Assembly: GCF_026626335.1 (NCBI RefSeq)
Contig: NZ_JAPNTZ010000005.1
Coordinates: 310,001 to 374,000, forward strand
Reading direction: 5' to 3'
DNA length: 64,000 nucleotides
Source of the DNA: Paractinoplanes pyxinae
Lineage (GTDB): Bacteria; Actinomycetota; Actinomycetes; Mycobacteriales; Micromonosporaceae
Shown: positions 1 through 64,000 of the stretch, piece after piece
How the letters are laid out: each line of letters begins with the position of its first letter
Numbering within the stretch: the first letter of the stretch is position 1
Made by a program: the position numbers and the translations under genes
Notes under the pieces: generated by a model
The model's database searches: none
Told to the model about the DNA's origin: nothing
What the model saw: the letters and a program-made list of their open reading frames with translations, nothing else

Positions 1-216
1 CGGCACTGGGAGGACTACCGCCTCCACGAGCACACCCACGGCGTCAAGCGCTTCTTCCATGAGGCTCTGGGCGAGATCCGCGTGAACTACGAGACGATGG
101 CCCTCACGGCGGACAGCGGCCAGACGGTGATCATCTACTCGGCCGACCCCGGCTCTCCCTCGGCTGAGAAACTGCAGAACCTGACTACGACACGACCGTA
201 CGAACGAATCGCGTGA
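1..216 (+). CDS. C-terminal end of a MmyB-like transcriptional regulator (partial)
   Basis: The frame is open from the first base to a TGA at 214-216, giving about 71 residues. The residues WEDYRLHEHTHGVKRF, then YETMALTADSGQTVIIYSADPG and a terminal Leu-rich stretch match the end of the MmyB-like ligand-binding domain found in XRE-type actinobacterial regulators (family knowledge). The N-terminal helix-turn-helix would lie upstream of the window. Its 3' end overlaps the convergent XRE-cupin gene by about 30 bp. Family assignment rests on a short segment only. Confidence 0.7.
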   Translation, partial: RHWEDYRLHEHTHGVKRFFHEALGEIRVNYETMALTADSGQTVIIYSADPGSPSAEKLQNLTTTRPYERIA

Positions 217-727
217 CCTCGTCGGCGGCGTTCACGTACGAGTACTTCTGGGCGCTTGAATAGACGGCGTAGTCACCCGCCTCGAGCGTCGTCGGCCCCT
301 CGGCCCGCTCGATGCGCAGCCGCCCCTCGGTGACGACGACCATCTCGTGCCAGCCGGCCGGGTCGGGCTCGGCGTCGTAGCGGTCGCCGGCGGCCAGCGT
401 CCATGACCACAGCTGGGCCTCGCGGCGGGCGGGCGCGCTGCCGAGCAGGACGGCCTCGCTGCCCGGCCGGCCGCGCCAGGCGAGCTCGTCGATGGCCCGG
501 GTGGAGGCGGTGGGCGCGCTGACCAGCTCGACGAAGCTCGCCCCGAGCGCGCCGGCCAGGCGGTCGAGCCCGGAGAGGCTGATGTTGGCCTCGCCCGCCT
601 CGAGGTTGATGATCGTCCGGCGGCTGACCCCGGACGCCACGGCCAGAGCGCTCTGGCTCATCCCCTTGTCCTGACGGAACCGCCGCAGGTTGTCGCCGAC
701 GTGGGCCAGCACACCATCCCCTTGCAT
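185..727 (-). CDS. XRE-family regulator with C-terminal cupin domain
   Basis: A 180-aa protein. Residues about 5-65 form an XRE helix-turn-helix (GMSQSALAVASGVSRRTI then NLEAGEANISLSGL). Residues about 95-180 form a cupin (WHEMVVVTEGRLRIE, LEAGDYAVYSSAQKYSYVN). Proteins of this type usually sense a small ligand through the cupin and repress a neighbouring gene. I start it at the ATG at 727; a longer frame to 766 would run into the divergent gene and the TGTGCA palindrome. The adjacent divergent EamA exporter, only 30 bp away, is the likely target (inference). Confidence 0.88.
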   Translation of the reverse strand: MQGDGVLAHVGDNLRRFRQDKGMSQSALAVASGVSRRTIINLEAGEANISLSGLDRLAGALGASFVELVSAPTASTRAIDELAWRGRPGSEAVLLGSAPARREAQLWSWTLAAGDRYDAEPDPAGWHEMVVVTEGRLRIERAEGPTTLEAGDYAVYSSAQKYSYVNAADEVTRFVRTVVS

Positions 728-749
728 GTGCAGAATCCTACACCTAGCG

Positions 750-767
750 TGTGCAGTATGTTGCACA
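750..767. promoter_or_regulatory. TGTGCA-N6-TGCACA inverted repeat, candidate operator
   Basis: Perfect 6-bp arms (TGTGCA 750-755, TGCACA 762-767) overlap the start codon of the EamA gene at 758. A further TGTGCA lies at 727-732, over the start of the divergent XRE-cupin gene. One palindrome plus an extra half-site between two divergent starts fits autoregulated control by the XRE-cupin protein. The binding protein is inferred. Confidence 0.5.
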
Positions 768-1660
768 TCCGCCGCCAGGAGTTAGCCCTCATCGCCATCA
801 CCGTGCTGTGGGGCGCCACGTTCCTGATCGTTCACGAGGCTGTGCGGTACAGCGGCCCGCTGTTCTTCGTCGGCGTCCGCTTCCTGACCGCCGGCCTGAT
901 CGCCGTGCTCGTCTTCCGCCGCGCCCTGTCCGGCCTGAACCGCCGTGAACTGATCGCGGGCTCGGCCATCGGGGTGTCGGTCTTCCTGGGGTACGGGTTG
1001 CAGACCATCGGCCTGCAGTCGGTGAGCAGCAGCACGTCGGCCTTCCTGACCGCCCTGTACGTGCCGATCGTGCCGCTGCTGCAGTGGGCCGTGTTCCGGC
1101 GCGCACCCCGGCTCGCCGCGCTGGCCGGGATCGGACTGGCCTTCGCCGGGCTGGTGCTGCTGGCCGGCCCCGGCGCGACCGGCCTCACCCTGAACACCGG
1201 CGAGGTGCTGACCCTGATCAGCGCCGTCGCCATCGCGGCCGAGATCCTGCTCATCGGCCACTACGCCGGCCGCGTCCACCTGGGCCGGGTCACCGTCGTC
1301 CAGCTGCTGGTGGCCGGCGCCCTGTCCCTGGCCGCGATGCCGGTGGCGGGCGAGTCCGTCCCGTCGTTCTCGTGGGTCTGGCTGACCGCCGCCGTGGGCC
1401 TGGGCGCCGCCAGCTACGTGATCCAGCTGGTCATGAACTGGGCCCAGAACTCCGTCTCCCCCACCCGGGCCGCCGTCATCTACGCCGGCGAGCCCGTCTG
1501 GGGCGGCGTGTTCGGCCGTCTCGCCGGCGACCGGCTGCCGCCGCTGGCCTTCGTCGGGGCCGCCCTGATCGTGGCCGGCGTCATCGTCAGCGAACTGCGC
1601 CCCCGCGATCGCCCCGCACCCCAGTCCGAGCCCGCCATACGCGAAGAATCGACGGTGTGA
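758..1660 (+). CDS. EamA/DMT-superfamily transporter
   Basis: A 300-aa inner-membrane protein of the drug/metabolite transporter superfamily. It shows about ten hydrophobic segments in two EamA repeats, with signatures such as LWGATFLIVHEAVRY, the GSAIGVSVFLGYGLQTIGLQ segment, and AAVIYAGEPVWGG in the second repeat. Members export amino acids, nucleosides or drugs; the substrate cannot be told here. I start at the ATG at 758 (MLHIRRQELAL), which gives an almost leaderless transcript. Codon 9 is TTA, a rare leucine codon in such GC-rich actinobacteria that often marks bldA-type developmental control in Streptomyces. It is divergent from the XRE-cupin regulator. Confidence 0.88.
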   Translation: MLHIRRQELALIAITVLWGATFLIVHEAVRYSGPLFFVGVRFLTAGLIAVLVFRRALSGLNRRELIAGSAIGVSVFLGYGLQTIGLQSVSSSTSAFLTALYVPIVPLLQWAVFRRAPRLAALAGIGLAFAGLVLLAGPGATGLTLNTGEVLTLISAVAIAAEILLIGHYAGRVHLGRVTVVQLLVAGALSLAAMPVAGESVPSFSWVWLTAAVGLGAASYVIQLVMNWAQNSVSPTRAAVIYAGEPVWGGVFGRLAGDRLPPLAFVGAALIVAGVIVSELRPRDRPAPQSEPAIREESTV

Positions 1661-1798
1661 CACTGGGAGCGGCCCTTTCCCCGTCAACCACCGCACCGAT
1701 GTCGCGCCTCGGGCAAATGCCACTTGGGCCAGCGCCATGGTCGGCCGGGTGGCCGTGCTGTGGGCCACTCGCAACGTCGTGAGTCGGGAGAAGATGCG

Positions 1799-2392
1799 GT
1801 GAGCTTCGACGAGATCTTCGCCGGGAGCCGAGTCATGGCCATTCTGTGTGGCCTGCCGGCGCGTGAGACGGTGACCGTGGCCGGGGCCCTGTGGGACGCG
1901 GGCGTGACGGTCCTCGAGATCCCGATCGGCACGCCGGACGCGATCGCCTCGCTGCGCGCGGCAGCCGACGCTGCCTCCGAGCGCGGCCTGCGCGTCGGTG
2001 CGGGAACGGTCATCACCACCGACCAGGTGCGCGCGGCCGCCGACGCAAATGCGCAGTACACCGTCGCGCCCGGCCTCGACCTCGACGTGCTCGCCGCCAG
2101 CGAGGCGGCCGGCCTGCCGCACATGCCCGGCGTCGGATCCGCCACCGAGGTGCAGCGCGCATGGCTGGCGGGGTGCCGCTGGCTCAAGGCGTTCCCGGCC
2201 GCCGCGCTCGGCCCGGCCTGGATCTCCGGCCTGCTCGGCCCGTTCCCCGACGTCCGGTTCGTGGCCACCGGCGGCCTATCCGTCGCCACCGCCCCGGCCT
2301 TCCTCGATGCGGGGGCCCAAGTCGTAGCGCTCGGCGCCGCCTTGTCCGACCCGTCCCAACGCGACCAGGTCAGCCGGCTCCTCGCACCCTGA
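1799..2392 (+). CDS. eda: KDPG/KHG aldolase (bifunctional 2-keto-3-deoxy-6-phosphogluconate aldolase)
   Basis: A 197-aa class I aldolase that would cleave 2-keto-3-deoxy-6-phosphogluconate to pyruvate and glyceraldehyde-3-phosphate (Entner-Doudoroff) and/or act on 4-hydroxy-2-oxoglutarate. The acid/base Glu is in VLEIPIGTP, GAGTVITTDQV forms the phosphate-side strand, VAPGLD matches the family SPGLT element, the Schiff-base Lys is in RWLKAFPA, and ATGGL closes the barrel. The length is slightly under the usual 205-215 aa. The GTG at 1799 is preceded by a GGGAG ribosome-binding site, so I prefer it over an in-frame start at 1724. No Edd dehydratase is adjacent, so the pathway context is open. 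Confidence 0.9.
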   Translation: MSFDEIFAGSRVMAILCGLPARETVTVAGALWDAGVTVLEIPIGTPDAIASLRAAADAASERGLRVGAGTVITTDQVRAAADANAQYTVAPGLDLDVLAASEAAGLPHMPGVGSATEVQRAWLAGCRWLKAFPAAALGPAWISGLLGPFPDVRFVATGGLSVATAPAFLDAGAQVVALGAALSDPSQRDQVSRLLAP

Positions 2393-2427
2393 GCCCGGCC
2401 CTCCGGGCGCGGCTAAGATCAACTGCT

Positions 2428-3948
2428 GTGACGACGGCTCGCTACGTGCTCTTTCCTGGGCGGCACCACCTGCTGACCCGGTTCCAGGCCGACTATCTGC
2501 GGCGGCTCGTGGACGGCGGCGCGGGGACGATCGTGTGGGCGGTGACCTCGGCCAACCACGAGAACACCAAGCGCAACCCGGTGCCGTACCACCGGCGCGA
2601 GGCGGCGATCGAGCGCTTCAGCGTGGAGACCGGGCTGCGCTCGCTGGTCGTGCCGGTGTTCGACACCGCCCCGACCGATCAGTTCGCTCAGGTCACGCTC
2701 AAGACGGTCACCGTGGCGACGGGGCTCGGCCTCACGCCGGCCGACACCGTCGTCGCCTGTTCGACCCCTCAGGTGGCGGCCCTGTACGAGGCCCTCGGCT
2801 TCACCATCGCGCCGGTCGAGGCCGACCCTGCCCTGGACGCCGAACCCGAGCGGCCGTGGGACGTGCTGCTGCGACTGGCCGCCAGTGACGATTCGTGGCG
2901 CGACCTTGCCCATGCGAGCACTGTCGACGTGTTCGATCGCTATCGCCTGAGCGAGCACGTGCAGTCGGTGGTGAACGATCCGGTGGTCGGCGACGAGGGC
3001 GGGCTGACCGCCACGCGCGACTACCGCACCTACGTGGAAGCCTTCGCGGACGCGGCCGCGCGCAAATGGACGGCCGTGCGCCAGTACGTGCAACCGGGCC
3101 GCATCGTCGACATCGGCTGCGGCGCCGGCGCGGTGCTCGAGCTGGCCGACCGCGACGACGCCCTGCACGAGAGCGACCTCATCGGCGTCGAGGTGGCCCG
3201 GCACCTCTACCAGGAATGCGTGCACAAGAAGGCGCAGGGCGTCTTCCGCAACGCGAACGTCTACTTCTATCAGCGCAACGTGCTCGGCGGGGCCGTGCTG
3301 CCGGACCGGTCGGTCGACACGACGCTGACGTTCGCGCTCACCCACGAGATCTGGTCGTACGGCAACAAGCGCGACTCCCTGCTCGAGTTCGCCCGGCGCA
3401 TCCACGACCACACCACCCCGGGCGGCGTCTGGATCAACAGCGACGTCTGCGGTCCCGGCGACCGGCGGCGCCCGGTCCGGCTGACGCTGCGCACCGACGA
3501 CGGCGCCAACCCGGCCGAGCCGCGCAAGGATCTGGCCGAGCTGTCCTCGGCCGAGGTCGCGGCCTACGTGAGCGGGCTGTCGACGCGCGCCCGGCTCGAC
3601 CAGTTCGCCGTCGATTTCGCGTTCCCGTTCGCGTACGAGCCGGCCGGCGCCGACGTCGTGCGGATCGAGCTGGGCCAGGCCATGGACTTCCTGACCCGCA
3701 AGGACTACACCGACAACTGGCTCTCGGAGACCCAGGAGCAGTTCTGCGGCCTCGACTTCGACGACTGGCGCACCCTGCTGACCGAGGCCGGCTTCACCAT
3801 CGACCCCGCCTCCCATCCCTTGCGCAACGACTGGGTCATCGACAACCGCATCGCCCCGACGGCGTCACTGGCCGACGACCACGGCGCCCCGCTCGACTGG
3901 CCGTTCACCCACGCCGTCCTGGTCGCCCGCCGCCCTCGCAACAGCTGA
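2428..3948 (+). CDS. Nucleotidyltransferase-like / SAM-methyltransferase fusion protein
   Basis: A 506-aa two-domain protein. Residues 1-120 resemble the NMN-adenylyltransferase/cytidylyltransferase fold: a beta strand runs into [16 protein letters not shown] where the HxGH loop is expected, then [20 protein letters not shown], which resembles the NadM segment before its substrate helix. From about residue 220 there is a class I SAM-dependent methyltransferase (motif [14 protein letters not shown], then [10 protein letters not shown], and a later [14 protein letters not shown] segment). The classical HxGH appears degenerate (GRHHLLT), so nucleotidyl transfer is uncertain. It starts at GTG 2428, 35 bp after the aldolase, and may share its transcript. 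Domain calls are by motif only and the substrate is unknown. Confidence 0.75.
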
Positions 3949-3949
3949 G

Positions 3950-4672
3950 TCAGCGGGCGGTCGCCGTCACCAGCACCGCGTGCTGCCGGACCCGGAAGAC
4001 GCCCTCGGCCGCCACCTGCTCGCGGATCCGGGCCACGGCTTCCGGCGTCAGGGCGGCCGGGTTCCGGCTGGCCAGGTACCGCAGCACGGGCTCGGCGTCC
4101 GGAATCTCCAGCGAGCACGGATACCGCTCGACACCGACGTCGTCGAAGACCTGACCGACGTACGCGGAAACGGTCTCGGCCGAGACACCGTTGAGCACCG
4201 ATTGTCTGGGCAGCAGCGCGTCGATCTCGGCCAGGTGGTCGCGACCGTTCACCGAGACCGCCAACCGGCCGCCCGGACGCAGCACCCGGGCGAACTCGCG
4301 CAGCCCGGCCGCCGGATCGTCCAGGTGGTAGAGCATGTGGTTGGCGATGAGCCCGTCGAAGGTCCCGTCGGCGAACGGCAGCTCGGTCGCGCCCGCGCGC
4401 ACCACCCGCGCGCCCGGAACCAAGCGCAGCCCCGCACACATGGCCGCCGAGAAATCCACCAGCGTCAACCCGGCCGGCGGCTCGACGCGGCTCCACAGTG
4501 CACCAGTGCCGGCCCCGACCTCCAGCACCCTGCCGTCCAGCCGCAACCGCTCCCCCACCCACGAATACCAGTCCTGCGGATTGGTGCTGTAGTCGTAGAT
4601 GGCGATCCGGGCCGAGAGATTGCCGGTGGTGGTCGCGTATTGCGTGCGGGCGTGCGCGGAAGGAGACGTCAC
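3950..4672 (-). CDS. Class I SAM-dependent methyltransferase (Methyltransf_11 type)
   Basis: A 240-aa methyltransferase. Motif I is [15 protein letters not shown], the acidic post-I residue is in [11 protein letters not shown], motif II is [16 protein letters not shown] and motif III is [12 protein letters not shown]. This set is typical of UbiE/Methyltransf_11 enzymes that methylate small molecules. The GTG at 4672 leaves a full Rossmann domain; the in-frame extension beyond it crosses into the divergent gene. No good ribosome-binding site precedes it, so the transcript may be leaderless. It ends 1 bp from the convergent fusion gene. Confidence 0.88.
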
Positions 4673-4702
4673 GCCTGCATCGTATGGACAGCAACCGTTA
4701 CC

Positions 4703-5464
4703 GTGCTCGCCGTGGATGTCGCACTGACGTTTCTGGCCGAGGCCGATGCCCGGCAGCCCGGCTCGCTCACCGGCCTGTTCCTGCACGGGTCGCTCTGCTG
4801 GGGCGAGTTCTTCCCGGACAGCGATGTCGACTTCGTCGGCGTGTGGTCGCAGCCTCCCGACCACGAGGCGCTGGCCGCGGCCCACCAAGCCACCCGGGAC
4901 CGGCACCCGGAGGTCGTGTTCGACGGCTTCCACTGTTCGCCCGCCGACCTGGCCGTGTCATCGCTGACCGTCGGGAAGCGGCCGGTCTTCTTCAACCACA
5001 AGTTCGATCCCGCCGGCAAGCTCGACATCAACCCGGTGACCTGGCACGAGCTGGCCGAGCGGGCCGTCGTCGTCCGGGGCGAGCTGCCGCCCGTGCACAC
5101 CGACCGGGACGAGTTGCGCGCGTTCACCCGCGACAACCTCGACACGTACTGGCGGTCCATCGCCGCCCAGGTGGATGCGGCCGGCGTCGAGGAGATCGGC
5201 CGGGACGAGGCAGCCGTCCTGTGGGTCGTGCCCGGGGTGGCCCGGCTGCACCACCTGCTGACCAAGGGCGAGCTGACCTCGAAGAGCGGCGCCGGCCGCT
5301 ACATCGTCGAACGGCTCGACCCGCGCTGGCACCGGGTCGCCCGGGACGCCCTGCGCATCCGCGAGCGCCCCGGCGACCCCACCACCTACGACGACCCGGC
5401 CGAGCGCGGACGCGACACCGAGGCCTTCCTCCACTGGGCGATCGAGGACGGCCTGAGCCGGTAA
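4703..5464 (+). CDS. AadA-like nucleotidyltransferase-domain protein
   Basis: A 253-aa protein (251 if GTG 4712 is used). The N-terminal half holds the minimal nucleotidyltransferase signature [20 protein letters not shown] (G-S, then the D-x-D metal-binding pair). The helical C-terminal half resembles the DUF4111-type domain of ANT(3'')/AadA streptomycin adenylyltransferases, with the late Glu/Asp-rich helix and a conserved HWAIEDG end. It could adenylylate an aminoglycoside or be a housekeeping relative; no substrate can be assigned. It is divergent from the methyltransferase gene and lies in a 3.5-kb group with two other drug-modifying-type genes. Confidence 0.8.
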
Positions 5465-5471
5465 CACGGCC

Positions 5472-6470
<999 letters not shown>

Positions 6471-6493
6471 AAGTCGTTACGGTACGGTGCGGC

Positions 6494-7027
6494 GTGATCA
6501 GCGCGCTTCCGACCGCCGACCTCTCCGCCGGCCTGCGGGCCGACGTCCGCCGCCTCATGGACCTGGCCTTCCTGGGCAATTTCGACGACGACGACTTCGA
6601 TCACGCCCTCGGCGGCACCCACTTCCTCGTCGAGCAACGCGGCACCTTGGTGGCCCACGCCGCGGTGGTGCAACGCAGTTTCCTGTACGAGGGTCGCGCC
6701 TACCGGTGCGGCTACGTCGAGGCCGTCGCCACCCACCCCGACCACCGTGGCCAGGGCCTGGCCGCCGAGGTGATGGCGGCCGCCGAGGCGGTCATCGACC
6801 GCGCCTACGACCTGGGCGCGCTCTCCGCCTCGACGGCCGGCCGCGGCCTGTACGTGCACCGGGGCTGGCTGCCGTGGCGGGGCCGCACGGCCGTCCTCGC
6901 CCCCGAGGGCCTGACACCCACCCCCGAGGACGACGACAGCACCTTCGTGCGCCCCGTGCCCGGCGGCCCCGACCTCGACCTCGAGGCCACCCTGGCCTGC
7001 GACTACCGCAACGGCGACGTCTGGTAG
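6494..7027 (+). CDS. aac(2')-I: Aminoglycoside 2'-N-acetyltransferase, AAC(2')-I family
   Basis: A 177-aa GNAT enzyme that would acetylate the 2'-amino group of aminoglycosides such as gentamicin or tobramycin. The match to mycobacterial AAC(2')-Ic extends over the whole length: a GNFDDDDFDHALGGTHFLV opening, HAAVVQR, YRCGYVEAVATHPDHRGQGLA (GNAT motif A), the YVHRGWLPWRGRTAVLAPEG block and the terminal CDYRNGDVW. AAC(2')-I genes are intrinsic in many actinobacteria and need not confer clinical resistance. GTG start at 6494, divergent from the oxidoreductase. Its last 25 bp overlap the convergent nucleotidyltransferase gene. Confidence 0.92.
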   Translation: MISALPTADLSAGLRADVRRLMDLAFLGNFDDDDFDHALGGTHFLVEQRGTLVAHAAVVQRSFLYEGRAYRCGYVEAVATHPDHRGQGLAAEVMAAAEAVIDRAYDLGALSASTAGRGLYVHRGWLPWRGRTAVLAPEGLTPTPEDDDSTFVRPVPGGPDLDLEATLACDYRNGDVW

Positions 7028-7533
7028 CCGTCCGGCCGCGCGATCCCGAACCGCTCGCACAGCAACGCCACGTCGTGCCGATCCTTCTCACGCGGCGGAT
7101 AGCCGGTGTGCCACCGCACCGACCATTCCGCCGCCTCGCACCGCATCTTCACCCCGCCGACCATTCCCGTACCGGCCAGGGCCTCGGCCGGAAACGATTC
7201 CGAGGAAACCGCAGAGCCGTAATGAATGGCGCCGTCCGCGCGTTTCTCGTAGACGTGCAGATCAATACGAAGACGCCCGCCGTCGTGCACCACGAAGTTC
7301 CACGGCCGATCCCCCGGCCACGGGAAGAGCCGATCGACGCCCGCCTCGGCCAGCGCCACCACGGCCTGCTCGAACTGCTCGGCCGGCAGCCACACGTCGA
7401 GGTCGGCATGCTCCCGGGTCTGCTCCCCCAGCAGCGCGTCGACTCCCCAGCCGCCGCCGAGGCACAGCTCGACCCCGTGCCCCCGGAACGCGGCCACGAG
7501 CCGGACGACGTCGCCCGCGCTCATCTCATACAT
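7003..7533 (-). CDS. Lincosamide/aminoglycoside nucleotidyltransferase-like protein (LnuA/ANT(2'') type)
   Basis: A 176-aa nucleotidyltransferase. The active-site block VELCLGGGWGVDALLGEQ followed by HADLDVW has the G-W-G-V-D and D-x-D pattern of LnuA-type lincosamide and ANT(2'')-type aminoglycoside nucleotidyltransferases. LRIDLHVYE supplies the third acidic strand and KDRHDVALL the C-terminal helix. The substrate is not predictable. It starts at ATG 7533, overlapping the upstream P-loop gene by 8 bp; a second ATG at 7524 would start just after that gene's stop. The two are evidently co-transcribed and coupled. It overlaps the end of aac(2')-I tail to tail. Confidence 0.82.
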   Translation of the reverse strand: MYEMSAGDVVRLVAAFRGHGVELCLGGGWGVDALLGEQTREHADLDVWLPAEQFEQAVVALAEAGVDRLFPWPGDRPWNFVVHDGGRLRIDLHVYEKRADGAIHYGSAVSSESFPAEALAGTGMVGGVKMRCEAAEWSVRWHTGYPPREKDRHDVALLCERFGIARPDGYQTSPLR

Positions 7534-8203
7534 GGTCGCCGGCCCGGACCGCCTCCAGGAACGGCCGGAAATGCCCGGCGACCTCGGCGGCGATCGCCTC
7601 CGCGGGCCGGGTCCCGTCCACCTCGATCACCGGGATCCCGAAGTCGCGGGCCCGTTCCACCGCGTCCAGGGCGATCAGCCTGTCCCGCTCGATCCGGTTG
7701 CGCCCGGCCAGCTCCGGGTCGCTCACCCGATGCCCGAGGGCCCGCGCCCGCGGCAGCTGCGACGCCTGCTTCAGCCGCCATTCGTCGGTGGGCACCATGA
7801 CCACCATCCGAGCCGGATCGGTGACCGCCGCGACCAGTTCCGGCCGGCATCCCCAGCCGTCGACCAGCACCGGCCGGGGCGAGACGAGCCCGCTCAGATC
7901 GTCGAGCACCCACTGGAACCGCTCGGGGAAGTCGGCCAGCACGGAGGCCGCCATCTCGGCCGGGGTGGGCCCGATCCACACCGATTCCCAATCCGTCTCG
8001 CCCCGGTACTCGCCGCGCCGGGCCAGGGCGGCGACCCGCCTGTCCTCGTGCCCCCGCGCGGAATGGAAATCGTAGTGATAATGCGTCACGCCGAGCCGGT
8101 CGACGAGAATTCCCGCGACCGTGGTCTTCCCGGCCCATTGTCCGCCACAGATCCACAACGCATTGCGCACAGTTCCGTCCGGTGTCCATCTCACGGGCAC
8201 CAA
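7526..8203 (-). CDS. P-loop NTPase/kinase-like protein
   Basis: A 225-aa protein with an N-terminal Walker A (ICGGQWAGKTTVAGIL) and a P-loop kinase layout: a Walker-B-like hydrophobic strand (RPVLVDGWG), a lid-like basic segment (WRLKQASQLPRARAL), and IPVIEVDGTRPAEAIAAEV near the C-terminus, as in chloramphenicol phosphotransferase-like or shikimate kinase-like proteins. The phosphate acceptor is unknown. It is the first gene of a two-gene unit with the Lnu-like gene. The start is uncertain: TTG 8203 and GTG 8200 are both possible, and neither has a clear ribosome-binding site. Confidence 0.75.
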   Translation of the reverse strand: MVPVRWTPDGTVRNALWICGGQWAGKTTVAGILVDRLGVTHYHYDFHSARGHEDRRVAALARRGEYRGETDWESVWIGPTPAEMAASVLADFPERFQWVLDDLSGLVSPRPVLVDGWGCRPELVAAVTDPARMVVMVPTDEWRLKQASQLPRARALGHRVSDPELAGRNRIERDRLIALDAVERARDFGIPVIEVDGTRPAEAIAAEVAGHFRPFLEAVRAGDHV

Positions 8204-8225
8204 ACTGCCCGTTTTGCCCGGTCAA

Positions 8226-8238
8226 AACAAGTCTTGTT
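8226..8238. promoter_or_regulatory. AACAAG-T-CTTGTT palindrome in an AT-rich spacer
   Basis: A perfect 13-bp inverted repeat sits in the 142-bp spacer (8204-8345) between the P-loop gene and the ArsR gene, close to the P-loop start. The spacer also holds the AT-rich TTATCTATAG at 8261-8270 and a TATGCATA palindrome at 8295-8302. It could be an operator for the adjacent ArsR-family regulator. There is no direct evidence of binding. Confidence 0.3.
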
Positions 8239-8345
8239 CTTTTAGCCGGGAAGTGATTGATTATCTATAGGAGCGAAGCCCGATGCAGAGGACCTATGCA
8301 TAAGAGGCTTGTGGCTGCGGGAAGAGCCCGCCTAGCGTCCACGCC

Positions 8346-8906
8346 ATGGCTGAGAACTCCCGGGCGGTGCTCACCGACGCCGCCATGATGCGGGCGATGG
8401 CCCATCCCCTGCGCATGCGCATCGTCGGCTCGCTGCGGCTCGACGGGCCCGCCACCGCGGCCATCCTGGCCCGGCGCCTGAGCACCGACTCGGGCCAGAC
8501 CAGCCACCACCTGCGCCTGCTGGCCCGGCACGGCTTCGTGGTCGAGGCCCCCGAGCAGGGTCGCGGCGCCCACGGCCGGGAGCGCTGGTGGAAGGCGGCC
8601 CACCAGTCGACGCTGTGGGCCGACGAGGCCGGCGCCGAGGACGCGGCCGCCGTCAACCGCGCCGCCCGGGCCGTCTACGACCAGCTCATCGACCAGTTTC
8701 ACGCCGAGGCCGTGCACGAGCGCTGGAGCCCGGAGTGGAACCGCGCGGTTGCCAGCTCCGACTACACGATCCGGACGACCCCGGCCGGCCTGGAACGCCT
8801 GCGCGAGCGCATCGTCGAGGCGATCCGGGAGGCCGACGCCCCGGAACCGGGCGCCGAGACGGTCGTGGTCATCGTGCACGCGTACCCCCGGCGGGCGCAG
8901 AAATGA
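8346..8906 (+). CDS. ArsR-family winged-helix regulator
   Basis: A 186-aa protein. Residues about 10-85 form an ArsR/HTH_20-type winged helix (MMRAMAHPLRMRIVGSLR, ATAAILARRL, QTSHHLRLLARHGFV). The C-terminal extension is rich in Arg and Glu. It has no Cys metal-binding motif, so a metal sensor is unlikely. Its stop overlaps the start of the following MFS exporter (ATGA), so the two form one operon and the regulator probably controls the transporter. This ArsR-MFS arrangement is common in actinobacteria. Confidence 0.9.
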   Translation: MAENSRAVLTDAAMMRAMAHPLRMRIVGSLRLDGPATAAILARRLSTDSGQTSHHLRLLARHGFVVEAPEQGRGAHGRERWWKAAHQSTLWADEAGAEDAAAVNRAARAVYDQLIDQFHAEAVHERWSPEWNRAVASSDYTIRTTPAGLERLRERIVEAIREADAPEPGAETVVVIVHAYPRRAQK

Positions 8907-10153
8907 CCAGCCTGTGGCGCAACCGCGAGTTCAACCTGCTCTGGAGCTCCCAGTCGCTGTCCGATCTGGGCGACGGCATCGCGTCTCTCGCGCTCTCCCT
9001 GCTCGTCCTGGTCAAGACGGGCTCGCCGGTGAGCGCCGGCGTGGTCGGGACGACGACCCAGGTCGCCCGGCTGCTGCTGCGGCTGCCGGCCGGCGTCCTG
9101 GTCGACCGGGTGGACCGCCGTCACGCCCTGATCGTCTGCGACGCCGTACGGCTGCTCGTCTTCGGCGTCCTGACGGCGGCGGTCGTCACCGATCGCGCCG
9201 GGCTCGCGCTGATCCTCATCGTGGCGGTGGTCGACGCCGGGGCGAGCGCTGTCTTCTCCACCGCCGAGGACGCGTCGCTGCGCAGCATCGTCCCCATCAA
9301 GCAGCTGCCGGATGCCGTCGCCCGCAACGAGGCCCGCTCGTACGGCACCTCGCTGGCCGGCCCACCCCTGGGCGGCTTCCTGTTCACGCTGGGCCACGCC
9401 GTCCCGTTCGCCGCCAACGTCGTCTCGTACCTCGTGTCGATCGTGGCCGTCCTGTTCATCCGCAAGCCGCTGCAGGCGCCGCGCGAGGAACAGAAGCAGG
9501 GGTACGGCGTCGCGCTGGCCGAAGGCATTCGTTTCGTGCTGACCCACCCCTTCCTGCGCACGCTCATGCTGGTCGCCGCCCCGCTCAACTTCGCCATCAA
9601 CGGCGTCATCTTCACCGTGATCGTCGCGCTGCAACGGCACGGCACCGCGCCGGCCGTGATCGGGCTGACCGAGACGATCGTCGCCGCCGGGGGCCTGCTG
9701 GGCGCTCTCGCCGCCCCGGCCCTGCAGCGCCGGCTGCGGCTGGTTCCCTTGGTCCGTACGCTGTGCTGGGTGGCAGCCGCGTTGCTGGCCAGCGCCGCGT
9801 TGCTCACGTCGAGCATCGCCGCCGCCGTCCCGCTGGGGCTGACCGTCTTCCTGGGCCCGGCCGCCAACGCCGCCCTCTTCGGCTTCCAGGCCGCGATCAC
9901 CCCGGACCGCCTGCAGGGCCGCGTGATCAGCGTGATCATGGTCGCCGCGATGTCCCTGGCCTCCCTCGCCCCGCTGCTGGCGGGCACCCTGCTCGCCTGG
10001 CGCGGCCCCGCCACCGCGATCCTGTTCTTCGCCTGCTCGGTGGCCGGTTCCGCGCTGATCGCCACCCTCGGCACCGGCCTGCGCTGGTCCGAGCCGGGTG
10101 CCGCTCAAGATCTGTCCGCCCGATCAAGCGGTGCCGCCGAGCCGGCCGCCTAA
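8903..10153 (+). CDS. MFS exporter (MFS_3/enterobactin-exporter-like)
   Basis: A 416-aa protein with about 12 membrane segments. It opens SLWRNREFNLLWSSQSLSDLGD, carries the cytoplasmic loop motif LPAGVLVDRVDRRHALI, and has a signature similar to TetA/EntS-type exporters. Its substrate is unknown. The start ATG overlaps the ArsR stop, so translation is coupled. Its last 17 residues (AAQDLSARSSGAAEPAA) are hydrophilic, lie outside the membrane domain and are encoded by the first copy of a tandem DNA repeat that continues downstream. The tail was probably appended by repeat expansion. Confidence 0.9.
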   Translation: MTSLWRNREFNLLWSSQSLSDLGDGIASLALSLLVLVKTGSPVSAGVVGTTTQVARLLLRLPAGVLVDRVDRRHALIVCDAVRLLVFGVLTAAVVTDRAGLALILIVAVVDAGASAVFSTAEDASLRSIVPIKQLPDAVARNEARSYGTSLAGPPLGGFLFTLGHAVPFAANVVSYLVSIVAVLFIRKPLQAPREEQKQGYGVALAEGIRFVLTHPFLRTLMLVAAPLNFAINGVIFTVIVALQRHGTAPAVIGLTETIVAAGGLLGALAAPALQRRLRLVPLVRTLCWVAAALLASAALLTSSIAAAVPLGLTVFLGPAANAALFGFQAAITPDRLQGRVISVIMVAAMSLASLAPLLAGTLLAWRGPATAILFFACSVAGSALIATLGTGLRWSEPGAAQDLSARSSGAAEPAA

Positions 10154-10240
10154 AATTTGCCCGCCCAATCACGCGGTGCCGCCGAGCCAGCCGCCGCTCA
10201 GGATCTGTCCGCCCGATCAAGCGGTGCTGCCGCGGACGGA
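10103..10240. repeat. Three imperfect tandem copies (about 45-48 bp) spanning two convergent gene ends
   Basis: Copy 1 is 10103-10150, copy 2 is 10151-10195 and copy 3 is 10196 to about 10240. All share the core GCGGTGCCGCCGAGCC or close variants, and copies 1 and 3 share CTGTCCGCCCGATCAAGCGG. Copy 1 encodes the C-terminal tail of the MFS protein, whose stop TAA opens copy 2. Copy 3, read on the minus strand, encodes the C-terminal tail and stop of the ECF42 sigma factor. Confidence 0.85.
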
Positions 10241-11442
10241 CCCTGAAACTCGGCCGCCCGACCTTGCAGATACCGGCGTTCGGCCGGGTTCCCGGTCAGT
10301 TCAGCCGCTTTGCCGTACGCCTCCACGGCCTCTCCATGTCGGCCGAGCCGCCGCAGCAGGTCGGCCCGCACGGAGTGCCACACGTAATGCCGCTCCAGCC
10401 CGTCGAGACCGTCCACGATGGCCAGCGCCGCCGCCGGCCCGTGCACCTCGGCCACCGCCACCGCCCGGTGCAGCGCCACGACCGCCCCGCCGCTGATCGC
10501 CGCCAAGTGGTCGTAGATCCGCAGAATCTGCGCCCAGTCCGTCTCCGCCGCCGAATCCGCGTCGGCGTGCACCGCGTTGATCGTCGCCTGCAGCTGATAG
10601 GTCCCCGGCCGCCCGCGCCGCAGGCACTCCCGCAGCAGCCCCTGACCCTCCGCAATCAGAGTGCGATTCCACAGCGTTCGGTCCTGATCCGCCAGTAACA
10701 CCACGTCACCACCGGCGGTCGTCCGGGCGGGCCGCCGCGCCTCGATCAGCAGCATGAGCGCCAGCAGCCCCTTGGCCTCCGGCTCGTCCGGCATGAGACC
10801 CACCAGCAACCGGCCGAGCCGGATCGCCTCGCCCGCCAGGTCGTCCCGGGTCAGCCCCGGCCCGCCGCTGGCCGCATACCCCTCGTTGAAGATCAGATAG
10901 AGCACGGCCAGCACCGCGCCCAGCCGGTCGGGCAGGTCCTCGTCGCGCGGCACCCGGTACGGGATGCCCGCGTCCCGGATCTTGCCCTTGGCCCGCGACA
11001 GCCGCTGCCCCATGGTTGTCTCGGGCACCAGAAACGCCCGCGCGATCTCGCCCGTGCTCAGCCCGCCGAGCAGCCGCAGGGTCAGCGCCACCCGGGACGC
11101 CGGGGCCAGCGCCGGGTGACAACACGTGAAGATCAGCCGCAACCGGTCGTCCATGATGTGCTCGTCCTCCGCGCTATGGCCGCCTGCCAGCAGCACCGCC
11201 GCCGTCTCCTTCGCGCCGCGCGTCGACTCGCGCCGCAGCCGGTCGACCGCGCGGTTCCGGGCCGTCGTGATGATCCACCCGGCCGGGCTGGGCGGAACCC
11301 CGTCGCCGGGCCAGCGGAGCACGGCCGTGGCGAACGCCTCCTGCACGGCCTCCTCGGCGAGGTCGATGTCGCCGAACTGGCGGATAAGGACGGCGACCGC
11401 CCGGCCGTACTCGGCCCGGAAGGTCCGGTCGATGTCGCTCAC
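10198..11442 (-). CDS. ECF42-type RNA polymerase sigma factor
   Basis: A 414-aa sigma factor. Region 2 is near the N-terminus (YGRAVAVLIRQFGDIDLAEEAVQEAF, with AGWIITTARNRAVDRLRRE), and region 4 is at about residues 115-165 (LRLLGGLSTGEIARAFLVPETTMGQRLSRAK). A long helical C-terminal extension of the DUF6596/TPR type follows (GPAAALAIVDGLDGLERHY and GEAVEAYGKAAELTGNPAERRYL). That extension, with an adjacent YCII/DGPF protein, defines the ECF42 group. The GTG start overlaps the stop of the YCII gene (GTGA). No anti-sigma gene is present, as expected for this group. The last dozen residues come from the repeat at 10103-10240. Confidence 0.92.
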   Translation of the reverse strand: MSDIDRTFRAEYGRAVAVLIRQFGDIDLAEEAVQEAFATAVLRWPGDGVPPSPAGWIITTARNRAVDRLRRESTRGAKETAAVLLAGGHSAEDEHIMDDRLRLIFTCCHPALAPASRVALTLRLLGGLSTGEIARAFLVPETTMGQRLSRAKGKIRDAGIPYRVPRDEDLPDRLGAVLAVLYLIFNEGYAASGGPGLTRDDLAGEAIRLGRLLVGLMPDEPEAKGLLALMLLIEARRPARTTAGGDVVLLADQDRTLWNRTLIAEGQGLLRECLRRGRPGTYQLQATINAVHADADSAAETDWAQILRIYDHLAAISGGAVVALHRAVAVAEVHGPAAALAIVDGLDGLERHYVWHSVRADLLRRLGRHGEAVEAYGKAAELTGNPAERRYLQGRAAEFQGPSAAAPLDRADRS

Positions 11443-11780
11443 GCGATCGGGCGCACCTCGATCGCGAGCGGCGCCAGCACCGCCGCCATCCGGCCGCCCC
11501 AGCTCAGCGCCTCGTCCAGGTCGGACGCCCGGATGATCGTGAAGCCGCCAAGGTGCTCCTTGCCCTCGGTGAACGGCCCGTCGGTGAGCACCGCGTCCCC
11601 GTCCTTGTCGCGGACCACGGTCGCCGTCGACGGCGGGTGCAGCCCGGCCGCGAACACCCACGCCCCGGCCGCCTGCATCTCCTCGTTCAAGTTGCCCAGC
11701 TCCGCCATGATCGGCCCGAGCACCTCGGGCGGCGGCGGATCACCGTCGGGCTGGTAGACGCTCAGCAGGTACTGCCTCAT
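11439..11780 (-). CDS. YCII-related (DGPF) protein, ECF42 partner
   Basis: A 113-aa protein of the YCII/DGPF family, with the signature LTDGPFTEGKEHLGGFTIIRA followed by DEALSWGG and the terminal IEVRPI. It starts at ATG 11780 behind a strong GGAGG site. Such proteins are regularly encoded next to ECF42 sigma factors and are thought to sense or modulate their signal, but the biochemical role is not settled. Its stop overlaps the sigma factor's GTG, so the two are translationally coupled. Confidence 0.92.
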   Translation of the reverse strand: MRQYLLSVYQPDGDPPPPEVLGPIMAELGNLNEEMQAAGAWVFAAGLHPPSTATVVRDKDGDAVLTDGPFTEGKEHLGGFTIIRASDLDEALSWGGRMAAVLAPLAIEVRPIA

Positions 11781-11902
11781 CGCTCCTCCTCGTGGTCGTC
11801 TTCTCACCACTCATACGAACGACATCCCGCCCTTTCGACAGGCCGGTGGCCGGAGCGTAGCCTGATTTCCGGAGCCCGTTCCCCACGCATTGGCGGCCCA
11901 GC

Positions 11903-12901
11903 ATGGAGTCCCGCCCGAGCGCCACCACAAGTCAGCCGGGCGTCTTCGCGCTGTCCGGCAGCCTCGACGCCGGCGCGCTCAGCCGGGTGAGCGCCGTGCT
12001 CGGGGCGGCTCAGGCCTACGCCTCGGCCCGCCGCCAGAACGAGATCGTCATCGACCTCGAGGCGGCCCGCTTCATCGAGGCCCGCGTGATCCGGCTGCTG
12101 CTCCAGGCTCAGCAGACCGCCCTCGAGTCCGGCCGCCGGCTCCGGGTCGTCGGCGCCACCGGAACCGTCCGCCACGCCCTTGTGGCCGCCGGAACGGGCC
12201 GCCTGCTGACCGAGCGCGAGGGCGGCTCCGTGCGCGAACGCGGCTCCCGGGCCGCCATGCGGCTCGGCGGCGAGGACGAGGACTGGCGCCGCGCGTCGGC
12301 CGAGCGCCGCCGCGCCGAGGACGACCAGGCCCGCCTGCGCCGCCGCCTGCAGCAGCAGGCCGTCGACGGCGAGGTGCGGGCCACCCGGCGGGATCTGCTC
12401 ACCCGCCTGCGGCACCGGCTGCGCACCGAGCCGCGGGCGCTGACCGGCCTCGACTTCCTCGCCGTGGCCGACCGGCCCGCGGTCGTCTCGGGCATCCTCA
12501 CCGCGGCCACCATCGCCGGCGGGGCCGACGCCTGCGACCTGCAGCTGTACGACAGGGGGGCGACGATGCTGCGCAGCGCCGGCCGCCGCGGGCTCCCGTC
12601 CGGGTTCCGCGCGTCGGCCGACGTGATCGGCCGCGAACAGCTCGCGGAACGCGCCGTGGGCCGGCCGGTCGTCGTCCCCGACATCACCCGCAGCCCGATC
12701 TTCGCCGGACAGCCCGGACTCGACCTGATGCGCGCCGCCGGCCTGTTCGCCCTGCGCTGCTACTTCCTGCGGGACGACACGGGCCGGCTGCTCGGCGTGC
12801 TGTCCATGTACTACCGCCGCGGCGCCACCCAGCCCGGCGAGGCCGACCTGGTGGCCCGCGACGCCGGGCAGGCCCTGGCCCACCTGCCCGAGCCGGACTG
12901 A
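11903..12901 (+). CDS. STAS-domain / GAF-domain protein
   Basis: A 332-aa cytoplasmic protein. Residues about 10-105 resemble a STAS domain (GVFALSGSLDAGALSRVSAVL, IVIDLEAARFIEARVIRLLL), as in anti-anti-sigma factors. The expected phosphorylatable Ser is not obvious: the segment reads AARFIEARV. A charged, arginine-rich helical linker (about 115-170) leads to a GAF domain (GILTAATIAGGADACDLQLYD, RPVVVPDITRSPIF, GVLSMYYRRG). No ANTAR or kinase domain follows. It may integrate a small-molecule signal into stress-response switching (inference). It ends 7 bp from the convergent helicase gene. Confidence 0.82.
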   Translation: MESRPSATTSQPGVFALSGSLDAGALSRVSAVLGAAQAYASARRQNEIVIDLEAARFIEARVIRLLLQAQQTALESGRRLRVVGATGTVRHALVAAGTGRLLTEREGGSVRERGSRAAMRLGGEDEDWRRASAERRRAEDDQARLRRRLQQQAVDGEVRATRRDLLTRLRHRLRTEPRALTGLDFLAVADRPAVVSGILTAATIAGGADACDLQLYDRGATMLRSAGRRGLPSGFRASADVIGREQLAERAVGRPVVVPDITRSPIFAGQPGLDLMRAAGLFALRCYFLRDDTGRLLGVLSMYYRRGATQPGEADLVARDAGQALAHLPEPD

Positions 12902-12908
12902 CCCGGCG

Positions 12909-15659
12909 TCACAGACCGGCGTGGTACGCGAGCACCCCCCGGTTGATCGCCGTGATCGCCTTGCGAGCCGTGTCACGCAGCTGCTGCGAGGCGGCCGACG
13001 CCTCACGCAGCTGACCCAGCAGGTCGAGCACCTGGCGGGCCCAGCGCACGAAGTCGCCCGCGGGCATGTCGGCGTCGTAGTTGTGGCCGCTGGCCAGCAC
13101 CTTGGCCAGCGGTTCGCCGCGGGCCCAGCGGTACATCGGCCAGACGAAACCGGGATCGGGCTCGCGGGTCAGCGACAGGCCGTGGTCGGACTCGTCGCCG
13201 GCGATGTCGCCCCACAGCTTCCCGCAGGCGTCGACCGCGGCCGTGATCGCGCCCTTGGGCACCGAGGCGCGGTCGTCGGTCTCGCGGCGGGACTCGTAGA
13301 GCACCATCGACACGGCGGCGGCCAGCTCTTCGGGAGCCAGGTCGTCCCACACGCCGTGGCGCAGGCACTCGGCCACCAGCAGGTCGGCCTCGCTCCAGAT
13401 GCGGCCCAGCATGCGGCCCGTCTCGGTCACCTCGCCGGCCTCGGTGAGATAGCCGCGCTCGGCCAGCACCGCGCACACCTGGTCGAACGTGCGGGCCAGC
13501 GAGCCGGTGCGGCCGGCCACCTTGTCGCGCAGCGCGTCGGTGTCGCGCTGCAGCCGGTGCCGCCGCTCGGCCCAGCGGGCGTGGTCCTCCCGCTCGGGGC
13601 AGGCGTGGCACGGGTGCTGCCGCATCTGCACCTTGAGCAGGGCGATCTCGGGATCCTCGCCGGTGCCGCCGCGCGACCGGCGGCGGCTGTTGCCGTTGCG
13701 GTCGTGGCCGGTCGCGCTGACCTGGGCGGCCAGGTCGCGGCGGGCGGCGGGCGAGCGGGGGTTGAAGTGCTTGGGCACGCGGATGCGGTCGAGCACCTCG
13801 GCCTCGCCCGCGAAGTCGGCCGGGCTGACCCGGCCGGCCCACCGGTCCTGCGTGAGCACCATCGGACGCGGTTCGCCGAAGCCGCCGCTGGGCGCCTCGA
13901 GAACGACGGCCAGGCCGGCCCGGCGGCCCTGGGCCACCCGGATGACGTCGCCCATGCGCAGCCGCTCGAGCGAGGTGACGATCGCGGCCCGGCGCTGGGC
14001 CACCCCCTGCCGGGCGTTGGCGCGTTCCCGGTCGGCGATGGCGATCCGGATGGCGAAGTACTCGTCGAAGTCGCCGTGGTGGCAGGCCTCGTCGTTGGCG
14101 TACGACTGGATGGTCTCGACGTTGCGCTGCACCTGGCGGGCCAGCCCGACCACCGAACGGTCGGCCTGGAACTGGGCGAACGACGACTCGAGGAGCTCGC
14201 GGGCCTGCTCGGCGCCGACGGAGCCGACCAGGTTGACCGCCATGTTGTAGGACGGGCGGAACGACGAGCGCAGCGGATAGGTGCGGGTCGAGGCCAGCCC
14301 GGCGACGTGGCGCGGGTCGACCTCGGGGCTCCAGAGCACCACAGCGTGCCCCTCGACGTCGATGCCGCGGCGGCCGGCCCGGCCGGTGAGCTGCGTGTAC
14401 TCGCCGGGGGTGAGGTCGACGTGGGCCTCGCCGTTGAACTTGACCAGCCTTTCCAGCACGACGCAGCGGGCCGGCATGTTGATGCCCAGGGCCAGCGTCT
14501 CGGTGGCGAAGACCGCCTTGACCAGGCCCTGGACGAAGCATTCCTCCACCGCCTCTTTGAAGGCGGGCAGCATGCCGGCGTGGTGGGCCGCGATGCCGCG
14601 CTCGAGCCCGTCGAGCCATTCCCAGTAGCCCAGGACCGACAGGTCTTCCCGCGGGATGGTGGCCACCTTGGCCTCGGCGATGCGGCGGATCTCGGCTCGC
14701 TCGTCGGCGTTGGTGAGCCGCAGCCCGGCGCCCAGGCACTGCTGCACGGCGGCGTCGCAGCCGGCCCGGCTGAAGATGAACAGGATCGCCGGCAGCAGGT
14801 CGGCCCTTTCCAGCCGGTCGACCACCTCGGCCCGGGGCGGCGGCTGCCAGCGGCGGGAGCGGCCGCCGCGGCCGGGACCGTACGAACGGTCGGTCATTTC
14901 CAGCCGGCGCTGCATCTCACGCGTGTAGCGCAGCAGCTCGGGGTGCACGTCGTGCTTCTTGGCGGCGTCGGCGTCGTGGAACAGGTCGAACATGCGCCGG
15001 CCGACCAGCATGTGCTGCCACAGCGGAACGGGGCGGTGCTCGCTGACCACGACCTCGGTCTGGCCGCGGACGGTGACCAGCCAGTCGGCGAACTCTTCGT
15101 AGTTGCTGACCGTGGCCGACAGCGACACCAGGGTCACCGACGCGGGCAGGTGAATGATCACCTCTTCCCACACCGCGCCGCGGAACCGGTCGGCCAGGTA
15201 GTGCACCTCGTCCATCACCACGTAGGCCAGGTTCTTCAGCGCGGGCGAGCCCGCGTACAGCATGTTGCGCAGCACCTCGGTGGTCATGACGACCACGGGG
15301 GCGTCGCCGTTGATGGCGTTGTCGCCGGTCAGCAGGCCGACCTTGTCGGGGCCGTAGCGTTCCACCAGGTCGTGGTACTTCTGGTTGGACAGCGCCTTGA
15401 TCGGCGTGGTGTAGAAGCACTTGCGCTCGCCGGCCCGCAGAGCGAGGTGGACGGCGAACTCGCCCACGACCGTCTTGCCGGCGCCGGTGGGCGCGCACAC
15501 GAGCACGCCGCTGCCCCGTTCGAGCGATTCGCAGGCGGACCGCTGGAAATCGTCGAGGTCGAAGCCGACGTCGAGCATGAAGTCTTCCAGCGCCGGAAAC
15601 TGGGCCACCCGGGCCGCCCGCCGCTTGGACTCCGCATACCTTTCGGCGGGACTCGTCAT
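12909..15659 (-). CDS. helY: Ski2-like DEAD/DEVH-box helicase HelY
   Basis: A 916-aa superfamily 2 ATP-dependent helicase, probably acting on RNA. It has Walker A CAPTGAGKTVVGEFA, DEVH box VVMDEVHYLADRFRG, motif III SLSATVSNYEEFADWL, and motifs V/VI ATETLALGINMPARCVVLERL and YTQLTGRAGRRGID. A long C-terminal extension with a Cys pair (HPCHACPEREDHARW) is characteristic of HelY/Mtr4-like proteins. I start it at ATG 15659 (MTSPAERYAES). In mycobacteria helY directly follows tatC; here six genes separate them. The order still links it to the tat-paf region. Confidence 0.93.
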   Translation of the reverse strand: MTSPAERYAESKRRAARVAQFPALEDFMLDVGFDLDDFQRSACESLERGSGVLVCAPTGAGKTVVGEFAVHLALRAGERKCFYTTPIKALSNQKYHDLVERYGPDKVGLLTGDNAINGDAPVVVMTTEVLRNMLYAGSPALKNLAYVVMDEVHYLADRFRGAVWEEVIIHLPASVTLVSLSATVSNYEEFADWLVTVRGQTEVVVSEHRPVPLWQHMLVGRRMFDLFHDADAAKKHDVHPELLRYTREMQRRLEMTDRSYGPGRGGRSRRWQPPPRAEVVDRLERADLLPAILFIFSRAGCDAAVQQCLGAGLRLTNADERAEIRRIAEAKVATIPREDLSVLGYWEWLDGLERGIAAHHAGMLPAFKEAVEECFVQGLVKAVFATETLALGINMPARCVVLERLVKFNGEAHVDLTPGEYTQLTGRAGRRGIDVEGHAVVLWSPEVDPRHVAGLASTRTYPLRSSFRPSYNMAVNLVGSVGAEQARELLESSFAQFQADRSVVGLARQVQRNVETIQSYANDEACHHGDFDEYFAIRIAIADRERANARQGVAQRRAAIVTSLERLRMGDVIRVAQGRRAGLAVVLEAPSGGFGEPRPMVLTQDRWAGRVSPADFAGEAEVLDRIRVPKHFNPRSPAARRDLAAQVSATGHDRNGNSRRRSRGGTGEDPEIALLKVQMRQHPCHACPEREDHARWAERRHRLQRDTDALRDKVAGRTGSLARTFDQVCAVLAERGYLTEAGEVTETGRMLGRIWSEADLLVAECLRHGVWDDLAPEELAAAVSMVLYESRRETDDRASVPKGAITAAVDACGKLWGDIAGDESDHGLSLTREPDPGFVWPMYRWARGEPLAKVLASGHNYDADMPAGDFVRWARQVLDLLGQLREASAASQQLRDTARKAITAINRGVLAYHAGL

Positions 15660-15723
15660 GACCACAAGACTAGGTCGTGGGTGTGACAACAAAGAGCATG
15701 GGCGCGATCGGTATGGTGCAGTC

Positions 15724-16464
15724 GTGCCGGATGCCGCATCGACCGATCACCCTCCCCATCAGTCCCACCGTCAGGTCGACGCCGTGCTGTTCGACTTCCA
15801 CGGCACGTTGGCCCAGGTGGAAGACCCGGTGACCTGGGTCCTGGCGGCCGCCGCGACGTGCGGCCGCGAGCTCGACCGGGGCAAGGCCACGGTGCTGGCC
15901 GACCGCTTGGTCACCGCCGGGCGCGCCGGCGGCCCGCTGCCGCACCGGGTGCCGCCCGGCCTGGCCGAGCACTGGGCCGACCGCGATCTGTACGCCCACA
16001 GCCACCGGGCCGCCTTCACCGGCCTGGCCGCCACGGTGGCGACCGACGTCGAGGGCCTGGCCGACGCCCTGTACGACCGCCTGCTGGCCCCCGAGGGCTG
16101 GCTGCCGTACCCGGACACCGAGCCCACCCTGCGCACTCTGCACGACGCCGGCATCAAGGTGGCCGTGGTCAGCAACATCGGTTTCGACATCCGGCCCCTG
16201 TTCGAGGCCTGGGGCATGAGCGCGCTGATCGACGCCTACGCGCTGAGCTACGAGGTCGGCCGCACCAAGCCCGACCCGGCGATCTTCCTGCGGGCCTGCG
16301 GCATGCTGGGCGCCGACCCCGAGCGCACGCTCATGGTCGGCGACACCCCGGCCGACGCGGGCGCGGTCAAGGCCGGCTGCGCCGCGCTCGTGCTGCCCGC
16401 GGCCGAGCCGGGCCGCCCCAACGGCCTCGGCGCCACTTTGGCCCTGGCCGGCTGCTCAGCCTAG
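15724..16464 (+). CDS. HAD-superfamily hydrolase
   Basis: A 246-aa HAD phosphatase-type protein. Motif I is VLFDFHGTLAQVED, where the second catalytic Asp of the usual DxDGT is replaced by His (DFHGT), a variant seen in some HAD subgroups. Motif II is VAVVSNIGFD, motif III Lys is in EVGRTKPDPAIF, and motif IV is LMVGDTPADAGA. The helical cap lies between residues 25 and 120. GTG start at 15724, divergent from helY. The substrate is unknown. It overlaps the globin gene by 9 bp at its 3' end. Confidence 0.88.
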   Translation: MPDAASTDHPPHQSHRQVDAVLFDFHGTLAQVEDPVTWVLAAAATCGRELDRGKATVLADRLVTAGRAGGPLPHRVPPGLAEHWADRDLYAHSHRAAFTGLAATVATDVEGLADALYDRLLAPEGWLPYPDTEPTLRTLHDAGIKVAVVSNIGFDIRPLFEAWGMSALIDAYALSYEVGRTKPDPAIFLRACGMLGADPERTLMVGDTPADAGAVKAGCAALVLPAAEPGRPNGLGATLALAGCSA

Positions 16465-16917
16465 GTAGGGCGGGGCCACACCCCAGCCCCACTTCGGCAC
16501 CGAGGCCTCGCGCGGCGGGTCGGCTCCGGGCTGCGAGTTCTGCACGGCCAGCCGGGTGCCCCATTCGAGGTAGCCAACGAACGCGGCCCGGAACTCGGGG
16601 TCGCCGGGCAGCCCGACCTCGTCCGCGGCGTCCTGCATCAGGTTGACCCAGCGCCGCCGCTGCGGCTCGGTGATCCCCCGGCCGAGGTGCATCCGCAGCA
16701 TGTGCGGGTAGCCGCCGCGTTCCGCGCTGTAGGCAGCCGGACCACCGAAGACCTCGCCCAGCCACAGGGCGACGTACCGGGGATGGCCGGGGTTCATGCC
16801 CGCGAACATCGGCGCCAGCACATCATCGGCCAAAACATGCTGGTAGAAGGCCTCGCACAACTTTTCGAGCGCCCCCGCGCCCCCGGCCCACTCGTAAAGG
16901 GTGTATTCATCAGCCAC
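16456..16917 (-). CDS. glbO: Group II truncated haemoglobin (GlbO-like)
   Basis: A 153-aa truncated globin. TLYEWAGGAGALEKLCEAFYQHVL gives helix A/B with the B10 Tyr, the proximal His is in HMLRMHLGRGI, and the group II-specific G8 Trp is in PQRRRWVNLM. YEWAGG rather than YDxIGG also fits group II. Such proteins bind O2 or NO in the cytoplasm and are linked to oxidative or nitrosative stress and respiration. The divergent HxlR gene, 64 bp away, may regulate it (inference). Confidence 0.92.
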   Translation of the reverse strand: MADEYTLYEWAGGAGALEKLCEAFYQHVLADDVLAPMFAGMNPGHPRYVALWLGEVFGGPAAYSAERGGYPHMLRMHLGRGITEPQRRRWVNLMQDAADEVGLPGDPEFRAAFVGYLEWGTRLAVQNSQPGADPPREASVPKWGWGVAPPYLG

Positions 16918-16981
16918 AGGAGAAGCCCATCATCGGCCGACCGGACCGACAAGTACGCACTTTCCGGTGCGGGGAGGCGAC

Positions 16982-17308
16982 ATGAAGCGATACCACTGCC
17001 CGGTCGAGCTCACCGTCGACGTGGTCGGCGGCAAGTGGCGGGTGGTTATCCTCTCGTACCTGAAAGAAGGGGTTCACCGCTACGGTGAGCTGCGCCGACG
17101 GCTGCCCGGCATCAGCGAGAAGATGCTCACCCAGCGGCTGCGCGAGCTCGAGGCCGACGGGCTGGTGGCCCGCGCCGACCTCGAGACCGTGCCGCCGCAT
17201 GTGGAGTACCGGCTGACCGACGAGGGCCGCAGCCTGGCCCCGGTGTTGCAGGCGCTCTACGACTGGGGTCTGGAGCGAGCGGCCCGCACCGGCACCCCGA
17301 TCGGTTAG
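16982..17308 (+). CDS. HxlR-family winged-helix regulator
   Basis: A 108-aa HxlR/MarR-like DNA-binding protein. A near N-terminal Cys (MKRYHCPVELTVDVVGGKWRVVIL) precedes the winged helix (RYGELRRRLPGISEKMLTQRLRELEADGLV and HVEYRLTDEGRSLAPVL). The single Cys at position 6 is the position used by redox-sensing HxlR members such as YodB/HypR. ATG 16982 has a GGGGAGG site directly upstream. It is divergent from the truncated haemoglobin gene, which suggests a redox or NO-linked pair. Confidence 0.9.
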   Translation: MKRYHCPVELTVDVVGGKWRVVILSYLKEGVHRYGELRRRLPGISEKMLTQRLRELEADGLVARADLETVPPHVEYRLTDEGRSLAPVLQALYDWGLERAARTGTPIG

Positions 17309-18939
17309 GGGCGTTCCGTTTCCTGGCGTACGGTGTCCGCGCCCAGGTCAGGGGCGGAGCGCAACGTCGCCGGGGTGGGGTTGTCGGCCGTTTGCTGCAG
17401 GCCGGGCACCCGGTCCTCGATGACGAACGTGGCCCGGGTGTGGATGGGCGCGCCGGGCGTGGTCACGAACGGCACCACGCGGAAGTCGGCGGTCAGGCTG
17501 CCCGGGGTGATCCGCGTCCGCACGTAGCCGCGCTGGTTGTTGTAGAAGCGCAGGTGCGGGTTCCAGGCGGCCCACGGGTGCTGGCCGGTCGGCACGTCGG
17601 CGCCGTTGCCGGTCGAGGTGATCGAGGAGCAGACCAGCTCGGTGCCGACCGTCTTCGACGTGGGGTCGGCGTAGTCCAGCTTGAGCTCGTCGGCCCAGTG
17701 CGCGTGCACGTCGCCGGTGAGCACGACCGGGTTGCGGACGCCGGCGTCGACCCAGCCCCGGGTGATCCGGTCGCGGGAGGCCACGTACCCGTCCCACGAG
17801 TCCATGCTCGTCACCACCTGCGGGCCCGAGTTGTTGTCGCGCTGGCCGAAGAACACCTGCTGGCCCAGCACGTCCCAGCGGGCCGACGAGCGGCGGAACC
17901 CGTCGAGCAGCCACTTCTCCTGCTGCTCGCCGGTGATCGAGCGGGCCGGGTCGTACGCGTCGGCGCAGTCCTTGTAGCCGTCGCCGCAGGCCTGGTCGTC
18001 GCGGTACTGCCGGGTGTCGAGCATGTGGAAGGTGGCCAGCCGGCCCCAGTGCAGCCGCCGGTACAGCTGCATGTCGATGCCGCGCGGGATCGAGGTGCGG
18101 CGCAGCGGCATGTTCTCGTAGTAGGCCTGGAACGCGGCCGCGCGCCGAGCGAGGAAGTTGGGGTCGGGCTGCTCGGGCACCTCGTCGGCCCAGTTGTTCT
18201 CGACCTCGTGGTCGTCGAACACCACGGCCCAGGGCGCGACGGCGTGCGCGGCCTGCAGGTCGGGGTCGGCCTTGTACTGGGCGTGCCGCTGCCGGTAGTT
18301 GGCCAGCGTGACCGTCTCGGGCCCGGCGTGGTCGCGCGGGTTGCCGCCGGGGATCGTGTAGACGCCGGCCTGGTACTCGTACTGGTAGTCGCCCAGGTGC
18401 AGGATCAGATCGGGCTCGTCTTCGGCCAGGTGGCGGTAGGCGGTGAAGTACCCGTGCTCGTACTGCGAGCACGACGCGAACGCCATGGCCAGGGTTCCGC
18501 CGGCGGCCCACAGGGGCGGTGCGGTTCGCGTACGCCCCACCGGCGACACATAGCGTTCGGCGCGGAACCGGTAGAAGTACTCCCGGCCGGGCAGCAGGTG
18601 GTGCAGCTCGACGTGCACGGTGTGCCCCGACTCGGGCCGGGCCACGGTCACGCCCCGCCGCACGATCTTGCGGAAGCGCTCGTCGGCGGCGAGTTCCCAC
18701 TGCACGGGGACGACTCGGGACGGCATGCCACCGAGCCCGTCCTCGGCCAGCGGGGTGGGGGCGAGCCGGGTCCAGAGCACGAAGCCGTCCGGCTCCGGGT
18801 CGCCCGAGGCGATGCCGAGCGTGAAGGGGTCGCTGCGTAAGGGGCCGGCGGCCGGGGCCGCGGAGGCGGCCAGGGGGAAGGTGGTCGCCGCACCGGCGGC
18901 GGCCGAACTGAGCAGCAGGGTGCGTCGGGTGAGTGCCAT
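17305..18939 (-). CDS. phoD: Secreted alkaline phosphatase D (PhoD family), Tat substrate
   Basis: A 544-aa phosphodiesterase/alkaline phosphatase. It opens with a twin-arginine signal (ALTRRTLLLSSAAAGAATT, then hydrophobic and AxA-like ASA). The PhoD N-terminal beta domain follows (FTLGIASGDPEPDGFVLWTRLAP). The metallophosphatase core has AFASCSQYEHGYFTAY, LHLGDYQYEY, VVFDDHEVENNW and NPVVLTGDVHAHWADEL. It would hydrolyse phosphate esters outside the cell using Fe/Ca and be exported by the TatAC encoded 1.2 kb away. Its stop overlaps the convergent HxlR gene by 4 bp. A 6-bp hairpin lies immediately upstream of its ATG. Confidence 0.94.
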   Translation of the reverse strand: MALTRRTLLLSSAAAGAATTFPLAASAAPAAGPLRSDPFTLGIASGDPEPDGFVLWTRLAPTPLAEDGLGGMPSRVVPVQWELAADERFRKIVRRGVTVARPESGHTVHVELHHLLPGREYFYRFRAERYVSPVGRTRTAPPLWAAGGTLAMAFASCSQYEHGYFTAYRHLAEDEPDLILHLGDYQYEYQAGVYTIPGGNPRDHAGPETVTLANYRQRHAQYKADPDLQAAHAVAPWAVVFDDHEVENNWADEVPEQPDPNFLARRAAAFQAYYENMPLRRTSIPRGIDMQLYRRLHWGRLATFHMLDTRQYRDDQACGDGYKDCADAYDPARSITGEQQEKWLLDGFRRSSARWDVLGQQVFFGQRDNNSGPQVVTSMDSWDGYVASRDRITRGWVDAGVRNPVVLTGDVHAHWADELKLDYADPTSKTVGTELVCSSITSTGNGADVPTGQHPWAAWNPHLRFYNNQRGYVRTRITPGSLTADFRVVPFVTTPGAPIHTRATFVIEDRVPGLQQTADNPTPATLRSAPDLGADTVRQETERP

Positions 18940-18957
18940 GCCCGCAGACTCGCGGGC
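18940..18957 (-). promoter_or_regulatory. GCCCGC hairpin abutting the phoD start codon
   Basis: GCCCGC (18940-18945) and GCGGGC (18952-18957) form a perfect 6-bp stem with a 6-base loop. It ends one base before the phoD ATG (18939 on the minus strand), where a ribosome-binding site should be. No Shine-Dalgarno sequence is otherwise visible. It may reduce initiation or reflect a leaderless transcript. Confidence 0.35.
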
Positions 18958-19006
18958 ATAGATGGAATTAGATTGCTGCCGACCTTACGTGTCGGGAAAG
19001 TCCCGA

Positions 19007-19207
19007 TTAGGCGTACGCGTCGAGCGAGACACCCTGGCGCTGGCCGGGCACCGGCTTCGGGGCCTCAGACGGGGTCTCGACCTTCGGGGCGGGGGCGGGG
19101 GCGTCGGGGGTGCGCTGCTCGGAAGCGGCCTCGGCCATGCTCTTGAGGTTCGAGCGGGCGGTGTCGTAGGCGGAGGTGACCAGCGAGCTGAGCGAGTTGA
19201 TCTGCAT
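19007..19207 (-). CDS. Small hypothetical protein, amphipathic N-terminus with Pro/Ala-rich tail
   Basis: A 66-aa protein I do not recognise. The N-terminal half (MQINSLSSLVTSAYDTARSN and on) looks like an amphipathic helix with polar Ser/Gln positions. The second half is rich in Pro, Ala and Lys (DAPAPAPKVETPSEAPKPVPG). It has no membrane segment, Cys or signal peptide. A GGGAGGGAC ribosome-binding site lies just upstream of its ATG (19207), which supports a real gene. It sits between the lipid kinase and phoD on the same strand. Confidence 0.7.
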   Translation of the reverse strand: MQINSLSSLVTSAYDTARSNLKSMAEAASEQRTPDAPAPAPKVETPSEAPKPVPGQRQGVSLDAYA

Positions 19208-19249
19208 GTCCCTCCCGATCGGCCGCTCCCCCGGGTTCTGATGAACAAT

Positions 19250-20149
19250 TCACCGGAGCAACCGAATCGCACCCGGGGCACACGTCAAGTCGAGGTCGAG
19301 CGGGCCGAGGCGTTCCCCGTCGGCGTAAGCGACGATCCCGTCCGACCGCAGCCGGACGTTCCGGGCCCGGTAGACGGTGACCCGCGGGTCGGTGACGTGG
19401 GTGCCGCGCCGCAGCCGGGGCTTGAGCCGGGCCAGCGCCGCCCGCCCGAACGGCGCGGCGATCACCACGTCGAGCAGCCCGTCGGTGGGGTCGGCGTCGG
19501 GCAGGATCCGCATGCCCCCGCCGTAGCTGGCGCAGTTGCCCACCGCGACCAGCATCCCCTCGAAGCTGTAGTCCTCGCCGTCCAGCTCCAGCTGATACTT
19601 GCGCGGCCGCAGCCGGGCCAGCTCGAGCAGGATGGCCAGGTCGTAACGCCGGGGCCCGCGCGGCCAGCGCATCCGGTTGGCCCGCTCGTTGACCAGCGCG
19701 TCGAACCCGCCCGCGAGCACCGCCCCGAACCACGACAGCTCGCCGTCGGGTCCGGCGGCCCGAGCCAGGTCGATCGGCACGTGCCGCCCCTCGCCGAGCG
19801 CCGCCGCGATCATCCCGGCCGCCCGCATCGGGTCCGGCGGCAGGCCGACCCCGTTCGCGAAGTCGTTGCCCGTACCGGCCGGAACCACCCCGAAGCCGAC
19901 CGGCTGCTCGGCGACCGCCTGCAGCGCCCGGTGCACCGTCCCGTCCCCGCCCACGGCCACCACCGCTTCCACGCCCGACGCGACCGCCGCCCGGCACGCC
20001 GCGGTGGCTTCGGCGCCGCTGTGGGCGGTCAGCAGCCGCACCGTACGCCCGGAATCGCCCAGCCGCCGCAGCACCCCGGACAGCAGATCGCGGTGCCGGC
20101 CCCGCCCCGCCGTGGGGTTGGCCAGCACCGCGATCTCAAAGCTCGTCAC
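19250..20149 (-). CDS. Diacylglycerol/lipid kinase family protein (YegS/DgkB type)
   Basis: A 299-aa protein with the DAGK catalytic domain: VLANPTAGRGRHRDLL, the nucleotide-binding VVAVGGDGTVHRALQAV and VPAGTGNDFANG, and a C-terminal beta-sandwich ending with YADGERLGPLDLDLTCAPGAIRLL. It would phosphorylate a lipid such as diacylglycerol or sphingosine-type lipid at the membrane surface. Related kinases occur near tatC in actinobacteria. It is 30 bp downstream of tatC on the same strand and probably shares its transcript. Confidence 0.92.
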   Translation of the reverse strand: MTSFEIAVLANPTAGRGRHRDLLSGVLRRLGDSGRTVRLLTAHSGAEATAACRAAVASGVEAVVAVGGDGTVHRALQAVAEQPVGFGVVPAGTGNDFANGVGLPPDPMRAAGMIAAALGEGRHVPIDLARAAGPDGELSWFGAVLAGGFDALVNERANRMRWPRGPRRYDLAILLELARLRPRKYQLELDGEDYSFEGMLVAVGNCASYGGGMRILPDADPTDGLLDVVIAAPFGRAALARLKPRLRRGTHVTDPRVTVYRARNVRLRSDGIVAYADGERLGPLDLDLTCAPGAIRLLR

Positions 20150-20179
20150 AGCCGGGCAGCATAGCGCCCGCCCGGTGAC

Positions 20180-21145
20180 CTACGTCATGTCGTCGAAGCG
20201 TCCCTCGAGCGGGCGCGGCCTCGCGACGGGGGTGGGCGCGTCGACCGGGGTCGGCGCCTCGATCGGATCGGACGCCCCGACGGCGACCCGTTCCTCTTCC
20301 AGCGGCGAGATCTGGTCGTCGTCCAGCCCGGCGTAGATCTCTTTGCCGCGGCCCTTGCGCTTGTCGTAGATCGCGCCGACGCCGACGGCTATCAGATACA
20401 GCACCACCAGGCACAACGCCAGCAGGGTCATGCCGAACGGCCCGGGGTCGGGGGTCGCGATCGCGGCGAACGCGAACGACAGGAAGACCACGATCCGCCA
20501 CCAGCTGAGCAGCTTCTTCGCGCTGACCACGCCGGTGAAGTTGAGCATCAGCAGCACCAGCGGGAACTCGAACGCCACCCCGAACAGCAGGATCATGCTG
20601 GTCACGAACGAGATGTACTTCGTGACCTCGAGCTGGGTCGTCCCGCCGATCACGCCGGCGTCCATGATGAAGGCCAGGCTGTGCTTGACCACGAAGAAGG
20701 CCAGCACGGCGCCGCCGATGAACAGCGGGGCGGCGATCGCCACGAAGACGTACGCCCACTTGCGCTCGTGCTTGTGCAGGCCCGGCGCGATGAACGCCCA
20801 CAGGTTGTAGAGCCAGATCGGCGCGCCGACGATGAGGCCGACCCACAGCGCGATCTTGAGCCGCAGGATCAGCTGGTCGGCCACGCCGAGGGTGATGAAG
20901 CGGCACTCGAGCTGGTTGTTGACCGGGTTCAGGGCCCACGACGTGTCCAGCGAGCAGTAGGGCTGGCTGAGCATGTCGAAGGTCCACTTGCTGATGATGA
21001 ACCCGACGATCAGGCCGGCCACGATGCCCAGCGACGCCCAGAACAAGCGGTTACGCAGGTCCCGGATGTGGTCGATCAGCGTCATGGAGCCGTCGGAGGC
21101 CTGCTGAAACTTGGAAGGCCCCTGACGGCGAAGGGCGAGCTTCAT
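20180..21145 (-). CDS. tatC: Sec-independent translocase subunit TatC
   Basis: A 321-aa membrane protein of the twin-arginine export machine. It starts with the hallmark MTLIDHIRDLRNRLFWA (conserved Glu position occupied by Asp in this H-x-x-[ED]-L-R motif), followed by about six membrane segments including FITLGVADQLILRLKIAL and FVTSMILLFGVAFEFPLVLLM. A charged, proline-rich cytoplasmic tail of about 70 residues (APTPVDAPTPVARPRPLEG) extends beyond the usual length of about 250 aa, as in other actinobacterial TatC proteins. tatA is 9 bp upstream. Confidence 0.95.
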   Translation of the reverse strand: MKLALRRQGPSKFQQASDGSMTLIDHIRDLRNRLFWASLGIVAGLIVGFIISKWTFDMLSQPYCSLDTSWALNPVNNQLECRFITLGVADQLILRLKIALWVGLIVGAPIWLYNLWAFIAPGLHKHERKWAYVFVAIAAPLFIGGAVLAFFVVKHSLAFIMDAGVIGGTTQLEVTKYISFVTSMILLFGVAFEFPLVLLMLNFTGVVSAKKLLSWWRIVVFLSFAFAAIATPDPGPFGMTLLALCLVVLYLIAVGVGAIYDKRKGRGKEIYAGLDDDQISPLEEERVAVGASDPIEAPTPVDAPTPVARPRPLEGRFDDMT

Positions 21146-21154
21146 GTCCGCGGG

Positions 21155-21487
21155 TCAGCGGTCGTTGGTGCGCTGCTGCACCGGGTCCACGTAGGGCTGG
21201 GCCGGCGGCGGGGCCTGCTGGTAGCCCTGGGGCGGCGGCGCCTGGTGCTGGTAACCAGGGTTTCCGGCGGGCGGGTAGACGTCGCCCTGCAGCGGCTGAC
21301 GGCCGTGCTGGGGCTCCGCCTTCTCGGCGACGTCGTTGTTGTCGTCGACCAGGCCCTTGGTCTCGGCCTTGATGATCCGCAGCGACCGGCCCAGCGAGCG
21401 CGCCGCGTCAGGCAGCCGCTTCGCGCCGAAGAGCAGCACGAGGACGACCACGAAAACAATGATGTGCCATGGCTTGAGGGCGCCCAT
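21155..21487 (-). CDS. tatA: Twin-arginine translocase subunit TatA
   Basis: A 110-aa TatA/E protein: an N-terminal membrane helix ([36 protein letters not shown], split here by the F-G-x-x-x-L-P hinge), an amphipathic helix, then a Gln/Pro/Tyr-rich tail ([16 protein letters not shown]). Oligomers form the export pore for folded Tat substrates recruited by TatC. There is no TatB in the window, as is usual in the minimal TatAC systems of many Gram-positive bacteria. It is transcribed with tatC, 9 bp apart. Confidence 0.95.
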
Positions 21488-21622
21488 GGGTTAACTCCAG
21501 TCAGCCGGATCAGGTGTGCGGGGTCCATCGTACGTGTCAATTCTGGTGATGCGGACCACGGACCCTCGTGGGTTTGCCACCATCGCCCAAATCCTTGGAC
21601 AACAGGGAAGGAACGCCGCAGG

Positions 21623-21859
21623 CTACCCCTTCTTGAGCGCCGCGTGTTCCTGGATCAGCTCGGCCCGTCGCTGCACGTCGAGCACCGTCTCCTGCATGGC
21701 GAGCGCGCTCTGCTGCAGCTTGGCCACCTCGGTCTGGCGTTTCTGCAGGCGCGAGGCGGCGCGGCGCAGCCCGTCGAGCCGGCCGAGCAGCCGCACCCCG
21801 GCCACCCCCATGATGATCACGGCTACGACGACCACGGCGATCCAGATCCACATCAGCAC
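21623..21859 (-). CDS. Small membrane-anchored coiled-coil protein
   Basis: A 78-aa protein with one N-terminal membrane helix (MLMWIWIAVVVVAVIIMGVAG) followed by a charged heptad-rich helix (residues about 30-72, RAASRLQKRQTEVAKLQQSA) that should form a coiled coil in the cytoplasm. The topology resembles TatA/B-like or divisome accessory proteins, but no family signature is seen. It lies 9 bp downstream of pafC and upstream of tatA on the same strand, so it belongs to the paf-tat transcription unit. Function is unknown; a Tat accessory role is only a guess. Confidence 0.78.
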   Translation of the reverse strand: MLMWIWIAVVVVAVIIMGVAGVRLLGRLDGLRRAASRLQKRQTEVAKLQQSALAMQETVLDVQRRAELIQEHAALKKG

Positions 21860-21868
21860 CGGGCCACC

Positions 21869-22831
21869 CTACCGGCCGGGGGTGCTGTACTGGTCGAGCG
21901 CCGCCGTGGCCTGTTCGCGGATCCGCCGCAGCAGCTCGGGCGGGCCGAGCACGGTGACGTCGGGCCCCAGCCCGAGCAGCAGCCGCTGCGCCCAGCCCAG
22001 GTCGGTGACCCGCATGGTCACCACCCACTCCTCGCCGCCGGTGCGGGTCACCTCTTCCACCGGGTAGTACTCGGTGATCCACCGGCTTCCCCGGCCCACC
22101 CGCAGCGTGACCAGCTGCAGGTCGGGGGTGGGATGGAAGACGCCGTCGGTGACGTCGTGCGGCACCGCCTCGGCCGGCGGGCGGGACGGCTCGTCGAGCT
22201 CGGCGAAGTCGTCGATGCGGTCGATCCGGAACAGCCGGGTCGCCTCGGCGTTGCGGCACCACGCTTCCAGGTAGGCCTTGCCGCCCACCATCAGCACCCG
22301 CATCGGGTCGACGACCCGGTCGGTGGTCTCGTCGCGGGCGGCCGTGTAATAGGTCATCCGCAGCGCGTGGCCGCTCTCGACCGCGGCCCGTACGTTGTCG
22401 ACGCGCTTGCTGTTGGCGGGCAGCTTCACGGCCACCGGCGCGTCGGCCAGGTCGCCCGCCGCGTTCTCGATCTTGGCCAGGGCGCGCTCGATGACGTCGC
22501 GGTGCCCGGTGCCGGGGGTCTCGGCCAGCATCCGCAGCGCCACCACCAGGGCCAGGGCCTCGTCCTGAGTGAGGCGCAGCGGCCGGTCGATACCGGCGTC
22601 GTGGCTGATGGTGACCCGGTCGCCGTCGAGCGCCATGTCGATCAGGTCGCCCGGGCCGTAGCCGGGCAGCCCGCACACCCACAGCAGTTCGAGGTCTTCG
22701 CGCAGCTGGCGCTCGCTGACGTTCAGCTCGGCGGCCGCCTCGGCGATCAGGATGCCGGGCCGGGCCAGCAAATAAGGTACGAGTAACAGCAGCCGCCCCA
22801 GTCGGTCCGCACTCTGCCGCGGGCCCGTCAT
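21869..22831 (-). CDS. pafC: WYL-domain regulator PafC
   Basis: A 320-aa protein: an N-terminal winged helix (LLLLVPYLLARPGILIAEAAAELNVSERQLREDLELLWVCG, interrupted here by normal loops), a central WYL domain (RMTYYTAARDETTDRVVDPMRVL and KAYLEAWCRNAEATRLFRIDRI) and a WCX C-terminal domain. PafB and PafC act together as an activator of the mycobacterial LexA-independent DNA-damage response and are encoded with the Pup ligase region. Here pafB lies 64 bp upstream and pafA more than 10 kb away. Confidence 0.92.
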   Translation of the reverse strand: MTGPRQSADRLGRLLLLVPYLLARPGILIAEAAAELNVSERQLREDLELLWVCGLPGYGPGDLIDMALDGDRVTISHDAGIDRPLRLTQDEALALVVALRMLAETPGTGHRDVIERALAKIENAAGDLADAPVAVKLPANSKRVDNVRAAVESGHALRMTYYTAARDETTDRVVDPMRVLMVGGKAYLEAWCRNAEATRLFRIDRIDDFAELDEPSRPPAEAVPHDVTDGVFHPTPDLQLVTLRVGRGSRWITEYYPVEEVTRTGGEEWVVTMRVTDLGWAQRLLLGLGPDVTVLGPPELLRRIREQATAALDQYSTPGR

Positions 22832-22895
22832 GCTGTGCCTCCTGTGGCATGCCGTCCTGGCCCTACGACCGCTTCGCTCACTCCGGTGCAGTCCG

Positions 22896-23885
22896 TCATG
22901 CCGCCACCTCGTGCCGGGCCACGACCTCCTTGAGCAGCTGGATCACGGCCTCGCGAACCTCGGGCGGCCCCTCGGCGCGCACGTCCGGCCCGTAGCCGAC
23001 GATCGTCGAGGCCAGCCGCTCGGCGTCCGCGTACGGGATCGTCAGCCGGTCGCCGTCCGGCCCGGCCAGCGACTCGGTGGCCCAGCGGCGCAGCCCGGCC
23101 GCCTTGCCCGGCCGCACGGTGACGGTGGCCCGCCCGTTGTGCGGCACCGGCCCCGACCACTTGGCGACGTGGCTGATCAGGTCCTCGTTCTCGGGCGGGG
23201 TGAACGCCCCGGGCCGGCCCAGCGGCTTGACCGCGCCGACGATGCGCGAGAGCCGGAAGCAGCGGGTCGCCCCGCGGTCGCGGTCGTGCCCCACCACGTA
23301 CCACCGGCCCTGCCAGCAGACCACGCCCCACGGTTCGAGCTTGCGGGTGGCCGGGTCGTCCACCTCGGGCACCCGGTAGCTGAAGGTGACCGCCCGCCGG
23401 TCGCGGGCGGCGCTGGTGAGCGGCCCGAACGCCGGATCGACGGTGACCACCGGCTCGACCCCGAGGGTGGCCTGCGGGTCGACCTCGACCCCGGCCGCCC
23501 GCAGCTTGGCCAGGCCGGACGACGCGGCGGCGGCCAGGCCGGCGTGCTGCCAGAGGCGGGCCGCGATGCCCACGGCGGCGGCCTCGTCGGGCTCGAGGAT
23601 GATGTCGGGCAGCGCGTACTCGCGGTGCGCGATGCGGTAGCCCGGCTCCTGGTCGAAGACGCTGGCCGTGCCCGTCTCGAGCGGCACGCCGAGGTCGCGC
23701 AGCTCGGCCTTGTCCCGCTCGAACTTGCGCTGGAAGGCCTCGTGGTCGCGCGGGTCCTCCGGGTCGTGCTCGTAGCCGGGCACCGTCGCGGCGATCTGCG
23801 CGGCGGTCAGGAACCGACGCGTCGACAGGAGGCAGATCACCAGATTGACCAGGCGCTCGGTGCGGGTGCGCGACACGAGTGGCAA
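22896..23885 (-). CDS. pafB: WYL-domain regulator PafB
   Basis: A 329-aa paralogue of PafC: N-terminal winged helix (RLVNLVICLLSTRRFLTAAQIAATV), the typical EDPRDHEAFQRKFERDKAELRDLGVPLE segment with an intervening loop, a WYL domain (VTFSYRVPEVDDPATRKLEPWGVVCW then GRWYVVGHDRDRGATRCFRLSRI) and a WCX domain. It is the first gene of the paf-tat unit and is divergent from the cation transporter at 23968. The spacing and order pafB-pafC-(small)-tatA-tatC match other actinobacteria. Confidence 0.92.
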   Translation of the reverse strand: MPLVSRTRTERLVNLVICLLSTRRFLTAAQIAATVPGYEHDPEDPRDHEAFQRKFERDKAELRDLGVPLETGTASVFDQEPGYRIAHREYALPDIILEPDEAAAVGIAARLWQHAGLAAAASSGLAKLRAAGVEVDPQATLGVEPVVTVDPAFGPLTSAARDRRAVTFSYRVPEVDDPATRKLEPWGVVCWQGRWYVVGHDRDRGATRCFRLSRIVGAVKPLGRPGAFTPPENEDLISHVAKWSGPVPHNGRATVTVRPGKAAGLRRWATESLAGPDGDRLTIPYADAERLASTIVGYGPDVRAEGPPEVREAVIQLLKEVVARHEVAA

Positions 23886-23967
23886 CGCTAGCAGCCTGGA
23901 CGGTCAAGTGACGTACGCGCCATCGCCGGGCGGTTTCCCCCGGCCCCGCGACGGAAAGGTAGGCCGT

Positions 23968-25008
23968 GTGAGCACCGCACAGAGCCCCGATGACCAGCTC
24001 CCGGTCGGCCTGGCCGCCGCCGAGCCGCTCAACCCGGTCGATACGCCCGAAGAGTCCGAAGCCCCGGAGAACGAGAGTGTCGGCACCGTGGTCATCGCCG
24101 GCGCGGCCAACCTCGCCATCGCGATCGCCAAGTTCGTGGCCGGTCTGATCTCGGGCTCGGCCGCGATGGTGTCCGAGTCGGCGCACTCGCTGGCCGACAC
24201 CATCACCGAGGTGTTCCTGTTCGTCGCGCTGCGCCGCGGCGCCCGCCCGGCCGACGAGGAACACCCGTTCGGGTACGGCAAGGAGAGCTTCGTCTGGGCG
24301 TTCATCGCCGCGGTGTTCACCTTCGTGGCCGGCGCCGGCTTCTCGATCTACCACGGCATCGAGACGATCGTGGAGGGCGAGGAGACCGGGAAGTTCCTCT
24401 GGTCGTACCTCGTGCTGGCGATCTCGTTCGGGGCCGAGGGCACCTCGTTCCTGCGCGCCCGCCGCCAGGTCGCGGGCGAGTCGCGACGCTGGGGCGTCAC
24501 GCCTTCCCGGTTCCTGCGGCTCACGCCCGACACGACCGTCAAGGCCGTCTACTTCGAGGACTCGGCGGCCCTGATCGGCCTGCTCCTGGCCGGTGCCGGG
24601 CTGGCCCTGACCCAGCTCACCGGCAACGGGATGTGGGACGGCATCGCCTCGATCGCCATCGGCCTGTTGCTCCTGCTGGTCGCCCTGACCCTGGCCCAGA
24701 GCAACGCGTCGCTGCTGGTCGGCCGGGCCGTCCCGCGCCGGATCCACAACCAGATCGCGGCCGACCTGGCCTCGATCCCGATCGTGGTGTCCGTGCCGAC
24801 CCTGCTCACCATGCAGCTCGGGCCCGGTCAGATCCTGGTCGCGGCCAAGGTCGACTTCGACGACGACGTCAGCGGGGGCGAGATCGAGACGGCCAGCGAC
24901 GAGGCCGAGCGCCGCCTGCGGTCCCGCTTCCCCGGCATCCGCTACGTCTTCCTCGACCCGACGCACGGCACGGCGGGCCGCAACCACGTCGACGGCGGGG
25001 TCGAATAG
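23968..25008 (+). CDS. Cation diffusion facilitator (CDF) family transporter
   Basis: A 346-aa membrane protein of the CDF family, which exports divalent metals such as Zn, Mn or Fe in exchange for protons. After a short acidic N-terminus, TM segments carry the family motifs GLISGSAAMVSESAHSLADTITE (metal-binding S-x-x-x-D arrangement), FGYGKESFVWAFIAA and YFEDSAALIGLLLAG (second metal site). A C-terminal cytoplasmic domain follows (GQILVAAKVDFDDDVSGGEIE). GTG start at 23968. The metal cannot be assigned. Confidence 0.9.
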   Translation: MSTAQSPDDQLPVGLAAAEPLNPVDTPEESEAPENESVGTVVIAGAANLAIAIAKFVAGLISGSAAMVSESAHSLADTITEVFLFVALRRGARPADEEHPFGYGKESFVWAFIAAVFTFVAGAGFSIYHGIETIVEGEETGKFLWSYLVLAISFGAEGTSFLRARRQVAGESRRWGVTPSRFLRLTPDTTVKAVYFEDSAALIGLLLAGAGLALTQLTGNGMWDGIASIAIGLLLLLVALTLAQSNASLLVGRAVPRRIHNQIAADLASIPIVVSVPTLLTMQLGPGQILVAAKVDFDDDVSGGEIETASDEAERRLRSRFPGIRYVFLDPTHGTAGRNHVDGGVE

Positions 25009-25019
25009 GGTTCCGTGCC

Positions 25020-26099
25020 ATGGTGCGGTGGCGGTCGGGGACGGTCCAGGCGATCCGGCGGCGGTGGCGCGGCGCGGTCGAGCTCGAGGTCGTGACCGGC
25101 GACGGGCCGCTCAAGGCGCTGGCCTACCCCGCCCTCACCGGGGAGCCCGAGCCGGGCGACCGGGTGCTGCTCAACGTCGGCGCGCTCGTCATGGGCCTCG
25201 GCACGGGCGGGTACGCGCTGGTGGTGGCCCTGCCCGACCGGTTGCCGGCCGACCCGCCGGAGGATGGCGCCACCCGCGACTCGGGTCACCTGGTCAAGGC
25301 CCGCTACACGCCGTTGCAGGCGATCCGGCTCGGGGTCGACGAAGAGGCGTCGCCGCACCGCGAGGTGATGGCCGCGGCCACCTCGCTCGACGGCATGCCC
25401 GTGGTCACGGCCGACCTGCACTCCGCGCTGCCGGCCGTCGTCGCCGCCGTGCACCTCGACCGGCCGCGGGCCCGGATCGCGTACGTCATGACCGACGGCG
25501 GGGCGCTGCCGGCCTGGTTCTCCCGGACGCTGGACGGGCTGGCCGGCCACCTGGTGGGCACGGTCACCACCGGGCAGGCGTTCGGCGGCGACCTCGAGGC
25601 GAGCACCGTGCACACCGGGCTGCTGGCCGCCCGGCACGTGCTGCAGGCCGACCTCACCGTCGTCGCCCAAGGGCCGGGCAACCTGGGCACGGGCACCACG
25701 TGGGGCTTCTCCGGGGTGGCGCTGGGCGAGGCGGTCAACGCGATCGGCATCCTGGGCGGGCGGCCGGTCGGGTCGCTCCGCATCTCGACCGGCGACGGGC
25801 GGGAACGGCATCACGGCGTCTCCCACCACAGCCTCACCGCGTACGGGAAAGTGGCCCTGCTCCCCGCCGACCTGCCCGTTCCCGACGGCCTCGACCCCCG
25901 CCTGGCCGCCGTGATCGACGCGGCGCTGGCGCCGCTGGCGGAAAGGCACCGCCTGCCCCGCGTGCCCGTCGACGGTCTGGACGAGGCGCTGCGCGCGAGC
26001 CCGGTGCCATTGTCGACGATGGGCCGCAAGCTCGACCAGGACCACGCCTACTTCCTGGCCGCCGCCGTCGCGGGCCGGTTCGCCGCCGCGATGATCTGA
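25020..26099 (+). CDS. DUF3866 family protein
   Basis: A 359-aa protein matching the DUF3866 family in layout: an N-terminal small beta domain (GDRVLLNVGALVMGLGTGGYALVVALPD), HLVKARYTPLQAIRLGVDEEASPH, then a Rossmann-like region (GMPVVTADLHSALPAVVAAV, ARIAYVMTDGGALPAWFSRT) and a glycine-rich stretch (QGPGNLGTGTTWGFSGV). The function of the family is not known. It is conserved next to paf/tat genes in several actinobacteria (recollection, not checked). It starts at ATG 25020, 11 bp after the CDF stop, and overlaps the convergent GGDEF gene by 52 bp. Confidence 0.85.
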   Translation: MVRWRSGTVQAIRRRWRGAVELEVVTGDGPLKALAYPALTGEPEPGDRVLLNVGALVMGLGTGGYALVVALPDRLPADPPEDGATRDSGHLVKARYTPLQAIRLGVDEEASPHREVMAAATSLDGMPVVTADLHSALPAVVAAVHLDRPRARIAYVMTDGGALPAWFSRTLDGLAGHLVGTVTTGQAFGGDLEASTVHTGLLAARHVLQADLTVVAQGPGNLGTGTTWGFSGVALGEAVNAIGILGGRPVGSLRISTGDGRERHHGVSHHSLTAYGKVALLPADLPVPDGLDPRLAAVIDAALAPLAERHRLPRVPVDGLDEALRASPVPLSTMGRKLDQDHAYFLAAAVAGRFAAAMI

Positions 26100-27508
26100 T
26101 CGCGGCCGGCCGCCTTCGCGTCGTACAGCGCCCGGTCGGCCCGCTCGATCAGCTTGTCCGACGTCTCCCGCCCGTCCCACACGGCGACGCCGGCCGAGAA
26201 GGTCTGGCCCAGCGGGGTCGCCGCCAAGGCGCGTTGCAGCACCTCACGGGCTTCGTCCTGCTCAGCGCCGGGCAGCAGCACGACGAACTCCTCGCCGCCG
26301 TAGCGGGCCAGCGTGTCGACCGTACGCAGCTGTTCCTGCCAGGCCGCGGCCGACGACTTGAGCAGCCGGTCCCCCGCCGGGTGGCCGTACGTGTCGTTGA
26401 ACTGCTTGAACAGGTCGAGGTCGAGCAGCGCCACGCTGACCGGACGGCCGTCGCGGCGGGCGTCCTCCAGGGCCCGGGGCAGCTCGTCGTTCCAGGCCCG
26501 CCGGTTGGGCAGCCCGGTCAGCTCGTCGCGCCGGGCCAGCTCGCGCACCTGCTGGGCCTGCCGCTCGACCTGCCGCACGAGCTGGGCCATCCGCGTCACG
26601 ACCAGCAGGAACAGGGCGGCCGAGGCGACCACGATGGCCATCCCGTCGGTCACCTGCCCGTGGGCCAGCTGCACCGCGAGCAGGGCCGGCGCCACCAGCG
26701 AGGCCAGGGTCAACAGCGCCAGGTGTACGCGTCCCAGGCGCGCCACGGCCGGTCCGGCCGGCGCGCCCAGCGTGCGCGCGTCCCGGTGCAGGGCGGCCGC
26801 CCCGAACAGCGCGAACGCCACCAGAAAGATGGACGAGATGCCGCGGTTGAGCCAGACGATGTCCTCCACCGGATAGCCCTGGTCGATCAGGTTGCCCATG
26901 ACGACCCAGGCCGTGTCGCCCGCCAGGAAGGCGCCCAGCGACCCGGTGAGCAGCCAGAACGGTCCGCCGCGAGGGCCGCTGCCGCGCAGCAGGCGGGTCA
27001 TCATCGCGATCATGACGAGGTCGCCGATCGGGTAGGCGGACTGCGTCGCCTCGCCCAGCATGGTGATCTTGCCGCCGTCGGCCGACGGCGCGATCACGTA
27101 GATCCAGGCCAGCAGCCCGAACCCGGTGGTGATCGTGGTCGCGTCGATCATGGCGGTCCAGTCGCGGCCGCTCTCGCGGCGGCGGATCAGCACCGCGATG
27201 CCGGCCGCGCAGAACGGGTAGAGCAACAGGAACAGCGGGTCGGCCGGCGTCGGCAGGTCGACCAGGTGCCACACCTCGGAGCACAGGATCGCCACGCCGA
27301 TGCCGGTCACGTTGGCCGCCAGGCCCACCGCGAACAGCCACCACGGCAGCCGGTCCTTCCGCGGCAGCCGGCGCGCTCCCACCAGCACCGCCACCGCGCC
27401 GGCGTAGCCGACCGCCATCTGCCAGCCGCCGATCAGCCACGGATCGTCGGGCAGCACCTGGTACACGGCAATGGCCAGAGCGGCGGCCACCGCGAAGACG
27501 ATCGGCAT
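26048..27508 (-). CDS. Membrane diguanylate cyclase (GGDEF), copy 1
   Basis: A 486-aa protein with about nine membrane segments over residues 1-305, a short linker helix (QLVRQVERQAQQVRELARRD) and a C-terminal GGDEF domain. The active-site loop is intact as YGGEEFVVLLPG, with the upstream DLDLFKQFNDTYGHPAGD metal/substrate motif. It should convert two GTP to cyclic di-GMP. No RxxD inhibitory site is apparent before GGEEF (the segment is RTVDTLARYGG). It lies 4 bp downstream of a paralogue, so the pair is one operon. Confidence 0.92.
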   Translation of the reverse strand: MPIVFAVAAALAIAVYQVLPDDPWLIGGWQMAVGYAGAVAVLVGARRLPRKDRLPWWLFAVGLAANVTGIGVAILCSEVWHLVDLPTPADPLFLLLYPFCAAGIAVLIRRRESGRDWTAMIDATTITTGFGLLAWIYVIAPSADGGKITMLGEATQSAYPIGDLVMIAMMTRLLRGSGPRGGPFWLLTGSLGAFLAGDTAWVVMGNLIDQGYPVEDIVWLNRGISSIFLVAFALFGAAALHRDARTLGAPAGPAVARLGRVHLALLTLASLVAPALLAVQLAHGQVTDGMAIVVASAALFLLVVTRMAQLVRQVERQAQQVRELARRDELTGLPNRRAWNDELPRALEDARRDGRPVSVALLDLDLFKQFNDTYGHPAGDRLLKSSAAAWQEQLRTVDTLARYGGEEFVVLLPGAEQDEAREVLQRALAATPLGQTFSAGVAVWDGRETSDKLIERADRALYDAKAAGRDQIIAAANRPATAAARK

Positions 27509-27512
27509 CCGT

Positions 27513-28958
27513 TCAGGACAACCCCGGCAGGTTGGAAACCGGGTCGTTCGCGGGTGCGATCTGGTTGCGGCCGTTCGCCTTGGCCCGGTAGAGGGCGGCG
27601 TCGGCCCGCTCGATCAGCTCGTCCGAGGTCTCGCGGCCGTCCCAGACGGCTACCCCGGCCGAGAAGGTCTGCTCGAGCGGGGTGGCCGCCAGCACCCGCT
27701 CGATCACCCGGCACGCCTCGGTCTCGCCGGCGTTCGGCAGCAGCACGACGAACTCCTCGCCGCCGTACCGGGCCAGCGTGTCCACCGCGCGCAGGCTGCC
27801 GTGCCAGGCCGCCGCGGCCGACTTGAGCAGCCGGTCCCCCGCCGGATGGCCGAACGTGTCGTTGAACAGCTTGAACCGGTCGAGGTCGAGCACGGCCACG
27901 CTGACCGGGCGGCCGTCGCGGCGGGCGCTCTCCAGGGCCCGGGGCAGCTCGTCGTTCCAGGCCCGCCGGTTGGGCAGCCCGGTCAGCTCGTCGCAGCGCG
28001 CCAGCTCGCGCACCTGCCGGGCCTGGTTCTCCACCTCGCGCAACGCCTGCCACATCCGGAACACGACGAGCAGGAAGAGCGCGGCCGAGCAGATCACGAT
28101 GGCCGTCCCGTTGACCACCGCCCCCTGGGCCAGCTGCACGGCCAGCACCACCGGGGCGATCAGCGAGGCCGCGGCCATCAGGGTCAGGTGCACCCGGCTC
28201 AGCCTCGTGCCCTCGGCCCCGGCCGGGGCGGCGATCCACCGCGCGTCCGGGTGCAGCGCACCCACCGGCAGCAGCATCATCGCCACCAGGAACAACGACT
28301 CGACGCTGCGGTTGAGCGTGGCCACGTGGTCGACCCCGTAGCCGACCTCGAGCAGGTAGCGCAGCACGACCCAGGCCGTGTCGCCGATCAGGAACGCGGC
28401 CATCGAGGCGGTGACCCACCAGAACGGCGCGCCGCGGGCGCCCCGACCGCGCAGCAGCCGCACCATCATGGCCAGCAGGATCAGGTCGCCGACGGGGTAG
28501 GCGGCCAGCGTGGCCTGGCCCAGCATCGTGACCCCGCCGTCGGCGGCGGCCGGAGCGATCACGTACACCCAGGCCAGCAGGCCCAGGCCGGTGGTGATGG
28601 TGGCCGCGTCGACGGCGGCGGTCCGGTCCCGGCCGATCTCGCGGCGGCGGATGAGCACGGCGATCGCGGCCGCGCAGAACGGGTACAGCGCCAGGAAGAG
28701 CGGGTCGCTGGGCGCGGGCACCTCGCCGCCCAGCACCGTCCGCACCACGATGCCGGTGCTGTTCGCGCCCAGCCCGGCCGCGAACAGCCACCAGGGCAGC
28801 CGGTCGCGGCGCGGCAGCCGGGACGCGCCGATCAACACGGCCGCCACCGCCGCGTAGCCCACGGCGGTCTGGAAGGCGCTGGTCGTCCGTTGGTCGTCCG
28901 GCAGCACCTGGTTCACGACGACCGCCGCGACCACCGCCGTCGCGAAGACCTTGGACAT
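27513..28958 (-). CDS. Membrane diguanylate cyclase (GGDEF), copy 2
   Basis: A 481-aa paralogue of the next gene, with the same nine-segment membrane region and GGDEF domain (LDRFKLFNDTFGHPAGD, YGGEEFVVLLPN). Long stretches are identical in protein and nearly so in DNA, for example the CDELTGLPNRRAWNDELPRA and RDGRPVSVAVLDLD regions, so the two arose by tandem duplication. I start it at ATG 28958 behind a GGAGG site; further in-frame extension enters the neighbour's region. It is the first gene of the pair. Confidence 0.92.
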   Translation of the reverse strand: MSKVFATAVVAAVVVNQVLPDDQRTTSAFQTAVGYAAVAAVLIGASRLPRRDRLPWWLFAAGLGANSTGIVVRTVLGGEVPAPSDPLFLALYPFCAAAIAVLIRRREIGRDRTAAVDAATITTGLGLLAWVYVIAPAAADGGVTMLGQATLAAYPVGDLILLAMMVRLLRGRGARGAPFWWVTASMAAFLIGDTAWVVLRYLLEVGYGVDHVATLNRSVESLFLVAMMLLPVGALHPDARWIAAPAGAEGTRLSRVHLTLMAAASLIAPVVLAVQLAQGAVVNGTAIVICSAALFLLVVFRMWQALREVENQARQVRELARCDELTGLPNRRAWNDELPRALESARRDGRPVSVAVLDLDRFKLFNDTFGHPAGDRLLKSAAAAWHGSLRAVDTLARYGGEEFVVLLPNAGETEACRVIERVLAATPLEQTFSAGVAVWDGRETSDELIERADAALYRAKANGRNQIAPANDPVSNLPGLS

Positions 28959-29002
28959 GCCTCCAGTACAAATGACGGCCGGGCGCGGCGGGGCCGGTTG
29001 AG

Positions 29003-29647
29003 CTAACCCCGCTTGCGGACGAGGGTCACCCCGTCCCGAACGGGCAGCATGACCGATTCGACGCGGTCGTCGGCCACGATGCGGTCGTTGAGATCCCGCA
29101 CCGCGATGTCCCACTCGTGCGTCGGGTCGAGCACGCGGCCGTCGCGCAGCGTGTTGTCCAGCACGATCAGGCCGCCGGGTCGCGTACGGGGAACAAGCTC
29201 TTCGTAGTAGGCCGGGTAACCGATCTTGTCGGCGTCGACGAACGAGAAGTCCACGATCGGGTCGGGGCTCAGCGCGCGCAGGGTGTCGACGGCCGGCCCC
29301 AGGTTCAGCTCGATCACGTCGTCGACGCCCGCGCGGGACCAGTAGCGCCGGGCCACGTTCGTGAACTCCTCGGAGACGTCGCAGGCCAGCAGCCGGCCGT
29401 CCTTGGGCAGGCCGCGGGCCACGCAGATCGACGAGTAGCCGGTGAACACCCCGACCTCGACCGCGACGCGGGCCCCGATGAGCCGCACCAGCATGGTCAG
29501 CAGCTCGCCCTCGTCGTGCGAGATCTGCATGCCGGCGGCGTCCGGGAAGGCCTTCTGCGTCTCGGCGGCCAGATCGCGCAGCACGTCGTCGGCCGGGGTG
29601 CAGTGCTCGAGCAGGTAGTCGCTGACGGCGGGATCGATGATGTCCAT
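29003..29647 (-). CDS. CCoAOMT-type O-methyltransferase
   Basis: A 214-aa SAM-dependent O-methyltransferase: VAVEVGVFTGYSSICVARGLP (motif I), LLACDVSEEFTNVARRYW (post-I), VDFSFVDADKIGYPAYYEELV (metal-binding D-A-D) and GGLIVLDNTLRDGRV. This is the caffeoyl-CoA O-methyltransferase-like family, which uses a divalent metal to methylate catechol-type hydroxyls. It starts at ATG 29647, divergent from an MFS exporter across a 63-bp spacer with a clear operator-like palindrome. Confidence 0.92.
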   Translation of the reverse strand: MDIIDPAVSDYLLEHCTPADDVLRDLAAETQKAFPDAAGMQISHDEGELLTMLVRLIGARVAVEVGVFTGYSSICVARGLPKDGRLLACDVSEEFTNVARRYWSRAGVDDVIELNLGPAVDTLRALSPDPIVDFSFVDADKIGYPAYYEELVPRTRPGGLIVLDNTLRDGRVLDPTHEWDIAVRDLNDRIVADDRVESVMLPVRDGVTLVRKRG

Positions 29648-29674
29648 CGCGCCAGTCTGGTACGTCTCACCCCT

Positions 29675-29704
29675 TTGCGGCAGGATGCATAAGGCACTTA
29701 TGCT
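29675..29704 (+). promoter_or_regulatory. Predicted promoter of the MFS gene
   Basis: TTGCGG at 29675-29680 and TATGCT at 29699-29704, separated by 18 bp, fit a housekeeping sigma -35/-10 pair. The -10 ends six bases before the GTG at 29711, so the transcript would be leaderless. The palindrome at 29687-29703 covers the spacer and most of the -10 element. Prediction is by eye. Confidence 0.45.
29687..29703. promoter_or_regulatory. GCATAAG-GCA-CTTATGC perfect inverted repeat, repressor operator
   Basis: Seven-base perfect arms with a 3-bp centre (17 bp in all) sit over the predicted -10 of the MFS gene. Its size and form suit a MarR- or TetR-type repressor. No such regulator is adjacent, so it would act in trans. 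The other divergent gene, the O-methyltransferase, starts 40 bp away and could be co-regulated. Confidence 0.55.
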
Positions 29705-29710
29705 TTGCCG

Positions 29711-30982
29711 GTGAGTTCATCCCCTGCCCTCTTCAAGCAGCCCAAGGCTGTCTTCGCGGTGGCCTTCGCCTGCGTGGTCAGCTTCATGGGCATCGGCCTG
29801 GTCGACCCGATCCTGCCCGCGCTGTCGTCCCAGCTGCACGCCACCCCGAGCCAGGTCAGCCTGCTGTTCACCAGCTACCTGGTGGTCACCGCGGTGGCCA
29901 TGCTCGGCGTCAACTGGGTCTCCAGCCGCATCGGCCCCAAGCGCACCCTGATCACCGGCCTGGCCGTCATCGTGGTGTTCTCGGCGCTGGCCGGCCTGTC
30001 CGGTTCGATCGGCGGCATCGTCGGCTTCCGGGCCGGCTGGGGCCTCGGCAACGCCATGTTCATCGCCACCTCGCTGGCGGTCATCGTCGCCTCCGCCTCG
30101 GGCGGCTTCGCCGGGGCGATCGTGCTCTACGAGGCGGCGCTCGGTCTCGGCATCGCGGCCGGCCCGCTGATCGGCGGCCTGCTCGGCGACATCAGCTGGC
30201 GCGGCCCGTTCTTCGGCGTGGCTGCCCTGATGGCCATCGCGCTGATCGCCACGGTGACGCTGCTCGACAAGACGCCCCCGCCGCCCCGCAAGATTTCGCT
30301 GGCCGAGCCCCTGAAGGCCCTGCGCCACCGGTCGCTGCTCACGATGTGTGTGGCCGCCCTGTTCTACAACTGGGGCTTCTTCACCATGCTCGGCTACGCG
30401 CCGTACCCGATGGAACTGTCGGCCATCCAACTCGGCTTCGTGTTCTTCGGCTGGGGCTTGCTGGTCGCGATTTTCTCCATCGCCGGCGCGCCGAGGCTGC
30501 AGGCTCGCTTCGGTACGGCGCCTTCCTTGTACGGGGCACTGGGCGCATTTTCCGTGCTGCTGCTCCTGATCGGCCTGTTCACGGATGTGCGGTGGGCCCT
30601 GATCACCTGCGTGATCCTGTCCGGCGTCACGGTCGGCATCAACAACACGCTGACCACCCAGGCCGTCATGCTGGTGTCCCCCGTGGAGCGCCCGATCGCC
30701 TCCGCCACGTACGGCTTCGTCCGCTTCATCGGCGGCGGCCTGGCCCCCTTCGTGGCCGGCAAGATGGTCGACCACTGGAACATCCACGTCCCCTTCGTGG
30801 CCGGCGCGGTCGCCGTCCTGCTGGGCGTCCTGGTGCTGGCCACCGGCCACCGCATGCTGTCCGACGCCGACGCGCACATGGCCCACGACGCCGCCGAGCC
30901 CGCCGTGGCCGGCGAGGTGGCCGACGAGTTCGGCGGAGCCCCCGACGCCATCGACGCCCAGCTTCAGCACGACCGTCACTAG
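29711..30982 (+). CDS. MFS transporter
   Basis: A 423-aa major facilitator with about 12 membrane segments. It opens AVFAVAFACVVSFMGIGLVDPILPAL (drug:H+ antiporter style), followed by VSSRIGPKRTLITGLAV (loop 2-3 motif A), VLYEAALGLGIAAGPLIGGLLGD (motif C of exporters) and a second half from residue 210. Motif C indicates efflux, but the substrate is unknown. GTG 29711 is chosen, next to the predicted leaderless promoter. The C-terminus is acidic and His-rich (DADAHMAHDAAEP). Confidence 0.9.
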   Translation: MSSSPALFKQPKAVFAVAFACVVSFMGIGLVDPILPALSSQLHATPSQVSLLFTSYLVVTAVAMLGVNWVSSRIGPKRTLITGLAVIVVFSALAGLSGSIGGIVGFRAGWGLGNAMFIATSLAVIVASASGGFAGAIVLYEAALGLGIAAGPLIGGLLGDISWRGPFFGVAALMAIALIATVTLLDKTPPPPRKISLAEPLKALRHRSLLTMCVAALFYNWGFFTMLGYAPYPMELSAIQLGFVFFGWGLLVAIFSIAGAPRLQARFGTAPSLYGALGAFSVLLLLIGLFTDVRWALITCVILSGVTVGINNTLTTQAVMLVSPVERPIASATYGFVRFIGGGLAPFVAGKMVDHWNIHVPFVAGAVAVLLGVLVLATGHRMLSDADAHMAHDAAEPAVAGEVADEFGGAPDAIDAQLQHDRH

Positions 30983-30991
30983 TGTTGGGCC

Positions 30992-31405
30992 GTGCCCGCC
31001 TCACCCCGGTTGCTCGCGGCCGTCGACGCGTTGCCGCTGCGCCCCGACTTGCGTGTGCTCGAGATCGGCTGCGGCCCCGGCGTAGCGGCCCGGCTGGTGG
31101 CCGCCCGCCTGACCACCGGCCACATCCTGGCCACCGACCGTTCGGCGACCGCCATCGCCCAGGCCACCGCGGGCTCGGCAGCCGAGATCGCGTCGGGCCG
31201 CATGAGCGTCCGGCAGGTAGCCGCCGAGCACTTCGTTCTCGACCCCGGTGAGGAGCCGTACGACCTGGTTTTCGCCAACCGGGTCGGCGCGCTCGACGGC
31301 CGGCATCCCGCCCTGGGCGTACGCGTGCTGGCCCGTCTCATCCAGGCCGTGACCCCGCAGGCGCGGTTGTTCGTCGAGGGCCGTGAGGTTCCGCTGCGTC
31401 CGTGA
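30992..31405 (+). CDS. Small class I SAM-dependent methyltransferase
   Basis: A 137-aa protein with motif I VLEIGCGPGVAARLVAARL, the acidic post-I residue in ILATDRSATAIAQA, and PYDLVFANRVGAL as motif II. It is short: the C-terminal substrate half of a normal methyltransferase (about 200 aa or more) is largely missing, yet the frame ends cleanly. It may be a compact member or depend on a partner. GTG start 30992, 9 bp after the MFS gene, so probably the same transcript. Confidence 0.82.
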   Translation: MPASPRLLAAVDALPLRPDLRVLEIGCGPGVAARLVAARLTTGHILATDRSATAIAQATAGSAAEIASGRMSVRQVAAEHFVLDPGEEPYDLVFANRVGALDGRHPALGVRVLARLIQAVTPQARLFVEGREVPLRP

Positions 31406-31430
31406 CCCGCACGCCGGCCGGGAATGCCGC

Positions 31431-31817
31431 ATGATGATGGCCATGGCGCAGCCAGTGGTGCACTTCGAGATCATCGGAACCGACCCCGCCGCCCTGCGCG
31501 GCTACTACGGAGATTTGTTCGGCTGGCAGTTCGCCACCGGCGGCCCGGTGGCCGAGCCCGTCTCCGAGGCCGGCAACTACGGCTTCACCGAGGGCGAGCA
31601 CATCCCCGGCGGCGTGGGCGGCGGTCCCGGCTACAAACCGCAGACCGTCTTCTACGTCGGAGTGCCCGATGTGGAGGCAGCGCTGGCCAAGGCCGAGAGC
31701 CTGGGCGGAGCCCGCGTGATGGGCCCGGTCCGCTCCCCCGGCACGGCGCTCATGGTCGCCCACTTCACCGACCCCGAGGGCAACCTGATCGGCCTGGCCG
31801 GCCCAGCCCCGGAATAG
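31431..31817 (+). CDS. VOC/glyoxalase-family protein
   Basis: A 128-aa single vicinal-oxygen-chelate-fold protein: VVHFEIIGTDPAALRGYYGDLFGWQF, then TVFYVGVPDVEAALAKAESLGG and HFTDPEGNLIGLAG. The fold covers glyoxalases, dioxygenases and resistance proteins; metal ligands (His near the start, Glu in the last strand position) are partly kept but activity cannot be named. Three start codons lie close together (ATG 31431, 31434, 31443); the first is used here. It follows the small methyltransferase gene by 25 bp. Confidence 0.85.
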   Translation: MMMAMAQPVVHFEIIGTDPAALRGYYGDLFGWQFATGGPVAEPVSEAGNYGFTEGEHIPGGVGGGPGYKPQTVFYVGVPDVEAALAKAESLGGARVMGPVRSPGTALMVAHFTDPEGNLIGLAGPAPE

Positions 31818-31830
31818 CCCTCATGCGGGT

Positions 31831-31864
31831 GCGTGTCGCGCGGCCACGGACTCGCGTGTCGCGC
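31831..31864. repeat. Direct repeat of GCGTGTCGCGC upstream of the DnaA-domain gene
   Basis: GCGTGTCGCGC occurs at 31831-31841 and again at 31854-31864, a spacing of 23 bp (about two helical turns) and 24-57 bp before the ATG at 31888. Same-face direct repeats fit a binding site for the ribbon-helix-helix-like domain of the downstream protein, that is, autoregulation (inference). Confidence 0.35.
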
Positions 31865-31887
31865 CTCTGAAGGTCTTGGATGGGCCG

Positions 31888-32574
31888 ATGCCGAAGGTGA
31901 AGATCGCCCCAGCCGACTACGACCTCTTCGCGGCCCGGGCCCGGGCGGCCGACCTCAGCGTCGCCCAATGGCTGACCGCCACCGGCCGCGCCCGCTGCGC
32001 CCCCGCGACCCCCTCGGCCTCGCCCGCCACCACCCTCTCGGCCTCGCCCGCCGCGACCCCCTCAACCTCGCCCGCCACGCCACCCGATCCGCGCGGGACG
32101 CCGCCCGACCCGGCCGGCTCATCAACCGGTTCGCCGGGCGCGCCGGCCGAGTTGTGGGCTGCGACGCTGAGCGACTGCCGAGGCCAGATCGCCTCCCGGC
32201 AGGAGCGGGCCTTTCTGCAACCGACCCGCCTGGTGGCCATCGTCGAGGGCGTGGCGCTCGTGTCCGTGCCCGACGCCTTCACCCGCGACGTCATCGAGTC
32301 CCGCCTGCGCCCCGTCCTCACCGAGGCTCTGGCCCGTCGTCTCGGCGTCCCCATCCAGATCGCCGTCCGGGTGGACGAACCCGCTCCCCTCCCGCCCGGC
32401 GACGTCCAGCGCTCCACCGCCCAGTTGGGCGAGCCGGCCGTCAGCGACGTCCAGCGCTTCACCGCCCAGCCGACCGAGCCGGCTGTCGGCGACGTGCAGC
32501 GCTTCACCGCCCTGCTGGCTCAGCCTGCCGTGGCGCGGCAGGTCGCCGAAATCCTGGCTGCCGCCACCCGCTGA
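31888..32574 (+). CDS. DnaA domain I-only protein with ribbon-helix-helix-like N-terminus
   Basis: A 228-aa protein with an unusual layout. Residues 1-34 (KVKIAPADYDLFAARARAAD, LSVAQWLTATGR) look like a ribbon-helix-helix/MobC-type DNA-binding element. Residues 38-86 are a low-complexity Pro/Ser/Thr linker. Residues 88-167 resemble actinobacterial DnaA domain I (ELWAATLSDCRGQ, QPTRLVAIVEGVALVSVPDA, FTRDVIESRLRPVLTEALAR and then IQIAVRVD). Residues 172-216 are three 15-residue repeats (DVQRxTAQ and EPAV core). The AAA+ and helix-turn-helix domains of DnaA are absent. Domain I normally recruits the replicative helicase and self-associates, so this protein may modulate DnaA or helicase loading (inference). 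It starts at ATG 31888. Confidence 0.82.
   Translation: MPKVKIAPADYDLFAARARAADLSVAQWLTATGRARCAPATPSASPATTLSASPAATPSTSPATPPDPRGTPPDPAGSSTGSPGAPAELWAATLSDCRGQIASRQERAFLQPTRLVAIVEGVALVSVPDAFTRDVIESRLRPVLTEALARRLGVPIQIAVRVDEPAPLPPGDVQRSTAQLGEPAVSDVQRFTAQPTEPAVGDVQRFTALLAQPAVARQVAEILAAATR
32401..32535 (+). repeat. Three tandem 45-bp coding repeats
   Basis: Units begin at 32401, 32446 and 32491, each opening GACGTCCAG or GACGTGCAG and encoding a 15-residue block D-V-Q-R-[SF]-T-A-x(5)-P-A-V plus a junction residue. Being in frame (45 bp), they extend the C-terminus of the DnaA-domain protein without breaking it. Copies two and three are more alike than copy one. Confidence 0.85.
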
Positions 32575-32626
32575 ACCGCCATCTCGAGCCATGCCAAGCT
32601 GGAGTGAACGGCCCGCCCCTCGCCCC

Positions 32627-32649
32627 GCCCGCCGAGGCGAGCGGCGGGC
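32627..32649. terminator. Hairpin between convergent genes
   Basis: GCCCGCC (32627-32633) pairs with GGCGGGC (32643-32649) around a 9-base loop, in the 87-bp spacer between the DnaA-domain gene (plus) and the SnoaL-like gene (minus). There is no U-tract on either side, as is common in GC-rich actinobacteria. It could serve both directions. Confidence 0.5.
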
Positions 32650-32661
32650 CGCAACGGCGTA

Positions 32662-33021
32662 TCAAACCGCCTGGCGCCGGGCGGCGTCGAACGGGGCGCG
32701 GTCGAACAGGAAGCGGCTGTAGACGATCCGGCCCGCTCGAACGGTGACGCACTCGGCGCCCGGGGCCGACGGCACCGGAACCGTCTCGGCGTCGTACATC
32801 ACCAGGGCCGTCTCGTCGTCGCCGAAGGCGGCCAGCATGGTCGCGCTCCTGAGCATCTGGACGAACGGCGACAGGAAGGCCCGGTAGGCGTCGGCGCCCT
32901 CGAGCCGACCGGCCGGAGCGTCGCAGACGATGTCGTCGGCGATGTAGGACATGGCTCGTTCGAGGTCCCGGCTCTTCCAGGCCTCGTGGTAGGCGAGGGC
33001 GACCTTCAGGGCAGTACTCAC
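32662..33021 (-). CDS. SnoaL/NTF2-like protein
   Basis: A 119-aa protein with the NTF2-like fold: VALAYHEAWKSRDLERAMSYIADDIVCDAP (first helices and strand), AYRAFLSPFVQMLRSATMLAA, and FLFDRAPFD near the end. Members bind small ligands or act as isomerases/hydrolases. GTG start at 33021. It is divergent from an ECF sigma factor that itself ends in an NTF2-like domain, 116 bp away, which suggests a functional pair. Confidence 0.85.
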   Translation of the reverse strand: MSTALKVALAYHEAWKSRDLERAMSYIADDIVCDAPAGRLEGADAYRAFLSPFVQMLRSATMLAAFGDDETALVMYDAETVPVPSAPGAECVTVRAGRIVYSRFLFDRAPFDAARRQAV

Positions 33022-33137
33022 GGTGATCTCCGATCGTCAGGATCTTTCGCCGGTACTGACACCGCCGCCATCGAGATCGGAACGCCGGCCGCGCACATTT
33101 CCCCGGGTTCGCGGACTGCCCGTGGCACCATTCGCCG

Positions 33138-34118
33138 GTGGACCAAGGCACGCTGGACCGGGCCCGCAGCGGCGACGCCGACGCCTTTCGCACGCTGACC
33201 GCGCCGCACGAGCGCGAACTGCTGCTGCACTGCTACCGGATGCTCGGTTCTCTGACCGACGCCGAAGACCTCCTGCAGGACACGATGCTCGCCGCGTGGC
33301 GCGGCCTGCCCGCTTTCGAGGGCCGCTCCTCTGTACGCACCTGGCTCTACCGCATAGCCACGAACCGCTGCCTCAACGCCCTCCGCGCCGGCCGCCGCAT
33401 ACCGCCGGAACCCGTCGCCCCGTTCGCCGTGCCCCCACCGACCCGGCGCGGCGAGGTCACCTGGCTTCAGCCGTACGCCGACAGCCTGCTCGAAGGCCTG
33501 CCGGAGCACACACCCGGCCCGGACGCCCGCTACGAGACGCAGGAGGCGGTGCAACTGGCGTTCATCACCGCCCTGCAGCGCATGCCGCCCCGCCAGGCCG
33601 CCACCCTCATCCTGCGCGACGTCCTCGGCTACCCGCTGCGGGACGTCGCGGCGATGCTCGACACGACCGAGACAGCCGTCAAGGGCACCCTGCAACGTGC
33701 ACGAGCCGCCGCCCCCGCCGCGTCGTTTCCCGCCTCGAGACGATCGCAACCCGACCGGCCCGCGAACAGGGCGGGGCGGCCGGAACTCCGCCGGGCTGAG
33801 GACGAGGTGTCACGACGGTTCGCGAAGGCGTTCACCGCGGGCGACGTCGACGGAGTGGTCGCCCTGCTCACCGACGACGCCTGGCTGCGCATGCCGCCCG
33901 CCCCGCACGAGTACCACGGCCGCGACGCCATCACGGCCTTCCTCCGGGCGAGCATGTCCCACGCCGCCGGCCGGGGCCTCACGCTGCACCCCACCCGGGC
34001 CAACGCCCAGCCAGCGTTCACGGCATCCCTCTCCGGCGAGCCGGCCGGAATCATCGTCCTGACCGTGGCCGGTGACCGGATGACGGCCATCACGCGCTTC
34101 CACGGTGTCCGGTTCTAG
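33138..34118 (+). CDS. ECF sigma factor with C-terminal SnoaL-like domain (SigG-like)
   Basis: A 326-aa sigma factor. Region 2 is HERELLLHCYRMLGSLTDAEDLLQDTMLAAW with FEGRSSVRTWLYRIATNRCLNAL. Region 4 lies at about residues 130-190 (LQRMPPRQAATLILRDVLGY, LRDVAAMLDTTETAVKGTLQRARA). After an Arg/Pro linker, residues 215-326 form an NTF2/SnoaL-like domain (FAKAFTAGDVDGVVALLTDDAWLRMPP) as in mycobacterial SigG/SigJ-type factors, where it modulates activity without an anti-sigma. GTG start at 33138. The 136-bp structured repeat begins two bases after its stop and would form its 3' UTR. Confidence 0.9.
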   Translation: MDQGTLDRARSGDADAFRTLTAPHERELLLHCYRMLGSLTDAEDLLQDTMLAAWRGLPAFEGRSSVRTWLYRIATNRCLNALRAGRRIPPEPVAPFAVPPPTRRGEVTWLQPYADSLLEGLPEHTPGPDARYETQEAVQLAFITALQRMPPRQAATLILRDVLGYPLRDVAAMLDTTETAVKGTLQRARAAAPAASFPASRRSQPDRPANRAGRPELRRAEDEVSRRFAKAFTAGDVDGVVALLTDDAWLRMPPAPHEYHGRDAITAFLRASMSHAAGRGLTLHPTRANAQPAFTASLSGEPAGIIVLTVAGDRMTAITRFHGVRF

Positions 34119-34120
34119 GA

Positions 34121-34256
34121 GCGCAACCACTCACGCAGGTCGCCCGGGTGGTTTTCGCGTTCTGGACGCGCCAGCGGCCAGCGGAAGCCGCCCGGGCCCT
34201 CGGCGGGAGCGACGGTCTGTAACCCACCACCCCGCTACGACATCAGCCTTTGACCT
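34121..34256 (+). ncRNA. Structured dispersed repeat, copy A (candidate RNA element)
   Basis: This 136-bp stretch matches 63157-63292 along its whole length without gaps. The flanks are near-identical, but the stem arms differ. Arms 34145-34158 and 34181-34194 pair at all 14 positions, three as U-G. In copy B the same 14 positions also pair, with both partners changed at several places. The 22-base loop holds CTGG-ACGCG-CCAG (34162-34174) and is almost unchanged. An outer GTCGC (34139-34143) pairs with GCGAC (34209-34213). The wobble pairs work only if the plus strand is transcribed, which here is the 3' UTR of the sigma gene. Confidence 0.6.
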
Positions 34257-34271
34257 TCGCTCTTCGTCGAA

Positions 34272-34442
34272 CTAAGAGGTGACGATCAGCAGCAGCCAGC
34301 CCAGCAGCAACGCCCCCAGCAGAGCCGCCAGCACCCACGTCGGGACGCGATGGCCGCCCTCGCGATTGCGCCGGATCTCGGCCCGGATGCGGTCGCGCTT
34401 GCGCTCCACCCGGGAGCGCGGTTGCTGGTCGGGCCCGTCCAT
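34272..34442 (-). CDS. Small single-pass membrane protein downstream of pafA
   Basis: A 56-aa protein. The first 33 residues are polar and strongly basic (SRVERKRDRIRAEIRRNREG). The rest is one hydrophobic helix (VLAALLGALLLGWLLLIVT) ending at Ser. It starts at ATG 34442, 18 bp after the pafA stop, and ends at TAG 34272-34274. It looks like a tail-anchored or C-in membrane protein with a basic coiled-coil-like head. The tight spacing implies co-transcription with pafA. I do not know a function; it could tether PafA or another partner to the membrane (speculation). Confidence 0.75.
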   Translation of the reverse strand: MDGPDQQPRSRVERKRDRIRAEIRRNREGGHRVPTWVLAALLGALLLGWLLLIVTS

Positions 34443-34460
34443 GGCCCGACCAGCCTAACC

Positions 34461-35819
34461 TCACATGCTGGCGATCAACCGCTCCACCCGCTCGTCGTAC
34501 GCGCGGAACGGGTCTTTGCAGAGCACGGTGCGCTGCGCCTGGTCGTTGAGCTTGAGGTGCACCCAGTCGACGGTGAAGTCGCGGCGCTTCTCCTGCGCGT
34601 GGCGGATGAACTCGCCGCGCAGGCGGGCCCGGGTGGTCTGCGGCGGCGTCTCCTTCGCCTCGAAGATCTCGAGGTCGTTGGAGATGCGGTCGACCTGCTT
34701 GCGCTTCTCCATCAGCGCGTAGAGGCCGCGGCCCCGGCGCACGTCGTGGTAGGCCAGGTCGAGCTGGGCGACCCGCGGGTGGCTCATCGGGATCTGGTGC
34801 TTGGCCTGGTAGCGCTCGATCAGCTTGTACTTCGAGACCCAGTCGATCTCGCGCGAGACCGGGTCGAGGTCGCCCGTCTCGATCGCGTTGAGCACGCGGC
34901 CCCACAGCTCGACGACGCGCTTGGCGGTCTGGTCGCCGCCGCGGCGCTCGACGAACTCGGTCGCCTTGGCCAGGTACTCCTGCTGGATCTCGAGGGCGCT
35001 GACCTCTTTGTTGTTGGCCAGGCGGATCTTGCGGCGACCGGTGATGTCGTGGCTGACCTCGCGGATGGCCCGGATCGGGTTCTCGAGCGAGAGGTCGCGC
35101 ATGACCACGCCGGCCTCGATCATGCGGAGCACGATGTCGGCGCTGCCCACCTTGAGCAGCGTCGTCACCTCGTTCATGTTGGAGTCGCCCACGATGACGT
35201 GCAGGCGGCGGTAGCGCTCGGCGTCGGCGTGCGGCTCGTCGCGCGTGTTGATGATCGGGCGGGACCGCGTCGTCGCGCTGGAGACGCCCTCCCAGATGTG
35301 CTCGGCGCGCTGCGAGAGGCAGAAGACGGCGCCGCGCGGGGTCTGCAGCACCTTGCCGGCGCCGCAGATGAGCTGACGGGTCACTAGGAACGGGATGAGG
35401 ACGTCGGCGAGCCGGCCGAACTCGCCGTGGCGCGACACGAGGTAGTTCTCGTGACAGCCGTACGAGTTGCCGGCGGAGTCGGTGTTGTTCTTGAACAGGT
35501 AGATCTCGCCCGCGATGCCCTCGTCGTGCAGCCGTTTCTCGGCGTCGACCAGCAGGCCCTCGAGAATCCGCTCGCCGGCCCGGTCGTGCGCGACCAGGTC
35601 GGTGACGGAGTCGCACTCGGGGGTCGCGTACTCGGGGTGGGAACCGACATCGAGGTAGAGGCGGGCGCCGTTACGGAGGAAAACGTTGCTGCTGCGTCCC
35701 CAGGACACCACTCGGCGGAACAGGTAGCGGGCCACCTCGTCGGGCGACAGCCGCCGCTGCCCCCGGTAAGTACACGTGACGCCGTACTCGGTCTCGAGGC
35801 CGAAAATTCGCCGTTCCAT
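34461..35819 (-). CDS. pafA: Pup-protein ligase PafA
   Basis: A 452-aa carboxylate-amine ligase of the glutamine-synthetase-like fold. It joins the C-terminal Glu of Pup to lysines of target proteins using ATP. The N-terminal [15 protein letters not shown] strand carries metal-binding Glu residues, the catalytic Asp is Asp57 in [15 protein letters not shown], and [20 protein letters not shown] and [20 protein letters not shown] are family landmarks. Its length fits PafA (about 450) rather than Dop (about 500). An ATG start with TAGTGT six bases upstream suggests a leaderless transcript. In mycobacteria it precedes pafB, but here about 11 kb separates them. Confidence 0.96.
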
Positions 35820-35883
35820 GACGAAACACTAGCCGCATAAGCCACCCATTGGCAGTCACCCAGCGCCGGTAGAGTCGTTACGG

Positions 35884-36825
35884 ATGAACGTTCTGGTCAC
35901 CGGCGGCGCCGGCTTCATCGGCTCGCACTTCGTGCGCGCGATGCTGGCCGACCGGTTGCCGGGTCTGGAAGGCGCGCGGGTCACGGTTCTCGACAAGCTT
36001 GTGTACGCGGAGAGCTTCGCCAATCTCGGGCCGGTCGCGCACGAGAAGCGTCTCGATTTCGTCCCCGGCGACGTGGCCGAGAGCGCCCTGGCCGAGGTGG
36101 TCGTCCGGCGCCACGACGCGATCGTCCACTTCGCCGCCGGCCCCGACGTCACCTCGAACGTGCTGGGCACCCAGGTGCTGCTGGACGCCGCCCGCCGCCA
36201 TAACCTGGCCCGATTTGTGCACATCTCGACCGATGCGGTGTACGGCCCGATCCCCACCGGCGCCTGGTCGGAGCGCGCGCCTCTGTCGCCCACAACCCCA
36301 TACGCGGCCGCCAAAGCCTCCGCCGATCTGCTGGCCCTGGCCGCTCACCGCACGCACGGCCTCCCGGTCACGATTGTCCGTCCCAGCAGCGTGTACGGCG
36401 GTAACCAGCACCCCACCCATCTGATCCCCCGCCTCGCCACCACCGCCCTGACCGGCGGAACCCTCACCCTGCTCGGCGAGGGCGCCCACATCCGCGACTG
36501 GCTGCACGTGTACGACCTGATCCGAGCGGTCGCCCTGGTCCTCACCGACGGCCGCCCCGGCGAGACCTACAACGTGGCCGGCAGCGTCGAGATAGCCCAC
36601 AAAGACCTGGCCACCCTGGTGCTCGAAGAGCTGGACGCGCCCACCACCCGCATCACCTACGTCCCCGACCGCCCCGGCCACGACCTGCGCCGAGCCATGG
36701 ACGACGACAAGATCCGCCACGACCTGGGCTGGCGCCCGCGGGTGGAGTTCGCCTCCGGCCTGACCAGCACCGTTCGCTGGTACCGGGACAACCCCGACTG
36801 GTGGCGCCCCCTCACGAGCGACTAG
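35884..36825 (+). CDS. NAD-dependent epimerase/dehydratase (RmlB-like, altered active site)
   Basis: A 313-aa extended short-chain dehydrogenase. The Rossmann start is NVLVTGGAGFIGSHFVRAML, and the sequence resembles dTDP-glucose 4,6-dehydratase throughout (LDKLVYAESFANLG, RLDFVPGDVAE, FVHISTDAVYG, YAAAKASADLL, RPSSVYGGNQHPTHLIPR, IRDWLHVYDLIRA, GETYNVAG). True RmlB has S-T-D-E-V-Y-G; here the catalytic Glu is Ala (STDAVYG). The Tyr-x3-Lys pair is kept, so it likely oxidises/epimerises an NDP-sugar rather than dehydrates it. It is divergent from pafA; TTGGCA 35849 and TAGAGT 35870 form a possible promoter. Confidence 0.88.
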   Translation: MNVLVTGGAGFIGSHFVRAMLADRLPGLEGARVTVLDKLVYAESFANLGPVAHEKRLDFVPGDVAESALAEVVVRRHDAIVHFAAGPDVTSNVLGTQVLLDAARRHNLARFVHISTDAVYGPIPTGAWSERAPLSPTTPYAAAKASADLLALAAHRTHGLPVTIVRPSSVYGGNQHPTHLIPRLATTALTGGTLTLLGEGAHIRDWLHVYDLIRAVALVLTDGRPGETYNVAGSVEIAHKDLATLVLEELDAPTTRITYVPDRPGHDLRRAMDDDKIRHDLGWRPRVEFASGLTSTVRWYRDNPDWWRPLTSD

Positions 36826-37570
36826 CGGCGGCCGCCGTGGCAATGGTGGCCGAGCCCGCGGCCGCAGCCCAGCGCACCACCTTGGGACGACTGCGGGTGA
36901 GGGCCGTCGTGGCCAGGCCCCACATGGACGCCAGCGCGAGCGGGAGCGCGCCCCGCTGAGTGCGGGCCACTCCTCCGGCTACCGCGGCCGAGGCGAGAAG
37001 CACAGCGGCCGTCGAGGCCGCCACCAGGCGTGAGTCGTTCTTCCCGACCCCGGCAGCCACCGCGCCGGCGGCTAAATTGACCGTGCTGGCCAGTGCCGTC
37101 CAGCCGAGCAGCAACCCGGTGCTCGCGGGCGTCAGGGCAGCCGGGCCGGACAGCGACCGCACACGCTGCGCACGGCCGGGGCGGGCGGAAGGCGGGACGC
37201 TCTGCGCCCGGCCGTAAGCAAGAGCGGCGAAAGCGGTAGCGACAGGCAGCAGCCCCGGCGTGAACTCAAAGCGCCCACTCTGCGCGGCCAGCGACCAGGC
37301 CGTGTTGACCGCATAGGCGCCGACCAGCGGCCACCCCGTGCGCCGGCTCATCGGGTCGCCGCGGCCCGCGGGTAAGCACTGGGCCACCGTCGAGGCAATG
37401 CACCCCGCGAAGATCGGCCCCCACACCGCGAACGCGTAGTCGGGCGGCGTGATCACCGTGTCGTAGCGGGCCGTCTGCTCACCACGGCCGAACAGCGCGC
37501 CCAAGCAGGGCACACCGACGAAAGCAGCGCACGAGGAAGCCAGGGCGAAGGAACGAACGTTGTCAGTCAT
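36812..37570 (-). CDS. TspO/MBR-like multipass membrane protein
   Basis: A 252-aa membrane protein with about six to seven hydrophobic helices. ITPPDYAFAVWGPIFAG at residues 40-56 resembles the tryptophan-rich TspO/MBR-type opening, and AYAVNTAWSLAAQSGRFEFTP matches the second half of that motif. It is longer than TspO (about 160 aa) and resembles the larger tryptophan-rich sensory-protein relatives. The ligand is unknown. Its ATG lies inside the hairpin that follows prcA, and its 3' end overlaps the convergent epimerase by 14 bp. Confidence 0.75.
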   Translation of the reverse strand: MTDNVRSFALASSCAAFVGVPCLGALFGRGEQTARYDTVITPPDYAFAVWGPIFAGCIASTVAQCLPAGRGDPMSRRTGWPLVGAYAVNTAWSLAAQSGRFEFTPGLLPVATAFAALAYGRAQSVPPSARPGRAQRVRSLSGPAALTPASTGLLLGWTALASTVNLAAGAVAAGVGKNDSRLVAASTAAVLLASAAVAGGVARTQRGALPLALASMWGLATTALTRSRPKVVRWAAAAGSATIATAAAASRS

Positions 37571-37600
37571 GCCCCCGGTGTATACCCACCGGGGGCATGA
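37567..37600 (-). terminator. Strong hairpin after prcA that also covers the next start codon
   Basis: TCATGCCCCCGGT (37567-37579) and ACCGGGGGCATGA (37588-37600) pair perfectly over 13 bp with an 8-base loop, 6 bp downstream of the prcA stop. It is a good rho-independent-type stem for the prcB-prcA transcript. The distal arm contains the ATG (37568-37570) of the TspO-like gene and its G-rich upstream region, so read-through RNA would have that start site masked. Confidence 0.65.
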
Positions 37601-37605
37601 TCGCG

Positions 37606-38469
37606 TCAGGAACCGTCGCCGTTGACACCGTCGGTGGGCTCGGCCGGGTCGCCCTCGGCCGGGGTCACCGGCGTCGGGGTCGGCTCGGACGCCGCCGACA
37701 CCGCGGGCTTGTCGGTGCCGGCCGGCGGCGGAGCCGCGTCCACGTCGCCCAGGTCCTGCTCGGGCACGTCCTTCTGGCCCTCGAGCAGGGTGGTCAGCGC
37801 CACCCCGTGGATGCGCCGGAACGCGCGGCCCTTGCGCCGCCGGTCGAGCACGGCCACCTCGAGCTGCTTGGCGTCGAGCTTGCGGGTCTGGCCGTTCTCG
37901 CCGCCCACGCTGCCCAGCGCCTCGGCCGCCAGCGCGAGCGCCACCGGCAGTTCGGCCGCCGAGTCGTGCCGCTCGCGCAGCACGTTCGAGATGGCCTCGG
38001 CCTGGCCGCCCATCGCCATGAAGCCCGGCTCGTCCATCACCGAACCGTCGTACGTGATGCGGTAGAGCTCGTCCGTCTCGGGTGAGGCCCCGACCTGGGC
38101 GATGCAGATCTCCACCTCGTACGGCTTCTGCGTCTCGGTGAAGATGGCGCCCAGCGTCTGCGTGTACGCGTTGGCCAGGAACCGCCCGGTCACGTCGCGA
38201 CGGTCGTAGCTGTAGCCGTTGACGTCGGCCATCCGGATGCCGGCCCGGCGCAGGCTCTCGAACTCGTTGTACCGCCCGACCGCGGCGAACCCGATCTTGT
38301 CGTAGATCTCGCTGATCTTGCGGAGCGTCGTGATGTTCTCGGCGACCAGCAGGATGCCGCCCTCATACGTCAGCACCACGGCCGACCGGCCGCGGGCGAT
38401 GCCCTTGCGGGCGTACTCCGAGCGGTCGCGCTGGACCTGCTCGGGCGATGCGTAAAACTGCATGGCCAC
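37606..38469 (-). CDS. prcA: 20S proteasome alpha subunit PrcA
   Basis: A 287-aa alpha-type proteasome subunit forming the outer rings and gate of the 20S core. The N-terminal gating helix [25 protein letters not shown] is typical, with [17 protein letters not shown] and [21 protein letters not shown] Pro/Asp-rich acidic tail follows residue 240. GTG 38469 is preceded by AAAGGGAG at good spacing; an ATG two codons later (38463) is an alternative. It lies 54 bp after prcB in the same operon. There is no catalytic Thr, as expected for alpha subunits. Confidence 0.96.
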
Positions 38470-38523
38470 GGGTGGCTACTCCCTTTCGTCCCAGGTGAAT
38501 TCGGCTGTTACCACCAACCGGAC

Positions 38524-39363
38524 TCAGCCGCCCGGATTCTCCATGCGCCCGGCCACCACGGCCTCGGCCACCGCGGTGACCTCGGCCTCGGTCAGCCGGT
38601 GCGTGCCGTTGGCCGTCGCCGACATCACCACCGGGAAGATCTTGCGGGTCAGGTCGGGACCACCGGTCGCCGTGTCGTCGTCGGCCGCGTCGTACAGCGC
38701 CTCGACCGCCAGCCGGACCGCGTCGTCGGTGCTCAGACCGGCCCGGTACTTCTTCTTCAGAGCCGACTTGGCGAACAGCGAACCCGACCCGATCGCGTCG
38801 TAGCCGGTCTCTTCGTACAGGCCGCCGGCCACGTCGAAGCTGAAGATGCGCCCGACCTTGGACGGGTCGGCCGGCGCCAGGTCGTAGCCCGCGAACAGCG
38901 GCACCACGGCCAGGCCCTGCATCGCCGCGCCCAGGTTGCCGCGCACCATGCCGGCCAGCCGGTTCGCCTTGCCGTCGGTCGAGAGCATCGTGCCCTCGAT
39001 CTTCTCGTAGTGCTCGAGCTCGACCTGGAACAGCCGCATCAGCTCGATGCCGATGCCCGCCGTGCCGGCGATGCCGATCAGCGAGTACGAGTCGGCCGGG
39101 TGCACCTTTTCGATGTCCCGGCTGGCGATCAGGTTGCCCATCGTCGCGCGCCGGTCGCCGCCCATCACGACACCCTCGGCGGTCGCGATGGCCACGATCG
39201 TCGTCGCGTGGGGCGCGATGTCGGCCGAGAGCCCCGGCGGCAGCGGCCGGCGGCCCGGCAGAAGTTCCGGGGACGCATGGGTCAGGAACTGCGTGAAGGA
39301 GGACGTCCCCGCGTTGGTGAAGTAATCCGGCATGCGCCCGGATGGATCAAAGTCCTTTGCCAC
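38524..39363 (-). CDS. prcB: 20S proteasome beta subunit PrcB
   Basis: A 279-aa proprotein. The first 53 residues are the propeptide, removed to expose the catalytic Thr54 ([23 protein letters not shown]). The beta-ring active-site Asp and Lys regions follow ([14 protein letters not shown] and [22 protein letters not shown]). The residue before the Thr is Ala, whereas most processing sites have Gly at -1. GTG 39363 has a GAAAGGAA site upstream. It forms the proteolytic inner rings with PrcA. Confidence 0.95.
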
Positions 39364-39453
39364 GTGGTTCCTTTCAGTTCCGTGTTTGCTCCGGCATCCC
39401 CAGAGCTGCCGGTGCAGTTGACGAACCCTATCCCGCGGCGAGGGGGCGAGGCG

Positions 39454-39513
39454 ATGATCGTGGTCGACGTGTTGGACCTGATGGCGACGGCCGCCAGGCA
39501 GACAAGCACCTGA
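39454..39513 (+). CDS. Possible 19-residue ORF between prcB and pup (antisense orientation)
   Basis: On the plus strand, opposite to the operon, an ATG at 39454 preceded by GAGGGGGCGAGG opens a 19-codon frame ([19 protein letters not shown]) ending at TGA 39511-39513. A CCGCGG hairpin with a T5 tract follows at 39530-39554. The strong ribosome-binding site plus terminator is suggestive of a small transcript, but coding of so short a peptide is unproven. Confidence 0.3.
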
Positions 39514-39529
39514 CGGCCGCACATGATCC

Positions 39530-39554
39530 CCGCGGCTCACCGCGGCTCGTTTTT
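39530..39554 (+). terminator. CCGCGG hairpin followed by T5 (plus-strand terminator)
   Basis: CCGCGG at 39530-39535 and 39540-39545 form a 6-bp stem with loop CTCA, followed after four bases by TTTTT at 39550-39554. This is a rare classical U-tract terminator in this GC-rich window and it reads on the plus strand. A second hairpin, TCTGGG-N9-CCCAGA (39558-39578), lies next to it and could serve the minus-strand pup transcript. Confidence 0.5.
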
Positions 39555-39593
39555 CGCTCTGGGCTTAGCCGACCCAGAAACGGACAACCAGGT

Positions 39594-39809
39594 CTACTCT
39601 CCGCCCTTTTGGACGTAGCCCCTCACGAACTCTTCCGCGTTCTCTTCGAGCACGGAGTCGATCTCGTCGAGCAGGTCGTCGACGTCCTCGGTGATCTCGG
39701 CGTGCCGCTCGGCTACCTCAGGGTTGGCTTCAGTGGTGGTCTCGTCGATCTGCTCGTCCTGCCGGCCCTTGCCCGACTGCGACTGCCCGCCGGTGTCCCG
39801 AGTTGCCAT
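39594..39809 (-). CDS. pup: Prokaryotic ubiquitin-like protein Pup
   Basis: A 71-aa intrinsically disordered tag: a polar Gln/Lys-rich N-terminal half, then the helical Mpa-binding region ([20 protein letters not shown]) and the conserved [13 protein letters not shown] end. The last residue is Glu (codon GAG at 39599-39597), so the tag is ligation-ready. In mycobacteria the gene encodes Gln, which Dop must first deamidate. It lies between dop and prcB in the expected order. Confidence 0.97.
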
Positions 39810-39889
39810 CGGTGTCCCCCTTCTGCGCCACCCGGAAGCCTGCGCCTACGGGTTGAGAAAAACCTACCTCGCGCCTGTGACAAAACCAC

Positions 39890-41407
39890 TCAGCGCGCGG
39901 TGATGACTTCGAGGAGATCCTTCGCGCTCTCGCACTTGTCGAACAGCGCGCCCACGTGCTTCTTGGTCCCCCGCTCGGGCTCCATCATCGGCACCCGCAC
40001 GAGCGACTCGCGCCCGACGTCGAAGATGACCGAGTCCCAGCTGGCCGCGACCACTTCGGACGCGTACTGGGCCAGGCACCGCCCGCGGAAGTAGGCCCGC
40101 GTGTCCTCCGGCGGCTCGGCCATGGCCCGCTGCACGTCGTCCGGCTCGAGCAGGGTCTTCATCGACCCGCGGGCGACCAGCCGGTGGTACAGCCCCTTCT
40201 CGGGCCGCACGTCGGCGTACTGCAGGTCGACCAGCTGCAGCTTGGGCGACGACCAGCCCAGGTTCTCGCGCTCGCGGTAGCCCTCGAGCAGCCGCAGCTT
40301 GGCCACCCAGTCGAGCGTGTCGGCGCATTCCATGGGGTCGCGCCCGAGCTTGTCGAGCGTGTCCTCCCAGCGGTCGAGCACGTCGCGCGTCTGCTCGTCG
40401 GCGTCGTCGCCCTCGCGCTGGTCGACGAATTCGCGGGCCCGCTCGTAGTAGGCCCACTGCAGGTCGAGCGCGGTCAGCTTGCGCCCGTCGCGCAGCCGGA
40501 TCAGGTGCTTGAGCGAGGGGTCGTGGCTGACCGACTTGAGCTCGCTGACCGGGTCGGCGATGCCCAGGTCGCCGCTGAACACCTTCTCCTCGATCATGTT
40601 GAGCACCAGCGAGGTGGTGCCCATCTTGAGGTAGCTGGCGATCTCGGACAGGTTGGCGTCGCCGATGATGACGTGCAGGCGCCGGTACTTGTCGGCGTCG
40701 GCGTGCGGCTCGTCGCGGGTGTTGATGATGGGCCGCTTGAGCGTCGTCTCGAGCCCGACCTCGACCTCGAAGAAGTCGGCCCGCGAGCTGATCTGGAAGC
40801 CGGAGCCGCTGCCGTCCTGCCCGAGGCCGACGCGCCCGACGCCGGTGAAGATCTGCCGGGTGACGAAGAACGGCGTGAGGTGGGCGACGATGTCGGCGAA
40901 CGGGGTCTGCCGCCGCATCAGGTAGTTCTCGTGCGACCCGTACGAGGCGCCCTTGTTGTCGGTGTTGTTCTTGTAGAGCTGGATGCGGTGCGTGCCGGGG
41001 ATGGTGGCCGCGCGCCGGGACGCCTCGGCCATCACGCGCTCGCCGGCCTTGTCCCACTTGACGACGTCGAGCGGGTTGGTGCACTCGGGCGTGCTGTATT
41101 CGGGGTGCGCGTGGTCGACGTAGAGGCGGGCGCCGTTGGTCAGTATCACGTTGGCCAGGCCGAGGTCTTCGTCGGCGAGGGCGTCGGCCGGGTCGTAGGC
41201 GGCGCCGGAGTAGGTGAAGCCGCGCGCGTCACGCAGCGGCGACTCCTCCTCGTAGTCCCACCGGGCGCGTCCGCCGCGGTTGAGCTCGGGCCGCGCGCCG
41301 TACGCGTTGACCACCTGCGACGAGGTGACCATCGGGTTGGCGCCGGGCTGCCCGGGGACGCTGATGCCGTACTCGACCTCGGTGCCCATAATCCGTCGAA
41401 CGCTCAT
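39890..41407 (-). CDS. dop: Depupylase/deamidase Dop
   Basis: A 505-aa homologue of PafA. It opens [20 protein letters not shown], carries the Dop-loop region between residues 38 and 75 (absent from PafA), the catalytic Asp98 in [33 protein letters not shown], and [20 protein letters not shown]. It hydrolyses the Pup-substrate isopeptide bond with ATP as cofactor. Because Pup here ends in Glu, its deamidase activity should not be needed and its role would be depupylation. It is 80 bp upstream of pup on the same strand. Confidence 0.96.
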
Positions 41408-41454
41408 GCGACCACCCCACCCGCCACGTTGCCCCTGTTGCTCATGTATCGAGC

Positions 41455-42678
41455 CTAGACGCTCTCGCGCGCGTTATCGCCCCGCGTGGTGCGCGGCGCG
41501 GCACTCTGGGTGTGCGGCAAATGAGATGCATCGATCCGCGCGGCGAGCCGGCGGCCGAGGGCCTGCCCCGGTTGTTCCACGATGCGGTAGCCGATCGCGG
41601 CCAAGGTCAAGACAATTATTACGTACGCGACCCCGGCCGCAACCCTGGTCGGGAGCCCCTGAGTCCCGAGATCCGGGACGAGGCGCGGGATCATGAAGAG
41701 CACGACGACGTGCAGCAGGTACAGCGAGTAGCTGATCCGCCCGAGCCACGTGAGCCCCTGCGGCATCGCGCGCTTGCGAAAAACGTACGCCAAAAGGAAT
41801 GTCGCCACGACCGCGAGCGCCGTGCCGAGCCCTTGATCGCCGATGAGAGCCCCCGTCACGACGACGAGCGCGAGAACGGCCGGGACGTCCCCGATCTGCC
41901 TGTGCTGCCACCGATAGATCACCGTGCCCGCGAACATGACCGCCAGCAACAGCAGGCCCTGCGCCGACGAGCGGACCGTACTGCCCGGCCCGGCGTGCCC
42001 GTTCAGGGCCGGCAGCAACACGAACGCGATCCCGATGGCCCCCGCCGCCAGACCCTTGACCTGCCAGATCAAGGTCAACCCCACCACCAGCACCAGTACG
42101 GCGGCCAGCAGGCGACGGTCGGACCAGGAGTTCCCGGTCGACGACTCCGGCAGATACGCCCCGCCCAGCCCCGCCACCAGCCCCAGCCCGGCCGCGTACC
42201 AGGCGCTGTGCCGATGCGCCCGGGCGGCGAACAGCCCCGCCACCACCAGGTAGAACACCATCTCGTAGGACAGCGTCCAGAACACCCGCACGACCCCGCG
42301 CACCCCGACCAGGTCGGGCATCATCGTGATGTGCGCGAGCACGCCGGCCCCGGTCTCGGCCCGCAACGACGCCTGCCAATGCAGCAGCCCGGCCGCCGCC
42401 AGCAGCGCGAACAGGCCGATGGTGACCAGGTAGGCCGGGTAGATCCGGCACAGCCGGCCGATCCAGAACCGCCGCAGCGATCCGTGCCGCTCCAGCGACA
42501 TCGGGATCACGTACCCGCTGACCAGGAAGAACAGCAGCACCGCGTACTTGCCCAAGTCGATCTGCCGCATGACCGCCAGGTGCGCCTCGTCGCCGATCAC
42601 CTGCGGGCTCAGGTGGAACAGCACGACGGTGATCGCGGCCAGCCCGCGCAGGGCATCGAGCCAGTCCAGGCGCCTCAT
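41455..42678 (-). CDS. Acyltransferase 3 (OafA/YrhL-type) membrane protein
   Basis: A 407-aa protein with about ten membrane segments. It opens [24 protein letters not shown], with the conserved His in VLFHLS and Arg in LDALRG, then [17 protein letters not shown] and [17 protein letters not shown]. Members O-acylate sugars, peptidoglycan or lipids at the membrane. It sits between dop and mpa on the same strand, an unusual insertion into the Pup gene order, and is cut off from mpa by a strong terminator. Local base usage is not obviously foreign. Confidence 0.92.
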
Positions 42679-42692
42679 GCGGGGTCAAACGA

Positions 42693-42727
42693 AAGCGCGG
42701 GCCGGGGGAAACCCCCGGCCCGCGCTT
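42693..42727 (-). terminator. Strong 16-bp hairpin terminator after mpa
   Basis: AAGCGCGGGCCGGGGG (42693-42708) and CCCCCGGCCCGCGCTT (42712-42727) pair perfectly around an AAA loop, 11 bp after the mpa stop (42739). It is the strongest hairpin in the window and separates mpa from the acyltransferase gene, whose start is at 42678. Confidence 0.8.
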
Positions 42728-42738
42728 CGAAATGCCTG

Positions 42739-44520
42739 TTACAGGTACTGACCGGTGTTGCTGGCCGTCTCGATGGAGCGGCCGGCCTCGGCGCCCTTGC
42801 CGCCGGAGACGAGCGTGCGGATGTAGACGATCCGCTCGCCCTTCTTGCCGGAGATGCGGGCCCAGTCGTCGGGGTTGGTGGTGTTGGGGAGGTCCTCGTT
42901 CTCGCGGAACTCGTCGACGCAGCTGTCGAGCAGGTGCTGCAGGCGCAGCCCCTTCTTGCCGGAGGTGAGGAACTCCTTGATGGCCATCTTCTTGCCGCGG
43001 TCGACGATGTTCTGGATCATCGCGCCCGAGTTGAAGTCCTTGAAGTACAGGACCTCCTTGTCACCGTTGGCGTAGGTGACCTCGAGGAAGCGGTTCTCCT
43101 CGGACTCGGTGTACATCCGGAGCACGACCGCCTCGATCATCGCGGCCACCGTGACGTCGCGGTCGTTGCCGTGCTCGTTGAGGTCTTCGCTGCTCAGCGG
43201 CAGGTCGGACAGGATGTACTTGCCGAAGATGTCCTTCGCGGCCTCGGCGTCCGGACGCTCGATCTTGATCTTCACGTCGAGACGGCCGGGGCGCAGGATG
43301 GCCGGGTCGATCATGTCTTCCCGGTTGGAGGCGCCGATCACGATGACGTTCTCGAGGCCCTCGACGCCGTCGATCTCGCTGAGGAGCTGGGGAACGATCG
43401 TGTTCTCGACGTCGCTGGAGACGCCGGAGCCACGGGTGCGGAAGATCGAGTCCATCTCGTCGAAGAACACGATCACCGGGGTGCCCTCGCCGGCCTTCTC
43501 CCGAGCCCGCTGGAAGACCAGGCGGATGTGCCGCTCGGTCTCACCCACGTACTTGTTGAGCAGTTCCGGGCCCTTGATGTTGAGGAAGTAGCTGGTGTGC
43601 TTCTCTTCCCCGCGCCGCTCGGCGATCTTCTTCGCCAGCGAGTTGGCGACCGCCTTGGCGATCAGGGTCTTGCCACAGCCGGGCGGGCCGTAGAGCAGGA
43701 TGCCCTTCGGCGGGCGCAGCTGGTGCTCCCGGAACAGGTCGGCGTGCAGGAAGGGCAGCTCGACCGCGTCGCGGATCTGCTCGATCTGCGAGTGCAGGCC
43801 GCCGATGTCGGTGTAGTCGACGTCGGGGACCTCTTCGAGGACGAGCTCTTCCACCTCGCTCTTGGGGATCCGCTCGTAGGCGTAGGCCGACCGCGGCTCG
43901 ATCATGAGCGAGTCGCCGGCCCGCAGCTTGCCGATCTCGAGCGAGTCGGCCAGGAAGACGATCCGCTCCTCGTCGGCGTGCGAGACGACCAGGGCCCGGT
44001 CGCCGCGTTCGCCGTCGGGGCCCAGCAGGACCTCCTTCAGCGTCACGACCTCGCCGCTGCGTTCGAAGCCGAACGCGTCGACGACGTTGAGCGCGTCGTT
44101 GAGCAGGACCTCCTGCCCGCGCTGCAGTTCCTCGACCTCGAGGGACGGCGAGACCGCCACGCGGAGCTTGCGGCCGCCGGTGAAGACATCGACGGTGCCG
44201 TCCTCGTGGGCGGTCAGGAAAACGCCGTAGCCGCTGGGCGGCTGGGCGAGCCGGTCAATCTCTTCCTTGAGAGTGACGATCTGGGCCCGGGCTTCCTTCA
44301 AGGTCGCCACGAGCCGGTCGTTGTTCTCGGTCAGTCGGGCCAGCTGCGCCTGCGTTGCCGCGAGCCGTTCCTCGAGCTGCCGGACGTGTCGTGGGCTTTC
44401 GGTCAACTTCCGCCGCACAAGAGCGAGTTCCTCCTGAAGGAACGCGACCTGGCTGGAGAGATCGTTGGCCTCTTTTTCCCAACGTGCGGCGCGGTTGTCC
44501 GCCTCGTCGCTGCGTGCCAC
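42739..44520 (-). CDS. mpa: Proteasome-activating AAA+ ATPase Mpa/ARC
   Basis: A 593-aa hexameric unfoldase. Residues about 10-95 are the coiled coil that captures Pup. Two OB domains follow ([22 protein letters not shown] and [20 protein letters not shown]). The AAA+ module has Walker [19 protein letters not shown], Walker [17 protein letters not shown] and the Arg-finger region [14 protein letters not shown]. The extreme C-terminus QYL is the motif that docks into PrcA pockets and opens the gate. It moves tagged proteins into PrcAB. Confidence 0.97.
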
Positions 44521-44858
44521 GTCCCACCTCCCCGGGGGCTCGAACGTCTTGGGATAACACTAGCCGCTGCGGACCGGATTTCGACCCATGCAACACCCTC
44601 GTCACCGAGTCTTGATCCATTCGGCCGGTGTGCGCAAGGAGTTTGTCGGGGGGTTCCGGTACGGTCGGCGGCTTCCCTTCGGCCGCCGCGCCGGATTGGG
44701 GGCCATCAACCCCCAGGCCAGGAGCTTTGCATCAGTACGGGTCACCGGAAACGGGCGCTTGCGGCGCACACGGGAGCCGTTCCCCCGAAAGGCGACAAGC
44801 GTCGATGACGACGGCGGAAACTCCGAAAAAGTCACACGCGCGAAACCTGTGTCGCAGC
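44521..44858. other. 338-bp spacer upstream of mpa with two strong hairpins
   Basis: I see no gene here. CGGCGGC (44666-44672) pairs with GCCGCCG (44682-44688), and TGGGGG (44697-44702) pairs with CCCCCA (44710-44715), so two hairpins lie 8 bp apart. The rest is unstructured to the eye. The spacer must hold the mpa promoter (minus strand) and the end of the upstream gene's transcript. A regulatory leader is possible but no known riboswitch pattern is recognised. Confidence 0.5.
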
Positions 44859-45449
44859 CTACAAAGTGGGGCGCCCCACCAAGGAAGCCACCACGCGCGA
44901 GAACTCCTCGAGCCGCGCGATCTGCCCCGGACCCCCGTCGTCGAGGGTCTTGCCGAAGCGCAGCGCGTCGTGGCGGATGGTCGCGCGCGACTCCCCCTCG
45001 TCCATGCCGGGCGGCGGCACCGCGTCGTCCACCGAGCTCAGCAGCAGGTAGACGTCGATGCTGTCGACCCGCGCCTGGCCGTTGGAGGTACGGGTCAGCC
45101 GCCGCCGGCAGCCCACCTCGGTCACCGTGGAGAGCGGCACCACGCGCAGCGACGAGGTCATCGAGCCGACCGGGCCGTCGCCGGGCGCGACGTCCTCGCC
45201 GTGCCAGAGCACCAGGCGGCTGCCGTCGCAGATCACGACCTCTTGCCAGACGCCGTTGACCTCGTTGACGAAGCGCTCGAGCGTGAAGCACAGCACCGAG
45301 GCGCCGCGCAGCACGCCGAACAGCGCGTCCAGAGCCACCTCGGGGTCGCGCAGGTAGGCGCGGGCAGCCGAGTCGAGATCCTGGTAAGGCGACCAGTCCG
45401 GGAAGACCGCCGGCATCTCGTTGCTGCCGCCGAACGGCGGTGAACTCAT
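44859..45449 (-). CDS. Conserved hypothetical protein (possibly DUF5998-like)
   Basis: A 196-aa protein without signal or membrane segments. It has a beta-rich middle (ASVLCFTLERFVNEVNGVWQ, EVVICDGSRLVLWHGEDVAP, SLRVVPLSTVTEVGCRRRL) reminiscent of PH-like/DUF5998 folds of actinobacteria, and a helical C-terminus (ALRFGKTLDDGGPGQIARLE). I cannot assign a function. ATG 45449 is taken as the start; an upstream in-frame GTG (45482) is possible. It lies between trmI and mpa on the same strand, a position filled by a similar small gene in related genomes (recollection). Confidence 0.72.
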   Translation of the reverse strand: MSSPPFGGSNEMPAVFPDWSPYQDLDSAARAYLRDPEVALDALFGVLRGASVLCFTLERFVNEVNGVWQEVVICDGSRLVLWHGEDVAPGDGPVGSMTSSLRVVPLSTVTEVGCRRRLTRTSNGQARVDSIDVYLLLSSVDDAVPPPGMDEGESRATIRHDALRFGKTLDDGGPGQIARLEEFSRVVASLVGRPTL

Positions 45450-45542
45450 CGCGCCCACCCGATCCTCCCCGAGCCGTGCCACTGCCGAACTGGAAGCTAC
45501 CCGAACGCCGAGCGCCGCGTCACATCCACGAGCCAGGAGGCG

Positions 45543-47692
<2,150 letters not shown>

Positions 47693-47767
47693 GCCGTCGA
47701 TGCTACGGAGTCGCCCTGGGAACTCCCGGAGCGCGTTTTGTCGTACCCCTGCCCTAGCCTTTCCGGT

Positions 47768-48889
47768 ATGACAGCACCGACGGTCTCCCCCGCTGACTCC
47801 CCGGCCCCGCACACGGGTCCCTCGCTGTCACCGTCGCGCGCGGCCGATTTCAAGACGTGCCCGCTGCTGTTCCGCTTCCGCACGATCGACCGCCTGCCCG
47901 AGCAACCCACCGCCGATCAGGTACGGGGAACTCTGGTCCACGCCGTCCTCGAGGCGCTGTTCGACCTGCCCGCCGCCGAGCGGACGCCGGAGGCCGCCGC
48001 CGCCCTGGTCGCCCCCTCCTGGCAGCGCCTGCTCGCCGACGAGCCCGAGCTGGCCGAAATCTTCGCCGCCGCCACCGAGCCCCCTTCTCTGCTCGACGCG
48101 GCCGGCCGCCCGATCGACACTGCCGCCTCCCCCGGCCTGGCCACAGGTGCCTCCGGGGCTTCCGTCCATCCCGCCGCGGCCTCCGCCGACCTCGCCGCGA
48201 CTTCCGCCGACCTCGCCGCGACTTCCGCTGGCCTCGCCGCGGCCTTCGTCGACCCCGCGGCCGCTGACGCCGAGGCCGACGCGACGGGTGGCGTCGGCCC
48301 CGATGCCGGCGAGCAGGCCCGCCTGGCCGCGTTCCTGGCCGGCGCGCAGGCTTTGCTGCCCGGCTACTTCGCGGTGGAAGACCCGAGCCGCCTCGAACCG
48401 GCCGAGCGCGAGACCCTGGTGTCCACCCTGGTCGACGACGAGCTGCTGATCCGCGGCTACATCGACCGCCTGGACGTCTCCCCCACCGGCGACCTGCGCG
48501 TGGTCGACTACAAAACCGGCGGCGCCCCGCGCGAAGCGTTCGAGGGCCGCGCCCTGTTCCAGCTGAAGTTCTACGCCCTGGTCCTGTGGCGCACCCGCGG
48601 CGTCGTCCCCCGTGTGCTGCGGTTGGTCTACCTGAAGGACGCCGAGGTCTGCGACTACAGCCCCGACGCCGAAGAGCTGGAACGCTTCGAACGCACCCTG
48701 GTCGCCCTCTCCCAGGCCATCGAGCGGGCCAAGCACGAGCAGACCTTCCTGCCCAAGCGCAGCCGCCTGTGCGCCTGGTGCAGCCACCAGGCTTTCTGCC
48801 CCGAGTTCGGCGGCACTCCCCCGCCGTACCCCACCACCTCCGACGACCTGCTCCAGCCCACCCCCACCGACGACGACCGTCTGGCCTGA
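47768..48889 (+). CDS. RecB-family Fe-S nuclease (PD-(D/E)XK)
   Basis: A 373-aa nuclease resembling the AddB/RecB C-terminal domain. Motifs are SPSRAADFKTCPLLFRFR (first Cys), a GTLVHAVLEALFD helix, LLIRGYIDRLDVSPTGDLRVVDYKTG (catalytic D-x-n-D-Y-K) and RSRLCAWCSHQAFCPEF, whose three Cys join the first to bind a 4Fe-4S cluster. An insertion (residues about 115-180) is Ala-rich and holds three S-A-D-L-A-A-T-type repeats from 21-bp DNA repeats. The helicase partner is absent. It is divergent from the M50 gene. Confidence 0.92.
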   Translation: MTAPTVSPADSPAPHTGPSLSPSRAADFKTCPLLFRFRTIDRLPEQPTADQVRGTLVHAVLEALFDLPAAERTPEAAAALVAPSWQRLLADEPELAEIFAAATEPPSLLDAAGRPIDTAASPGLATGASGASVHPAAASADLAATSADLAATSAGLAAAFVDPAAADAEADATGGVGPDAGEQARLAAFLAGAQALLPGYFAVEDPSRLEPAERETLVSTLVDDELLIRGYIDRLDVSPTGDLRVVDYKTGGAPREAFEGRALFQLKFYALVLWRTRGVVPRVLRLVYLKDAEVCDYSPDAEELERFERTLVALSQAIERAKHEQTFLPKRSRLCAWCSHQAFCPEFGGTPPPYPTTSDDLLQPTPTDDDRLA

Positions 48890-48898
48890 CCGCGCCCC

Positions 48899-49190
48899 GC
48901 CGCAGGCCCGATCTGGGTTGCGGGCCGTCGTGCCCGGACCAGGCTGCGAGCCCGCACCGAGGTCCGAGCCAGCCCCATGACCGAGGTGGGCAGCCGCGTT
49001 ACCGGGCCGATGGGCGGGCCGCCGCGCGCTGCCCTTTTCGCCGCAAGCCCGACCCGGGTTGCGGGCCGTCGTGACCGGACCAGGTGCGAGCCTGCGCCGC
49101 GGTGCGAGCCCGCCCCGTGACCGAGGTGGCCGCCGCGTGACCGGGCCGATCGGCGGGCCGCCGCGCGCCGCCCTTTTCGCCGCAGGCCCT
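48899..49190. repeat. Tandem duplication of a 140-bp intergenic unit
   Basis: Copy 1 is 48899-49039 (141 bp) and copy 2 is 49040-49178 (139 bp). Both open GCCGCA(G/A)GCCCG, share GGGTTGCGGGCCGTCGTG, GACCGAGGTG and GGGCCGCCGCGCGC, and end CCCTTTTC. A truncated third copy (GCCGCAGGCCCT) begins at 49179. It fills the spacer between the nuclease and the response regulator; no gene is seen in it. Confidence 0.88.
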
Positions 49191-49231
49191 AAGGTTGCCG
49201 CCATGGCTCGCACCCGCCTACCGGCTCTCCG

Positions 49232-50026
49232 GTGACCCCGTCCGGCCCGCTCGGGGGTCCTCAGCCGGCAGCGCCGCGCCCGCTGCGCGTCCTGCTGGCC
49301 GACGCGGCCCCCATGCAGCGCTCGGGGCTGCGCGCCATCCTGACGGCAGGCAGCGCTTCGCCGGCCGTCGGCCGGGACGGCGGCGCAACGGCGGGCGGTG
49401 GCCACGTCGGCGGCCTGGCTACCGGCGGGGCGGCGGACGACGAGATCGTGGTGGCGGGCGAGACCGGCGACGGCGGCGAGGCGGTCGACCTGGCCCGGCG
49501 CCTGCTGCCCGACGTGCTGATCACCGACCTGGCCCTCCCCCGCGTGGACGGCCTGGGCGTCACGCGCGCGGTGTCCGAGGCGGGCCTGCCCGTGCGGGTG
49601 CTCGTCCTCAACGACCACGACACCGACGAGGACGTGCTGGCCGCGATCGCCGCCGGAGCGGCCGGCTACCTCAGCAAGGACGCCCCGGCCGATGAACTCG
49701 TGGCCGCCGTCCGGGCGGTCGCCACCGGCGGCGCCGTCATCACGCCCGCGGTGCTGGCCCGCATCCTCACCCGCGTCGCCGAGGCCCTGCCCGCTCCCGA
49801 GACCACCACCTCGTCCAAGCTGGACACCCTGACCGACCGCGAACGCGAGGTCCTGGTCCACGTGGCCCGCGGCCACTCGAACGCCGAGATCGCCGCCGCT
49901 CTGCAAGTCAGCGAGACCACGATCAAAACCCACGTCGGCCACGTCCTGACCAAGCTCCGCCTGCGGGACCGCACCCAGGCCGTCGTCCTCGCCTACGAAA
50001 CCGGCCTGGTCAAGCCCGGCGCCTGA
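49232..50026 (+). CDS. NarL/LuxR-family response regulator (atypical receiver)
   Basis: A 264-aa regulator. The receiver (residues 17-150) has phosphoacceptor Asp99 (VLITDLALPRVDG) and the conserved Lys in GYLSKDAPADEL. The acidic pair that binds Mg is degenerate (LLADAAPMQ instead of D-D). A Gly/Ala-rich insertion of about 30 residues splits helix 1 from strand 2. The C-terminal LuxR helix-turn-helix is intact (LTDREREVLVHVARGHSNAEIAAALQVSETTIKTHVGHVL). No histidine kinase is nearby, so it may be an orphan. The final 20 codons and stop are repeated twice more downstream. Confidence 0.9.
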   Translation: MTPSGPLGGPQPAAPRPLRVLLADAAPMQRSGLRAILTAGSASPAVGRDGGATAGGGHVGGLATGGAADDEIVVAGETGDGGEAVDLARRLLPDVLITDLALPRVDGLGVTRAVSEAGLPVRVLVLNDHDTDEDVLAAIAAGAAGYLSKDAPADELVAAVRAVATGGAVITPAVLARILTRVAEALPAPETTTSSKLDTLTDREREVLVHVARGHSNAEIAAALQVSETTIKTHVGHVLTKLRLRDRTQAVVLAYETGLVKPGA

Positions 50027-50170
50027 CGGCCGGCGACAGCGCCCAAGCCGTCGTCCTCACCTACGAAACCGGCCTGGTCAAACCCGGCGCCTGACGGCCG
50101 GCGACCGCACCCAAGCCGTCGCCCTCGCCTACGAAACCGGCCTCGTCAAACCCGGCGCCTGACGGCCGGC
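49967..50170 (+). repeat. Three 68-bp tandem copies of the response-regulator 3' end
   Basis: Units 49967-50034, 50035-50102 and 50103-50170 are each 68 bp and about 90% identical. All carry GCCTACGAAACCGGCCT or a close variant and end GGCGCCTGACGGCCGGC, stop TGA included. The first copy codes for the real C-terminus (TQAVVLAYETGLVKPGA). The others lie after the stop and, since 68 is not a multiple of three, are out of frame with it. Confidence 0.92.
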
Positions 50171-50223
50171 GCCGCAGGCCGGCGAGCGCATCGTGCGATC
50201 GCTCGCGTACCGGAGACAGGGAA

Positions 50224-50260
50224 GCGCCCCCGGAACGGCGGGTGCCGTGTCCGGGGGCGC
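50224..50260 (-). terminator. Long hairpin terminator of the DUF4097 operon
   Basis: GCGCCCCCGGA (50224-50234) pairs with TCCGGGGGCGC (50250-50260), and an inner ACGGC/GCCGT stem continues the helix. It lies 10 bp after the stop of the 47-aa gene (50271) on the minus strand and faces the end of the response-regulator repeats, so it could also stop plus-strand transcripts. Confidence 0.7.
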
Positions 50261-50270
50261 TGGGCCGGGA

Positions 50271-50414
50271 TCAGTCCTCGCGGCGCGGGTTGGGTGTCGG
50301 GCCGCGGCTGACCGGCCACTCGGGCGGGGTGAAGCGGTCACTGCGCTTGCGCAGGCCGGAGCGGAGGCGGCGGCGGACGGAGTTCTCGAGGCCGTAGCGG
50401 TTGTCGGGCAGCAT
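50271..50414 (-). CDS. Small basic 47-aa protein coupled to the DUF4097 gene
   Basis: It runs from ATG 50414 to TGA 50273-50271. The peptide is strongly basic (ENSVRRRLRSGLRKRSDRF) then Pro-rich (TPPEWPVSRGPTPNPRRED), with no membrane segment or Cys. The start lies one base after the stop of the upstream gene (TGAGATG), a hallmark of coupled translation, and a strong terminator follows. I do not recognise the family. It could be a small nucleic-acid- or membrane-surface-binding protein. Confidence 0.65.
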   Translation of the reverse strand: MLPDNRYGLENSVRRRLRSGLRKRSDRFTPPEWPVSRGPTPNPRRED

Positions 50415-50415
50415 C

Positions 50416-51225
50416 TCAGGCAGCCTTCCTGTCGGTGGCGCGGTGCAGGTGGATGTCTCCGCTGGCGGTGCGGATGGTCAGTTCGACGGCGGGGCCGTCG
50501 GAGGCGGGCGGGGCCGTCTCGGGCTGGGTCAGGTCGGTGATGGTTCGGCCGGAGGCGGTGCTGACGTCGAGCCAGACGCCGGCGCCGGGCTCGATGCCGA
50601 CCTGGACGTCGCCCGAGGCGGTCTTGATCAGGCTGCGGCCCTCGCGCAGGCGGCCGACCCGGACGTCGCCCGAGGCCGTCGAGACCAGGACGGCGCCGCC
50701 GGCCGCGTCGACGCGGACGTCACCGCTGGCCGACTTCGCGCTGACGTCACGGGTGACGTAACCGACGCGGATGTCGCCGGAGGCGACGCCGACGCGCAGC
50801 GACCCGCCGACGCGGCCGACGGCCAGGTCGCCGCTGGCGCTGTCCACGTCGCCGTCCCCGGTGATCTGGTCGATCTGGATGTCGGCCGAGGCGACGTCGA
50901 GCTTCACCGTCTGCCAGGCGCCGGTGGCGGCCACGTCGGCCGAGGCGCTCTTGCCGGCCAGCGAGCTGCCGGCGGGCACCCGGGCGGTGATGGCGAGCTT
51001 CGGCGTGCGCCGCAGCGTCCACGAGCTGCTCTGTTCGCCGATGACCAGGGTGTCGCCTTCGAGCAGCACCGGGGTCTTGTCGGCGGCCTCGCGGGAGCTG
51101 TCCTTGCCGTCCATCGGTTCGACGGTGACCTGGATGTCGTCGCGGTCCTCGGCGAGCAGGCGGACCACGCCGCTGCGGGCGTGCAGGGCCACCGTGACGG
51201 GCTGGGGGTGCTGGAACTCGTACAT
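50416..51225 (-). CDS. DUF4097 beta-strand-repeat protein
   Basis: A 269-aa protein made of repeated short beta strands. From residue 95 on it shows the recurrent SASGDxxV/TASGDxxV units (VDSASGDLAVGRVGG, VGVASGDIRVGYVTRD, AKSASGDVRVDAAGG, VSTASGDVRVGRLREG, IKTASGDVQVGIEPG) of DUF4097, expected to form a solenoid. It has no signal peptide or membrane helix, so it is probably cytoplasmic. It is often paired with small DNA-binding regulators in actinobacteria; here a ribbon-helix-helix gene is 82 bp upstream. Molecular role unknown. Confidence 0.9.
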   Translation of the reverse strand: MYEFQHPQPVTVALHARSGVVRLLAEDRDDIQVTVEPMDGKDSSREAADKTPVLLEGDTLVIGEQSSSWTLRRTPKLAITARVPAGSSLAGKSASADVAATGAWQTVKLDVASADIQIDQITGDGDVDSASGDLAVGRVGGSLRVGVASGDIRVGYVTRDVSAKSASGDVRVDAAGGAVLVSTASGDVRVGRLREGRSLIKTASGDVQVGIEPGAGVWLDVSTASGRTITDLTQPETAPPASDGPAVELTIRTASGDIHLHRATDRKAA

Positions 51226-51269
51226 GAGGGGTCTCTTTCCTGCCGTTTGCGGGCATGCCGATCAGGCTC

Positions 51270-51286
51270 GACCCTCACCGAGGGTC
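51270..51286. promoter_or_regulatory. GACCCTC-ACC-GAGGGTC inverted repeat
   Basis: A perfect 7-bp-arm dyad (51270-51286) in the 82-bp spacer before the DUF4097 gene. Its AGGGTC/GACCCT half-sites also form the centre of the 20-bp palindrome at 51887-51906, which suggests one regulator acts at both places. Confidence 0.5.
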
Positions 51287-51307
51287 AAGGTCAAGGGGTG
51301 GAACTGC

Positions 51308-51826
51308 TCAGGCCTGGAAGTAGCCGGTCACCCGCTTGGGGTTGCGGCCGGCCGGGCCGGGAAAGGGCGGCGGCGGGAACGGCGGCGGCATGGGCGTGTT
51401 GACGGCCGCGGTGACCGCCCGCACCAGCCAGGCGTTGACCGAGATGCCCTCGGCCGCCGCCGTCTGCTCGACGTGGGTCTTGAGCGATTCCGGCATCCGC
51501 AGGGTGAGCCGGGTCAGGTCGCCGTCGGGCGGCACCGGCGCCGCGGGCGCGGCCGGCGGAACCGGGGGTTCCGGCGGCTCGGGGGCGTGGTGGTTGACCA
51601 CCAGGTCGGCCTCGCGACCGCGCAGCCGCACTTCGACGCTGGCGTCGGGCAGCCGGGTGGTGATCTCGGCCGCCGCGTCGGACAGCGCCTCGAGCAGCGC
51701 CAGGCGGGCCGACGCTTCGAGTGAGTGCCCGAGCAGTTCGGCGGCCCGCGTGGTTTCGGGACCGGCCGGCGCCGCGGCGGCCGCGAGGTCTGCCCGGAGT
51801 GTTTCGAGGTACGGCGTCAAGTCCAT
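51308..51826 (-). CDS. Ribbon-helix-helix/HicB-type DNA-binding protein
   Basis: A 172-aa protein. The N-terminal half is helical with EALSDAAAEITTRLPDASVEVRLRGREADLVV. After a Pro-rich linker, residues 108-145 form an Arc/CopG ribbon-helix-helix motif (LTRLTLRMPESLKTHVEQTA, then EGISVNAWLVRAVTAAV). The end is rich in Pro (MPPPFPPPPFPGPAG) and finishes KRVTGYFQA. Such proteins dimerise through the ribbon and bind short palindromes, frequently their own promoter. It lies upstream of DUF4097 in the same direction, and the spacer before it is full of palindromes. Confidence 0.85.
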   Translation of the reverse strand: MDLTPYLETLRADLAAAAAPAGPETTRAAELLGHSLEASARLALLEALSDAAAEITTRLPDASVEVRLRGREADLVVNHHAPEPPEPPVPPAAPAAPVPPDGDLTRLTLRMPESLKTHVEQTAAAEGISVNAWLVRAVTAAVNTPMPPPFPPPPFPGPAGRNPKRVTGYFQA

Positions 51827-51835
51827 GACACCACT

Positions 51836-51968
51836 ATGACGTCATGACTGACGTCAGTCAAGTGTCAGTCCGCCGTCACTTTGACATCTCAGGGTCGACC
51901 CTGAGAAACCCCTGGGTGCTTCCCGTACCCGAATCTCCGCGTACGCGTACGCCGCTGGGCTGACGTCA
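51836..51968. promoter_or_regulatory. Palindrome-dense divergent control region
   Basis: Within 133 bp are four perfect palindromes: ATGACGTCAT (51836-51845), TGACTGACGTCAGTCA (51845-51860), TCTCAGGGTCGACCCTGAGA (51887-51906) and GCGTACGCGTACGC (51939-51952). The octamer TGACGTCA occurs at 51837, 51849 and 51961; the first two are 12 bp apart, close to one helical turn. The region separates the RHH gene (start 51826, minus) from the ABC exporter (start 52027, plus). At least two different regulators probably bind here (inference). Confidence 0.7.
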
Positions 51969-52026
51969 TCACGCTGTCACACCGAAACACTGGGCCGCAG
52001 CGGAAACCATGACCAGGGGGCTACAG

Positions 52027-52764
52027 ATGATGGGGACGAAGGCGGCGCGCGCCGACGACGTGTGGAAGGTCTACGGGAAAGAGGAGGCGCGCGTGGTCGC
52101 CCTGCGCGGGGTGAGCGCGAGTTTTGAACGAGGCAGATTTACGGCCATCATGGGCCCGTCCGGCAGCGGCAAGTCCACGCTGATGCACTGCCTGGCCGGG
52201 CTGGACACGGTCACCCGCGGCACGGTGCACATCGGCGGCACCGAGGTCACCGGCCTGAACGACAAGGCGCTGACCCGGCTGCGCCGCGACCGCGTGGGCT
52301 TCATCTTCCAGCAGTTCAACCTGCTGCCGACGCTGACCGCGGCCGAGAACATCCTGCTGCCGCTGGACATCGCCGGCAAGAAGCCTGACCCGCAGTGGTG
52401 GGACACGGTGATCGGCACGGTGGGCCTGGGCGACCGCCTCGGGCACCGCCCCAGCCAGCTCTCCGGCGGCCAGCAGCAGCGGGTGGCGTGCGCGCGGGCG
52501 CTGATGAGCCGGCCCGACGTCATCTTCGCCGACGAGCCGACCGGAAACCTCGACTCCAAGGCGGGCGCCGAGATCCTGGCCTTCCTGCGCAGCAGCGTGA
52601 TGGAGCACGGCCAGACGATCGTGATGGTCACCCACGACCCGGTCGCGGCCAGCTACACCGATCGCGTGATCTTCCTGGCCGACGGCGAGATCGTGGCCGA
52701 GCTCGACAACCCGACCCCCGAGTCGGTGCTCGAGCAGATGAAGGCCGGGGAGGTGCTGGTCTGA
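52027..52764 (+). CDS. ABC transporter ATP-binding protein (MacB/LolD type)
   Basis: A 245-aa ATPase: Walker A IMGPSGSGKSTLMHCLAGLD, Q-loop FIFQQFNLLPTLTAAENILLP, signature LSGGQQQRVACARAL, Walker B DVIFADEPTGNLDSKAG and switch His in VMVTHDPVAASY. The FQQFNLLP element and length are typical of MacB/LolD-type ATPases that work with FtsX-like permeases. I start at ATG 52027 with AGGGGG upstream (52014-52019); an ATG at 52009 is in frame. The stop overlaps the permease ATG (TGATG). Confidence 0.94.
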   Translation: MMGTKAARADDVWKVYGKEEARVVALRGVSASFERGRFTAIMGPSGSGKSTLMHCLAGLDTVTRGTVHIGGTEVTGLNDKALTRLRRDRVGFIFQQFNLLPTLTAAENILLPLDIAGKKPDPQWWDTVIGTVGLGDRLGHRPSQLSGGQQQRVACARALMSRPDVIFADEPTGNLDSKAGAEILAFLRSSVMEHGQTIVMVTHDPVAASYTDRVIFLADGEIVAELDNPTPESVLEQMKAGEVLV

Positions 52765-55260
52765 TGCTGCGCGCGACGCTGAAGAGCCTGCTGGCGCGCA
52801 AGCTGCGGCTGGTCCTCTCCGGTCTGGCCGTGGTGCTCGGTGTCATGTTCGTGGCCGGCGCCTTCGTCACGACAGACACGCTCGGGCGTACGTTCGACAA
52901 GCTGTTCGCCGAGGGCTACTCGCAGACCGACGTGGCCGTCATGGCCAAGCCCAAGGTGGCGGTGTCCGAGATGGAGGGCGAGCAGGTCCTGACCCCGCTG
53001 CCCGCGTCCCTGGTCGACCAGGTCGCCGCCGTTCCGGGCGTGGCCAAGGCGACCGGCGTGATCTCCGACGACGGCGCCCGGGTGATCGGCTCGGACGGCA
53101 AGGTGGTGACCAGCTACGGACCGCCCCGCATCGGCATGAACTGGGTCGGCACCGACGACCTGATGCAGATGCGCCAGGGCCGCGGCCCCGAGAAGGACAA
53201 CGAGATCGCCGTCAACGAGGCCGTGGCCAAGGCGGCCGGCATCAAGGTCGGCGACCGGGTGGGCGTGCTCACCCAGCTGCCGAAGAAGACGTTCACGCTG
53301 GTCGGCGTGTGGGGGTACACCGAGGGCCGGGACAGCATCGGCGGCGTCCAGGAGGTCGCCTTCACCACGCCGCAGGCGCAGCGGTCGATGCTGGGCCAGA
53401 CCGGCGTCTTCACGCAGGTCACCGTGCGCGTCGACAAAGGTCGGGAGCCTTCCGCCGTACGGGACCAAATTGCGGCCCGGGTGGGCGGGAGTTACGACGT
53501 CAAGACCGGCGAGCAGCTCGCCGCCGACAGCGCCGCCCAGTTCAAAGAGGCGCTGAGCTTCTTCAACAACATCCTGCTCGGCTTCGCGGGAGTGGCCCTG
53601 TTCGTGGGCACGTTCCTCATCCTCAACACGTTCTCGATCATCGTGGCCCAGCGGACCCGTGAGCTCGCCCTGATGCGCGCGCTCGGCGCCGGCCGTCGCC
53701 AGGTGATCAACTCGGTGCTCGTCGAGGCGCTGGTGATCGGCCTGATCGCCGCCGTGTTCGGCCTGGGCGCGGGCGTCGGGGTGGGCGCGCTGCTGGTCAC
53801 GCTGTTCGGCTCGATGAGCGGCGGGCTCGATCCGGCGCCGGTCGGTGTGCCGTTGGCCGCGATCCTCAGCTCGCTGATCGTCGGCGTGGTGGTGACCGTG
53901 GTCGCGGCGGTGCTGCCCGCGCTGCGCGCCTCGCGGATCTCGCCGATCGCCGCCATGCAGGACGTCGCCACACCCGATCGCCCGCTGACCAAGGTGACCG
54001 TGACCGGGGCGATCATCGGCGCGGCCGGCGCGACCATGCTCGGCATCGGCCTGTACGGGACCAGCTCGCTGTGGCTGATCCTGGCCGGGGTGCTGGTCAC
54101 GTTCATCGGGATCGCCCTGCTCACGCCGCTGATCAGCAAGCCGGTGGTGGCCGGTCTGGGGCGCCTGTTCTCGTGGTCGGTGCCCGGCCGGCTGGGGCGG
54201 CTCAACTCGGGCCGCAACCCCCGGCGTACGGCGATAACCGCGGCCGCCCTGATGGTCGGCATCGCCCTGGTCACCGGCGTCACCGTGGTGATGGACTCGG
54301 CCAAGCAGAGCATCGCCGCGCAGGCCGAGAACACGGTCAAGGCCGAGATCGTGATCGGCGGCGACCAGAACGGGCCCCGCCCGCCCACCTTCGACGACGC
54401 GGTGCTGGCCAAGACAGCGGCTCTGCCCGGCGTACGGGCGGCGGCCGGCCTCTGGAACGACCAGGCGCTGGTCAACGGCGAACGCACGTACGTCGACTCC
54501 ACGGACAACCTGGCCAAGATGGCCGACGCGTTCGGGCAGGCGAGCCTGCCGGTGCTGAAGAACGGCCAGATGGCGGTCAGCCAGCAGGAGGCGGCCGAGC
54601 ACAGCTGGGCGGTCGGCAGCGTGCTGAGAATCCAGCTGCCGCGCGGCGAGGAGCACAACTACACGATCGTCGCGACCTACGACGAGGACGCCATGCCCGG
54701 CACGTACTTCCTGCCGGCGGCGGCGTCCAAGGAGTTCGGCATCACCCAGCCCATGCTCGGCTTCGTCCGCCTGGCCGACGGCGCGACCATGGCCCAGGTG
54801 CTGCCCCAGGTAAAGGCGCTGGTGGCGGACAGCCCCGAGGTCAACGCGACCGACCGCAGCAGCTACATCAACCAGCAGGTGGGCACGTTCGACACGGTCA
54901 TCACGATGATCCAGGTGCTGCTCGGCCTGGCCATCCTGATCGCGGTGCTCGGCGTGATCAACACGCTGGCCCTCTCGGTGCTGGAACGCACCCGGGAACT
55001 GGGCCTGCTGCGAGCCGTCGGCCTCGGCCGGGCCCAGACGATGCGCATGGTCACCGTCGAGGCCGTGGTCATCTCGGTCTTCGGCGCCCTGCTGGGCGTG
55101 ATCGTCGGAGCCGGCCTGGGCTCAGCCGTCGTACAGGCCCTGGACGGCGAGGGCATCACCGACCTGGTCCTGCCCTGGACCCAGATGGCGCTCTACCTGG
55201 GCCTGGCCGCCCTGGTCGGCGTCCTGGCGGCCGTGCTCCCTTCGATCAAGGCAGCCCGGC

Positions 55261-57789
<2,529 letters not shown>

Positions 57790-57802
57790 TTAACCTGGGA
57801 AA

Positions 57803-58222
57803 ATGAGCGTCACGCAGCTGATCTACCGCAGCCGCAAGAACAGCCTGCCGCCCAACGGGATCTTCGAGATCCGCGACGAGGCGCGGCGCAACAACGCGGA
57901 ACACGACATCACCGGCGTGCTGCTGTTCAACCGCGACTACTTCCTGCAGTGCCTCGAAGGCGACGCCGAGGACGTGACCCGGACGTTCCGCACGATCAGC
58001 GACGATCCCCGGCACCGCGAGATAGCCCTGATCGCCGTGCACGAGATTCCCGAGCGCAGCTTCCCCGACTGGTCGATGGGCCTGGTCGACAGCACGTCCC
58101 CCCAGCTACGCGTGGCGCTGCGCGACGTGCTGCCTGGCTACGAGTTCACCCCCGAGAACCTGAGCGAGCAGACGGCAACTGCCCTCATGCAGCGGATGCG
58201 CACCCTGAACTACGCCTACTGA
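57803..58222 (+). CDS. BLUF-domain blue-light photoreceptor
   Basis: A 139-aa stand-alone BLUF protein that binds FAD and senses blue light. Key flavin-contacting residues are all present: Tyr8 (QLIYRSRKN), Asn31 (RRNNAEHDITGVLLF), Gln49 (YFLQCLEGD) and the Trp/Met pair (DWSMGLVD). Residues 98-139 form the two C-terminal cap helices. There is no output domain, so signalling must be by protein-protein contact as in PixD/Slr1694-type proteins. It starts at ATG 57803, 17 bp after the DUF2071 gene; the next gene converges and encodes an FMN reductase. Confidence 0.94.
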   Translation: MSVTQLIYRSRKNSLPPNGIFEIRDEARRNNAEHDITGVLLFNRDYFLQCLEGDAEDVTRTFRTISDDPRHREIALIAVHEIPERSFPDWSMGLVDSTSPQLRVALRDVLPGYEFTPENLSEQTATALMQRMRTLNYAY

Positions 58223-58226
58223 GCGC

Positions 58227-58709
58227 TCAGGCGATCAGCGCCGCCGTGTACTGGTCGGCGACGGTGGCCGGGTCGGCCAGTTCGGGCCCGGTCGCGGTCA
58301 GGCCGAAGTCGACGACGTCGGCGCCCAGCTCGCGCAGCAGGCGGGCCAGGAAAGCCTCGGCCGTCTCGGCCTGCGACTGCACCTCGGCGGTGACCACGGG
58401 GACGGCCAGCACCCCGGCCAGCGCGTTGGCCGGCAGCTGGTCGAGCAGCACCTTCAGCGCCCCCGAGAACGTGCCGCGGTAGGTCGGCGTGGCCACGATC
58501 AGCAACGCGGCGTCCTGCACTTCCATGAGCGCCGCCCCGGTCGCCCCGTCGTCCGGCGTCAGCAGGCCGGGCCCCAGCTCGGCCACGTCGACCGTGACGA
58601 ACGTTTCGTTCCCCCGGCTGCGCGCGATCCGCTGCCCCAGAGCCGTCGCCAGCTGCAACGTCCGCGATGCGGGAGTGGGATGTCCGGAGATGACAACCAC
58701 GTCCGGCAT
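58227..58709 (-). CDS. NADPH-dependent FMN reductase (SsuE/flavodoxin-like fold)
   Basis: A 160-aa flavodoxin-like reductase. VVVISGHPTPASRTLQLATAL (phosphate-binding loop), DDGATGAALMEVQDAALLIVATPTYRGTFSGALKVLLDQLPANAL (FMN-binding Y-R-G/T) and VLAVPVVTAEVQSQA match SsuE-type proteins that transfer hydride from NADPH to FMN. The start at ATG 58709 has GGAGGCG upstream. It ends 4 bp from the convergent BLUF gene, a suggestive flavin-flavin neighbourhood. Confidence 0.9.
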   Translation of the reverse strand: MPDVVVISGHPTPASRTLQLATALGQRIARSRGNETFVTVDVAELGPGLLTPDDGATGAALMEVQDAALLIVATPTYRGTFSGALKVLLDQLPANALAGVLAVPVVTAEVQSQAETAEAFLARLLRELGADVVDFGLTATGPELADPATVADQYTAALIA

Positions 58710-58811
58710 GGGCGCCTCCTCGTAGTAACAACTTCCCGTCATCATCGATCCCGGCCCCGAAGATTGCCATACGTCGAACGCTTGACTACTTTCCGCTACC
58801 GACGGCCGCGA

Positions 58812-59783
58812 TCACTCGGTGCGGACAACGACCTTGCCGCTGACGCGGTTCTCCTCGATGTCGCGGTGGGCGTCGCGGATGCGCTCGAACGGATAAAACG
58901 TCACCGGGCCGAGCACGAGCGAGCCGGCGGCCAGCCGGTCCAGCGCGCTCTGCAGAACGCTCGCGGGCAGATTGCCGGCATTTCCGCTGTACGCCGTGAG
59001 GCGCACCCCCGTGGGCAGGTACCCGATGGGATAGAAGTCCGGGATCGTCCACTGGTTGGACAACATGCCCGCGAAGCAGACGGTGCCGTGCACCCGCGTC
59101 GAGGCCAAGGTGTCGGGCAGCGTCGGCGTGCCGACCAGTTCGAGCGCGGCGTCGACGCCGTCCGGCACGAGCTCGCGGACCCGGGCGGCCACCGTGCCGT
59201 CGTCCAGGATCGGATGGTCGACGCCGTTGGCCGCCAATTCGTCCAGTCGGGCCGGTTGGCGGGTGGTGGCCAGCACGGTGGCGCCGAGGTCGCGGGCCAG
59301 CGCGGCGGTGGCGTAGCCGAGGGCCGAGGTGCCGCCCCGGATCAGCAGCGTCTGACCGGCGCGCAGGTCGAGGCCGGTGGTCAGGGAGCCGTAGGCGGTC
59401 TGCAGCGTTTCCGGCACGGCGCCGAGCACCGGCCACGGCAGCTCGGACCGGAACGGGACCACCTGCGCCCGCGGGACGACGGTGTAGTCGGCGTAGCCGC
59501 CGTCGAAGGTGCGACCCATGCCGCCCATCAGCGCGGCCACCTGCTGCCCGGGTTCGAGGTCGCTGCCGGGCGCGGCGTCGACCACCCCGACCGCCTCGAT
59601 GCCGGGCACGATCGGCAGCTTGGCGCCCTCGGCGTACCCGAGGCGCAGGTGAAGTTCGGACCGGTTGAGACCGAACGCCTTGACCCGGATGCGCACCTCA
59701 CCCGGCCCCGGCGCCGGAACCGGCACCTCACGGATCTCAAGATTCTCGACGGGGCCGGGTGCTGACAGAACGATGGCTCTCAT
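58812..59783 (-). CDS. Zinc-independent quinone-oxidoreductase-type alcohol dehydrogenase
   Basis: A 323-aa MDR-superfamily oxidoreductase: APGPVENLEIREVPVPAPGPGEVRIRVKAFGLNRSELHLR, a nucleotide site (TLLIRGGTSALGYATAALARDLGATVLATTRQP), and no zinc Cys/His cluster in the usual position. It would reduce quinones or enones with NADPH. ATG 59783 has GGAGG at ideal spacing. It is divergent from the MarR gene across two operator palindromes. Confidence 0.92.
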   Translation of the reverse strand: MRAIVLSAPGPVENLEIREVPVPAPGPGEVRIRVKAFGLNRSELHLRLGYAEGAKLPIVPGIEAVGVVDAAPGSDLEPGQQVAALMGGMGRTFDGGYADYTVVPRAQVVPFRSELPWPVLGAVPETLQTAYGSLTTGLDLRAGQTLLIRGGTSALGYATAALARDLGATVLATTRQPARLDELAANGVDHPILDDGTVAARVRELVPDGVDAALELVGTPTLPDTLASTRVHGTVCFAGMLSNQWTIPDFYPIGYLPTGVRLTAYSGNAGNLPASVLQSALDRLAAGSLVLGPVTFYPFERIRDAHRDIEENRVSGKVVVRTE

Positions 59784-59799
59784 GCCGGCCTCCAACAAC

Positions 59800-59826
59800 A
59801 TTCCATGGAATCTAATTCCGCGGAAT
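59800..59826. promoter_or_regulatory. Paired 12-bp palindromes, MarR-type operator
   Basis: ATTCCATGGAAT (59800-59811) and ATTCCGCGGAAT (59815-59826) are perfect palindromes sharing ATTCC(N2)GGAAT, with centres 15 bp apart. They lie in the 56-bp gap between the oxidoreductase (start 59783) and the marR-like gene (start 59840), so one MarR dimer pair could shut off both. Operator identity is inferred from position and symmetry. Confidence 0.75.
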
Positions 59827-59839
59827 GTAACCTGGATCG

Positions 59840-60280
59840 GTGACAGCGCGCGTGTGGTGGCTCCACGACCTGATCCGGCTCGAGATCGTGCTGTGGGAGC
59901 ATGTCGACGCCCGGCTCAAGCGCGACCATGATCTGCCGCTTTCGTCGTACGAGACGTTGCTGGCGGTGGCCGGCGGGGGCGAGATCCGGATCGGCGACCT
60001 GGCCCGCGAGCTGCGCATCACGATCGGCGGCGCCAGCAAGCTGGCCGACCGGGTGCGCGCGGCCGGGCTCATCGAGCGGACCGTCGACCCCGCCGACCGG
60101 CGGGCCAGCCTGATCACCACCACGCCTCTCGGCCGTGCACAGCTGGCCGCCGCGACCGTCTCCTACGACGCCGCGGTGGGCGAAATTCTGGACGGAGTTC
60201 TCAACGACGACGAGCAGCGGTCGATGCACGACATGGTCCGCCGGCTCCTCGCAGAAAGCGCACAGCGATTGCACAGCTGA
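59840..60280 (+). CDS. MarR-family regulator
   Basis: A 146-aa winged-helix regulator: WWLHDLIRLEIVLWEHVDARLKRDHDLPLSSYETLLAVAGG, recognition region IGDLARELRITIGGASKLADRV, wing GLIERTVDPADRRASLITTTPLG and dimerisation helices. It has no Cys, so it more probably responds to a small molecule than to oxidation. GTG start at 59840. It likely represses itself and the divergent oxidoreductase via the 59800-59826 sites. Confidence 0.93.
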   Translation: MTARVWWLHDLIRLEIVLWEHVDARLKRDHDLPLSSYETLLAVAGGGEIRIGDLARELRITIGGASKLADRVRAAGLIERTVDPADRRASLITTTPLGRAQLAAATVSYDAAVGEILDGVLNDDEQRSMHDMVRRLLAESAQRLHS

Positions 60281-60327
60281 GCGACGCACAGTAGAGGGGT
60301 CACTTCTTTCGGTACCGGAGGTACCCC

Positions 60328-60597
60328 TTGATCCTGGCTCTCGTCGACTTCGTTCTTCTGCTCGTGCAGCTGTTGCTGGTCGCCCGGGCCGTGCTCGACT
60401 GGAGCACCGTGCTGGCCGGGCCCGCCCAGGCCGGCGGCTTCCGGGCCCGGCTCATGTCGGGCGTCTACACCGTCACCGAGCCGATCCTGGCCCCCGTGCG
60501 CCGGGTCATCCCGCCGCTGCGCGTCGGCGGCGCCGCGATCGACCTCGCCTTCATCATCGTCTTCTTCGCGATCGTCGTCCTGCGCGCCATCATCTAG
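60328..60597 (+). CDS. YggT-family membrane protein
   Basis: An 89-aa protein with two hydrophobic segments (ILALVDFVLLLVQLLLVARAVL, IDLAFIIVFFAIVVLRAII) and the family motif VTEPILAPVRRVIPPLRVGGAAIDLA. YggT proteins are linked to septum positioning and K+ homeostasis in various bacteria, with no fixed biochemical role. TTG start at 60328 preceded by GGAGG. The last codons and stop lie in the first of three 19-bp repeats that continue downstream. Confidence 0.9.
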   Translation: MILALVDFVLLLVQLLLVARAVLDWSTVLAGPAQAGGFRARLMSGVYTVTEPILAPVRRVIPPLRVGGAAIDLAFIIVFFAIVVLRAII

Positions 60598-60638
60598 CCG
60601 GCGCGCCATCATCCAGCCGGCGCGCCATCATCTAGCCG
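60582..60638 (+). repeat. Three 19-bp tandem copies of the yggT 3' end
   Basis: GCGCGCCATCATCTAGCCG is present at 60582-60600 and 60620-60638, with one change (CCAG for CTAG) at 60601-60619. The first unit encodes the end of YggT (RAII) and its TAG stop; the third copy keeps the TAG. The units fill the gap up to the stop of the convergent acetyltransferase gene (60640). Confidence 0.93.
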
Positions 60639-60639
60639 G

Positions 60640-61368
60640 TCAGTGCCGGACCCACAGGTTCTCCTCGACGTACACGCCGCGGTCCTGCTCCACGTCGATG
60701 TGCACGAGGTTCAGGGCGTCCGGCACGACGTAGTCCCGGGTCGCCGGGAAGAGCATGTCCGTCCACTGCTCCCATTCGGCCACGGTCCCGGCGATCACCA
60801 TCGACCGCCGGGCCGGGCCGAGCACCACGGCTCCCATGCGCTGGTGGGTCCGGATCCACGGGTCGATCGACAGCCCGTCGGGCCGGGCCCACGTCGCATA
60901 TTCGGCCATCGGTACGGTCGGGTAGCGGTGCTTCCACGTCGGCCTCAGCGGCGCGACGACATGCGACAAGCCTTCCGCGTACGCCCTCCGCTTGAGCTCG
61001 CCGAGCACGGCGCCGGCCAGTCCACGCCGATCATGAGCCGCGCCGACCGCGGCCGCCATGAAGCTGAGCGCGGTCGGCTTCCGGCCGGCCTCGTGGCCCT
61101 CCACCGCCCGCACGAGAGCGCCGTCGTAGCCGTCCGGCAAGTCGCCGACCGTACCGTCCCAGGCGATCGGGACACCCCACCCGCCGGCCATGACCTTGCC
61201 GTCGTCGTCGAGGGCCATCACGTCGAAGCGCCCGAACCAGCGTCGCACCCGCTCCAGGTGCCGCTTGGATACGTCGTCGTGGAAGATGAACTCCGGCCAG
61301 CGCTCCCGGAACGCCTCGGCCGCCTCCTCGTCGAGGTCGGGCCGGTTGCTCCTCGTGATGATCTGCAC
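60640..61368 (-). CDS. GNAT-fold acetyltransferase-like protein
   Basis: A 242-aa protein. The middle resembles a GNAT core (ALSFMAAAVGAAHDRRGLAGAVLGELKRRAYAEGLSHVVAPLR, with an R-R-G-L-A acetyl-CoA loop), preceded by VMALDDDGKVMAGGWGVPIAWDG and followed by WIRTHQRMGAVVLGPARRSMVI. The C-terminal 60 residues are unlike classical GNATs. I would call it GNAT-like with an unknown acceptor. It starts at ATG 61368 and its stop abuts the yggT repeats. Confidence 0.75.
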   Translation of the reverse strand: MQIITRSNRPDLDEEAAEAFRERWPEFIFHDDVSKRHLERVRRWFGRFDVMALDDDGKVMAGGWGVPIAWDGTVGDLPDGYDGALVRAVEGHEAGRKPTALSFMAAAVGAAHDRRGLAGAVLGELKRRAYAEGLSHVVAPLRPTWKHRYPTVPMAEYATWARPDGLSIDPWIRTHQRMGAVVLGPARRSMVIAGTVAEWEQWTDMLFPATRDYVVPDALNLVHIDVEQDRGVYVEENLWVRH

Positions 61369-61400
61369 GCGCGCACTATAGGGCTTGTCGTGCCGATCAC

Positions 61401-61476
61401 GCGGGGCTGAGGCGACGTCCGGGCGGGGCTGAGGCGGGGCCAGGCGGGGCTGAGGCGGGGCTGAGGCGGGGCCTGG
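61401..61476. repeat. Array of GCGGGGCTGAG units
   Basis: The 11-bp unit GCGGGGCTGAG recurs at 61401-61411 and 61423-61433 and, with a variant (GCGGGGCCAGG) between, twice more at 61445-61466; a partial unit closes the array. It lies in the 118-bp spacer between the SDR stop (61487, minus) and the acetyltransferase start (61368, minus). On the minus strand it reads CTCAGCCCCGC. It may be slippage-born. Confidence 0.7.
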
Positions 61477-61486
61477 CGGTCCCGGG

Positions 61487-62206
61487 TCAGATCGCGAGCC
61501 CGCCGGTGGCCCGGATGTTCTGGCCGGTCACCCAGCCGCCCTGCGGTGAGCACAGGAACGCGACCACCGCCGCCACGTCGGCCGGGCGGCCCAAGCGGCC
61601 GAGCGCGGTCAGGTTGGCCGCGGTCTCCAGGGCTTCGGGCGGGTTGACCGAGCGCAGCAGGTCGGTGTCAGTGGCGCCCGGCGAGACGGTGTTGACCGTG
61701 ATGCCGCGCGGGCCCAGTTCGCGGGCCGCGACCGCCGTGATTTGTTCCAGGGCGGCCTTGCTCGCGCAGTAGAGGGCCAGGCGGGCGGCCTGCGAGACCG
61801 TGTTGAGCGTCGAGATGTTGACGACCCGGCCGCCGTCGCGCAGCAGCGGTGTCGCTTCCTTGATGGCGAACAGCGGGAACTTCGTGTTGATCGTGAAGAC
61901 GCGGTCGAAGTCCTCCGGCGTCAGCTCGCTGATCGGCGCCGCGGTGGCGACGCCCGCGTTGTTGACCAGGATGTCGAGGCCGTCGCGGACCGGCTCGAAC
62001 ATCGCGGCCAGCCCGGTGAGCTCCTGCTGGTCGGCGCGCACGGCCGTCGTACCGGGAAGGTCGTTGAGAACTTTCTCGGCCGCGGCGTCGTCCTGCCGGT
62101 AGGTGAACACCACCCGGGCTCCCGCGGCGGCCAGGTGCTCGACGATTGCCCGCCCGATGCCCCGTGATCCCCCGGTCACCAGCGCTGTCTTCCCCGTGAG
62201 AGTCAT
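61487..62206 (-). CDS. Short-chain dehydrogenase/reductase
   Basis: A 239-aa classical SDR: TALVTGGSRGIGRAIVEHLAAAG (NADPH-binding), LDILVNNAGVATAAPISELT, catalytic Ser in VVNISTLNTVSQAARLALYCASKAALEQ with the Y-x3-K pair, and ITVNTVSPGATDTDLL. It is FabG-like in form; the substrate is unknown. It starts 9 bp after the AraC-type gene and belongs to its operon. Confidence 0.93.
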   Translation of the reverse strand: MTLTGKTALVTGGSRGIGRAIVEHLAAAGARVVFTYRQDDAAAEKVLNDLPGTTAVRADQQELTGLAAMFEPVRDGLDILVNNAGVATAAPISELTPEDFDRVFTINTKFPLFAIKEATPLLRDGGRVVNISTLNTVSQAARLALYCASKAALEQITAVAARELGPRGITVNTVSPGATDTDLLRSVNPPEALETAANLTALGRLGRPADVAAVVAFLCSPQGGWVTGQNIRATGGLAI

Positions 62207-62215
62207 GCCCGCACG

Positions 62216-63100
62216 CTAGAACCGCCTGGCGCCGCCGGTCTTGGACGTTTGCGACACGACGATCGGCGGCGTTCGCAGGTGGGCAGCCAGCGCGGACGGT
62301 GTCATCCCGGCCATCGCCCGAGTCTCCCGGGCCAGGTGCGACTGATCGGCGAAGCCACTGCCGGCCGCCGCGTCCGCCGGCGACGCTCCCGCTCCGAACC
62401 GGCCGACAACCCGCTGGAACCGCGCGATCCTGGCCACGGTGGCCGGCGACATCCCGATGTGCTGCCGGAACCCGCGCTCCAACCGCCGCCGGCTGACCCC
62501 CAGCTCGTCGGCGAGCACTCCGACCCGCGGCGGTTCGGCCCGCTGCAGCCGCCACCAGGCCGCGGTTACTGCCGCTTCCGGCTCGACCCCGTGCTTCCGG
62601 ACGCCTTCGCGGACGCGGCCGAGCTTTACGGAGCGCGACCCTCCACGGAACGCGACGCCGAGCAGGGCTTCGAGCACGTCGAACCGCTCGTCCCAGCTCC
62701 GGAGCGCACCAAGCATCCCCGGAAGCTCGGTCGCGACAGACCCCATCAGATCGGCCAGCTCGATCCCGTTCCCGCCGACCTCGCGCATGGGAACCCCGAG
62801 CAGCGTCGCCACCCCCAGCGGAGTGAGCCCCACGCTGACGCCGTGCCCCCACCGGTTACCCCCGTGCGCAGAGGCAGCCTCCCGAGCCCCCGAGACAATC
62901 CCCGACCGCGATCCAAAGTCGACGATCACCGTCGTCGAGGCCAGCGGCAGCACCAGATGTTCCACCGGCCGGCCGGACCCCGACCGAAACCCCGAAAGTC
63001 CCAGCACGTACGCCCGAAGCCCCACCGGCACACCCCGGACCGCAACCTCGCACGGCTCCGCCGACACCACCGCCGGCACGGAGTGAATCTGCGCCCTCAT
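62216..63100 (-). CDS. AraC-family transcriptional regulator
   Basis: A 294-aa protein. Its N-terminal ligand-sensing region (residues 1-150) is a single-chain cupin-like domain without known motif. The C-terminal AraC helix-turn-helix pair is clear: LADELGVSRRRLERGFRQHIGMSPATVARIARFQRVVGRF and AAAGSGFADQSHLARETRAMAGMTPSAL. ATG 63100 gives a compact start. It is the upstream member of a two-gene unit with the SDR and probably regulates it. Copy B of the dispersed repeat lies 57 bp upstream. Confidence 0.9.
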   Translation of the reverse strand: MRAQIHSVPAVVSAEPCEVAVRGVPVGLRAYVLGLSGFRSGSGRPVEHLVLPLASTTVIVDFGSRSGIVSGAREAASAHGGNRWGHGVSVGLTPLGVATLLGVPMREVGGNGIELADLMGSVATELPGMLGALRSWDERFDVLEALLGVAFRGGSRSVKLGRVREGVRKHGVEPEAAVTAAWWRLQRAEPPRVGVLADELGVSRRRLERGFRQHIGMSPATVARIARFQRVVGRFGAGASPADAAAGSGFADQSHLARETRAMAGMTPSALAAHLRTPPIVVSQTSKTGGARRF

Positions 63101-63156
63101 CCCGCCAGACTCACCGCGCCCCCGACTCCGGTCAAGCAACACGGGTTTGCTTCTGG

Positions 63157-63292
63157 GCGCAACCACTCACGCACGTCGCCGTGGTGGGGTGAGCGCTCTG
63201 GACGCGCCAGCGGCCAGCTCACCCCGCCGCGGCCCTCGGCGGGAGCGACGGTCTGCAACCCCCCGCCCCGCTACGACATCAAGCTCTTGACC
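63157..63292 (+). ncRNA. Structured dispersed repeat, copy B (candidate RNA element)
   Basis: The second copy of the 136-bp element, gap-free against 34121-34256. Stem arms 63181-63194 and 63217-63230 pair at all 14 positions although most differ from copy A. The loop 63195-63216 keeps CTGG-ACGCG-CCAG, and outer GTCGC (63175-63179)/GCGAC (63245-63249) pairing is retained. It lies between the AraC gene (start 63100) and the membrane protein gene (stop 63304), both on the minus strand. U-G pairs again favour plus-strand transcription, antisense to both neighbours. Confidence 0.6.
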
Positions 63293-63303
63293 TTGACCCT
63301 TGA

Positions 63304-63855
63304 TCAGACTTTCGCGGGCAGGCGGCGATGCAGTTCGGCCAGCAGCACCTCGGGGGCCGGCGACATCAGCCCCACGTCCACGAGGTACGCGATCCGGCCG
63401 GCGCGGCGGCGGGTGCGAGGTGGGCGGCCGATCCCGTGCAAGGGCTCGGCGAACTCGGCGTCGACCGGGGTGATGATGAGTTCCGTGAAGGGACCGCGGT
63501 AACGCAGCGCCACCTCGCCGATGCCGGCCCACGGAATGTGCACGGGGCGGCGACCGGTGGCGGCGAAGTCGAGGCCGCGCATCGAGCTGTGCAGCCAGCC
63601 GAGCCGGTTCCAGGCGGTGAGCAGGATCAGAGCGGACAGCACGACGGGCACGATCAGCGCCAGCTCGAGGTAGACGACCAGGTCGCCGGCGGTCGGGGTA
63701 TCGCCCATGGCCACGCGGATCAGGGCGAACAGGGCAAGCGTGGTGATCCACACGGCGGCGACCACCCACAGCATCGTGACGTAGACCATCGCGCGGGGCT
63801 GGAAGAACGTCACCGTGTCGTCGTCGGGTCCGAGGACCTCGTCGATGTGCGTCAC
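63304..63855 (-). CDS. Membrane protein with PH-like cytoplasmic domain
   Basis: A 183-aa protein with two hydrophobic helices (MVYVTMLWVVAAVWITTLALFAL and LVVYLELALIVPVVLSALILLTAW) followed by a beta-rich domain (LDFAATGRRPVHIPWAGIGEVALRYRGPFTELIITPVD) that looks like a bacterial PH (bPH) fold. It is a probable membrane-anchored protein of unknown role. It ends 12 bp after the 3' end of the structured repeat (copy B), which is read from the other strand. Confidence 0.75.
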   Translation of the reverse strand: MTHIDEVLGPDDDTVTFFQPRAMVYVTMLWVVAAVWITTLALFALIRVAMGDTPTAGDLVVYLELALIVPVVLSALILLTAWNRLGWLHSSMRGLDFAATGRRPVHIPWAGIGEVALRYRGPFTELIITPVDAEFAEPLHGIGRPPRTRRRAGRIAYLVDVGLMSPAPEVLLAELHRRLPAKV

Positions 63856-63903
63856 GAAGGGATTATGCCCCGATTAGCGGTGACTGTGGGCAATTATGGG
63901 TGG

Positions 63904-64000
63904 GTGACCGTGACCCGCTTGGGCAGCCTGGGGGACATCGACGCGGCGGCCGACCTCCTCGACCAGTACCGCCAGCACTACGGCGCCAACCCGGCGCCGG
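63904..64000 (+). CDS. N-terminal start of a GNAT acetyltransferase (partial)
   Basis: From GTG 63904 the frame is open to the window end, giving TRLGSLGDIDAAADLLDQYRQHYGANPAP. This resembles the first strand and helix of GNAT acetyltransferases, where the L-x-x-Y-R-x-x-Y-G element precedes motif A. In-frame GTGs at 63880, 63886 and 63910 make the start uncertain. It is divergent from the PH-like membrane protein gene; the rest lies outside the window. Confidence 0.55.
   Translation, partial: MTVTRLGSLGDIDAAADLLDQYRQHYGANPAP

Follow-up and report, generated by a model that had tools for sequence, protein, structure and literature searches.

The 64,000-nucleotide stretch of Paractinoplanes pyxinae DNA that we analyzed (the window) contains two segments of 136 bp, copy A (34121–34256) and copy B (63157–63292), in which a pair of arms has changed in sequence from one copy to the other and has remained complementary in both. 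This raises the question of whether a fold is being maintained here, on which strand it forms, and what kind of element carries it. Pairwise alignment over the 136 positions required no gap and showed 24 mismatches, 12 of them within the 28 arm bases; of the 12 mismatches beyond the arms, 7 fall in the final 11 bases, which belong to a variable tail. The 14 arm pairs named in an earlier reading of this DNA (the sequence-only reading) are standard pairs in both copies, and 6 of them are altered on both sides (A/B: CG/GC, GC/UG, UG/GC, UA/GC, UG/GC, and CG/AU). Both the gapless alignment with all 14 pairs kept and the count of 5 wobble pairs given in that reading (3 in copy A and 2 in copy B) were reproduced.

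The same reading had described a two-copy element, and this had to be given up: a search of the P. pyxinae genome (10.18 Mb) returned 36 rows on both strands, corresponding to 35 full copies and one partial match. A covariance model (R1) was built from the 35 own-genome copies, and a broader model (R2) was also used. The two segments in the window are real copies, but the model shifts their limits and places a conserved core of 126 nt at 34119–34244 in copy A (R1 154.5 bits; R2 139 bits) and at 63155–63280 in copy B (R1 146.3 bits; R2 130.5 bits), both on the plus strand. From 5′ to 3′, the core consists of a small hairpin, a long one in which the stem varies freely in sequence but stays paired, a third one that has a GNRA loop and two bulged bases, and a C-rich end that is conserved. 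In copy A, the small helix H1 (34121–34123 with 34134–34136, enclosing a 10-nt loop) occupies 34121–34136. The long hairpin H2 follows, with the 5′ arm of its variable stem at 34142–34158, a conserved tip at 34163–34180 (6 pairs, 34163–34169 with 34174–34180, loop GCCA), and the 3′ arm at 34181–34197. The 14 pairs compared between A and B do form, but the full stem has 17 bp and bears the second helix of 6 pairs on top. Hairpin H3 (34201–34214) has the GNRA tetraloop GGGA at 34205–34208 and a 2-nt bulge at 34211–34212. It is followed by the C-rich conserved 3′ end, as seen in the family alignments (34215–34244, ending CACCACCCCGCTACGACATC), and by a degenerate short tail, agcctttgac (34245–34254). 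In copy B, a G/T-rich tract (gggtttgcttct, 63143–63154) abuts the core, the arms of H2 lie at 63178–63194 and 63217–63233 according to folding and the comparison with copy A, H3 is placed at 63237–63250 by the family counts (GNRA loop 63241–63244, bulge 63247–63248), and a tail of CTTGAY-like units (aagctcttgaccttgacccttgatc) runs from 63281 to 63305. When copy B was folded alone, as RNA or as DNA, the H3 stretch paired differently.

The enlarged sets of copies allow the pairing to be judged. Among the 35 own-genome copies, 12 of the 17 H2 pairs are altered on both sides, and in 37 non-redundant copies from many genomes this number rises to 16 of 17. In the own-genome set, 99.1% of the cells of H2 and its tip are paired versus 86.5% in shuffles, and in the 37-copy set, 92.6% of the cells of the whole structure (30 pairs) are paired versus 77.5% when shuffled; because column shuffles keep the relatedness among the copies, these figures are no probabilities. 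Shifting the partner by 1 to 3 columns in the 37 copies lowers the paired cells to 30% to 42%. Support is uneven along the molecule. The H1 helix is weakly supported (86.2% of cells paired, with a double change in one of three pairs), and double changes in H3 are present in a larger set of 130 rows only and in none of the 37; in the 130 rows, the pair beside the H3 loop (85-92) is G-C in 116, A-U in 13, and G-U in 1. Altogether, the letters of the long stem change while its fold is kept, which indicates that selection protects the fold. The sequence-only reading had predicted that additional covarying copies would speak for a plus-strand fold under selection, and this was borne out: more copies exist, and 16 of 17 stem pairs are double-changed.

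The folded strand was determined on the 130-row set, which was obtained from two alignments fitted to R1 (A3 and A4, 70 and 97 rows) by discarding duplicates and any row containing over 15 gaps. Across these 130 distinct copies, the 2982 cells of H2 and its tip contain 245 G·U wobbles and a single A·C. Wobbles of a fold formed by the minus strand would read A·C; hence, the folding strand of the element is the plus strand. The element thereby shows two features of structured RNAs, covariation beyond the make-up of the columns (relatedness stays in the shuffles) and a fixed folded strand. When single copies were folded as plus-strand RNA, the outcome was only moderately unusual in shuffle tests (z −2.5 for copy A and −3.2 for copy B), and the weight is carried by covariation. 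The sequence-only reading had concluded that the wobbles require plus-strand transcription. Its choice of strand was right, but the statement was too strong, since copy B folds as well as plus-strand single-stranded DNA (z −3.65; 0 of 200 shuffles); its minus strand gives z −0.75 as RNA and −0.53 as DNA. G·T pairs are tolerated in single-stranded DNA, and both the strand bias of the DNA fold and this tolerance would suit a REP-like DNA element. In such an element, the plus strand would fold as single-stranded DNA, and a DNA transposase (HUH-type or another kind) with its gene elsewhere would move it, with no part played by RNA. We consider this explanation unlikely. GNRA loops are a mark of RNA, and the H3 loop is spelled GGGA in 101 rows, GTGA in 26, and GGAA, GTAA, and GAGA in 1 each, that is, GNRA in 130 of 130 rows; this restriction favours RNA through the general association of the motif. 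The 126 nt of the element also far exceed the 20 to 40 bp of REPs, and its own genome is without Y1_Tnp (PF01797). The plus strand probably folds as RNA.

Two further pairing schemes were considered for the core. The first consensus produced by RNAalifold contained an extra outer stem joining the 5′ end with the region around the GNRA hairpin, and it was not adopted. Part of its columns are nearly invariant and thus uninformative (16-87 pairs in 130 of 130 rows and 10-96 in 127 of 127), 18-85 cannot pair in 19 of 130 rows, including the 13 with A-U at 85-92, nor can 7-100 in 44 of 128, and pair 15-88 is formed in only 27 of 130 rows. A rival helix of GCGGG with CCCGC, also drawn by single-copy folding of copy B, is broken at 85-116 in 21 of 130 rows, including the 13 with A at column 85. 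Its outer part carries a compensated change from T-A to C-G at 82-118 in 9 rows, which form a sub-group, and given this sub-group, the GNRA hairpin and the GCGGG/CCCGC helix may be two folds that alternate. Within the adopted stem, pair 31-72 (34149/34190 in copy A) is a U·G wobble in 32 of the 35 own copies and in 82 of the 130 genus rows; at a position where any pair would do, it is perhaps a recognition feature.

The occurrence of the element was then defined with the two models. R1 matched 52 of 60 same-genus genomes, with 1 to at least 58 matches each (at most 58 candidates per genome were scored, which makes counts of 57 to 58 lower bounds), and 8 of the 60 had no match. Among 200 genomes drawn from the order, with up to 17 candidates per genome scored, the own genome alone matched R1. 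R2, applied to 250 genomes of the family with up to 14 candidates per genome scored, matched 57, namely 53 of the same genus (own included) and 4 others. A deeper look with R2 at 12 genomes, down to E 0.05, gave 11 matches each in G334 and G304, which belong to another genus of the same family, two in G018, one each in G252 and G310, and zero in seven same-genus genomes. The stretches from G334 and G304 (L248, L251, and L253–L258) look like a distant sister family with a shared CGGC-GNRA-GC-RA-CG core and a long hairpin that is different, shorter, or missing. By eye, the GNRA core is present in all 8 of them, the long hairpin is unrelated in sequence in 6, and L254 and L257 have none; L258 holds three consecutive matches, from 1501, 1654, and 1816. 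An exact 57-base piece of the element was found in one named record, of Paractinoplanes aksuensis (Micromonosporaceae), which assigns the family to Paractinoplanes, probably the genus that also goes by the name Actinoplanes. The plasmid and phage collections searched gave zero matches, so carriage by phages or plasmids was rejected. A core-only pattern did hit 17 of 394 genomes of the class (own included) and 29 viral contigs, with 5 hits for the reversed control; these matches are attributed to chance, R2 on 46 such stretches giving nothing below E 0.002 and their flanks showing no hairpin by eye. Rfam had no match at gathering score in the whole window, and the nine matches around copy B at E up to 10 fell short of the gathering score and belonged without exception to microRNA or snoRNA models. 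A literature search at the level of abstracts, with most subscription journals outside its scope, returned no description of the family. Both searches agree with the suggestion that the element is undescribed.

Genes around the element were called with a home-made gene caller for 95 copies with wide flanks from six genomes. The flanking genes are convergent for 43 of these copies, co-directional for 44, and divergent for 8, and 2 of the 95 overlap a called gene. In the window, copy A is preceded by a plus-strand gene encoding sigma-70 regions 2 and 4 and a SnoaL-like domain (33138–34118), the stop codon of which abuts the core; on its 3′ side, beyond a called 45-aa ORF (34272–34409), stands the convergent Pup ligase gene (34461–35819, minus strand). 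The gene 3′ of copy B (63304–63855, minus strand) has no Pfam match, and its 3′ end is 23 nt off the core; the other neighbour encodes an AraC-type regulator by Pfam. No Pfam family occurred in more than 2 of the 63 nearest-neighbour proteins of the own copies (best 25 of 92 families considered). The preference for convergent over divergent gaps (43 versus 8 of 95) and the short distance to the stop codon of the convergent 3′-side gene, at a median of 34 nt from the 3′ end of the element, would be expected of a resident cis-acting 3′ element that works as a barrier to read-through, perhaps Rho-dependent. Once polymerase had run beyond the terminator of the upstream gene, the folded RNA and C-rich end would stop or degrade the transcript before antisense RNA to the convergent neighbour could arise, the fold would be kept for this function, and the copies would be homogenised by gene conversion. 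A plus-strand fold fits read-through RNA arriving from the 5′ side. This explanation is possible but doubtful. The 3′-side gene runs in the sense direction for 30 of the 95 copies, and REPs are similarly placed (PMC3733652). The convergent and co-directional placement, the inverted dimers, and the closeness to stop codons are those described for REPs, and they speak for the REP-like DNA element too.

Two observations concern the 3′ end of the core. It contains CTAC in 88 of 130 rows (34235–34238 and 63271–63274 in the window); this reads GTAG on the minus strand and could by analogy provide a stop codon for a convergent gene entering the element, as for GTAG REPs. The core end CACCCCGCTACGACATC recurs some tens of bases downstream of the copies in L012, L014, L017, L018, and L084 (with a base changed in L012 and L017), and this unit may stand or multiply alone.

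To describe the surroundings of the core, we profiled 120 nt on each side of 131 copies. Directly before the core, G reaches 0.61 and 0.53 at −6 and −5 and T 0.54, 0.66, and 0.72 at −4 to −2, and beyond about −30 the composition is near background. Of the 131 copies, 65 have a G2+T2+ pattern that runs up to the core, and the count at other offsets is 1 to 11. On the 3′ side, CTTGAY-like tail units decay over about 20 nt; YTTGAY is found within the first 45 nt of the tail in 88 of 131 copies, the control stretches giving 14 and 2 of 131, and one copy has seven NTTGAN units in a row. A target-site duplication was not found, the mean longest word shared by the two flanks being 4.72 versus 4.61 when shuffled (largest of 200 shuffles 4.86), and no terminal inverted repeats were seen by eye in an alignment of 35 copies. 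At a stricter score, a strong hairpin lies directly before the core in 12 of 131 copies versus 1 and 4 in controls, which rules out a terminator hairpin preceding every copy; at a looser score the numbers are 17 versus 12 and 9. The upstream tract forms 7.49 expected pairs with the element, versus 7.05 with a control stretch. These flanks also bear on the idea of a multi-copy family of trans-acting small RNA genes, each copy with its own promoter, for which the conserved unpaired stretches (the H1 loop and the C-rich 3′ end) could be taken as interaction sites. In the 60 nt upstream of the 131 copies, however, only the adjacent G/T tract stands out and no promoter-like positions were seen, and genes of this kind would not normally be expected in 35 copies per genome, next to neighbours from unrelated families. 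We regard this explanation as very improbable.

In the six-genome set, copies also occur in close pairs less than 250 nt apart (L072, L078, L081, L148, and L161). All 5 pairs are inverted with their 5′ ends facing, and in 4 of the 5 a strong hairpin adjoins at least one copy. The 5′ ends of the pairs in L046 and L105 likewise face each other. Between the inverted copies of L068 (G000) and L079 (G011), a 210-aa ORF and a 407-aa gene, respectively, are found on opposite strands; their proteins are 86% alike, and the difference is possibly an inversion between two elements.

Comparison of sites between genomes informs on the history of the family. For at least 14 of the 35 own copies, the copies fetched from G002, G011, and G022 include one at the corresponding site, as judged by matching genes to either side, indicating that movement is not rampant now; that many sites are common to several species also fits the read-through barrier. 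When a single side matched, the conserved neighbour was the 3′-side gene in 19 comparisons and the 5′-side gene in 3, with 3 fitting neither and one copy and genome standing in both lists. This one-sidedness favours a barrier acting on the 3′-side gene; the double entry weakens the count, and the bias may be simple closeness to the 3′-side stop codon. Two sites were followed across relatives. At the first, flanked by the TerC and TypA/BipA genes, an inverted pair surrounds a terminator-like hairpin in the own genome, G002, and G011; G043 has two inverted copies wider apart, and G049 and G003 have one copy in the stretch fetched. At this site, 17 of 20 stretches chosen from 60 relatives have no R2 match at E 0.01, some of these stretches possibly being too short to span the whole gap. 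At the second site, 13 of 20 chosen stretches have no R2 match, 1 is doubtful (L228, 17.9 bits), and 6 match, among them a weak match (L236, 30 bits) and three shorter variants (L230, L232, and L234); in twelve of the other stretches, the two matched genes lie only 14 to 38 bp apart. Orthologous sites are therefore either empty or filled, which means that the element is gained or lost as a whole unit, and one site can hold different subtypes. Presence or absence as a unit at orthologous sites, together with the lack of a protein of its own, is characteristic of the broad class of small non-autonomous mobile repeats. The empty orthologous stretches (17 of 20 and 13 of 20) and match counts ranging from 0 to at least 58 within one genus argue against a resident barrier.

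Likeness between copies differs from genome to genome. Own copies have a mean likeness of 0.890, versus 0.839 and 0.836 with same-site copies in G011 and G002 and 0.821 and 0.813 for other cross-genome pairs. Likeness within G002 (0.805) and within G011 (0.815) is below that of their 13 same-site pairs (0.865; 6 are best matches). In a tree of 91 copies from four genomes, the nearest neighbour of 33 of the 35 own copies is another own copy, and the tree has 29 label changes versus a shuffled mean of 46 (minimum 38). Judged by sequence likeness, the own lineage shows recent spread or gene conversion, and G002 and G011 show inheritance at shared sites. Loss by deletion could also account for the empty sites, and gene conversion for the likeness of the own copies.

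Candidate mobilising proteins were searched for by profile. Y1_Tnp (PF01797) had no match in the own genome, with 5 of 14 control genomes matching. RVT_1 (PF00078) matched 41 of 60 same-genus genomes and had zero matches in G010, G023, G001, and G066, which carry at least 57, 43, 24, and 18 element matches. With element-rich genomes lacking RVT_1 and the own genome lacking PF01797, neither family is supported as the mobiliser. The best explanation, which we put forward with slightly less than even confidence, is that these copies belong to a new family of small, non-autonomous, dispersed, and fold-constrained mobile elements, the plus strand of which must fold. The failure to find a mobilising protein or a target-site duplication, the inheritance seen in G002 and G011, the scarcity of strong hairpins before the core (12 of 131), and the equally good folding of plus-strand DNA count against it. 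The dispersed copies, the covarying plus-strand fold, and the presence or absence as a unit agree with the sequence-only reading, which had proposed an undescribed noncoding RNA or a non-autonomous mobile element. What the computations show directly is how the element folds and on which strand, that its copies are dispersed, which flanks they prefer, and that orthologous sites may be filled or empty; we infer that the element is transcribed, that RNA is the moving form, that a factor is involved, why close pairs arise, and that sites were gained rather than lost. Transcription from the 5′ side, often from a same-direction gene and from beyond its terminator, would read the copy, and the RNA of the element would fold and be bound by a putative trans-acting factor. 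Copies would then insert behind G/T-rich tracts near the 3′ ends of genes in a fixed orientation, leaving the CTTGAY-like short tail. A palindromic terminator would bear a G/T-rich tract on both strands and could thus give rise to the close inverted pairs with facing 5′ ends. A much bolder version makes the element a bacterial counterpart of SINEs: a protein-less RNA copied into DNA in trans, by an enzyme other than an RVT_1-type reverse transcriptase or a Y1 transposase, and placed behind terminators and G/T-rich tracts. Recognition would be through its fold (the GNRA hairpin and the sequence-free stem), and it would end in a tail of short repeated units. We think this version quite improbable.

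The fold, rebuilt pair by pair across the genus, is thus a trait under selection. If RNA moves, the question would be which enzyme copies short RNAs into bacterial chromosomes, and if the element is a barrier to read-through, it would represent a recurrent device that insulates convergent genes from each other. In both cases the element lends itself to testing, since it comes with dozens of natural variants, with sites that lack it, and with a clear model of its sequence.

Several known systems resemble the element in part. The bcr1 repeat of the Bacillus cereus group is dispersed, similar in size, has an RNA-like fold and suspected mobility, and produces a target duplication. It belongs to another phylum, and its target duplication was not found in the present element. 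The target-site duplication of MITEs was likewise not found. ERIC elements are also known as RU-1. RU-1 is a small mobile sequence of 127 bp present in many intergenic regions of enterobacteria (PMC2759123). ERIC/IRU-type repeats resemble our element, which is probably mobile too, in length, small size, and intergenic distribution; they differ in sequence and in the bacteria that carry them, and the abstracts searched mention no invariant GNRA hairpin next to a stem re-formed through double changes. Group IIC introns insert beside a DNA stem-loop (PMC10190682). Like them, the element is probably a structured RNA, and their insertion by stem-loops resembles its location behind G/T-rich tracts and sometimes hairpins; it has 126 nt, however, and a strong hairpin precedes only 12 of 131 copies. 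There is no Rfam intron match in the window, and the four element-rich genomes named above have no RVT_1.

REPs are the closest in placement. They are palindromes of 20 to 40 bp with an unpaired GTAG tag or a CGTC tag, the GTAG super-family having RAYT transposases (PMC3733652); they are dispersed and intergenic, lie mostly behind genes, between convergent or co-directional ones, form inverted dimers, and have heterogeneous stems. The CGTC type has, besides its tag, a stem of 8 to 9 bp, a loop of 4 to 5 nt, and a CCA-like tail (PMC3733652). The element agrees with REPs in being dispersed, hairpin-forming, intergenic, located mostly 3′ of genes, arranged in inverted dimers, and heterogeneous in its stems. 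It differs from the GTAG type in its 126-nt core, three hairpins, GNRA loop, upstream G/T tract, and repeat-like tail; GTAG is present near the end on the reverse strand in 88 of 130 rows, but it is the plus strand that folds, and the RAYT/Y1 transposase family (PF01797) is absent from the own genome. It differs from the CGTC type in its stem of 17 bp with a 6-pair tip; CGTC lies immediately 5′ of H2 in 70 of 130 rows. Its placement is thus like that of REP and ERIC-type repeats, and the size, tag, and transposase features of REPs fail. Dispersed bacterial repeats have mostly been treated as palindromes; here the folding strand can be named, and the pairing has been rebuilt across a genus.
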